A stretch of DNA of 37,721 bases from Chitinophaga pinensis (GTDB taxonomy: Bacteria > Bacteroidota > Bacteroidia > Flavobacteriales_D > Crocinitomicaceae), in assembly GCA_945902745.1 (NCBI GenBank), contig CAMDNE010000025.1:1-37721 (forward strand), read 5' to 3'. Shown in pieces: positions 1 to 37,721 of the stretch. Made by a program: the position numbers and the translations under genes. The notes beneath the pieces were generated by a model. It saw only the letters and a program-made list of their open reading frames with translations. It was not told the origin of the DNA and ran no database searches. How positions within the stretch are numbered: position 1 is the first letter of the stretch; every line of letters begins with the position of its first letter.

Positions 1-169
1 TACCAAATTCACTGTTGTTCTCACGTGTTCTAATGAATGCAGGATCATTAGCAATTCTGTCCCCATCAACAGAAGTTTTCATTCTCGCCAAGTCTCCATC
101 CTTGGTTTTGTAAAAGGACACATTATCCAATGTTCCTTTAATCTTAATTAAGCCCGATTGTCTTGCCAT
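1..169 (-). CDS. MARQ-family conserved Bacteroidota protein, 3' part cut off by the window edge
   Basis: The minus strand from the ATG at 167-169 reads MARQSGLIKIKGTLDN and continues in frame to the window edge (56 residues seen). It is a paralogue of the complete gene at 19367-20116: about the first 35 residues match exactly in amino acids, while the DNA has many silent changes, so the copies are old and under protein-level selection. The family is common in Bacteroidota and begins with a small basic segment, then K-G-T-[IL], F/Y-Y-K-T-K-D-G and R-I-x-N-D-P-A-F-x-R-T-R-E-N; I know of no assigned function. The distance from its start to the 20-bp repeat at 529 is 360 bp, against 363 bp for the other copy. 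Confidence 0.85.
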   Translation of the reverse strand, partial: MARQSGLIKIKGTLDNVSFYKTKDGDLARMKTSVDGDRIANDPAFIRTRENNSEFG

Positions 170-393
170 TTTTTTAAGTTTTTAGCAGTTAATAATATTG
201 GTTCTCTGCTAAATAACGAAGTTATTTCCAATGCGTTGCACACCTTGATTTTGTTGCGTTCCTTGTCAATATTTTGCTTCAATAACCCTTAAAAATGACC
301 TAAATTTTACCCCACTTTTACCCATAGATACTTTACCAAATACTCATAAAAAACTTGATTAAAATAAATAGTCCCTGAATGGAATATTATAGT

Positions 394-401
394 TACTTTT
401 G
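394..401 (+). promoter_or_regulatory. Bacteroidota-type promoter (TAnnTTTG), TACTTTTG
   Basis: TACTTTTG matches the Bacteroidota -7 consensus. It follows a conserved ATAGTCCC motif (368-375) that also precedes the equivalent promoter at 20342-20349. No ORF follows before the terminator at 583-606, so it would drive a short non-coding transcript. The equal spacing to the 20-bp repeat at both loci (128 and 130 bp) supports it. Confidence 0.5.
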
Positions 402-528
402 ACGCAACACAAAGCAAGACGTTCATTAACATTATGCTAATATCATTTGATTAATCAGTGGGTTAATCAGTGGAGATGGCAAAAAGATATATATAACACA
501 CTATAATTGAGGTGGTTAGGTCTAATTC

Positions 529-548
529 GTTAGTCCCGTCCAGACCGC
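529..548 (+). repeat. 20-bp direct repeat, copy 1; candidate attachment site (left end)
   Basis: GTTAGTCCCGTCCAGACCGC occurs here and again, identical, at 20479-20498. Sequence on both sides is much more diverged, so identity of exactly this block suggests a recombination core or a strongly constrained RNA motif. The integrase gene starts 228 bp to the right, as expected at one end of an integrative element. AGTCCCGTCCAGACC resembles a tRNA 3' end (T-stem and acceptor), but no cloverleaf can be built upstream. Confidence 0.6.
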
Positions 549-582
549 TAGATACGTTAATAATAAGCGTAAAAGAAAGAAA

Positions 583-606
583 GCCTCACATTTGTGGGGC
601 TTTTTT
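583..606 (+). terminator. intrinsic terminator
   Basis: A stem of GCCTCAC (583-589) with GTGGGGC (594-600), one G-T wobble and loop ATTT, is followed by six T (601-606). The matching copy at 20516-20538 also starts AAGCCTC. Confidence 0.8.
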
Positions 607-775
607 GTTATACCCCGTTTTCAAATTACTCATTTTTCAACGTTTTGCAAATGTCTAAATCGTAGGACTTTTTAAATTCAAAATTTAGTCCCACGATTAC
701 GACTCTATTGCACTGTTTTGCTGTGTTTTACATTTCATACAATGAATAGGTTGCAGTAAGTTTAACCTTTCAAAA

Positions 776-1999
776 ATGAAGAATATGAAACGCACAACCT
801 TTAGTATTTTGTACTTTATCAAACGTGGTAAAACACTACGTAATGGAGAAGCACCAATTTACCTCCGTATTACTGTTAACGGCAAGTCCACAGAACTTTC
901 TATTAAACGAAGTATTCGTCCAGTACTTTGGGACACGACAAGAAACAAGTGCAAAGGATCTAGTGACGAAGCTAAAGCACTCAATGATTATTTAGATAGT
1001 GTTCGCGGACAACTCTACACTCATCAACAAACCATGCAAGAACGCGGAAAGGTTATCGACGCCAAAACCCTTTCACAAGCATTTTTAGGAGTTGGAGAAA
1101 AGCAATGGCAGTTACTTGAATTGTTCGAGGAGCACAACACAAACATGGAGCAATTGATTAATAAAGACTACTCCCCTTTAACCCTTCAACGTTACAAAGC
1201 AGCGCATAAACATCTTACGAATTTTATTCTATTACAATACAACTCCCATGATATTTACATGAATGAGTTAAACCATTTATTCGTTACACGCTTTGAACAA
1301 TATCTAAAATCAACTATCGGATGTCAACACAATTCAGCAATGAAGCATGTGAAAGCATTAAAGAAGATTGTAAATTCAGCACTTGCAAATGATTATATTA
1401 GAAAGGATCCATTCTCCAGTTATACGATTTCCACTAAAGAAGTAAAAAGAGATTGTTTAACAAAAGCAGAGTTAGAAAGAATGGCAGAAAAAGAAATCAA
1501 GATTGAACGCCTTGATCTAATCCGTGATTTATTCTTGTTCCAATGTTATACAGGTCTTGCCTATTCTGATTTAGCAGCACTAGAACAAAGCGATATTCAA
1601 ATTGGAATTGATGGCCATAAATGGCTATTCATTGAAAGAACCAAAACTGGAACTGAATGCCGTGTTCCTTTATTTTCAATTACAGAACAAATCATTTCAA
1701 AATACCAAAGTAATTTAATTTGTCAAGTGAAAAAGAAACTGTTGCCTGTTCCATCCAATCAAAAGATGAATGCTTATTTAAAAGAATTAGCTACAATTTG
1801 TGAAATTGATAAAAACATTCACTCTCATTTAGCCCGTCATACGTATGCAACAACAATAACACTAGGAAATAACATTCCTATAGAAACGGTTTCTAAATTG
1901 CTCGGCCACAAGAAAATTCAAACTACTCAAATCTATGCTAAAGTGCTAGAAACAAAAGTCAGCAAAGATGTTGAGGGCTTGAGACACATGTTCGCTTAA
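776..1999 (+). CDS. tyrosine recombinase/integrase (IntDOT-like, first catalytic Arg replaced)
   Basis: Site-specific tyrosine recombinase of 407 residues, the usual length for Bacteroidota mobile-element integrases. Residues about 5-100 form the arm-site DNA-binding domain, 110-215 the SAM-like core-binding domain, and 225-400 the catalytic domain. Visible catalytic residues are Lys290 (R-T-K-T-G), His351 and Arg354 (H-S-H-L-A-R-H-T), His378 (L-L-G-H-K) and the nucleophile Tyr387 (Q-I-Y-A-K). The box that normally holds the first arginine reads T-G-L-A-Y-S-D, so Ala262 replaces it; loss of this arginine is known from IntDOT of conjugative transposon CTnDOT. It lies 228 bp inside the left copy of the 20-bp repeat and probably excises and integrates the 0.5-20.5 kb element. 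An ATG three codons in (785) is an alternative start. Confidence 0.92.
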   Translation: MKNMKRTTFSILYFIKRGKTLRNGEAPIYLRITVNGKSTELSIKRSIRPVLWDTTRNKCKGSSDEAKALNDYLDSVRGQLYTHQQTMQERGKVIDAKTLSQAFLGVGEKQWQLLELFEEHNTNMEQLINKDYSPLTLQRYKAAHKHLTNFILLQYNSHDIYMNELNHLFVTRFEQYLKSTIGCQHNSAMKHVKALKKIVNSALANDYIRKDPFSSYTISTKEVKRDCLTKAELERMAEKEIKIERLDLIRDLFLFQCYTGLAYSDLAALEQSDIQIGIDGHKWLFIERTKTGTECRVPLFSITEQIISKYQSNLICQVKKKLLPVPSNQKMNAYLKELATICEIDKNIHSHLARHTYATTITLGNNIPIETVSKLLGHKKIQTTQIYAKVLETKVSKDVEGLRHMFA

Positions 2000-2016
2000 T
2001 CCCATTGATATTTGGT

Positions 2017-2024
2017 TATATTTG
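2017..2024 (+). promoter_or_regulatory. candidate promoter (TATATTTG) directly before the start codon
   Basis: TATATTTG fits the Bacteroidota -7 consensus and ends only six bases before the ATG at 2031. If it is active, transcription would start at about the start codon, giving a leaderless or nearly leaderless message. Confidence 0.4.
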
Positions 2025-2030
2025 TTTATA

Positions 2031-4163
2031 ATGAGAGGAATTAACATTAATCAAACAATAGATAAGATGGTCAAGGATAAATTCTTGGCCATCTTTAAAG
2101 ATGCACAAAAACGTGCAGAAGAAACATATAACAAGTCTATTGCTCCCGTTTTAAAATATAAATCCACATTTGATAAAATCAAGTTTTTAAAAAGCGAAAA
2201 AGACAAGATTGCCAAGTTGAATGAAGATGTGCAACTGTCCGCTTATGTCGGAAGTGCTACAAACGAAGATTGGCTTTTAAAAATGTTTGCGTCCAGAACA
2301 ACTATTTTGAATGTTGATGATTCAGAGGATATTAATAAAGCAGTTTATGCAGGTCGCTTATCCGCACTCATTGTAGATGAACTTCTCGAAATCAGAACTT
2401 CAATTCCAAATTATACTTACGAAGATTTTTTAGCAGGTAAGAAAGACCCAATTTTTACTGAGTTAGATTATTTCTGGCACATAGGTGATAAACAGGATGG
2501 AGACAAGATTCGCTTATGGCAAGCAAATAAAATAGTCTTGATGATTTCTTGTGAAACTTGTATGATTATCAATACTGCGCAAACCGCTCTATCAAACAAC
2601 CCTGATGCCATAGCAATTCTTTCAAGAGATCTTGACCAATATGAAAGCAGCATTAAAGAAAAGGAGTTTGATACACCTGCTGCATTAATTAAAGAACTTA
2701 AAAAGTTGTCATTCTTATCTGAGTATAATTTCAATTTACTGGATAATACCAATGCTTTAAATGATTTCCATACTTTCCAAGACAAGGATTTATCCTGGAA
2801 AAGAATCACACCTGAATACATTGAGAAATCAAGGAAATTATTAGATGAAGCAGGAAAAATAAAACCGTTTTCAGAATCTCCAATCATTTTTTATACTATT
2901 GCACAAATAATGCAATGGATAGAAAAGGTAGTTAACGGACAACAATTAATGATGCCATTCCTCTATCCAGACTATCACCAAATCGTTGATGATATTTTAA
3001 AAAAAGCAGAAGCTGAGGCAGATAAAACCATTGAAGAATTTGAAGATTCAATAGATCTTCCTAACCTTTCGGATAAAGAAGCAGAACAACAATATATAAG
3101 TGCTTTAGAAGGAATCCGCCATGAGTTCAATGATTTAGAAGAGCATGAGAAACAGTACTTTGCAACTATACACCGTGAAGATGCACGCCAAATATTTCAA
3201 ATCAACGCTATTTTCTTTGATCTTGTAGAACACGAGAATGCACTTGTAAGAGCTGCCAATCTTTATTTCCGTTTAATAAATTTCCTTTCAGCATGCAGAT
3301 CGATTTCGGGTTCTGTCAGAATTAACTATCCAAATAGTGATGATGATTTCAATCCACATGAAGTAAATTACTTAGCCGCAACAATGGTACTGGATAATGA
3401 TTTACACAATAAACTTTCCAATATCTATTCAACTGCTATGTCAGATATGATACAATATGCTTTACCAATCGATTTTGTGTCGCAAAATATTAAAGAGCAA
3501 ATGCATGAGATTTTTATTGAGTGTATTGAACGTTTATTGGAATACTTGGAAGATTGTGAATCTGGGAATAAGGTGCTTTTCATTCAATCCCGATTGAAAG
3601 ACTTGCGACAAAGAGAACTGAAGAATAAGGCCTTAACAAAAATGTACAACGAAAAATTTGAAAGTGGCTATACAACAATGTTCAAAGAATATCTTGAATT
3701 AGAAGCCGATTTCATTTCGTCAACAAAAGATGTTCATTTCATTCCTGCTTTGAATGCACCTCGTATAAAAAATGCATTACCCGAAAAAACAGCACTTTCA
3801 TTTGGATATATGCAAAAGGATAGCACCAAACTGCTTTCATTCATTACCACATTGAATCATAAAATAGTTTTATTGAACGAACAGCACACAAGTGCGGCAG
3901 ATTTGTTACAAGTGCTAACAGCTAAAGAATGGAATAATGAATTATCTAAAATATATTTCAACTGCGAAACGACTCAATTGTATTACATATTCAATAAATT
4001 GAAACCCTACTTCTCTAAATTAACATTTCAGAACATTGAGAAATCTCAACTCTTCTATACGAAGAACGGTAATCCATTAAAAGGACAAAACCTATCAGCG
4101 AGTAAAATAGATTACCCAAAAGATCGAGATGAAATCGATAAGGCTTTCTCTCTTTTACAATAA
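2031..4163 (+). CDS. large protein of unknown function next to the integrase
   Basis: A 710-residue soluble, mostly helical, acidic and lysine-rich protein with no signal peptide or clear membrane segment. I chose the ATG at 2031; an in-frame TTG at 2022 would overlap the predicted promoter. No enzymatic motif is visible. The last 80 residues are the most distinctive part (W-N-x-E-L-S-K-I-Y-F-N-C-E-T-T-Q, then Y-I-F-N-K-L-K-P-Y-F, then F-Y-T-K-N-G) and recall C-terminal modules in regulatory proteins beside Bacteroidota integrases, including the RteC-type setting, but I cannot confirm a family. It starts 31 bp after the integrase stop and is followed by two small DNA-binding-type genes on the same strand, so a role in control of element transfer or replication is plausible but inferred. 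Confidence 0.75.
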   Translation: MRGININQTIDKMVKDKFLAIFKDAQKRAEETYNKSIAPVLKYKSTFDKIKFLKSEKDKIAKLNEDVQLSAYVGSATNEDWLLKMFASRTTILNVDDSEDINKAVYAGRLSALIVDELLEIRTSIPNYTYEDFLAGKKDPIFTELDYFWHIGDKQDGDKIRLWQANKIVLMISCETCMIINTAQTALSNNPDAIAILSRDLDQYESSIKEKEFDTPAALIKELKKLSFLSEYNFNLLDNTNALNDFHTFQDKDLSWKRITPEYIEKSRKLLDEAGKIKPFSESPIIFYTIAQIMQWIEKVVNGQQLMMPFLYPDYHQIVDDILKKAEAEADKTIEEFEDSIDLPNLSDKEAEQQYISALEGIRHEFNDLEEHEKQYFATIHREDARQIFQINAIFFDLVEHENALVRAANLYFRLINFLSACRSISGSVRINYPNSDDDFNPHEVNYLAATMVLDNDLHNKLSNIYSTAMSDMIQYALPIDFVSQNIKEQMHEIFIECIERLLEYLEDCESGNKVLFIQSRLKDLRQRELKNKALTKMYNEKFESGYTTMFKEYLELEADFISSTKDVHFIPALNAPRIKNALPEKTALSFGYMQKDSTKLLSFITTLNHKIVLLNEQHTSAADLLQVLTAKEWNNELSKIYFNCETTQLYYIFNKLKPYFSKLTFQNIEKSQLFYTKNGNPLKGQNLSASKIDYPKDRDEIDKAFSLLQ

Positions 4164-4268
4164 ATTACATTGAGAACATTGAGATTATTCAATCTCAACT
4201 CAATATCTCAATATTAATCGATCGCAATTAGAGGAATTTAGCACTATAAACAATAAATAATCAGTGCT

Positions 4269-4556
4269 ATGCAAGTAATTACAATTGAATCAGATGCTTT
4301 TCAGAAAATTGTTCACCAACTGGAAGCGATCAACACTAAGTTGAATCAACAAAAAGACACAACACCTTTATCAGATGTGTGGATGGACAACCAAGATGTA
4401 TGCGAGTTATTGCATATAAGTAAAAGAACATTGCAACATTATCGTGATAGTAATAAGCTGCCATTTTCGCAAATTGGAGCTAAAATCTATTATAAAGCAA
4501 CTGATGTGGATGCGTTTCTTCAAGAAAGCTATACTGGTTCTTCAAAAAAAAAATAA
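4269..4556 (+). CDS. helix-turn-helix protein, excisionase/MerR-like
   Basis: A 95-residue DNA-binding protein. An N-terminal helix (about 1-30) is followed by a winged HTH at residues 38-85: W-M-D-N-Q-D-V-C-E-L-L-H-I-S, then K-R-T-L-Q-H-Y-R-D, then a basic wing ending D-V-D-A-F-L. This is the DUF-like 'helix-turn-helix domain-containing protein' common beside Bacteroidota integrases, where such proteins often act as excisionase or regulator. It is 8 bp upstream of the next gene and probably co-transcribed with it. Which role it has cannot be told from sequence. A second protein of the same kind is at 15737-16072 on the other strand. Confidence 0.85.
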   Translation: MQVITIESDAFQKIVHQLEAINTKLNQQKDTTPLSDVWMDNQDVCELLHISKRTLQHYRDSNKLPFSQIGAKIYYKATDVDAFLQESYTGSSKKK

Positions 4557-4564
4557 TTGATTAT

Positions 4565-5299
4565 ATGCTTGTGCCGATCCCAATGTGTATTTGGGTGGCA
4601 CAACATAACCAGGAACAAGTTTTTCAATTCTTCTTGTTTTTAAAATGGCTTTATAAATCTGGTAAATTAAAATTCAGCACTTTAGAATTACAGGCCATTG
4701 CATCAATGATGAATTATTCAGATGTTCGTCCGATACAAAAACACATTGATACATTGTTAGAATGGGGATGGTTAAGGTTAAATGAAAAAACTGAATTCTA
4801 TTTAATTGCTTCTTTTGACCGATTGCGCATCAAATACGATTGGGAATCAAGAGCAAGCATAGAATGTACTTTAAAAGAAATTAACAACATAAGAGCCCAT
4901 GTTGGAGCTTCAATATTCGCATACCAACATAAAGACTTTTGGAGGAAGGTAAAGAGAGAGAAAAGCGTACGAATAAAGGGACGTGCCTATCATTTTCTCT
5001 CTCCTTCCTTCAACTATTCTAAACAATTCGCACCAATCGCCACAACTGGTATCGAAGCCCTTCACAATATTTCCAAATCAAAAGCTTCAACTCTTAAAAT
5101 TGCTGCAGCGAAAGCAGGTTATATCCTTGTAAAAAAGGACTTTGACACTACTTATTCGGATGCAGATATAAATTTACTCATTAAATACTGCGATGCACCT
5201 CAGAACCTTCGCAAATTAAATGGCAAGGTTGTTTTGCAGTTAATTGACCTTGTTTTACCTAAAATCTCTATCAGAAAGCGTCATAAACTAGGAACATAA
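4565..5299 (+). CDS. winged-helix-like protein of a mobile element, function unknown
   Basis: A 244-residue basic protein. Residues about 20-75 look like a winged-helix unit (F-L-K-W-L-Y-K-S-G-K-L-K-F, then helices ending W-G-W-L-R-L-N with a short beta wing). The rest is rich in Lys and Arg, with K-R-E-K-S-V-R-I-K-G-R and a C-terminal R-K-R-H-K. The layout recalls small replication-initiator or regulatory proteins of mobile elements, but I see no diagnostic motif. It sits between the HTH gene and the restriction genes, on the same strand and 8 bp after the HTH gene. Confidence 0.75.
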   Translation: MLVPIPMCIWVAQHNQEQVFQFFLFLKWLYKSGKLKFSTLELQAIASMMNYSDVRPIQKHIDTLLEWGWLRLNEKTEFYLIASFDRLRIKYDWESRASIECTLKEINNIRAHVGASIFAYQHKDFWRKVKREKSVRIKGRAYHFLSPSFNYSKQFAPIATTGIEALHNISKSKASTLKIAAAKAGYILVKKDFDTTYSDADINLLIKYCDAPQNLRKLNGKVVLQLIDLVLPKISIRKRHKLGT

Positions 5300-5430
5300 A
5301 GAAAGGGATATATAAGGGAAACAGTTAGAACAACAGATATTAAGAAACAAGGATTGATAAGTAAATGATAAACATAAATAGATTACGACCTTGTTACCTA
5401 TATTTACAGCAAACACGATTAACAAGTACA

Positions 5431-7023
5431 ATGTCAGAAGAACAAAAAAAACAACTCGAACAGCAACTTTGGGCAATTGCCAATATATTAAGAGGAAAGA
5501 TTAGTGCAAATCAATTTCAAGATTACATCCTTGGTTTCATCTTCTACAAGTACTTATCTGAAAAACTAGAGAAAAAGGCAAACGAGTTTTTAAAAACTGA
5601 CGGTCTATTGTTTGCAGATATTGATGAAACATCAGAACAAGGTAAATTGATTCTAACAGAATTGAAAAAGGCAACTGTTGATGCCCTTGGCTACTTTTTA
5701 AAACCATCTGAGTTATTTGGTAATCTGGCTAAAAAAGGAAATGCCAAAGTAATCAATGAAGATGATGAAGAGCAAATTCAAAGTACATTCATTCTTGAAG
5801 ATTTAGACAATGTTCTGAAAAGCATTGAAAAAAGTACGATGGGTTCAGACAGTCAAGACGATTTTGACAACCTGTTTTATGACATCGATTTAAACTCCAC
5901 AAAAATAGGTCGAACAGCAAAAGATAGAAATGATGTAATTGTTAAGATTCTTACTTCTTTAAATGAAATTGACTTTGACCTTGAAAATACAGATGGTGAT
6001 GTTTTAGGTGATGCCTATGAATACTTAATTGCAAAGTTTGCTGAAGGCGCAGGACAAAAAGCGGGAGAATTTTATACTCCACAACAAGTTTCGTCAATCT
6101 TAGCAAAAATAGTAACAACGCGTAAAAGCAAATTGAAATCTGTGTATGATCCTACGTGTGGTTCAGGATCCTTATTGTTACGTGTTGCAAGAGAAGTTGA
6201 GGAAGTAGGTCATTTCTATGGTCAAGAAATGAATCGAACGACCTACAATTTGGCACGAATGAACATGATTCTGCATGATGTAAATTACCACAAATTCGAT
6301 ATTAAAAACGAAGATACTTTAGAACATCCACAACATGACACAATGAAGTTTGAGGCAATTGTAGCGAATCCTCCTTTTTCAGCCAAATGGTCTGCCAATG
6401 CTTTATTTAGTAATGATGATCGTTTTTCTCAATATGGACGTTTGGCACCAGGCACAAAAGCAGATTTTGCATTTATCCAACACATGATTCACCATTTGGA
6501 TGATAACGGAATTATGGCGTGTATTGCTCCGCATGGTGTATTATTCCGAGGTGCTGCTGAAGGTCATATTCGTAAATTCTTAATTGAAGACCGCAATTAC
6601 ATTGATGCAGTTATTGGATTACCTTCAAATTTGTTTTATGGTACAAGTATTCCAACGTCTATCTTGGTATTCAAAATTTGCCGTGAAAACCCAGAAGATA
6701 TTTTGTTCATTGATGCAAGCAACGATTTTATAAAGGAAAAAAATCAAAACATTCTACTGGATTCACATATTGACAAAATAATTAATACGTACAACTCTCG
6801 TGAGGTTATTGATAAATACTCAAATATTGTAACCCTAGAAGATATTAAGGCAAATGATTACAACCTCAATATTCCTCGTTATGTGAATACATTTGAAGAA
6901 GCCGTTTCAATAAATGTGAATAATGTTGCAGAAAGAATTAAGGATCTAGATTCTAAAATGAAAGAAGTTGATAATGTTTTGGCTGGTTTTTGTAAAGAAT
7001 TGAACATTAAAACACCTTTTTGA
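5431..7023 (+). CDS. hsdM: type I restriction-modification system, methyltransferase subunit HsdM
   Basis: N6-adenine DNA methyltransferase that forms the M2S modification complex with HsdS and the R2M2S restriction complex with HsdR. I start it at the ATG at 5431 (530 residues) because the conserved HsdM N-terminus (E-E-Q-K-K-Q-L-E-Q-Q-L-W, then L-R-G-K, then D-Y-I-L-G-F-I-F-Y-K-Y-L-S-E-K) begins there; an upstream in-frame ATG at 5365 would add 22 unrelated residues. In the 530-residue numbering the AdoMet-binding motif is D-P-T-C-G-S-G-S at 240-247 and the catalytic motif is N-P-P-F at 313-316. The hsdS start is one base after the stop, so the two are co-transcribed and probably translationally coupled. 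Length and motifs are intact. Confidence 0.97.
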   Translation: MSEEQKKQLEQQLWAIANILRGKISANQFQDYILGFIFYKYLSEKLEKKANEFLKTDGLLFADIDETSEQGKLILTELKKATVDALGYFLKPSELFGNLAKKGNAKVINEDDEEQIQSTFILEDLDNVLKSIEKSTMGSDSQDDFDNLFYDIDLNSTKIGRTAKDRNDVIVKILTSLNEIDFDLENTDGDVLGDAYEYLIAKFAEGAGQKAGEFYTPQQVSSILAKIVTTRKSKLKSVYDPTCGSGSLLLRVAREVEEVGHFYGQEMNRTTYNLARMNMILHDVNYHKFDIKNEDTLEHPQHDTMKFEAIVANPPFSAKWSANALFSNDDRFSQYGRLAPGTKADFAFIQHMIHHLDDNGIMACIAPHGVLFRGAAEGHIRKFLIEDRNYIDAVIGLPSNLFYGTSIPTSILVFKICRENPEDILFIDASNDFIKEKNQNILLDSHIDKIINTYNSREVIDKYSNIVTLEDIKANDYNLNIPRYVNTFEEAVSINVNNVAERIKDLDSKMKEVDNVLAGFCKELNIKTPF

Positions 7024-7024
7024 T

Positions 7025-8188
7025 ATGGATCAATTACAACCCGTGTTAAGGTTTTCTGGATTTGAAGAAGGCTATAGAAATATTTTATTCAAAGATATAA
7101 TTGATAATTATGGTTATGGACCGCGTTTCAATGCAAATGACTATAGTGAGTTTGGTAATGTTAAAACAATAAGAGGAACGGATGTTTCTATTGAAGGTGA
7201 AATTAAATATCAACAAGTTCCAACTGCTCAATTAGATGAGAACACAATAAAGACGCATAAATTAAAAGATGGTGATTTAGTAATGATTACAACTGCAGAT
7301 TGCGGATTAACTGGAGTTTTTCGTCAACAAAATATAGATTATATTCCGAGTGCCTATGCTGTGCGTATAACGTTAAACGAAAAAGGTTATCCCATTTTTT
7401 TTAAGTACTTTTTACAAACTCAATTAGCAAAGTTTCAAGTTGATAAATTTATTAGAAAAGCGACTGTTGCTAATCTTCCAGGATCGGATATTTTACGTTT
7501 CAGTATTAACATCCCTTCATTTCCCGAACAAACCAAAATCGCCACATTCCTTTCTGCAGTAGATGAAAAACTCAACTTATTAAAAGAGAAAAAAGTAGCC
7601 TTAGAAGAATACAAAAAAGGCATGATGCAAAAGATTTTCTCGCAAGAAATTCGTTTTAAAGATGAGAATGGGAAAGATTTTGAGACGTGGGAGGAAAAAA
7701 CAATATCTGAAATTTGCACAAAAAAATCCTCCAATATTTCAGCCAATAAAATAGAAGAAAATTTTGGAGAATATTTTATTTATGGCGCTTCTGGAGTGTT
7801 AAAAAAAATTGACTTTTACAAAGAAGAAAACGATTATGTAAGTATTGTTAAAGATGGCGCTGGTGTTGGCAGATTACTTTATTGCAAGGGCAAATCTTCT
7901 GTTTTAGGGACATTAGAAATTATAAGCCCAAAAGTAAATTTAAACACTTATTTTTTATATTGTTTATTGAGTAATATTGACTTTACTAAATATGTTACTG
8001 GAAGTACAATACCACATATATATTTTAAAGATTATTCACTTGAAAAATGTGGATTGCCATCATTGAATGAACAAACGAAAATCGCCAATATTCTTTCTGC
8101 TATTGATGAAAAGATAGCGTTGATTGCAACTCAAATTGAAGATACGCAAGAGTATAAAAAAGGGTTGTTGCAAGGTATGTTTTGTTAA
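7025..8188 (+). CDS. hsdS: type I restriction-modification system, specificity subunit HsdS
   Basis: DNA-sequence recognition subunit, 387 residues. It has two variable target-recognition domains (about 1-165 and 215-345), each followed by a conserved helical spacer. The first spacer holds F-L-S-A-V-D-E-K-L-N-L-L and E-E-Y-K-K-G-M-M-Q-K-I-F, the second I-L-S-A-I-D-E-K-I-A-L-I and Q-E-Y-K-K-G-L-L-Q-G-M-F. A P-S-[FL]-x-E-Q-T-K-I-A motif marks the end of each recognition domain. The two spacers form the internal repeat that permits half-subunit exchange. The recognition sequence cannot be read from the protein. The next gene starts 9 bp downstream. Confidence 0.96.
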   Translation: MDQLQPVLRFSGFEEGYRNILFKDIIDNYGYGPRFNANDYSEFGNVKTIRGTDVSIEGEIKYQQVPTAQLDENTIKTHKLKDGDLVMITTADCGLTGVFRQQNIDYIPSAYAVRITLNEKGYPIFFKYFLQTQLAKFQVDKFIRKATVANLPGSDILRFSINIPSFPEQTKIATFLSAVDEKLNLLKEKKVALEEYKKGMMQKIFSQEIRFKDENGKDFETWEEKTISEICTKKSSNISANKIEENFGEYFIYGASGVLKKIDFYKEENDYVSIVKDGAGVGRLLYCKGKSSVLGTLEIISPKVNLNTYFLYCLLSNIDFTKYVTGSTIPHIYFKDYSLEKCGLPSLNEQTKIANILSAIDEKIALIATQIEDTQEYKKGLLQGMFC

Positions 8189-8197
8189 TTTAGAAGT

Positions 8198-8884
8198 ATG
8201 GATATGAAAGCAAATAAAACCTTTAATATTTATTGTGATGAAAGTTGTCACATTGAAAATGACCATAAAAAGTACATGATTTTAGGAAGTGTTAGTTGTG
8301 CCTATAATCAAGTAAAAAGACATACGGAAAGAATTAGGGATTTAAAGAAAAAGTACAACTATTATGGCGAAATAAAATGGTCTAACGTTTCAAGTTCACA
8401 ACATCAGTTTTATACGGATTTAGTAAATTATTTTTTTGATACGGATTTACGCTTCCGTGCAATTGTTGTAGATAAATCGCATATTAAAAATGATAAGTTC
8501 TCACAAGATTACGATACGTTTTATTATAAAATGTATTACTTTTTACTAAACCACAAAAAGAACAGTCAATATACTTACAATGTTTTTCTTGATATAAAAG
8601 ACACATTAAGCGCACACAAAGTAAGTAAATTGAAAAGTATTTTAAATATTCAATACGGTGTATTTAAAACCGTACAAAACATTCGTTCCAACGAAAGTTT
8701 AATTCTTCAAATTGCCGATTTTTTTTCAGGTGCTTTGTCTTACCATCTAAATGATAAGGATAAAAAAGTAATTGCCAAAATGAAATTAATTGAGAAAATA
8801 AAGGAGCATACAAATCAAAATCTTAATGATTCCTCCTTATTTAGTGAAACCAAAATGAATTTATTTTTTATTGATTTAAAGTAA
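8198..8884 (+). CDS. DUF3800 domain protein (RNase H-like fold)
   Basis: A 228-residue protein of the DUF3800 family, predicted to have an RNase H-like fold with acidic metal-binding residues. The N-terminal strand has C-D-E-S (Asp14, Glu15), a middle strand F-L-D-I-K-D-T (Asp132), and the C-terminal helix L-Q-I-A-D-F-F-S-G (Asp174), the arrangement expected for a two-metal nuclease-type site. DUF3800 genes are often found in defence islands; an enzymatic activity has not been shown that I know of. It lies in the run hsdM-hsdS-DUF3800-8886 gene, 9 bp after hsdS and 1 bp before the next start, so it is probably in the same transcript. Confidence 0.88.
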   Translation: MDMKANKTFNIYCDESCHIENDHKKYMILGSVSCAYNQVKRHTERIRDLKKKYNYYGEIKWSNVSSSQHQFYTDLVNYFFDTDLRFRAIVVDKSHIKNDKFSQDYDTFYYKMYYFLLNHKKNSQYTYNVFLDIKDTLSAHKVSKLKSILNIQYGVFKTVQNIRSNESLILQIADFFSGALSYHLNDKDKKVIAKMKLIEKIKEHTNQNLNDSSLFSETKMNLFFIDLK

Positions 8885-8885
8885 A

Positions 8886-9392
8886 ATGGCATTTAACTTA
8901 TTAAAAAAATACAACCAGTTATTAGATATTGGTTCATTTGGGGAACATCAAAGAACGGAATCCTTGTATGGAGTTTTTTATAGAGATATTGTGACTAATA
9001 AATCTTTCTCATTTAGGTTAAAGGCAATTAAACCGACTCCTGTTGATGGTGCAATAAAATTAGGACTTTTATTTAAACACCTCACAACTGAGGTTGTTGA
9101 TCATGATACCAAGAGACGAGAATTTGAGCGCCATAGATCAATAAGGCTTCATTGGATTAAATTTCACATTGAAGAGAGAAAAAAAGAGAATGTTTTAGTC
9201 TTTTCGGTTAAAGAACCTGAAGGAATAAGAACATATATTTATGATGAAGTAGAGAAATATGTTGTTGTTTTAGAGCCGTTAAGACAAAACGAAGAATATT
9301 ATTTATTATCAGCTTATCACATTAGAGGTAAAGATTTAAAGAGAGATAAATTTAAATCAAAATATAAAAGAAGATTATTAGAACTTCATTAA
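8886..9392 (+). CDS. possible PBECR-type (barnase/colicin-like) nuclease-fold protein
   Basis: A 168-residue protein with no annotated family that I can be sure of. Residues about 79-160 have the layout of the phage-associated barnase/EndoU/colicin E5-RelE-like (PBECR) domains: E-F-E-R-H-R-S-I-R-L-H-W-I-K, a strand-rich middle with R-T-Y-I-Y-D and Y-V-V-V-L-E, then E-E-Y-Y-L-L-S-A-Y-H-I and a basic tail. Such domains are predicted RNases or DNases in toxins and phage proteins. A candidate catalytic set would include His89, Arg or Lys in 90-100, and Tyr/His at 144-145. It directly follows the DUF3800 gene and precedes hsdR, so an accessory defence role is plausible. The assignment is from remembered motif layout, not a search. 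Confidence 0.45.
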   Translation: MAFNLLKKYNQLLDIGSFGEHQRTESLYGVFYRDIVTNKSFSFRLKAIKPTPVDGAIKLGLLFKHLTTEVVDHDTKRREFERHRSIRLHWIKFHIEERKKENVLVFSVKEPEGIRTYIYDEVEKYVVVLEPLRQNEEYYLLSAYHIRGKDLKRDKFKSKYKRRLLELH

Positions 9393-9398
9393 AAGCAA

Positions 9399-9427
9399 AA
9401 AACGCAGAGCATCTAGGCTTGCGTTTT
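9399..9427 (+). terminator. hairpin after the hsdM-to-8886 operon, probable terminator
   Basis: AAAACGCA (9399-9406) pairs with TGCGTTTT (9420-9427), with an inner AGC/GCT pairing. The right arm supplies a short T run. This suggests hsdR, 150 bp further on, has its own promoter, though I find no clear TAnnTTTG there. Confidence 0.5.
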
Positions 9428-9581
9428 CCGATTTCTTTCCTCCGAACGGTAGGATGAACTTGTTACAAAGGTATAAAAAAAATGAAACTTGGTTATAATT
9501 CAGAGTGTTTATTTTCAATTATTTAAAGATGAGACACTAACAAGAAAATAAACATTAGATTTAAGACAACAATAAAAAATA

Positions 9582-12425
9582 ATGACAACCCAATCCGAAC
9601 AAATACTAGAAGAACAATTAATCCGCCAGTTGTCATCAAATGGTTACGATAAAATAATCATCAAAGATGAAAATGAATTGCTTTCCAACCTAAAAGCACA
9701 GTTGGAAAAACACAACAACAAAAAGTTTTCAGATAATGATTTTAAGCAAATCCTAAATCACCTAACAAAATCAAACAACGTTTTTGAAAAGGCTTTGTTA
9801 TTAAGAGATAAATTTTCTTTCAGAAATGATAACAATGAACTAGTATATATTGAGTTCATTAATATGGATTTTTGGTGTCAAAATGAATACCAAGTAACAC
9901 ATCAAATTTCAAATGAAGGATCATATAAGAATCGCTATGATGTAACTATTCTGATTAACGGTTTACCCTTAGTTCAAATCGAATTAAAGAAAACTGGGTT
10001 AGAATTAAAGGAAGCATACAATCAAATAATTCGTTATCAAAAACATTCATTCGGAGCTAATACTGGTTTATTCAACTTCGTTCAAGTCTTCGTTATTTCA
10101 AACGGTGTCAATACCAAATATTATAGCAACTTCGGTAACAAAAAGCCAGACTTTAAGCAAACATTTTATTGGACGGATGATAACAATAATCGTATTTCGA
10201 AACTAGATGATTTTGCAAACACATTTTTGGAGCGTTGCCATCTTTCCAAAATGATAACCAAGTACATCGTGTTGCACGATACGGATAAACTACTAATGGT
10301 TCTTCGTCCATATCAATTCAATGCGGTAGAAAAAATCATTGATAGAGTTAAAAATTCAAATAAAAACGGATATATCTGGCACACAACAGGATCTGGAAAA
10401 ACATTAACTTCTTTCAAGGCAAGTCAAATACTTTCCCAATTACCAAAAGTTGACAAGGTTGTTTTCTGTGTAGATAGACAAGATTTAGATTACCAAACGG
10501 CTAAAGAATTCAATGCATTCAAACCCGATTGTATTGATATGACAAACAACACTAGTACACTTGTAAGTCAATTCGATGATGCTAACAATAAATTGATCGT
10601 TACAACAATTCAAAAATTATACAACGCAATTACCAAAGAGCATCATTTGCGCACAATGAACAATCTAAAAGATAAAAAGATTGTTTTCATTTTCGATGAG
10701 TGCCACAGAAGTCAATTTGGCGATACACATAAGAAGATAACGCAGTATTTTACAAACTATCAAATGTTTGGATTTACAGGAACGCCGATCTTTGTAGAGA
10801 ACGCATTATCAAAAACAAAACTGAATCAAACTACGGCAAGTTTATTTGGTGAGCAATTACACAAATACGTAATTACAGATGCTATAAAAGACGAAAACGT
10901 TTTAAAATTCTCAGTAGAATACGTCGGCAAATACCGTGAAAAGGAAAACTCTCAAAATGAAATAGACATCGAAGTAGAAGCCATTGACACACAAGAGTTG
11001 ATGGAGAGTGAGCAACGAATAGAGAAAATATCAAATTATATCATTCAACAGCATCCCATCAAAACGCACAACAAAGAATTTACGGCCATGTTCTGTGTGA
11101 GTAGTGTTAATAGTTTAATAAAGTATGTAGATGTCTTGAATCGCTTAAAATCAGAAGGGAAACACAATCTAAATATTGCTACTATTTTCAGTTATGGTGC
11201 CAATGATGACATGATTGAAATTGAATCCGATTATGATGATAAAGATTTCAATGATGTTGCCGATCCAAAGGAAGAATATCAAGCAGTGCATAAAAGAGAT
11301 AAATTAGAGGAATACATTTTAGATTACAATAAAACATTCGGAACAAAATACACAACAAAAGATAGCCAGTCATTTTACAATTACTACAAAGACATTGCGA
11401 AGCGAGTAAGAAACAAGCAAGTAGATTTATTGGTTGTAGTGAATATGTTCTTAACAGGTTTTGACAGCAAGGCATTAAACACCTTATTTGTAGATAAAAA
11501 CTTAAAATACCATGGTTTAATTCAAGCTTATTCGAGAACAAATAGAATATTAGGTGAAAAGAAATCCCAAGGTAACATTGTAGTCTTTAGAAATTTAAAA
11601 GAAGCCACAGACAAAGCCATTGCTTTATTTTCAAACAAGGATGCAAAAGAAATCATCATCATGCAGCCGTATGACAAATATGTCAAGCAAATAGATACAG
11701 CATACAAAAATTTGTTAGAATTAGTCCCAACTTTTGAGGCCGTTGATATTCTGGAATCTGAACACGATGAATTAGATTTTATCAAATCCTTTAGAGAAGT
11801 AATCCGATTAAAAAACATTATTTCATCTTACGTTGATTTTACTTTTGATGATATCAAAATGGATGAACAAAGTTTTGAAAACTATAAATCCAAATACCTC
11901 GATTTATATGACAAAACAATTCAAAAGAAAGAGAAAACATCAATTTTAGAAGAAGTAGATTTTGAACTAGAATTGATCCACAGAGACGATATTACTGTCA
12001 CCTATATTCTTGGTCTACTTGCAAGATTAAAAACCACTACAGAAGAGGAAAAAGCCAAAAAACAAAAAGAAATACTTGATATTGTTGCAGGTGATAGTAA
12101 ACTTCGTTCAAAGCGCGAGTTAATCGAAAAGTTCATCATTGAAAACTTACCATTGATTGCTGAAGAAAACATTGAAGAAGAGTATTCTGCCTACATGAAC
12201 GCAGAAAAACAAAAAGCCTTCGACAAATTCACCCAGGACGAAAAAGTAAATCCCGACAAACTCAAAAGGTTAACAGAAAACTACCTCTTCACCCAACGCA
12301 CCCCCAAAAAAGAAGAAGTAATCCAAATCCTAGAAGACCAGCCATCAATCCTCCAACGTGCAACCATTGGTGATACTATCCTTGTAAAGTTTTTGAACTT
12401 TATTGATACGTTTTTTAGGGATTAA
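9582..12425 (+). CDS. hsdR: type I restriction-modification system, restriction/translocase subunit HsdR
   Basis: ATP-dependent DNA translocase and endonuclease, 947 residues, normal length. The N-terminal nuclease domain shows a PD-(D/E)xK-type site (Asp120, then Glu134-Leu-Lys136). The SF2 helicase core follows: Walker A T-T-G-S-G-K-T ending at 274, Walker B D-E-C-H at 372-375, motif III F-T-G-T-P at 398-402, and motif V/VI region with F-L-T-G-F-D-S and Q-A-Y-S-R-T-N-R. The C-terminal helical part (from about 700) should contact HsdM. All key residues are present, so the system looks functional. The last 80 or so codons (12190-12370) use far more C-ending codons than the rest, hinting at a recombined 3' end. 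Confidence 0.97.
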   Translation: MTTQSEQILEEQLIRQLSSNGYDKIIIKDENELLSNLKAQLEKHNNKKFSDNDFKQILNHLTKSNNVFEKALLLRDKFSFRNDNNELVYIEFINMDFWCQNEYQVTHQISNEGSYKNRYDVTILINGLPLVQIELKKTGLELKEAYNQIIRYQKHSFGANTGLFNFVQVFVISNGVNTKYYSNFGNKKPDFKQTFYWTDDNNNRISKLDDFANTFLERCHLSKMITKYIVLHDTDKLLMVLRPYQFNAVEKIIDRVKNSNKNGYIWHTTGSGKTLTSFKASQILSQLPKVDKVVFCVDRQDLDYQTAKEFNAFKPDCIDMTNNTSTLVSQFDDANNKLIVTTIQKLYNAITKEHHLRTMNNLKDKKIVFIFDECHRSQFGDTHKKITQYFTNYQMFGFTGTPIFVENALSKTKLNQTTASLFGEQLHKYVITDAIKDENVLKFSVEYVGKYREKENSQNEIDIEVEAIDTQELMESEQRIEKISNYIIQQHPIKTHNKEFTAMFCVSSVNSLIKYVDVLNRLKSEGKHNLNIATIFSYGANDDMIEIESDYDDKDFNDVADPKEEYQAVHKRDKLEEYILDYNKTFGTKYTTKDSQSFYNYYKDIAKRVRNKQVDLLVVVNMFLTGFDSKALNTLFVDKNLKYHGLIQAYSRTNRILGEKKSQGNIVVFRNLKEATDKAIALFSNKDAKEIIIMQPYDKYVKQIDTAYKNLLELVPTFEAVDILESEHDELDFIKSFREVIRLKNIISSYVDFTFDDIKMDEQSFENYKSKYLDLYDKTIQKKEKTSILEEVDFELELIHRDDITVTYILGLLARLKTTTEEEKAKKQKEILDIVAGDSKLRSKRELIEKFIIENLPLIAEENIEEEYSAYMNAEKQKAFDKFTQDEKVNPDKLKRLTENYLFTQRTPKKEEVIQILEDQPSILQRATIGDTILVKFLNFIDTFFRD

Positions 12426-12541
12426 TAAATATTTGAAACATTCATCGAATGTTAACTATTGAAAAAAGGGAGTTGTAAACTTCAGTCTGCATTGTTTTGC
12501 ATAGTTATAAGTCAACTAAACATTCGAAATTTGTAAATACC

Positions 12542-13414
12542 ATGGAAACCGAATTTAAAATAAAATTTGACGGAGAACAGCATCAAATAGATGCTAATCT
12601 ACTTATTAACAATTTGATACATACATCTACAATTATTCAAGAGTTAAATAGAAATCTTGATAGTGGTAAAAAAATTGATGTAAAAATTAAGGCTTTAGAA
12701 AAAGGAAGTTTTCTAATTCATATTGATTTAATTGAATCAACATTATTACACCTTAAAAATCTATTAACGAGGGAGAATATTGAGACAGGTGGTATCATAA
12801 TAGCATCTTTTGTAAGTTTAATTGAATTAAAAAAACACCTAAAAGGTAGTCCAGCTAAATCAAAAAAGGCAGATGGTAATAAGGTTCGTATTGAAAATCA
12901 GAATGGTGAAACATTAATAATTGAGAATTTCGTCCAAAACATTTATGAGAATAATACAATAATCCGAGATGCTATAAGTCAAAGTTTTGAGACATTGGAG
13001 AATGATAATTCAATTACTGGTTATGAGATAACTGACAAAAATGAGAAACCTTTTATAAGAGTAAATCGAGATGAGTTCGAGTCTTTATCATTAAAATCAG
13101 AAGAGATTCTTGACGGTGAAAAAGTTATAAAGACTGCTGCTACATTAAACATTCTTCGTATTTCCTTTGATCAAAAACTCAAATCTGATTTTTACATGAG
13201 AGGAGTTAAAATAAGTGCTAAAGTTGAAGACCCTGATTTTCAAAATAGGATTGACAAAGGAGAATCTTTTTCCAAAGGAGATATTTTGGAAGTTGAATTA
13301 GAAATAAAACAAAAATTTGAACCATCTGTTGACACTTATATTAATAAGTCATATAAAATCAACAAAATAATAAATCACATTAGCAGAGCTGAACAATCAA
13401 AACTGAATATTTGA
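12542..13414 (+). CDS. unknown protein downstream of hsdR
   Basis: A 290-residue protein starting at the ATG at 12542; an in-frame TTG at 12497 would add 15 poor residues. The N-terminal 90 residues resemble an alpha/beta domain (K-I-K-F-D-G-E-Q-H, then K-A-L-E-K-G-S-F-L-I-H-I). A hydrophobic stretch, G-G-I-I-I-A-S-F-V-S-L-I at about 96-107, may be one membrane-associated helix. A beta-rich C-terminal half follows (K-A-A-T-L-N-I-L-R-I-S-F, then D-I-L-E-V-E-L-E-I-K-Q). No catalytic motif is visible and I do not recognise the family. Position after hsdR and close to other defence genes makes a defence role possible, but that is context only. Confidence 0.75.
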   Translation: METEFKIKFDGEQHQIDANLLINNLIHTSTIIQELNRNLDSGKKIDVKIKALEKGSFLIHIDLIESTLLHLKNLLTRENIETGGIIIASFVSLIELKKHLKGSPAKSKKADGNKVRIENQNGETLIIENFVQNIYENNTIIRDAISQSFETLENDNSITGYEITDKNEKPFIRVNRDEFESLSLKSEEILDGEKVIKTAATLNILRISFDQKLKSDFYMRGVKISAKVEDPDFQNRIDKGESFSKGDILEVELEIKQKFEPSVDTYINKSYKINKIINHISRAEQSKLNI

Positions 13415-13430
13415 CAAAATAATATTTGTC
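13413..13430 (+). terminator. weak hairpin overlapping the stop of the 12542 gene
   Basis: GACAAA (13413-13418) pairs with TTTGTC (13425-13430), loop of six. The following T run is short, so termination is uncertain. The remaining spacer to 13734 (convergent genes on both sides) shows nothing else I can name. Confidence 0.3.
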
Positions 13431-13734
13431 TTTAGATGTGTTTTATTCTTGTATGAGATATTCAAGTTGCAGATTAAAAATTGAGAATTGAATGAATAGA
13501 CAAAAGTAACACGAATCAAGTATAAAAAGGAATAGTATAATGTTTCAGAAATAATAGTTCTTCTGTCAACATTCATTTTTTGCTTTACATCAATTCGTTT
13601 AATCTACTTTATCATAGTCGTGATTGGAAATATGCAATCATTCTTTTATAGTGAAATAGATTAGGTACAGGATAAATATAAATAACTCATTAAAAATTAG
13701 AATTGTATTCTTATATTATAAAATTATTTTCAAA

Positions 13735-14979
13735 TTAGTCCCAAATCTCAATCTGCTCTTCCCTACTCACTGTTATTCCAGGAACACCATTCTTGTCTAA
13801 TTCCACCTTTCCAGTTACTAGGATGTATTTACCTTCCAATTCCTTTTCGGGTTGGTAGCTAAAGTTTCTTCGGCCATCTTTCCAGATCATTATGGAAAAA
13901 ACTTGGTTTGGAAATGATTGATCGAGGTTCAAAAAAGTAGATTGTGATTTAGGAATAAACTTAGCGCTTACTACTTTTCCTACGATGGAGACGGTGCTTC
14001 CTACTTTTGAGGTTGCTTGTTGTGTATTGAAAACTCCTTTCGGTAATGATAATGCATCTAGTGGTTCAACGTCGCCATCAACACCTTGTGTTTTCCATGC
14101 GTTAAAATCTGCTGTTTGCTCAATCTTGGTTTCAAGTGCTTCATTCATCGTTGGGAAGAAATCAATTCCTGTCAGGCGCTCTAAACTGTCAATTGTGAGT
14201 ACGTAAGCACTCAAACGCTGTTCGCATTTCTTGTTCGGCATCAAAAAGGCCATTCCTCTCGGATTTTCCGCTGATGCATCCACGATAATTTTGTAATGTA
14301 ATTCAGGGATCTTGAGTTTGTTAGCTGAACGTTCTATTTCAGGTAAACCTTCATGTAATACAGGTCCAGTAATCACATAAAATTGCTTTTTCTCCTGATC
14401 CACAATTTTGCGCAAAAGACCTTCTAAAGAAGCCCACGATTCTCTATTGAATTCTGGTCGTTGGGGTGTCATGTTGCTATAATAGTAAGATTCACTCAAG
14501 GCATTAGCCGACCAACGAAAATCTGCTGATGGAGCCAAATGCCCTCTGTCAAAACCAAATCCATCATATTCAAATGTCCCATCTTCTTTTTCTTTTCGTA
14601 GGAAATAATCTACCTCCTGTGCACTTCCACACGTTGATTTTTCATCTAATCTAAAATCATTAGATCTTGAAATATTTCCCGAAGTAACATCTGGAGTCAA
14701 CACATGAAAAACCCATGAAGCCATTTTATAATCGCAATCAAACCCAAGCACCATTCCTGCATGTTCAATAATCTCGAGATTCTTCGAATAAGTTGGATAA
14801 CCAACAGATTTCATCGATTGAATTGTTCCTTGAAGCTTCAATTGTTCAATTTCAGAAACCAACTCTTGTTCCTTGGATTTCAATTCACGCAATTCAGCAT
14901 TCTTTTTCTCCAATTCACTTTGTCCCGTTGCAGAACCAATACTCAAAAAAATCAGGGCAACACTAATCCAAAACTTCAT
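13735..14979 (-). CDS. secreted DNA/RNA non-specific endonuclease with C-terminal OB-like domain
   Basis: A 414-residue beta-beta-alpha metal nuclease of the NucA/Serratia type. Residues 1-19 form a signal peptide (hydrophobic core L-I-F-L-S-I-G-S-A, cleavage near T-G-Q). Residues 22-50 are a charged coiled coil. The nuclease domain spans about 70-290 with the catalytic motif D-R-G-H at 144-147 (His147 general base) and Y-Y-S-N-M-T-P-Q with the Mg-binding Asn169, then F-N-R-E-S-W. The last 90 residues look like an OB-fold nucleic-acid-binding domain. It is probably exported and degrades external or invading nucleic acid. It points against its neighbours, and the near-consensus TATCTTTA (14999-15006, minus strand) could be its promoter. 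Confidence 0.92.
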   Translation of the reverse strand: MKFWISVALIFLSIGSATGQSELEKKNAELRELKSKEQELVSEIEQLKLQGTIQSMKSVGYPTYSKNLEIIEHAGMVLGFDCDYKMASWVFHVLTPDVTSGNISRSNDFRLDEKSTCGSAQEVDYFLRKEKEDGTFEYDGFGFDRGHLAPSADFRWSANALSESYYYSNMTPQRPEFNRESWASLEGLLRKIVDQEKKQFYVITGPVLHEGLPEIERSANKLKIPELHYKIIVDASAENPRGMAFLMPNKKCEQRLSAYVLTIDSLERLTGIDFFPTMNEALETKIEQTADFNAWKTQGVDGDVEPLDALSLPKGVFNTQQATSKVGSTVSIVGKVVSAKFIPKSQSTFLNLDQSFPNQVFSIMIWKDGRRNFSYQPEKELEGKYILVTGKVELDKNGVPGITVSREEQIEIWD

Positions 14980-15061
14980 ATTTTCTATTTGAATGGTCTA
15001 AAGATACAGGAAAGAAAGGAAAAGTGGTCTTCGGTTTTTCATCACCCCACTAACAAAAACA

Positions 15062-15113
15062 TATAAACAAGCATTTACAAAGCGGCATCCAGTGGGTGCC
15101 GTACTTGTTTATA
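15062..15113. repeat. 52-bp imperfect inverted repeat
   Basis: Outer arms TATAAACAAG (15062-15071) and CTTGTTTATA (15104-15113) pair perfectly. Inner arms CGGCATCC (15083-15090) and GGTGCCG (15095-15101) pair with one bulged T. Bulged, two-box stems of this kind recall folded recombination sites, but no integron core motif is clear. It could also be an end structure of a lost element. Confidence 0.6.
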
Positions 15114-15209
15114 CCATTCATTTAGCCGTTTCGTCAGACTTCCTCAATTCGGCTATTCATTTGTTTTTGTTCGGTGGTTCTTCATGCACCTCAGTCGCTG
15201 CTATTCTGC

Positions 15210-15253
15210 CACCCCAAACCCCTTACAAGGCATAAATGGTTTTTATTGGGGTG
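15210..15253. repeat. 44-bp inverted repeat
   Basis: CACCCCAA (15210-15217) and TTGGGGTG (15246-15253) are perfect 8-bp arms around an AT-rich 28-base loop that contains AACCCCTTAC and ATGGTTTTT. Nothing in the loop encodes protein. Confidence 0.6.
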
Positions 15254-15736
15254 TCACCGCAGCTTGTGTTTGGCTCGCCTGCTAAAGCGCTCAGGCTGCA
15301 GGTTTGTCACATTTTTTGAGAGTCCTTCCTGTGTGCATTGTTCCTTCCGTTCCTACAGTCACAAAGCACTTTTGTCCGTTATTCTATTCAAATTCTTGTA
15401 AGTCAAGAGTAGTCGCATTTTCCACTCCGTACCTACGTTTCAAATACTCCTACACTTGTAAAAATCCTTTCTTCGAACTTCAAAAAATCCGCCAAACCTT
15501 TGTGCATACTGCATAGGTCGTTCCCATTCGCTGAAGCTTCATTCTACTCTCCCACCATCGCGCTCACTCGCAGTCGGCTCGCGCACACAAAAGAGAGAAA
15601 TATCTTTGTAAATCAAATAATTCACAATCCTAAAATCATTCAACCGAAGCAAAACGTTTCATTCTTCTATTTTCTCTCTTTTTTTCCAACGCTGGCTCAA
15701 GGCTGTTTTTCCTTTTTTAATCATTTGCAAACTATA

Positions 15737-16072
15737 TTATCTCCGTCTGTGCAATGGGTTCTTAATGATGTAATCTAGTGCCATTTTTTGAATGTCATCA
15801 TTCGTTTTTTGTTTACTTTCTGCTAACCATGCATCAATATCACTTTTAAGGAAATATAATCGTTTCCCTTTTTTGATTCTCGGTATATCATTAGAATGAC
15901 ATTTACCATAGATTGTTGCGACAGAAAGTGACAAGTAATTTGCAACCTCTTGAATATTCATTAAATGATCACCAATGGTAACATCATCATTTTTCTTTAC
16001 GTTTATAATTAGATTTAGAGCGTTTTCAATTCGATCCAAACGTTCAATTATTACTTCAAAAGGATTTTCCAT
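15737..16072 (-). CDS. helix-turn-helix protein, excisionase-like
   Basis: A 111-residue protein. Residues 1-25 are a helix (I-I-E-R-L-D-R-I-E-N-A-L). An excisionase/AlpA-type winged HTH follows at about 37-85: N-I-Q-E-V-A-N-Y-L-S-L-S, V-A-T-I-Y-G-K-C, the basic wing P-R-I-K-K-G-K-R-L-Y-F and the closing D-I-D-A-W-L. The family acts as excision directionality factor or repressor in mobile elements. It has the same fold as the protein at 4269-4556 but reads in the opposite direction, near the other restriction cassette, which suggests a second mobile component within the larger element. Confidence 0.85.
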   Translation of the reverse strand: MENPFEVIIERLDRIENALNLIINVKKNDDVTIGDHLMNIQEVANYLSLSVATIYGKCHSNDIPRIKKGKRLYFLKSDIDAWLAESKQKTNDDIQKMALDYIIKNPLHRRR

Positions 16073-16192
16073 ATTTCATTCTTTTAGTGTTCAAGAATAA
16101 AAATAATAAAATTGTAGGCGATTGAATATGGGGAATATGATGTAAAACGCTTTGATTTCAATGATTACATTCCCCCTTTTTTTCAAAAGGTC

Positions 16193-16381
16193 ATGTATCA
16201 TCTCAATCCAGCAGTTATCAAATCAATTCTTTCTTCGATGCCAAAAGAAGAGTTTTACCGTCATGCACGTTTCATTCATTCTCAGTTTCTTTCCTTGCCT
16301 GATGGCTCCAATCGTCAGGTTATGTTTTTCAATCTTTGGCAGTGGTGTCTTGGCCTTCATAGGGAGCGGTTTGTTGGGTAG
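16193..16381 (+). CDS. possible small protein, unknown
   Basis: A 62-residue open frame from ATG 16193, preceded by an AAAAGG that could be a ribosome-binding site. The product is amphipathic and protein-like (P-A-V-I-K-S-I-L-S-S-M-P-K-E-E-F-Y, then F-F-N-L-W-Q-W). It may be a real small gene or the decayed end of a larger one. I find no family. Confidence 0.3.
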   Translation: MYHLNPAVIKSILSSMPKEEFYRHARFIHSQFLSLPDGSNRQVMFFNLWQWCLGLHRERFVG

Positions 16382-16420
16382 TTTTGTCTGCTCATTTTTA
16401 ATAAATTACGTTTTTTAATG

Positions 16421-16428
16421 TATATTTG
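16421..16428 (+). promoter_or_regulatory. promoter (TATATTTG) for the DUF262 gene
   Basis: Perfect TAnnTTTG, 104 bp before the start at 16533. It gives a leader of about 95 nt that contains the hairpin at 16441-16459. Confidence 0.6.
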
Positions 16429-16440
16429 TTTTTACATTCT

Positions 16441-16459
16441 AACCCGTCTTATGGCGGTT
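16441..16459 (+). promoter_or_regulatory. leader hairpin and cassette-like conserved leader
   Basis: AACCCG (16441-16446) pairs with CGGTT (16455-16459) with one bulged C. It is followed by ATCAGCAAGTTATGTGTTATGG. This leader type (promoter, AACCCG hairpin, GTTATG block) is one I associate with many accessory genes in Bacteroidota. The AACACATAAC at 18305-18314, after the gene, is inverted relative to GTTATGTGTT here. Confidence 0.4.
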
Positions 16460-16532
16460 ATCAGCAAGTTATGTGTTATGGTGTAACTAAACTCACAGTA
16501 AAAATTTGACCAATAAATAAAAATTAAAAAAT

Positions 16533-18278
16533 ATGTCTAAACTTAATGTTGACCAAAAAACTATAATGTTGCTTTTCTCCGATAAAAAATCGGATTTTCT
16601 AATACCAGATTATCAAAGACCTTATGCTTGGGAAGAAAGTCAATGTCAAACGCTTTGGGATGACATTTTTGCATTTGCTTTTCCAGATAATAATTACGAA
16701 AAATTTGAAAAAAACGAAGAATATTTTTTAGGTTCCATAGTAACTTTTGAAAATGAAAATAATAAAAAAGAAGTAATTGATGGCCAACAACGCTTAACAA
16801 CTTTGATGTTGTTATTGCGTGCATTTTATGCAAAATTTAATAATATGCAAGATGACAATTCTAAGAGCACACGTGATAGAATTGCACAATGTTTATGGAA
16901 AACAGATGAATTTGGCAAAGCAGATCTCAATGTACTAAAAATAGATTCAGAAGTAGCTACCGATAATGACAAAGATGAGTTTCTTGATATTTTGAAAACG
17001 GGTTTTGTAAGTAAAGATCAAAAAAGTAATTATGCAAAGAATTACATATTTTTTCAACAAAAAATCGATGATTTTTTGAGGGAGTTCCCATCTTACTTTG
17101 CTTACTTACCTGCTAGAATTCTTGGGAACTGTATTCTTTTACCTATTGAAGCAGAATCTCAAGATACGGCTTTAAGAATTTTTTCAACTTTAAATAATAG
17201 AGGTCTTCCATTATCAGATGCCGATATTTTCAAAGCACAGTTTTACAAGTATTACAGTACAAAAAATCAAAAAGATGATTTTATTGAAAAATGGAAAGAA
17301 CTTGAAGAAATCTCTGGAAAAATTTTTAGACCTTTAAATGGAATTCCAATGGATGAGCTTTTCACTAGGTATATGTATTTTATACGCTCAAAACAAGGCA
17401 TTAAATCTAGTACAACAGAAGCACTCCGAAAATTTTATGAAAAAGGAAAATATGCAATTCTTAAACAAGATGAAACTTTAACTAATCTTAAAATATTAGT
17501 AGATTTTTGGAATGATATTTACAATCAAAATTCCGAAAGATTTCAACCGAACATTTTGAGAAAGTTATTTATTTTAAATTACGCTCCAAATGGAATGTGG
17601 ACTTACTTTTTATCAGTGTATTTTTTACATAACAAAAATGCGAGTGACCAATTAGAAGAGAATAAACTTGATGATTTTTTAAATAAAATAATTGCTTTTG
17701 TTTGGGGATTTTCTTTTATTAATCCAGGTGTAAATGCATTGAGAACTCCTGTATATGCAGAAATGATTAACGTAGTTACAGATAAAGATGTGAATTTTGA
17801 TGAACATAAATTTGAAGAAAATACATTAAGGATTGCAATAAATAACTTTGAATTTAAGAATGGAAGACCAATAACAAGATCAATGTTAACTTGGTGGGCC
17901 TTTAATAATGACAATCAATTTATCTCAACACTCAACACAAATTTTGATATTGAACATATTTTTGCTCGAAAGCGTCAAGAGAACGACAAAACTTTAGTAA
18001 ACACCAAAAATTTAGAAGCTTTAGGTAATAAAGTACTATTAGAGGATAAAATAAATATTAGAGCAGCTGATTACCGTTTTAGTGATAAAATAAAGTATTA
18101 TGAAGGGTTTACCAACGACAAAGGACAACATAAAAAAGGTACAATTATATCAGAGCTTGTAAATTTAGCTTCAACTAATACTGATTTCACAGAACTTGAT
18201 ATAACAAAAAGAACAGAAGAAATTACAAACCAATTTATAAATTATTTAAAGGAAAACCAATTGATAAGACAGAATTGA
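16533..18278 (+). CDS. DUF262/DUF1524 protein, GmrSD-type modification-dependent (type IV) restriction enzyme
   Basis: A 581-residue single-chain homologue of GmrS plus GmrD, which cleave modified (for example glucosylated hydroxymethylcytosine) DNA. The N-terminal DUF262 domain has I-P-D-Y-Q-R-P-Y-A-W at 24-33 and the nucleotide-associated D-G-Q-Q-R-L-T-T at 83-90. The C-terminal DUF1524 nuclease domain has the His-Me finger core F-D-I-E-H-I-F (His475), then L-G-N-K-V-L-L and later N-I-R-A. Fused domains of this length are typical. It is monocistronic, with its own promoter and a gene-free spacer on each side, so it looks like a self-contained cassette. The target modification cannot be predicted. 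Confidence 0.92.
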   Translation: MSKLNVDQKTIMLLFSDKKSDFLIPDYQRPYAWEESQCQTLWDDIFAFAFPDNNYEKFEKNEEYFLGSIVTFENENNKKEVIDGQQRLTTLMLLLRAFYAKFNNMQDDNSKSTRDRIAQCLWKTDEFGKADLNVLKIDSEVATDNDKDEFLDILKTGFVSKDQKSNYAKNYIFFQQKIDDFLREFPSYFAYLPARILGNCILLPIEAESQDTALRIFSTLNNRGLPLSDADIFKAQFYKYYSTKNQKDDFIEKWKELEEISGKIFRPLNGIPMDELFTRYMYFIRSKQGIKSSTTEALRKFYEKGKYAILKQDETLTNLKILVDFWNDIYNQNSERFQPNILRKLFILNYAPNGMWTYFLSVYFLHNKNASDQLEENKLDDFLNKIIAFVWGFSFINPGVNALRTPVYAEMINVVTDKDVNFDEHKFEENTLRIAINNFEFKNGRPITRSMLTWWAFNNDNQFISTLNTNFDIEHIFARKRQENDKTLVNTKNLEALGNKVLLEDKINIRAADYRFSDKIKYYEGFTNDKGQHKKGTIISELVNLASTNTDFTELDITKRTEEITNQFINYLKENQLIRQN

Positions 18279-18780
18279 CAAGAACCACAATCACAATCAC
18301 AACCACAACACATAACAACACCTACCCAAAAGGCGGTTTTTCGTGTTCCAGAGGCAGTTTCGTGGGTAATCAAACTTAGTTTTTCAAATCAACATTTGTG
18401 GTAAAAATCGCCAACTGATTGTAGCTGCAAAACGTTAAATATTTATTTTTCTTTTAGACTTTGCAATGATTCAATTCTGAAAGAAGAATAAAAAATAAAA
18501 CAAATTTAGGTGCTTGCCTTTCGTTTATGCAAGGTCAAGCCCTACGGGTTTTACTAAAATAATCTCCACCCTTCGTCTTTATCTTCGATGTAATGATTTA
18601 TTTAACACCTCAAAATCTCACTTCCAATTAAGATTTTTTTAAATGTCGGGTAGTATTTTTTTAGCAAAAATCTTGCATTTACTCATTCAATCACCTTGAA
18701 GTGCGCTTTCTTTTTTTTCCTTTTTTCTTTTGGAAAAGTTCTGTTGCGGTGCGCTTTAAAAAAGAAACAGAACTATTTGA
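18279..18780. other. gene-free spacer after the DUF262 gene
   Basis: About 500 bp without an ORF of note. It begins with a CACAAC/CACAATC-rich stretch and AACACATAAC, then CAAAAGGCGGTTTTTCGTG and a GTTTCGTGGG block. Later pieces (CAAGGTCAAGCCCTACGGG) are GC-richer than the neighbourhood. I suspect a repeated cassette trailer but cannot test copy number. Confidence 0.4.
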
Positions 18781-18783
18781 AAC

Positions 18784-18807
18784 AAAAAAAGGGCGCGAAT
18801 TGCGCCC
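18784..18807 (-). terminator. terminator of the minus-strand MARQ cluster
   Basis: On the minus strand GGGCGC, loop AATTC and GCGCCC (18791-18807) are followed by seven T (18784-18790). It lies 22 bp after the last gene of the cluster. Confidence 0.85.
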
Positions 18808-18828
18808 CTTTAGTTTTTACTTATGAAA

Positions 18829-19050
18829 TTACTTGCAGTTGCCTGGTTTAGATTTCTCGCAAACTTCGGATGAAATAATCAACTTGATTGCGATTTTCTC
18901 AGCATCTCCAGTTTCATCTTGATCAACATCAATACTGATACGATTCACTTTACCTGATAACTCGGCCCCTGCCTTAAAACGTGGTCGTCTTGTTGCTTTT
19001 ACTTCAATATTCAAATCTTCATTGAAGCATGTTTTTGTTAGTGTGTCCAT
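18829..19050 (-). CDS. small conserved-type protein, unknown
   Basis: A 73-residue protein with alternating charged and beta-type segments (N-I-E-V-K-A-T-R-R-P-R-F-K-A-G, then I-K-L-I-I-S-S-E). Two cysteines lie near the C-terminus (V-C-E-K-S-K-P-G-N-C-K) and one near the start. No family recognised. It is the last of three minus-strand genes (MARQ, hydrophobic, this) before a strong terminator, and is probably co-transcribed with them. Confidence 0.7.
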   Translation of the reverse strand: MDTLTKTCFNEDLNIEVKATRRPRFKAGAELSGKVNRISIDVDQDETGDAEKIAIKLIISSEVCEKSKPGNCK

Positions 19051-19076
19051 TTTTAATTTTATTTGAACGTGAATAA

Positions 19077-19295
19077 TTACTTTTTTCCTTCCACAGCTGC
19101 TTGAGCAACTGCTGTTGCAACGGAACCCGCAACAATTAAATAACCTCCTAATGCAATCAAGCCCGCAGGAATTGCAACTGGTGCAGCTATCAGAACTCCT
19201 CCTGCAGCAACCAAACCCAATCCAATGTTTCGAAGGATTCTGAAAAACTTGGGAGTCGGTGATTTTAATCTTTCAATGAGTGTTAAATTTTCCAT
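19077..19295 (-). CDS. small hydrophobic membrane protein
   Basis: I start it at the ATG at 19293-19295 (72 residues, M-E-N-L-T-L-I-E-R-L-K); an upstream ATG at 19367 would overlap the stop region of the MARQ gene and adds an unlikely 24 residues. A basic N-terminal 25 residues are followed by two short hydrophobic, Gly/Ala-rich segments (I-G-L-G-L-V-A-A-G-G-V-L-I-A-A-P, then I-A-L-G-G-Y-L-I-V-A-G-S-V-A-T-A-V) which could form a membrane hairpin. Holin-like size, but no phage genes are near. Function unknown. Confidence 0.75.
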   Translation of the reverse strand: MENLTLIERLKSPTPKFFRILRNIGLGLVAAGGVLIAAPVAIPAGLIALGGYLIVAGSVATAVAQAAVEGKK

Positions 19296-19366
19296 TTTCT
19301 TTGTTTTGAAAATTGCGATAAGAGTCAATTGAACCCTTATTACAATTTGATTAATACTAGACTTCA

Positions 19367-20116
19367 TTATTGAGCTTCAATTACACGCAATGCGTTGTAA
19401 GCTCCATTCTTTAATGTGTATTGGTTACCATTTACAGCTTGGAAAAACTCAATTTTCAATAAATACAAATTTGTTCCAGCAACAGATGGAGCAGAACCAG
19501 GTGTTAAAATAACAGTTGACTGAATTGTATCAATCTGTAAATTCACAGGCACAGACATTTGAAGGTCCTTGTCACCATTTAAAAAGTCTACAGATGCAAA
19601 TCCTGCTGTTAATTGAACATGTGTTGCTCCTTGTGGGAAAACAATATCCATTTGTGGAACAAGGTCCGTTATTGTAATTTCTCCAGTGATTGTGTCAACA
19701 GTTGAAGGTTTAAATAGAATAGCACTCAATAACGCTTGTTTGTTAAATTCAAATCCTTTCAACGAAAGAACAGCATTAGGATCAACAATTCCGTCCGCAA
19801 CGTTTCTTGCACCACGAATACTTAATAAATCCATATTCTTAATGGCTGTCATCGTTTTCGTTAATCTAGAAACCACACGACCATCTGATGCATTCATTGA
19901 CATTGGACGAACAGTATCACGCATTAATTTCCCTGCTGTAGCAGAATTTGCAAATTCTTTATTGTTCTCACGTGTTCTTTCGAACGCTGGATCGTTTGCA
20001 ATTCTTTTTGCATCAACCGATGTTTTCATTCTTGCTAAGTCACCATCCTTAGTCTTGTAAAAAGATACGTTATCTAACGTTCCTTTAATTTTAATTAGTC
20101 CACTTTGACGTGCCAT
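19367..20116 (-). CDS. MARQ-family conserved Bacteroidota protein, complete
   Basis: A 249-residue protein of a family widespread in Bacteroidota, with no function known to me. The N-terminal 60 residues are strongly conserved (M-A-R-Q-S-G-L, F-Y-K-T-K-D-G-D-L-A-R, N-D-P-A-F-E-R-T-R-E-N-N). The middle has M-R-D-T-V-R-P and D-G-R-V-V-S-R-L-T. The C-terminal half is beta-rich and ends with Y-T-L-K-N-G-A-Y-N-A-L. No signal peptide. The stacked beta segments would suit a structural or particle-forming protein, but this is a guess. It heads a minus-strand cluster with the 72- and 73-residue genes. Divergent from it lie the promoter and RNA-like segment at 20342-20538. Confidence 0.88.
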   Translation of the reverse strand: MARQSGLIKIKGTLDNVSFYKTKDGDLARMKTSVDAKRIANDPAFERTRENNKEFANSATAGKLMRDTVRPMSMNASDGRVVSRLTKTMTAIKNMDLLSIRGARNVADGIVDPNAVLSLKGFEFNKQALLSAILFKPSTVDTITGEITITDLVPQMDIVFPQGATHVQLTAGFASVDFLNGDKDLQMSVPVNLQIDTIQSTVILTPGSAPSVAGTNLYLLKIEFFQAVNGNQYTLKNGAYNALRVIEAQ

Positions 20117-20341
20117 TTTATAATTTATTTAAAGAGAAAAACAGTATTCTCAATTAAAGAAACGACTTCTAAATGAGCTGGTTGTGCTTCATGATTCTGA
20201 TTACATCTTTTGCTTTACAATGCGCTTAAATCGTAGGAGATTGTATCTTCATTGGCCATGGATTACCCATAGATTACCCATAGATACTTTATTAAATTTC
20301 ATTTTTATTATTTTTGGATAGTCCCATTTCGATATTATTCC

Positions 20342-20349
20342 TATATTTG
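20342..20349 (+). promoter_or_regulatory. Bacteroidota-type promoter, TATATTTG
   Basis: Matches TAnnTTTG. Like the promoter at 394-401 it follows ATAGTCCC (20311-20318) and lies about 130 bp before the 20-bp repeat. CCCATAGATACTTTA also occurs upstream at both loci (about 320 and 20276). Confidence 0.5.
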
Positions 20350-20478
20350 TAGTGCATATCGATGCAAACTGTTCACTAATTGAATATAAAACATAATAAA
20401 CAAATCGTTGCCTATTCGTAGGACTTGCTTATTTGAAAGATATAAATGTTTGGCACACAGTGGTTTTAAGGGATTTAA

Positions 20479-20498
20479 GTTAGTCCCGTCCAGACCGC
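20479..20498 (+). repeat. 20-bp direct repeat, copy 2; candidate attachment site (right end)
   Basis: Identical to 529-548. With the integrase near the other copy, it would mark the right end of an element of about 19950 bp. The bases directly before (TTTAA here, AATTC there) and after (GAAAG here, TAGAT there) differ. Confidence 0.6.
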
Positions 20499-20515
20499 GA
20501 AAGTTAAAAGCATAA

Positions 20516-20538
20516 GCCTCCAATCGGAGGCTTTTTTT
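20516..20538 (+). terminator. intrinsic terminator
   Basis: GCCTCC (20516-20521) and GGAGGC (20526-20531) form a perfect stem with loop AATC, then seven T. Confidence 0.88.
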
Positions 20539-20771
20539 ATGCCCAAAAGTTCCGTTTCTCAAGGTTTATAAGTGTTTTCAAGGCTTTTCAAAAAATATTC
20601 TTGTGACTCATTCAATTGAGTTTGGCATGGTCAATATAAATTGAAATGAGTTGGCTTACTAACTATAATATCAATTCTTGGTTTTTTATTGTTTAACGAA
20701 AATAATACCTCAGTTTTAGTGACATATTAATTTATTTTTAATTATATTCAATCTCGAAAATTACTGTTAAA

Positions 20772-21407
20772 ATGGATTACGAAAAGGCATTGAGTATCTT
20801 GAAAATGGATTTTTATGTTGAATTCGAAGATGTAGAATTACAATATGAAAGCCAACGTTCTTGGACACAGAAATCATTTGATAATGCTTCAAATGAGTCA
20901 GTTAAAAAAACATATGGACAAAAACTTGAGGATTTAAAACTAGCATATGACTTTCTAAAGAGTAATAAAAACTCTTCTAAACCTAGAACTCTAAAAACGA
21001 CTAAAATTGTTGTTCCAAAATTTAAACTAAAACCCTTTCACAAGGTTATGTTATTTTGCGGTCTTATTATAATTCTTGGTTTTGGAATATATTACGGAAT
21101 AAAAAGTTATAAAGCAAGTCAACAAAGTAACATAGCAAAACAACATGTCGAAGAAGGCTTAATGATTTTTAATTCTGCAAAAATTAATAAGGATCATTCT
21201 TTATTTCAAAAGTCCATAGTTGAATTTCAAAAAGCGGAGGAATTGGGCTCTATTGATGGCCGATATTATCATGGCCTAGCGTTATTCAAGATAGGGCAAA
21301 AACCTGATGGTTTTCTTATGATGCAAAAGGCGGTATCTGATGGATTTAATGATAGCCTTGAGCTACAGTTTTTTGGGACCCTACAAACAGGATTAAATAA
21401 GCAGTAA
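20772..21407 (+). CDS. membrane protein with degenerate J-like N-terminus and TPR-like C-terminus
   Basis: A 211-residue protein. Residues 1-65 have the helix pattern of a J-domain (Y-E-K-A-L-S-I-L-K-M, then V-E-L-Q-Y-E-S, then L-E-D-L-K-L-A-Y-D-F-L-K) but lack the His-Pro-Asp triad, so it should not stimulate an Hsp70 in the classic way. A single membrane helix is at about 91-110 (V-M-L-F-C-G-L-I-I-I-L-G-F-G-I-Y-Y-G). Residues 120-205 form TPR/Sel1-like helices (H-V-E-E-G-L-M-I-F, then L-G-S-I-D-G-R-Y-Y-H-G-L-A-L-F-K). This is the same three-part plan as the array at 32786-37721, here with one J-like unit and no extra C-terminal module. No clear promoter seen. Confidence 0.75.
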   Translation: MDYEKALSILKMDFYVEFEDVELQYESQRSWTQKSFDNASNESVKKTYGQKLEDLKLAYDFLKSNKNSSKPRTLKTTKIVVPKFKLKPFHKVMLFCGLIIILGFGIYYGIKSYKASQQSNIAKQHVEEGLMIFNSAKINKDHSLFQKSIVEFQKAEELGSIDGRYYHGLALFKIGQKPDGFLMMQKAVSDGFNDSLELQFFGTLQTGLNKQ

Positions 21408-21517
21408 TAGAGAAAAAGATAGATAAATAAATCAATGATAAAGTTCTTGAGACTTCAATAGGATTTACAAAAATTGTCTCTTGAAATAATAATTAAAGCT
21501 TCTTTTTTTCTCATACA

Positions 21518-21536
21518 GGTATTATTGGTAAATACC
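21518..21536 (+). terminator. weak hairpin after the 20772 gene
   Basis: GGTATT (21518-21523) pairs with AATACC (21531-21536), followed by GATTTTT. The rest of the 306-bp spacer (21408-21713) is very AT-rich with no ORF and no clear promoter. Confidence 0.35.
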
Positions 21537-21713
21537 GATTTTTAAAAAAAAATCTAATAATTGACGGTTGATTTTAAAAGAAAAACAAGAGTCAAGTTTC
21601 ATCCAATTACAAACTTGTTAATAAAGAATTATTAAAAAATAGTATCGTGACATATTGATTCTTCAAAGAAATAAATTAAATTCAAAGAATAATAAAATTT
21701 AAACCATTTAATT

Positions 21714-23855
21714 ATGAGTTCTTCACCAGATTTATCGGGATCACAATCGGAGTTAAATCAATTAAACGATCAAGCTGAGGCAATAGTTTCTTCAATTGAA
21801 GCTCACAATCAAACAATTGAAGAAAACGTTCAAGAAGTGAATACCCTTTATACGCAAATCATTGCTCAAGGTGAAGAAATTAATGAATTACATCAAAATT
21901 CAATATTAATAAATGAGGAAGTAACGACAATTCAAAATGAAACTGTCTTAATGCAAAATTCTATCAATGATGCTTATACAGATATTCTAAATCTTCAACA
22001 GCAAGCTCAGGATGCGCTCAATGATATTCTTGAAATGCAGCAGAATATTGCGACCATTCTTGAAGAGACTCAGGCTCATGAACAAGCTGCGTTAACAGCT
22101 ATGACTGAAGCACAAAATCATGAGCAAGAAGCCTTAACGGCAATGACCGAAGCCCAAGCTCATGAACAGGAGGCTTTAACTGCGATGACCGATACACATG
22201 CACATGAGCAAGAAGCTTTAACTGCAATGACAAATACACAAGCCCATGAACAGGAGGCTTTAACAGCGATGACTGATACACATGCACATGAGCAAGAAGC
22301 TTTAACTGCAATGACAGATACACAAGCACATGAACAGGAAGCGTTAACTGCGATGACTGATGCACAAGCCCATGAACAAGAAGCATTAACTGCAATGACT
22401 GATACACAAGCACATGAACAGGAAGCTTTAACAGCGATGACTGATGCACAAGCCCATGAACAAGAAGCATTAACTGCGATGACTGATGCACAGGCACATG
22501 AACAAGAAGCATTAACTGCAATGACTGATGCACAAGCCCATGAACAAGAAGCTTTAACTGCAATGACTGATGCACAAGCCCATGAACAAGAAGCATTGAC
22601 TGCGATGACTGATGCACAAGCGCATGAACAGCTGGCATTAACTGCAATGACTGATGCACAAGCGCATGAACAGACCGCTGAAATTGCAATGACAGAAGCC
22701 CAAGGTCATGAACAAGCAGCGGAACACGCAATGCAAGCAGCTCAGTCAGCAGAGCAAGCAGCTCAACATGCAGCATCACAAGCTCAATCTCATGAAGCTA
22801 CGGCGTCGCATTCTGCTCACGCTGCTCAAGATTCCGCTAGCAAGGCGGCAGAGCATGCTTCAGATGCGGAAAGAGAAGCTAGGAATGCTCAGTCATCCGC
22901 AGAGGTAGCCGATAAATATAGAGTGGAAGCTGGGGAACAGGCACGTGCTGCCGCGGCTCATGCTGAAGCAGCCGAAACATCCATGAAAGAAGCACAAGCT
23001 CATGAGCAAGCAGCAGAGACTGCAATGACTGATGCACAAGCTCATGAGAAAGCAGCTGAGACAGCTATGACTGACGCACAAGCCCACGAGCAAGCTGCTA
23101 ATGAGGCAATGCAAAATATTCAAGCGAATGAGCAAGCTGCTGAAAAGGCAATGATAAATGCTCAATCTCATGAAGAAGCTGCGCAACAAGCAATGGAACA
23201 AATGCAGTCCCACGAGCAAATTGCTAATGATATGATGACGCAAACCCAAAGCCATGAGCAAGCAGCTGATCTTGCAATGAACGAAGCGCAAGCGCATGAG
23301 CAAGCAGCGGCTGGCATTCTTCAAAATATACAATTCAATGAACAAGCTGCAGCGGATTCCATGGCACTTTGTCACGAGCACAGTGAAACGGCTCTGACAT
23401 CTGCAGAAACTGCACAATCAGCTGCGGAAGAAGCTACAACTTCACTTGGTGACATTAACAATGTATCAACGGAAGTGCAATCTGCACTTGGCGAAATCAA
23501 TAGTTCTGTTTCTCAAATGGCTAGTGAAACAGAAGGGGTTGTCGAAATGAAAAAGGCGGTGGAAGAAGCAAAAACAAATGCAGAAGAATTTTCAAAACTA
23601 GCAGAAGAACAGGCAAAACTAGCTGAAGAGTTCAGCACGTCAGCAGAGGATTCATCGAAAACTGCGGAAGATCAAATGAAAATTGCAGAAGATTCCGCAA
23701 TAGAAGCAGAAAGTCAAATGAAAAAGGCAGAAGAATCAGCCGATACAGCAGAAAGTGCTGCCGATAGAGCAGAAAGTGCCGCTGATAGAGCAGAAAGTTC
23801 AGCTTCTAGAAGTAGCAGCAGCAGTAGTGATTCTTCAAGTGATCATGAATGGTAA
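21714..23855 (+). CDS. long repeat protein built on a 14-residue HEQEALTAMTDAQA unit
   Basis: A 713-residue, Ala/Glu/Gln-rich, almost wholly helical protein with no signal peptide. Residues 1-120 are an ordinary coiled coil. Residues 122-345 hold 16 tandem 14-residue units (H-E-Q-E-A-L-T-A-M-T-D-A-Q-A), nearly identical in units 2-13. A more variable linker (345-425) follows, then about nine diverged units of the same length, then a coiled coil and a Ser-rich tail ending D-H-E-W. Fourteen residues is two heptads, so a long continuous coiled-coil rod is likely. A His opens most units, giving a regular line of histidines along the rod. One Cys is at about 549. Function unknown; a fibre, spacer or scaffold is the best structural guess. 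It lies 306 bp after the J-like gene on the same strand. Confidence 0.85.
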   Translation: MSSSPDLSGSQSELNQLNDQAEAIVSSIEAHNQTIEENVQEVNTLYTQIIAQGEEINELHQNSILINEEVTTIQNETVLMQNSINDAYTDILNLQQQAQDALNDILEMQQNIATILEETQAHEQAALTAMTEAQNHEQEALTAMTEAQAHEQEALTAMTDTHAHEQEALTAMTNTQAHEQEALTAMTDTHAHEQEALTAMTDTQAHEQEALTAMTDAQAHEQEALTAMTDTQAHEQEALTAMTDAQAHEQEALTAMTDAQAHEQEALTAMTDAQAHEQEALTAMTDAQAHEQEALTAMTDAQAHEQLALTAMTDAQAHEQTAEIAMTEAQGHEQAAEHAMQAAQSAEQAAQHAASQAQSHEATASHSAHAAQDSASKAAEHASDAEREARNAQSSAEVADKYRVEAGEQARAAAAHAEAAETSMKEAQAHEQAAETAMTDAQAHEKAAETAMTDAQAHEQAANEAMQNIQANEQAAEKAMINAQSHEEAAQQAMEQMQSHEQIANDMMTQTQSHEQAADLAMNEAQAHEQAAAGILQNIQFNEQAAADSMALCHEHSETALTSAETAQSAAEEATTSLGDINNVSTEVQSALGEINSSVSQMASETEGVVEMKKAVEEAKTNAEEFSKLAEEQAKLAEEFSTSAEDSSKTAEDQMKIAEDSAIEAESQMKKAEESADTAESAADRAESAADRAESSASRSSSSSSDSSSDHEW
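22077..22748 (+). repeat. 16 tandem 42-bp coding repeats
   Basis: Units of 42 bp start with CATGA(A/G)CA and code for the 14-residue repeat. Differences are mostly silent or between D-T-H, D-T-Q and D-A-Q at positions 11-13, a sign of unit-to-unit homogenisation. Copy number is likely to vary between strains. Confidence 0.9.
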
Positions 23856-24163
23856 TTAATTTAAGAATATAAATTGAACTAGGCAATGTACTATGATAAA
23901 CTGGCTATATTGTTTTTCAATTTTATAAGATTGATTTCAATTCCTTATAATTATTCTCATCAATTATAAAGCGAGTAGATACCATATTTCTAAAAATGAG
24001 GTTACCAATGTTATTATAACCATCATCTTCAGTATGTGCTTATAAATTACACACTGTTACAAGCTTAAAATAGCACTTTCCTCTTCTATTGATTATGAGA
24101 TACGTTGCAACAATTCATTCAAATTGACTAAAACTTGCTTAATGTATTTTTTCTTGAAATGGG
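23856..24163. other. spacer between convergent genes
   Basis: 308 bp, AT-rich, no ORF of note and no clear terminator hairpin with a T run that I could find. Confidence 0.5.
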
Positions 24164-24781
24164 TTAACTGATATTCTGATTTAATTTCGTGATGTTATCG
24201 TGGATCTTCGCTAATAAATCTGAAAAAATGAGTTCTGAATTGTTTCCTGACCCACTTTGTCCATTTTCAGAAGGCACCAAGTTCTCTTTTGGAAAAACAG
24301 GATTATTATTGAAAAATTCTTCTGCTGTTTGCCCGTTCGTTTCATTTTTCCAATCTTCTATACTTGGATAAACCATTGGATTCTCTGGGTTCAAGGTGTG
24401 GTGATAATCCAAGACATAAGTCTCACCGTCTTTTGTTGTAATAACTGTTGCAGTATGACTTACCTTTCCAATAATTGGAATGTCTCTTTCTCTATCTGCA
24501 GTTGAAGTACTTGCAATATTACTAAACGCAGGATTCTTAAGTTTGATTTGTTCCCGAACTACTTTTGCGGTTGAGTTAGAAATACCAACACAAACTCGAG
24601 CAGCTACTTCTGGTTCGCTTGGATCCAAGCCTTGAAAGATATACCCGAAATTTCGGGCGCTACCTGCCATACCCCAACTATCTGGTAATATATTATCCAT
24701 AGGACCATCTAAAAGATCAAGGATTCTTGGGTCATTATTAATTAGGTCAATAATTGATTTTAAATCAGTTGGATTAGGCAT
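24164..24781 (-). CDS. unknown protein co-transcribed with the 9-residue repeat gene; papain-like fold possible
   Basis: A 205-residue protein without signal peptide. Residues 100-130 (G-K-V-S-H-T-A-T-V-I-T-T-K-D-G-E-T-Y-V-L-D-Y-H) have the look of the His and Asp strands of papain-like cysteine peptidases or deamidases found in polymorphic toxins. The order Cys64, His109, Asp125 fits a Cys-His-Asp triad, but the Cys context (A-A-R-V-C-V-G) is not diagnostic. The C-terminal 60 residues are low-complexity, with S-G-S-G-N-N. The start is 19 bp after the stop of the giant repeat gene, so they form an operon and may act together. Enzyme function is a hypothesis only. Confidence 0.7.
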   Translation of the reverse strand: MPNPTDLKSIIDLINNDPRILDLLDGPMDNILPDSWGMAGSARNFGYIFQGLDPSEPEVAARVCVGISNSTAKVVREQIKLKNPAFSNIASTSTADRERDIPIIGKVSHTATVITTKDGETYVLDYHHTLNPENPMVYPSIEDWKNETNGQTAEEFFNNNPVFPKENLVPSENGQSGSGNNSELIFSDLLAKIHDNITKLNQNIS

Positions 24782-24800
24782 GAGATATAAATTTAGTTAG

Positions 24801-27800
24801 TTACGCCCAAAACGATCCTCCGAAATCATCTTCCATCGGTGCTTCTTTCAAACCAGCTGCAATTAATTCGTCGTCAGTAAAACAACTTTCAAGTTCTGAA
24901 ATTGAGAAGTGTTTCGATAGTTCATTCAAATCGAAATGATCTGATAATTCGTATATATCAAAACCGGCGCTAGCTAATTCACCGCAGTCAAAACCTGCAT
25001 CGGCTAATTCATCGCATGAATAGTCTCCGTTCTTTAATTCATCAGCTGAATATCCCCCAGATTTACATTCATCTGCAGAATAAGAACCATTTAATTCGCT
25101 CGCATCGTATGATCCATGAAGTTCTTTTGCATCGTAGCTTCCATATAATTCACTTGCCTCATATACACCATGAACTTCTTTTGCATCATATGTACCGTGA
25201 ATTTCATCAGTAGTATATGTATCATGAATATCTTCTGCTGTATAAACACCATGAATATCTTTTGCTTCATAGACACCATGAATATCTTCTGCTGCATAAT
25301 AATCATGTATTTCTTCAGCTGTATAATGTCCATGTATTTCTTCAGCTGTATATGAATCTTTAACTTCTTCTGCTGTATAGATCCCATGAATTTCGTCCGC
25401 AGTGTAAAATCCGTGAATTTCGTCCGCTTTATAAACTCCGTGAATTTCTTCGGCTGTGTATATTCCATGTAATTCTTCGGCTGTATAAACACTTCCATAT
25501 CCACCTGTAAAACTAATCGAGTTTTCAGCCCCACCGGTTCCATCATACATTTCTTGAGCACTATAAACACCGTGCATTTCTTCTACAGAAAATCCTTCTT
25601 TGAGTTCTGCCGAATTATAAACACCATATAATTCATCAGCAGTAAAAGTTTCATGCATCTCTTCTGCTGTATACACTACCCCTCCGAAACCAGAGCCAAC
25701 AGATTCTAGACCAGCTCCGCCTCCACTTCCATCGTGAAGTTCCTGAACGCTATATGCACCTTTCATTTCATCTGCAGGGTACATATCATGTAACTGGAAT
25801 GCAGCATAAGAACCATGTAATTCTTCAGCTGTATATACTCCATGAATGTCCTCTGGTGTATATGAATACTTGATGTCTTCAGCTGTGTAAACACCATGTA
25901 TATCAGAGGCGCTATAAACACCATAAATGTCTTGTGCAGTGTATACGCCGTGAATTTCCTGGGCACTGTATATGCCATGAATCTCATCGGCGGTATAAGT
26001 TGGGACACCGTAAACAGCTAATCCATGAATTTCATCAGCTGCATATACACCGTGAATTTCATTTGCTGGATATACACCGTGGATGTCATCACCTGTATAA
26101 ACACCATGGATGTCACTTGGAGAGTATACCCCATATATTTCACTGGCTGCATAAGTTCCATATATGTCTGCAGCAGTGTAGGAACCATGAATATCACTCG
26201 CCAAATAAACCCCATAAATATCTGATGCTGTATAAATACCGTGAATATCACTCGCTGGATATGTACCATATATATCTTGTGCTGTATATGTTCCATAAAT
26301 ATCCTCTGGTTTATAAATACCATAAATATCCTCTGCTTTATAGACGCCATGAATTTCTGATGCAATGTATGATCCGTAAATATCCTCTGCTTTATATGTC
26401 CCATAAATTTCTGAGGCCACGTATACTCCATGTATTTCTGAAGCATCGTACACACCATAAATCATCGAAGCTAAGTATCCTCCTTCATGAATCTCATTGG
26501 GTGTATATACCCCATGCACATCTTCAGCCGTATAAACACCAACTATTTCACTCGCTTCGTAAACCCCATGAATATCTCTTGCTTCATAAACCCCATGAAT
26601 ATCATGAGATCTGTATATCCCATGTATTTCTTCTGATCTGTAAATTGGATAAATATCTTCGGCTGTATAAATGCCATAAATATCTTCAGGTTTATAAACA
26701 CCGTGAATATCTGCAGCGGTATAAACACCATGTATGTCTTCGGGTGAATAATATTTATAGATCTCGTCTGCTGCAAAAAAACCATGAATATCTTCTGCTG
26801 TATACACCCCATGAATCTCTTTTGGAGAATACACCCCATGAATATCTGCAGCAGTATAAACGCCATGAATATCCTCTGCAGTGTAAACTCTATGTAACTC
26901 TGCTGCAGGAAAAAAACCATGAAGATCCTCAGCAGTGTATACGCCATAAATTTCTTTTGCTGAATAGACACCATGTATTTCTTCACCAGTGTATACTCCG
27001 TGAATGTCTGAAGGCGAATATGATCTGTGAATTTCATCTGCTGTGAACACTCCGTGAATTTCTTCTGCAGTATAATGTCCATGAATTTCATCGGGTTTAT
27101 ATACACCATGGATTTCTTCAGGCGTATATATTCCATGAATTTCTTCTGCAGTATATGATTTATGAACTTCTTCTGCTGTATAGATTCCATGAATTTCTTG
27201 AGCAGTATAAATTCCATGTATATCTTCAGACTTATAAACACCATGAATCTCTTCTGCCGTATATACACCATGAATCTCTTCGGGTGAAAATGACTTATAA
27301 ATCTCTGCAGGGGTGTATACTCCATGAATTTCATCTACAGTGTAGATACCATGAATATCCTCAGCTTTATAAACACCGTGAATTTCTTCTGCTGTAAATG
27401 TCCCGTGCATGTCTAACGGGCTAAACGACTTATACATTTCTTCTACAGAATAAACTCCATGCAATTCGGCAGCACTAAAAACACCATGTAATTCATCGGC
27501 TTTATATGCTCCATGAATTTCACTTGCACTGTATACGCCATGAATTTGTTCTGCAGAGAACATACCATGGATTTCTTTAGCAGAAAAAGAGCCATGAAGT
27601 TCTTCAATGGAATAAACTCTATGTAATTCTTCTAAACTATATTTGCCTTTCAATTCTTCAACGCTATAAGAACCATGAAGATCTTCAACACTAAATGTAC
27701 CTTGCAACTCTTCGGCCGTATATACCCCATGCAATTCAGCGGCAGTTACTTTTCCGTGGATTTCCTCCACCGAAAATGAGTCCTTCAATTCCGCTACAGT

Positions 27801-27947
27801 ATAAGCTTCCGACAATTCTTGGTAAGAATATGCTTCTTTCATTTCTTCAATGGAAATGATTCCTTTCAAATCTTCCGGAGTATATCCATTCGCTTTCATT
27901 TCAGAAATAGAAGCGTTTTCTTGAACTGTTTTATTATTAGTAGCCAT
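24801..27947 (-). CDS. giant 9-residue-repeat protein (HGVYTAEEI-type)
   Basis: A 1048-residue protein from the ATG at 27945-27947; an upstream in-frame ATG at 28001 is part of a palindrome and adds nothing sensible. After about 20 residues the whole protein is roughly 100 units of nine residues, consensus H-G-V-Y-T-A-E-E-I, with aromatic position 4, small or Lys position 5, acidic positions 7-8 and Ile/Leu position 9. The ends are plainer (G-Y-T-P-E-D-L-K-G at the start; A-G-F-D-C-G-E-L-A near the end), resembling the A-G-[YF]-S-A-x-E-L repeats of other bacterial repeat proteins. Glycine-rich breaks occur at about 745-765 and 800-825. Histidine recurs every nine residues. No signal peptide. 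A repetitive solenoid or fibre is likely; the role is unknown. It is divergent from the 27986 gene. Confidence 0.88.
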   Translation of the reverse strand: MATNNKTVQENASISEMKANGYTPEDLKGIISIEEMKEAYSYQELSEAYTVAELKDSFSVEEIHGKVTAAELHGVYTAEELQGTFSVEDLHGSYSVEELKGKYSLEELHRVYSIEELHGSFSAKEIHGMFSAEQIHGVYSASEIHGAYKADELHGVFSAAELHGVYSVEEMYKSFSPLDMHGTFTAEEIHGVYKAEDIHGIYTVDEIHGVYTPAEIYKSFSPEEIHGVYTAEEIHGVYKSEDIHGIYTAQEIHGIYTAEEVHKSYTAEEIHGIYTPEEIHGVYKPDEIHGHYTAEEIHGVFTADEIHRSYSPSDIHGVYTGEEIHGVYSAKEIYGVYTAEDLHGFFPAAELHRVYTAEDIHGVYTAADIHGVYSPKEIHGVYTAEDIHGFFAADEIYKYYSPEDIHGVYTAADIHGVYKPEDIYGIYTAEDIYPIYRSEEIHGIYRSHDIHGVYEARDIHGVYEASEIVGVYTAEDVHGVYTPNEIHEGGYLASMIYGVYDASEIHGVYVASEIYGTYKAEDIYGSYIASEIHGVYKAEDIYGIYKPEDIYGTYTAQDIYGTYPASDIHGIYTASDIYGVYLASDIHGSYTAADIYGTYAASEIYGVYSPSDIHGVYTGDDIHGVYPANEIHGVYAADEIHGLAVYGVPTYTADEIHGIYSAQEIHGVYTAQDIYGVYSASDIHGVYTAEDIKYSYTPEDIHGVYTAEELHGSYAAFQLHDMYPADEMKGAYSVQELHDGSGGGAGLESVGSGFGGVVYTAEEMHETFTADELYGVYNSAELKEGFSVEEMHGVYSAQEMYDGTGGAENSISFTGGYGSVYTAEELHGIYTAEEIHGVYKADEIHGFYTADEIHGIYTAEEVKDSYTAEEIHGHYTAEEIHDYYAAEDIHGVYEAKDIHGVYTAEDIHDTYTTDEIHGTYDAKEVHGVYEASELYGSYDAKELHGSYDASELNGSYSADECKSGGYSADELKNGDYSCDELADAGFDCGELASAGFDIYELSDHFDLNELSKHFSISELESCFTDDELIAAGLKEAPMEDDFGGSFWA
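26732..27434 (-). repeat. 45-residue (135-bp) higher-order repeat within the 9-residue array
   Basis: Going down the minus strand, every fifth nine-residue unit breaks the H-G rule: YKSFSPLDM, YKSFSPEEI, HKSYTAEEI, HRSYSPSDI, HRVYTAEDI and YKYYSPEDI are units 1, 6, 11, 16, 21 and 26 of this stretch (about residues 172-405). That gives a period of 45 residues, which points to growth by duplication of five-unit blocks or to a structural turn every five units. Confidence 0.75.
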
Positions 27948-27962
27948 ATTGGATAGAATGTT

Positions 27963-27970
27963 TAATTTTG
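27963..27970 (+). promoter_or_regulatory. promoter (TAATTTTG) for the 27986-Hsp70 operon
   Basis: Matches TAnnTTTG, 15 bp before the ATG at 27986, giving a very short leader. It lies in the 38-bp gap between the two divergent starts. Confidence 0.5.
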
Positions 27971-27984
27971 TTCTAAAATAAATA

Positions 27985-28002
27985 TATGAATTTAAATTCA
28001 TA
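27985..28002. promoter_or_regulatory. 18-bp perfect palindrome over the start codon; possible operator
   Basis: TATGAATTTAAATTCATA reads the same on both strands and contains the start codon of the 27986 gene. It explains why both strands open with M-N-L-N-S. Position between two divergent units suits an operator, but AT-rich palindromes also arise by chance. Confidence 0.45.
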
Positions 28003-29671
28003 CTCAGCTAAATTAAGAAATTTCAACAATGAACTGCAGAAATTGGTAGATGAAATATCTATTCAAAATAATGCTAATTATCTGATGGATCCTATTAACG
28101 AATTGTGGAATCAATTCGACAGGAATATTCTTAGAATAGATATACTATATGTTAGTAAAATTAAGACTCTTGAAGAATTAAAAAATTGGATTTCTGAAAT
28201 ATCTGAGGATGATTTTGATTCTTTCACAAAAGATGGATTTGTTGAATTTTCTCAAAATGATGTAAGTTTTCGCATTTATGATGAGGACCACTTTCCAATT
28301 AAAAGTTCAAATTCGCTACCAGTACTGATTAAATTATTGATTTGTGAAGAATTAGGTTATGAAGAAGAAGATATACTATACTTTTCACAACGCTTTGCAA
28401 AAGAATCAGTTCTTTTATTGTGTAAGTGTACGAATATAGATTTATTGAAAGCGATCCGCTCTGAAACAGTTAAGTACACTTGGAAAATTCATAAACTAGA
28501 AAAAGATAATTGGAATGATCATTTCCACCAATTAGGTGAAACCAAAGACTTAATTAATTTAATTTCACTCACGCTAAGTTTTAAAAAAATAGCTGAAGCT
28601 ATCAACTCTACAATTGAGAATGAAAACAAAGACTTAAGTGCTCGAAAGATCTCAGTTCAAAATGACCATATGAAGCTTAAGAAGCAGAGTAATCTTCGCG
28701 TTGGTCAAGAATTATTCTCGACATTAAAAATAAATTTACAAAGAAGTTTTAATGAATTTGAAAATGGAATAAACCAGCGTTTTAATGACTTAACGAAAAA
28801 TCAACCTGGTTCATTATATTCATATATACTAGATGAAATTGATTCCATCCATGATCTTGAAGAAGTCAAATCCAATGGTAGTACAAAATATACATTATCA
28901 AAGAAGGCGCTGAAAGAATTGGAATTAAAAGCTAGAGGTGGTTTTGAGGAACATCTAACACATGACGTTATCTCTTTGAATGATTACTTAAAAATAACTG
29001 TTGAAGAAATCGATGATAATTTTAAGAATAATGGATTACAAGGTTTCAATTATTCGGTAAAAGGAGTTTCGAAAAGTGATATGATCTCAAGTATAGAAGA
29101 AGAGTTTCATTTTGACAAACAGCATGATTCAAAAGCTATTAAGAAAGGTTTTATGGCTGTTTTAAGTACTGCTCGTCAACCATATATGATTCTCATTATG
29201 ACCATAGGAATGCTTTCATCCATTCCATCAATGGAGGGATTAAGGAAAGAAATATGGCCTTTATTGATTTTAACATTATTAGTAGGGATATTCTTTGCAA
29301 TAAGGGGACTTAAAAAGAAAAAAATAGAAGAAAAGTCTGAAGAGCTCAAAAAAGTATCAGTATGGCTAAAATCTGAATACAAACGAATTTTTTCGAATAT
29401 AGAGAAAGAATGGAAAACAAAGTATTTTAAAAATGCAAAAGATGAATTTGCCGAAATCTTGATTAGAACGGAAGAAGACCTCCGAATGTTTCAGAATACA
29501 AGAATCGAAAATATTTCTCAAGATACGAATCTGATTCAACGAAAAATTCAAACGCTTGAAGTTTTTGATAAAAAAATAAAAGAGACAAAAAAACGTAAAT
29601 CTCAATTAGAAACGGATATGCAAGCATTGAACTCAGAATTGAAACAATTGTTTATTAAACTAGAGATTTAG
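27986..29671 (+). CDS. coiled-coil protein with a membrane hairpin, partner gene of the Hsp70
   Basis: A 561-residue protein. Residues 1-200 are mixed alpha/beta with no motif I know. Residues 200-290 and 445-560 are long charged helices, likely coiled coils. Two close membrane segments sit at about 396-413 (P-Y-M-I-L-I-M-T-I-G-M-L) and 425-443 (W-P-L-L-I-L-T-L-L-V-G-I-F-F-A-I), so both long domains face the cytoplasm. The plan (helical bundles around a membrane hairpin) recalls bacterial dynamin-like proteins, but there is no P-loop, so a GTPase is ruled out. The Hsp70 gene starts 4 bp after its stop, so the two are tightly linked and probably form a complex or share a substrate. Confidence 0.75.
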   Translation: MNLNSYSAKLRNFNNELQKLVDEISIQNNANYLMDPINELWNQFDRNILRIDILYVSKIKTLEELKNWISEISEDDFDSFTKDGFVEFSQNDVSFRIYDEDHFPIKSSNSLPVLIKLLICEELGYEEEDILYFSQRFAKESVLLLCKCTNIDLLKAIRSETVKYTWKIHKLEKDNWNDHFHQLGETKDLINLISLTLSFKKIAEAINSTIENENKDLSARKISVQNDHMKLKKQSNLRVGQELFSTLKINLQRSFNEFENGINQRFNDLTKNQPGSLYSYILDEIDSIHDLEEVKSNGSTKYTLSKKALKELELKARGGFEEHLTHDVISLNDYLKITVEEIDDNFKNNGLQGFNYSVKGVSKSDMISSIEEEFHFDKQHDSKAIKKGFMAVLSTARQPYMILIMTIGMLSSIPSMEGLRKEIWPLLILTLLVGIFFAIRGLKKKKIEEKSEELKKVSVWLKSEYKRIFSNIEKEWKTKYFKNAKDEFAEILIRTEEDLRMFQNTRIENISQDTNLIQRKIQTLEVFDKKIKETKKRKSQLETDMQALNSELKQLFIKLEI

Positions 29672-29675
29672 GAAT

Positions 29676-31199
29676 ATGTTAATAGGAATTGACTTAGGAA
29701 CAACTTTTTCTTTAGCTGCTACGATTGGTAGAAACGGAGAGCCAATACTCTTGCCAGACAACACGAATAAAAACTTATTTCACACACCTTCTGCAATTCA
29801 CATAGAAGGTGACACTGCATATATTGGAAACGTAATCGAGGCACGATTAGAGCAAAATCCAGGTTTACCTGTAATTCGATTCTTTAAAAGAAATTTTGGA
29901 GAAAAGAAACCACTTTATATCGATAATGATCAAACACCTTGGTACCCAGAAAGCCTTGCTGCACTGATTCTAAAAAAATTGATGGTAGATGCGGAAACAT
30001 ATACTTCTCAACCTGTTGAAGGAGCGGTAATAACAGTTCCAGCTCACTTCAATGATAGACAAAGAAAGTGCATACTGAATGCAGCATCATTGATTAATCT
30101 CCCTATTCTCGGACTTCTTGAAGAACCAATTGCTGCAGCAATGCATTATGGCATTACAAATAAAAAATATGACAAAACCATTCTCGTTTATGATTTAGGT
30201 GGTGGTACTTTTGACATAAGTGTGTTAACAATGAATGCCGAAGGTATTTATGTCATGGGGAAGGACGGTTTAACAGAATTAGGAGGGAAAGAATTTGATG
30301 AAAAAATTGGTGAACTGATCCTAAATCAATTCAAAGAAGTATTGGGCTACGAACTTCCAATGGACGCAAGAAGCCTTTTACATTTGAGACAAATTTCCGA
30401 AGACATTAAAGTTGAGTTGTCAATTCCTGGAACATCATTTATTGATAAAGTGTGTGTTTTAGGTAAACACACACTTGAAGTTCATATCAGCAGGCGTGAA
30501 TTTGAAAAAGCAATTGAATCTTTGCTTGAAGAAACCGAGATGGTGATGGAAAGATGCCTAAAAAGTATAGGTATAAGCACCGCTGATGTTGAGACAGTCA
30601 TTCTTGTTGGTGGTTCATCAATGATACCAATAATAAAGAAACGGCTTAGCAAAATATATTCAGGAGAAAACCAAGAAATTCACTCTCACGAACCAATGAA
30701 GGCGGTAACTTTTGGTGCTGCTTTGCATGCAATGCAATTGTCAGGAAAAACAGTTGATTATGAACTGCCACCAGAATTGAGAGGAGTAACCGGCCATAAT
30801 CTTGGAGTAAAAGCGATAAATCCCAAAACGGGTAGAATCGTGATCGATAATTTGGTAAAAAAGAACATGCCCCTTCCTTGTATTAGTGAGAAAACATATT
30901 ACACGACTAGTTCAGATCAAAAAAGAATGCGCTTAGAAATCATTCAATATATCGATAAAGGAGTGGAAGAGCACAGTTTGGGTCATTTGGTTATAGGTCC
31001 TTTGCCTTCGAACGAAATCAATTACCCGATAAAAGTGAAAATTGAACAACGCAAAGATGGCACAGTATGGTTCAAAGCTTTAGATCCTAAAACCGGAATG
31101 GAAATTGAAAAAGTATTTGGTGATGACGAAGCCGGTATGGCTTCTCTACCTAGACAAAAAGCACTTGTGAATTCAACAATAATTATTGGAGCAGCTTAA
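29676..31199 (+). CDS. Hsp70/DnaK-family ATPase, short form
   Basis: A 507-residue Hsp70-family protein (DnaK itself is about 640). The ATPase domain is complete: phosphate-1 I-G-I-D-L-G-T-T at 3-10, connect region E-E-P-I-A-A-A near 150, phosphate-2 D-L-G-G-G-T-F-D at about 173-180, and the adenosine motif V-I-L-V-G-G-S-S at about 307-314. A reduced beta substrate-binding region follows (M-R-L-E-I-I-Q-Y, then P-I-K-V-K-I-E-Q). The helical lid and the E-E-V-D-type tail are missing. It is thus a specialised Hsp70, not the housekeeping DnaK. No GrpE or canonical DnaJ is in the window; the J-like membrane proteins nearby lack His-Pro-Asp. It is the second gene of an operon with the coiled-coil membrane protein and is followed by a terminator. 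Confidence 0.93.
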   Translation: MLIGIDLGTTFSLAATIGRNGEPILLPDNTNKNLFHTPSAIHIEGDTAYIGNVIEARLEQNPGLPVIRFFKRNFGEKKPLYIDNDQTPWYPESLAALILKKLMVDAETYTSQPVEGAVITVPAHFNDRQRKCILNAASLINLPILGLLEEPIAAAMHYGITNKKYDKTILVYDLGGGTFDISVLTMNAEGIYVMGKDGLTELGGKEFDEKIGELILNQFKEVLGYELPMDARSLLHLRQISEDIKVELSIPGTSFIDKVCVLGKHTLEVHISRREFEKAIESLLEETEMVMERCLKSIGISTADVETVILVGGSSMIPIIKKRLSKIYSGENQEIHSHEPMKAVTFGAALHAMQLSGKTVDYELPPELRGVTGHNLGVKAINPKTGRIVIDNLVKKNMPLPCISEKTYYTTSSDQKRMRLEIIQYIDKGVEEHSLGHLVIGPLPSNEINYPIKVKIEQRKDGTVWFKALDPKTGMEIEKVFGDDEAGMASLPRQKALVNSTIIIGAA

Positions 31200-31222
31200 A
31201 TTCTCGATTTGATTCAAAGTAA

Positions 31223-31243
31223 AAAGGGGGACTAGCCCCCTTT
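31223..31243. terminator. bidirectional terminator between convergent genes
   Basis: AAAGGGGG (31223-31230) and CCCCCTTT (31236-31243) form a stem around ACTAG. It serves the Hsp70 gene on the plus strand and the thioredoxin-fold gene on the minus strand. Confidence 0.8.
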
Positions 31244-31263
31244 AAAACATCATCTCCATTAAT

Positions 31264-32136
31264 CTATTCTTCATTATAGATTTCTGTCAATTCGTCGATT
31301 AGTTCCTGCCTTGCATATGTATCTGCTCCGAAAATATCATTGAATGGGTTTAACAACAGGTCAACTCCTTTTTCAATTATCGTTAAATCTTCGGTTTTGC
31401 GCGCATCTTCAACCAATGTTATTAACATGATTTTTATTTTTGTTTCAACCATATCAGGAAAAAGGTTATGGTATTTAGTTGGATTTTGAAGAAATTCTTT
31501 AGAAAACTTATTTTCCAGATCATTAATTCCCAAACAAAAGATTAAAAATTCATTTTCATCTTCTAAAGCTAATTCAGGAAAAAGAGAGAGGTAATCTTTA
31601 ACAACTGGCTCTGTATCTATGTCTTGATTCAACATCTCAGCAATAAATTCTTTCAAAAATTCTTTTTCGCGGTTGCCGCTTTCATATTTCTGAGTTAATT
31701 TAAATATTTGCGTTGATTCCGGAAATATTACAGCATTGCTACCATCCAATATTTCTTCTGAAGATACAGCACCTACTATTTTTTTTACTAATACATTTTC
31801 CGGTGAGAGAAAGAGCATGGTAGGATAAGAGTTTAGTTCATATTCTGTCATGAGAAATGTTCCATCGCCTTTTTCGCCATCCAATTTTATACTAACGAAA
31901 TGTTCGTTCATAAATTGACCTAATGCATCGTCTACAAATACATTATTCGAGAGATACTTACATGGTCCGCACCAGGTTGCATACACGTCAATAAAAACAT
32001 GTTTTCCTTCTTTTTTAGCTTTTAACAAAGCTTCTTTTAGAGTTAGCGGCTGAAACTTTATTCCAGCTGCGATTGCCATGTTGGATGCCAAAAAAAATAG
32101 GCAGACGAACAGGAGGTTTTTTTTCATCATTTTCAT
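31264..32136 (-). CDS. exported thioredoxin-fold protein (CGPC active site)
   Basis: A 290-residue protein. Residues 1-24 are a signal peptide (L-L-F-V-C-L-F-F-L-A-S, A-I-A-A). The thioredoxin domain covers about 28-140 with W-C-G-P-C (Cys56 and Cys59) and the cis-proline loop S-Y-P-T (Pro about 107). Residues 145-290 are a helical extension without a clear family. It most likely acts as a periplasmic thiol-disulphide reductase or isomerase. Three close ATGs (32136, 32130, 32127) are possible starts and do not affect the mature protein. The opposed Hsp70 gene and the upstream FKBP-bearing gene make a folding theme here. The spacer upstream (32137-32377) shows no further gene. Confidence 0.88.
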   Translation of the reverse strand: MKMMKKNLLFVCLFFLASNMAIAAGIKFQPLTLKEALLKAKKEGKHVFIDVYATWCGPCKYLSNNVFVDDALGQFMNEHFVSIKLDGEKGDGTFLMTEYELNSYPTMLFLSPENVLVKKIVGAVSSEEILDGSNAVIFPESTQIFKLTQKYESGNREKEFLKEFIAEMLNQDIDTEPVVKDYLSLFPELALEDENEFLIFCLGINDLENKFSKEFLQNPTKYHNLFPDMVETKIKIMLITLVEDARKTEDLTIIEKGVDLLLNPFNDIFGADTYARQELIDELTEIYNEE

Positions 32137-32377
32137 AATCCTTGCTTTTATATGGTTTAATAAGTAGAACTATGTATGCGTACATAATATTGTGTAAAGT
32201 TTTTACGAAATTGTTAAATTGTTGTTATTTTTTCTATCGATAATTCGAGAAGCAATTTTTGAAGAATTAAACAATCATTTATCCATTTTTGGAAAATCAC
32301 TATTTAAGTTGAAATGGTGCTCGCAATGATTTAGAATTAATATTAGTAACTTTCAAAACCAAATTTCAAGATATTAT

Positions 32378-32785
32378 TTAGCAGATTTCGACCCTTGATT
32401 TGCGGCTTTTTGAAGCCATTTTTTTGCTTCTTTCGTCCTCTCCTCCTCAGTCAATGATTCTCCATAAACACCTTACGAATAAGCCTTCCATATATCGTAT
32501 TGAGCGCGCGTAACTCCTTGTTTTGTGGCTTTCATAATCCAATTATAAGCTTCAGGATCATTCGAACCTATAGAAGAAGACCCCAATTCATACTGAACTT
32601 CAGGGAGTCCTTGATTTGCCGCCTTTACTAACCATAAGATTCACTGTAACTTTTTTCACACCCCTACCTAGCAATAAGCACGTGTACCATTCATATTGAC
32701 CATTAGAATCACCTCGTTCAGCACTTTTTCGATACCATTTGGCGGCCTGCGGTTTTTCTACTAGAAGATAAGAAGTCTTTCTTCG
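32378..32785 (-). pseudogene. orphan, decayed Sel1-repeat C-terminal module
   Basis: On the minus strand, directly after the stop of the FKBP-bearing gene, Sel1-type repeats can be read in pieces: A-A-K-W-Y-R-K-S-A-E-R-G-D, then after frame changes L-V-K-A-A-N-Q-G-L-P-E-V-Q-Y-E-L-G, then A-Y-N-W-I-M-K-A-T-K-Q-G-V-T-R-A-Q-Y-D, then an in-frame TAA, then E-A-K-K-W-L-Q-K-A-A-N-Q-G-S-K-S-A-K and a stop at 32378-32380. At least one frameshift (near 32640) and one nonsense codon (near 32475) make it inactive. No J-like start belongs to it, so it looks like a displaced C-terminal module of the same paralogue family. Confidence 0.75.
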
Positions 32786-34090
32786 TTATTGAATAATATT
32801 AAGCAGTTCCACTTCAAAAATTAAAGTTGAGTTGGCGGGAATTCCAGAAGCCCCCTCTGGTCCGTAAGCTAATTCTGAAGGAATTGTGAATACTACTTTA
32901 TCGCCAACATTTATCAGAGCAATACCTTCGTCCCAACCTTTAATTACTTTGCCTTCACCAACAGTAAAAGAATAAGGAGTACCTCTTTTGTAGGAGCTCC
33001 CAAACTCCTTTCCATCTGTCAGCTTGCCGATGAAATGAACTGTTACTTTATCTCCTGCTTTTACACGTGTACCCTCACCAATTTCAGTAAACATGTATTG
33101 CAATCCCGACTTGGTGGTGTAGGTTTTATTCACTGTTACGTTTCTTTTTTTCTCAAAAGAGTTGTTTTTTTGAGTACTTTTTTTTGAAAAGGCATCAAGG
33201 TCTGTTATTTCTATAGTAGAAGTCTCTATTTTTGGTTTGTAAACTTTAGAATCCACTGCTGCCAAATTCAAATGATCCTTCATACTTACTATACTGTCCT
33301 TAACTTCAGGTGTTTCAACAAGAAAATAGGCTTTTTCATACATGGTAAGTGCCTCCTGCCAATTTCCTTGCTTCGCTAATAAATCTGCTTGGCTTTTTAA
33401 AGAAACATATTTATCATGTGTAGCGGGATCAATAGTTTCATCTGTATTCTCATTGCTAAATGCGAAAAAGAGAATTACAATAACAATTATGCCGCTTACA
33501 ATAGAAACAGGTAAAATCCATTTTTTCTTTGAAGCTGAACTATCTTTTGAAATTTGTTGAGTTGTTGGTGTGGTTTTTACAATCGGTGCAGTTACAAAAA
33601 TATGATCTTTAAGAAGCTTGTTTGCTGAATTACATTCTATAATAGCTTCTTCATATCCTTTTTTTATTGATGTTGTAGCGGCGTTATCTCTCCCATTTTC
33701 AAAACCAGATACTTTAGTTTTAAATGCTTTATCCAACTCTTTAGCTCTGAATTTCTCACCCAACCCTAAAATTTGAAGTGCTTTTTCTTTAGACATTTCA
33801 GCTTGATTAGAAACAGATGATTTAGCGCTTTTTTCTGTTTCAACAACCTCAGATACGCTAATTCCAGGAAGTTCTTGCGTGTTGCTTTCCAGGTTTTCTC
33901 CACCTAAAACTTCAAATGCTGCCGCGAGTTCTTCCAATTTTTTCTGGTACATCTTCCGTTGGTGCTCTGTTGGTGCATTGGTAATACGCATTTGGAACTC
34001 ATTGTAGAATTCTTGGTATTGTGTATTAATCTCTGAAGATGTTGCTCCTTCTTCGAGCTCAAGTTTGGATAATGCTTCTGTTTTATTCAT
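32786..34090 (-). CDS. J-like/TM/TPR protein with C-terminal FKBP prolyl isomerase
   Basis: A 434-residue protein from the ATG at 34088-34090. Two J-like segments lie at about 1-65 and 88-165 (E-A-L-S-K-L-E-L-E-E-G-A, then K-A-L-Q-I-L-G-L-G-E-K); neither has His-Pro-Asp. A membrane helix follows at about 190-210 (I-L-P-V-S-I-V-S-G-I-I-V-I-V-I-L-F-F-A-F), then a TPR-like unit (Y-V-S-L-K-S-Q-A-D-L-L-A-K-Q-G-N-W-Q-E-A-L). Residues 320-434 are an FKBP domain (V-H-F-I-G-K-L-T-D-G-K-E-F, then V-I-K-G-W-D-E-G, then P-S-E-L-A-Y-G, then L-I-F-E-V-E-L). The domain should sit outside the cytoplasm. Its start is 2 bp after the stop of the upstream paralogue, so the genes are translationally coupled. Confidence 0.9.
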   Translation of the reverse strand: MNKTEALSKLELEEGATSSEINTQYQEFYNEFQMRITNAPTEHQRKMYQKKLEELAAAFEVLGGENLESNTQELPGISVSEVVETEKSAKSSVSNQAEMSKEKALQILGLGEKFRAKELDKAFKTKVSGFENGRDNAATTSIKKGYEEAIIECNSANKLLKDHIFVTAPIVKTTPTTQQISKDSSASKKKWILPVSIVSGIIVIVILFFAFSNENTDETIDPATHDKYVSLKSQADLLAKQGNWQEALTMYEKAYFLVETPEVKDSIVSMKDHLNLAAVDSKVYKPKIETSTIEITDLDAFSKKSTQKNNSFEKKRNVTVNKTYTTKSGLQYMFTEIGEGTRVKAGDKVTVHFIGKLTDGKEFGSSYKRGTPYSFTVGEGKVIKGWDEGIALINVGDKVVFTIPSELAYGPEGASGIPANSTLIFEVELLNIIQ

Positions 34091-34092
34091 AA

Positions 34093-35481
34093 TTATGGGC
34101 AATCTTTAATGCAATTTCCTTTTTTATCAATATGTATATATTTGTAATTTCCAAGATCAACTTTAGCTAGGCCATCTTCATAGTCATAAGCCCAAGTGTA
34201 CATTAAAGGAATAACAACTTTCCCATTTTTATTAACAAATCCCCATTTTTCATTTAATTTAACTCGAGCCAAGTCTTCGTGAAATTCCATTCCCCTAGAA
34301 AAAAAATTATCAAAATCATATACTAAAGGAACGACAACTTCTCCTTTGGTATTTATGAATCCACATTTATTATTTATACAAACATAAGCCAATCCATTAT
34401 CAAAAGCGTATGCCTCATTATACTTAAAAGGTATGACAATTTCACCAGCTTTATTAACATAACCGTAATTATAATCTTCTGTATGTACTTTTCTTAACCC
34501 GTTAATATATGGTTCACTATATAGAGATGAATATTCAATTTTAGGTTGTTTATTTGTGGTATTAGATTTTTCTTCAAACTCTTTTTTCTTACCGTTATTT
34601 GAAGCTTCTTTTTGTTGATCAACAACGGTTTTTATTTTATTTGACGTTAAACGTAATTGATTCCCCATACTTGCAATACTGTCTTTAACATCAGGTGTTT
34701 CAACAAGCGAAAACGCTTTTTCATATTTGGAAAGTGCCTCTGCCCAATTTCCTTGCTTCGCTAATAAATCTGCTTGGCTTTTTAAAGAAACATATTTATC
34801 ATGTGTAGCGGGATCGATGTGTTCATCTGTGTTTGAACTCCCATTCACAAATGCAAAAAAGATAATTACAACGATTATTACCCCACTTACAATTGAAACT
34901 GGCAAACCCCATTTTTTCTTTGTAGCTGAATTATCCTTTGAAGTCTGAATAGATGGCCTTGCATCTTTCACTATAGGTGGAGCGATGAATATATAATCTT
35001 TAAGCAAATTATAAGCAGAATTACATTCTATTATAGCTTCTTCATATGCATTTAGTATTGAGTCGTTGATAGCATTATCCCTTCCTGTTTCACAAGTTGA
35101 AACTTTGGTTTGAAAAGCATTTTCTAATTCTTTAGATGTGAATTTCTCGCCCATCCCTAAAATCTGAAGTGCTTTTTCTTTAGACATTGTCAATTGGCTT
35201 GAAACTTTCAATTTAACATGTTTTTCTGTCTCTACATTCTCAGATTCAGAAATTCCAGGTAATTCTTGTGTATTACTTTCTGCATTTTCACCACCCAAAA
35301 CTTTAAACGCTTCTGATAGTTCTTCCAATTTTTTCTGATACAACTTTCGTTGGTGCTCCGTTGGTGCATTGGTAATGCGCATTTGGAACTCATTATAGAA
35401 TTCTTTGTATTGCGTATTAATCTCTGAAGATGTTGCACCTTCTTCGATTTCTAATTTTGATAATGCTTCGTCGTGGGTCAT
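34093..35481 (-). CDS. J-like/TM/TPR protein with C-terminal WG repeats
   Basis: A 462-residue protein from the ATG at 35479-35481 (M-T-H-D-E-A-L-S-K-L-E); the upstream in-frame start at 35595 adds 38 residues not found in paralogues. The N-terminal 250 residues match the FKBP paralogue: two J-like segments without His-Pro-Asp, a membrane helix (L-P-V-S-I-V-S-G-V-I-I-V-V-I-I-F-F-A-F) and a TPR-like unit. After a Lys/Asn-rich linker the C-terminal 130 residues are four WG-type repeats (Y-G-Y-V-N-K-A-G-E-I-V-I-P, then C-G-F-I-N-T-K-G-E-V-V-V-P, then W-G-F-V-N-K-N-G-K-V-V-I-P, then a weaker one). WG repeats form beta-propeller-like binding surfaces. It is the middle gene of the array. Confidence 0.9.
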   Translation of the reverse strand: MTHDEALSKLEIEEGATSSEINTQYKEFYNEFQMRITNAPTEHQRKLYQKKLEELSEAFKVLGGENAESNTQELPGISESENVETEKHVKLKVSSQLTMSKEKALQILGMGEKFTSKELENAFQTKVSTCETGRDNAINDSILNAYEEAIIECNSAYNLLKDYIFIAPPIVKDARPSIQTSKDNSATKKKWGLPVSIVSGVIIVVIIFFAFVNGSSNTDEHIDPATHDKYVSLKSQADLLAKQGNWAEALSKYEKAFSLVETPDVKDSIASMGNQLRLTSNKIKTVVDQQKEASNNGKKKEFEEKSNTTNKQPKIEYSSLYSEPYINGLRKVHTEDYNYGYVNKAGEIVIPFKYNEAYAFDNGLAYVCINNKCGFINTKGEVVVPLVYDFDNFFSRGMEFHEDLARVKLNEKWGFVNKNGKVVIPLMYTWAYDYEDGLAKVDLGNYKYIHIDKKGNCIKDCP

Positions 35482-35566
35482 TGGGCTTGGTATTGATCGG
35501 ATAAAAGTATTTAATTTTAACGAACGTATAACGATTTGGTTTGGTACTGTAACTTTGGAGAAATCG

Positions 35567-35586
35567 ACCGCTCCGCGGTTAACCGC
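35567..35586. promoter_or_regulatory. GC-rich palindrome just past the DUF1566 gene with the variable end
   Basis: GCGGTTAACCGC (35575-35586) is a perfect 12-bp palindrome that can also form a four-base-loop hairpin; overlapping it, ACCGC-TCC-GCGGT (35567-35579) forms another. It lies 35 bp past the stop codon (35621-35623), in the place where diversity-generating retroelements carry a hairpin after the variable region. No T run follows, so it is not a standard terminator. Confidence 0.5.
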
Positions 35587-35620
35587 CCATATCAATTAAA
35601 ATAGTTAAATGGTTAAATGG

Positions 35621-36931
35621 TTAAAAAGCCCGAACTGCACGAACATAGTACGTGATGGACTTAAAGTCGCCGAACTGGGAACCAGTGCTGAAATTCTGGT
35701 CCCACGCGTTGCCGTTGCCGTACTCCGTACTACTCCAATAGTAGTTATTAGCAAAGCCGCCAACATTACCTATGCTTGATCCTTGCCCAATATTTATGTA
35801 CATTGAGTTCAATTGATCTTTAGACGGTAAATACCAGTCTGAATAGCCGTTTAATGTTAAGTTTGGGCATGCTGATTTCGCCTCTTCCCACTTAAATTCA
35901 CCTTGATCTTTTGGCGCACAAACCAAACCATGTTCACCACTTGCATCAATTTTAAAAACTATTCCTCCCGCGTAATTGTCTCCAATTTTAATCCGTTTAC
36001 TTTCTTTTTCCTTTGGTAAACGTTCAGTCTCTTTCAAGGTATTTTCACTTGCCACAGGTTCTTTTCTAGCATTAGAAACTTCTTTTTCTTTTAACACCAA
36101 AAGCAATTGATTTTTCATGCTTACTATACTGTCTTTCACTTCGGAGGTCTCGGCAAGAAGAAAAACTGCTTCATATTTATCAACCGCGTCTTTCCAATTT
36201 CCCAGTTTAGCCAATAAATCTGCTTCAGCTTTTAGTTTTACATATTCAATATTCGCAGTGGAATCAGTAATTTCATCTGTTTTTGAATTCATATTTGAGA
36301 AGGCAAAAAAGAGAATGACTACAATTGTTACCCCGCTTAAAATTGAAACAGGTAAAACCCACTTCCTCTTTGATTTGGAAGGATCCTTTGAAACTTGTGG
36401 AGTTGTCGGTGTGGTTTTTAAAACTGGTGCAGGTACAAAAACAAACAGTTTTAATAAGGCATGAGCAGCGTTACATTCTAACAACGACTCTGTATAAGCA
36501 CTTCGAATTACATCATTCATTGCATTGTCACGACCAGTTTCACAGGATGAAACTTTGCTTCTAAAAGCACTCTCCAACTCCTTAGCTGTGAATATCTCAC
36601 CTAGTCCCAAAATCTGAAGTGCTTTTTGTTTAGACATTTCAGCTTGATTAGAAGCAGATGATTTAGCGCGATTTTCTGTTTCAACAACCTCAGATTCGGC
36701 AATTCCAGGTAATTCTTGCGTGTTACTTTCCGGATTTTCTCCTCCTAAAACTTCAAAGGCTGCCGCGAGTTCTTCCAATTTTTTCTGATACAACTTTCGC
36801 TGGTGTTCTGTTGGTGCATTGGTAATACGCATTTGGAACTCGTTGTAGAATTCTTGGTATTGCGTATTAATCTCTGAAGATGTTGCTCCTTGTTCGAGCT
36901 CAAGTTTGGATAATGCTTCGTCGTGGGTCAT
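35621..36931 (-). CDS. J-like/TM/TPR protein with C-terminal DUF1566 (C-type-lectin-like) domain
   Basis: A 436-residue protein. The N-terminal 270 residues repeat the family plan: J-like segments at about 1-65 and 86-165, a membrane helix near 190-212 (L-P-V-S-I-L-S-G-V-T-I-V-V-I-L-F-F-A-F) and a TPR-like unit. The C-terminal 125 residues are a DUF1566 domain: G-G-I-V-F-K-I-D, H-G-L-V-C-A-P-K-D, G-Y-S-D-W-Y-L-P-S-K-D-Q-L, Y-Y-W-S-S-T-E-Y and the end Y-V-R-A-V-R-A-F. DUF1566 is a lectin-like fold and a known target of diversity-generating retroelements. The last 35 codons have the marks of such a variable region (see the separate entry). Stop codon region 35604-35623 has three GTTAAAT-type repeats. 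Confidence 0.92.
   Translation of the reverse strand: MTHDEALSKLELEQGATSSEINTQYQEFYNEFQMRITNAPTEHQRKLYQKKLEELAAAFEVLGGENPESNTQELPGIAESEVVETENRAKSSASNQAEMSKQKALQILGLGEIFTAKELESAFRSKVSSCETGRDNAMNDVIRSAYTESLLECNAAHALLKLFVFVPAPVLKTTPTTPQVSKDPSKSKRKWVLPVSILSGVTIVVILFFAFSNMNSKTDEITDSTANIEYVKLKAEADLLAKLGNWKDAVDKYEAVFLLAETSEVKDSIVSMKNQLLLVLKEKEVSNARKEPVASENTLKETERLPKEKESKRIKIGDNYAGGIVFKIDASGEHGLVCAPKDQGEFKWEEAKSACPNLTLNGYSDWYLPSKDQLNSMYINIGQGSSIGNVGGFANNYYWSSTEYGNGNAWDQNFSTGSQFGDFKSITYYVRAVRAF
35642..35746 (-). other. candidate diversity-generating-retroelement variable region
   Basis: In the last 35 codons about 16 codons end in C at positions that vary against the paralogue (TAC, ATC, TCC, GAC, GGC, TTC, TCC, AGC, GAC, AAC, GGC, AAC, GGC, TAC, TAC, AAC). 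This is the product expected from AAC template codons mutated at both adenines. The framework codons keep the genome's mixed third base. G+C is about 50%, against about one third around it. The segment ends at G-T-T-C-G-T-G-C-A-G-T-T-C-G-G-G-C-T and stop, as initiation-of-homing sequences do. Confidence 0.6.
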
Positions 36932-37049
36932 TGAGTTGGTGTTAATTGGATAAAGGTACTTGATAATGTCGAAATTTATTCATTTTAGTTTGGGCAAAAT
37001 TGTGAAAAAAATGACCATTTATTTCGTTAAACGAGTTTTCGATTAACAT

Positions 37050-37721
37050 CTAAAATGCCCGGATTGCACGAGCAGAATATTCGTACCACTGATTGTAGCT
37101 AGTTTTGATTCCATTGTTAAAATTCAATTGCCATGCATTGCTGTTACCAACCTCCGAAGAACTCCAATAGCCACTTTCAGCAAAACCACCAACATTACCT
37201 ATACTAGATCCTTGTCCAACGTTATCACACATTAAAATCAATTCATCAAAAGAAGGCAAATACCAATCTGAAAATCCATTTAAATTTAAATTTTGACAAG
37301 ATGTTTTTGCCTCCTTAAACATATACAAACCTCTTTGATCTTTTGGTGCGCAAACCAAACCATGTATTCCCTTTGCGTCAATTTTAAAGACTATACCACC
37401 TTCGTACACATCCCCAATTTTGATGCGTTTACTTTCAGCTTCCTTTTCTCTTTCTGCATTTAACAAATGATTCTTCATACTTAATATGCTATCATTAACG
37501 TCAGATGTTTTATCAAGGGTATGTGCTTTATTATATTTGGAAAGTGCCTCTACCCAATTTCCTTGCTTAGCTAATAAATCTGCTTGGCTTTTTAAAGAAA
37601 CATATTTATCATGTGTAGCGGGATCGATGTGTTCATCTGTGTTTGAACTCCCATTCCCAAATGCAAAAAAGAGAATTAATACTATTATTACCCCACTTAC
37701 AATTGAAACAGGTAAAACCCA
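37050..37721 (-). CDS. J-like/TM/TPR-DUF1566 paralogue, 5' part cut off by the window edge
   Basis: The frame is open from the window edge to the stop at 37050-37052 (223 residues seen); an internal ATG at 37478 is not the true start. Visible parts are the membrane helix (W-V-L-P-V-S-I-V-S-G-V-I-I-V-L-I-L-F-F-A-F), the TPR-like unit (Y-V-S-L-K-S-Q-A-D-L-L-A-K-Q-G-N-W-V-E-A-L) and a DUF1566 domain of the same length as that of the gene at 35621. It ends S-A-R-A-I-R-A-F. Between the two, differences cluster in the last 45 residues. This copy's end has normal AT-rich codons and no GC-rich palindrome downstream, so it is probably not an active diversification target. The 118-bp spacer to the next gene shows nothing else. 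Confidence 0.9.
   Translation of the reverse strand, partial: WVLPVSIVSGVIIVLILFFAFGNGSSNTDEHIDPATHDKYVSLKSQADLLAKQGNWVEALSKYNKAHTLDKTSDVNDSILSMKNHLLNAEREKEAESKRIKIGDVYEGGIVFKIDAKGIHGLVCAPKDQRGLYMFKEAKTSCQNLNLNGFSDWYLPSFDELILMCDNVGQGSSIGNVGGFAESGYWSSSEVGNSNAWQLNFNNGIKTSYNQWYEYSARAIRAF

Follow-up and report, generated by a model that had tools for sequence, protein, structure and literature searches.

The tail of a presumed membrane-anchored protein in the window (the whole stretch of 37,721 nucleotides that was analyzed) is very probably a variable region (VR) of a diversity-generating retroelement (DGR) that lacks its driver, that is, a remote target stranded after the DGR itself decayed (positions 35624 to 35764). 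The target gene (35621 to 36931, minus strand) is an intact open reading frame (ORF) of 436 amino acids, comprising a J-like N terminus, a presumed membrane helix, and a C-terminal Lcl_C domain, formerly named DUF1566 (PF07603; residues 342 to 434; 35630 to 35908, minus strand; E 1.7e-14), in agreement with the DUF1566 identity proposed in an initial annotation of this DNA. The VR takes up the gene's final ∼47 codons and hence the end of Lcl_C, which would place it at the 3′ end of a lectin-like domain, as expected of a DGR VR. Among solved chains, HbP1 is closest in sequence to the tail domain (8q4e, E 2e-15); structure models (mean pLDDT of 45.6 and 43.5) were too poor to show the fold of the tail. 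Codons of the NNC type are packed at the end of the gene, with 16 in the last 40 codons versus 47 in the first 380 (Fisher p 4e-5), and the GC fraction is 0.50 in the 120-base block that contains most of the VR compared to 0.29 to 0.42 in the 11 other blocks. Both the codon packing and the rise in G+C to about 50% had been pointed out in the initial annotation, and both were borne out.

Because the genome of the window (G000, a 3.46-Mb assembly in 54 contigs, completeness 99.85%) holds only a truncated template repeat (TR), the VR was tested against TRs from relatives. When 240 genomes of the taxonomic family were searched for the bAvd family, 60 had a match, 11 of them above the cut-off, and nine stretches around bAvd matches were taken from seven genomes. 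In three of these genomes (G046, G030, and G208), a target, bAvd, a TR, and a reverse transcriptase (RT) with the motif GLPIGNLTSQ stand in a row. The TR of G046, NDNNNAWKQNFNNGNQNNNNKNNNNYVR, aligns without a gap to 141 bases of the window VR (minus strand), which is changed at 24 of the 52 A sites and at 10 of the 89 other sites. In the positive control, the G046 VR versus the G046 TR, changes affect 24/52 A sites and 2/89 others; in the negative control, the neighboring paralogue at 37050, they affect 23/52 and 20/89. When seven TRs were combined over 120 columns (G046, G208, G133, G030, and loci L164, L166, and L168), the window VR departed from every one of them at 20/40 all-A columns, 1/59 no-A columns, and 1/21 mixed columns (p 5e-9), compared to 17/40, 10/59, and 4/21 for the paralogue (p 0.005); these Fisher values assume that sites are independent, and the choice of TRs followed their likeness to the VR, so that the values serve as a guide only. 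With eight TRs, the window VR was changed at 19/37 A columns versus 0/47 non-A columns. Changes thus fall mainly at template adenines. Judged by this pattern, by the DUF1566 class, and by the stem-loop that follows the gene, the tail is a DGR-made VR, and the DGR signature claimed for it at the outset is upheld by the seven-TR test and the stem-loop.

The paralogue (37050 to 37721, minus strand) has the N-terminal anchor and an Lcl_C tail (E 1.5e-11) and is cut by the end of the contig. Its candidacy as a second VR is not supported, given the changes at 10/59 non-A columns and the lack of a stem-loop after the gene; in the eight-TR scoring, it shows 8 non-A changes (p 0.03). The initial annotation had placed the variable codons exactly where the target differs from this paralogue, with the framework kept. 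That holds in part, but the paralogue also departs from the TRs at framework codons (6/20 versus 1/20 in the target gene), which makes it a poor reference, and the case is therefore carried by the TRs of relatives.

The exact parent TR of the window VR was not found, and the seven-TR fit requires two types of TR. The AGT-AGT framework codons of the VR are present in the TR of a DGR in a Chitinophagaceae bin (L166, 1645 to 2400), and most of the other framework codons are of the G046 type. One exact 41-base TR pattern occurs at 6 loci in genome_contigs, and the viral contigs yielded no matching TR with the same pattern. In a Flavobacteriales bin (L165, 1022 to 2165), the target ORF stops just ahead of the VR, so that the target frame looks broken there.

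The stem-loop behind the window VR, ACCGC-GGA-GCGGT (35567 to 35579, minus strand), has a 5-bp stem and a 3-nt loop; it is the GC-rich palindrome that had been described 35 bases after the stop codon and in fact starts 41 bases past it. Its 17-base form, ACCGCGRAGCGGTCGAT, occurs at three sites in the assembly, behind both VRs of contig C1 (see below) and behind the window VR, and the reversed control pattern does not occur in this genome. In the 25 other genomes of the genus, the pattern was found at two sites, one behind the VR of G021 and one in G016. In the latter (L170, about 1500 from its minus-strand start), comparison by eye indicates that a gene like that upstream of targets runs directly into the stem-loop, which looks like a scar, as if the target had been excised together with the VR. 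Among 29 VR-like tails from the fetched loci (eight TR-like rows excluded), a comparable stem-loop was present within 120 bases in only 13. As single-stranded DNA, the window copy folds no better than shuffled sequences (z −0.43), and copies in L120, L124, and L030 fold somewhat or clearly better (z −2.87, −1.36, and −3.28, respectively). In Bordetella phage BPP-1, a structure behind the VR is required for retrohoming (PMC3240598), and both that DGR and the window locus combine a GC-rich stem-loop behind the VR with adenine-directed change. However, the BPP-1-type stems are 7 to 10 bp long with 4-nt GRNA loops (PMC3240598), compared to 5 bp and 3-nt GGA or GAA loops here. A conserved element does follow the VR; it falls short of the BPP-1 type in length, and its folding energy is unexceptional.

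Elsewhere in the genome, a DGR survives in pieces. On contig C1 (420 kb), two collagen-repeat proteins with Lcl_C tails ending in VRs are followed by an intact bAvd gene (C1, 220757 to 221101; PF22296, 84.2 bits, cut-off 40) and then by a TR-like stub, which resembles the TR of G046 up to the point where it breaks off, the 3′ part being lost. The next large gene, at the place of the RT in G046, encodes an AAA/DUF4143 protein. Both the stub and the expected RT site lie in the interior of the contig, away from its ends. The stub differs from the window VR at 11/31 A sites and 8/59 non-A sites, and the latter differences rule it out, in its present form, as the direct parent. No other TR was detected in the genome by DNA, family, or protein searches.

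The SQ motif marks DGR RTs, as is the case for the RTs of the G046, G030, and G208 loci. With the RT of G046 as the query (E 0.01), no match was obtained in the genome of the window, and the RT family PF00078 identified two RTs, both on C1, with the motifs QGSPSSP and QGAPTSP. The best matches of these two were retron models, below the NCBIfam curated cut-offs; the pair (L028, 9275 to 10957, and L029, 4634 to 5746) lies close to the end of C1, at a spacing of ∼10 kb, possibly in a defense region. Over the genus, PF00078 gave 24 matches in 16 of the 26 genomes, and none shows the SQ motif, which rules them out as DGR RTs. Seventeen carry a G-x-x-x-S-P motif and two QGSPxSG; the rest are two matches in G002 and one each in G011, G007, and G019, the last a fragment without the SQ region. 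In the 25 further species of the genus, a weak match to G007 (E 6.8e-9, 30% identity) was the only one obtained with the G046 RT query; it carries GLPIGISASK without the DGR-type SQ. The G002 matches (L036 and L051), which resemble eukaryotic LINE elements, and the G011 match (L043), presumably a Ty3-type retroelement, therefore probably reflect contamination of these bins. By both searches, then, no DGR-type RT was found in this genome or in the 25 further species. The initial annotation had proposed a driver elsewhere in the genome, to be sought as a near-copy template and a DGR-type RT. A DGR locus with bAvd and a TR stub does exist on C1, but its TR is cut short and fits poorly, and an RT is missing, so that a working driver is unsupported; this outcome largely tells against an active system, and the TRs of relatives nonetheless show that the signature is genuine.

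The same decay is visible in relatives. The sister species G021 has a VR and a bAvd gene cut to 68 codons; its 20-kb stretch contains neither a TR nor an RT, and PF00078 has no match genome-wide. Altogether, the related genomes form a graded series, from an intact DGR through a truncated TR and a shortened bAvd to a bare stem-loop scar. DNA similar to the window VR (E 0.001) was detected in 31 of the 240 family genomes, including 7 from this genus, in a survey that scored at most three candidates per genome, included several matches shorter than 60 bases, and covered many incomplete genomes. The DGR RT query matched 14 of the 240 genomes (E 1e-10). Six genomes are common to both lists; 25 of the 31 VR carriers have no RT match, as do 13 of the 18 among high-quality genomes. 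Some of the RTs are themselves in pieces: two adjoining parts in L123 (G133), 39 residues with 92% identity on C10 of G191, and 34 residues on C28 of G053. When 19 ungapped 39-codon tails from the fetched loci were scored against the eight TRs, at most 1/47 non-A changes were found in six tails whose genomes gave no RT match (that of the window, one of the two VRs on C1, and those of G014, G025, G146, and G049). The tails of G005, G225, G202, and G215, and two further tails of G014, show 4 to 10 non-A changes and might be worn VRs.

The protein that carries the window VR belongs to a family seen, among the 240 genomes searched, in this one alone. Defined by its first 250 residues, the anchor family has 11 whole or partial copies on contigs C25, C17, and C46 (window, 32786 to 37721; L031, 3 to 6227; L032, 3 to 5103). 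No relatives were found in the 239 other family genomes (E 1e-5) or, with two narrow peptide patterns, in genome_contigs. As the initial annotation had noted, the target sits in an array of paralogues with other tails: FKBP (32786 to 34090, minus strand; Pfam FKBP_C), WG repeats (34093 to 35481, minus strand; Pfam WG_beta_rep), both recognized as paralogues by N-terminal alignment, and the second Lcl_C protein. On C17 and C46, the tails are WG-like, judged from sequence alone. A pair of J-like domains had also been proposed for the anchor. Its first unit (residues 10 to 63; 36743 to 36904, minus strand) gives a subthreshold DnaJ match in 6/6 paralogues (15.6 bits in the target protein against a cut-off of 27.8; best E among the six, 0.0059), short of a J-domain assignment, and no support was found for the second; DnaJ is the Pfam family matched by most anchor copies, each time under the cut-off. 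The presumed membrane helix (residues 191 to 211; 36299 to 36361, minus strand) was read by eye from the translation, and the KSKRK ahead of it suggests that the N terminus is cytoplasmic and that the tail, which may bind an outside ligand, points outward. Long invariant stretches of the N terminus across six aligned copies suggest gene conversion or strong constraint. The right edge of the window (37721) is also the end of the contig, and the final 149 bases of the contig (37573 to 37721) are identical to the first 149 bases of C17; the array therefore probably continues there. The ORFs in the first 12 of the 61.5 kb of C17 are anchor paralogues, with no DGR part, and the remainder was covered by the genome-wide RT and TR searches. 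The suggestion that the driver lies beyond the right edge is thus unsupported.

In the explanation that we favor, a past DGR would have copied an adenine-rich template into the Lcl_C domain by mutagenic retrohoming, randomizing AAC/AAT codons and sparing framework codons, and the stem-loop past the stop codon would have belonged to the target site. Only later, once the variation had arisen, would the RT and some of the template have been lost; with RT and TR gone, the membrane-anchored protein would now carry the VR as a lectin-like sequence that is inherited in fixed form. The shortened bAvd of G021 and the stem-loop scar of G016 count in favor of a lost driver. Counted against it are the poor fit of the C1 stub (8/59), the A bias of the paralogue (17/40 versus 10/59), the stem-loop found at 13/29 tails, and its z value of −0.43.

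The randomization may have occurred in the target gene or before the VR reached it. Under the second course, which is nested in the lost-driver explanation and which we regard as possible but the less likely of the two, VR and stem-loop came together by recombination from an already diversified target, and retrohoming never took place in the target gene. The genome has no parent TR, the VR with its stem-loop resembles those of G014 (79% identity over 198 query bases) and G208 (75% over 207), and the neighboring paralogue has a related Lcl_C domain and no stem-loop, all of which would fit such a transfer. However, in 30-base blocks, identity between the gene and the paralogue declines gradually, with no single sharp breakpoint, and retrohoming onto remote targets is known, as described in PMC8144416.

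The VR might still be varied by an active DGR acting in trans, with RT and TR on a plasmid, in a prophage, or in some other unassembled part of the genome. An RT could be absent from this draft assembly of 54 contigs; the C1 bAvd is intact, as are the frame, framework, and stem-loop of the window VR. Against this stand the completeness of the assembly, the searches that returned neither an RT nor another TR, and the position of the TR stub and RT site well inside a 420-kb contig, and we consider continued activity improbable. Ordinary divergence on an exposed face of the Lcl_C domain, which the excess of changes at TR-A columns in the non-VR paralogue might suggest, is very hard to reconcile with a framework changed at 1/59 columns in the target gene versus 10/59 in the paralogue, with a stem-loop tied to VRs in this genome, and with the same pattern in the cis VR/TR pairs of relatives.

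Stranded DGR targets of this kind are already known, since they have been described in Treponema denticola. Isolates without RT and TR keep target genes there, with VRs in which most differences from relatives' TRs affect adenines, and these genes are called likely leftovers of lost systems (PMC4891356). The window VR, likewise lacking an RT and differing from relatives' TRs mostly at adenines, is similar, but the T. denticola cases concern strains of one species and ours concerns species across a family; furthermore, the anchor and the array are different, and this genome retains a DGR stub with bAvd. DUF1566 is the commonest Pfam domain among the DGR targets compiled in PMC4159848, and the DUF1566/Lcl_C targets of gut bacteria share the domain and the C-terminal VR with the window protein, which is unlike them in its unnamed J-like membrane anchor and missing driver (PMC4159848, PMC6642488). 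Among the matches listed, the nearest named phage RTs to a DGR RT of the family (P0003) are those of Bacteroides uniformis phages F2 and F4 and Bacteroides phage Bacuni_F1 (40 to 43% identity); these DGRs are phage-borne, whereas the family loci examined are on bacterial contigs. A literature search whose scope left out most subscription papers found neither a relic VR on an anchor of this kind nor a tally, across a family, of VR carriers that lack an RT. What is new here is the anchor, seen in 1 of 240 family genomes, and the frequency of VR carriers without an RT match (25/31).

Thus, the genome seems to keep only broken DGR pieces, and the tail looks like a fixed relic rather than a live hypervariable region. 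These findings carry the warning that a VR-like codon pattern alone is no proof of an active DGR. They present the remnant of a dead hypermutation system, in which a randomized binding surface stays in the genome, and the graded series in relatives makes it possible to ask whether frozen VRs are then kept by selection. We tentatively suggest that in this family DGR-made VRs outlive and outnumber RTs, and that the VR with its stem-loop might act as a small lectin cassette that is randomized, frozen, and handed to host-specific anchors. If so, DGRs would be short-lived evolutionary makers of new fixed binding domains.
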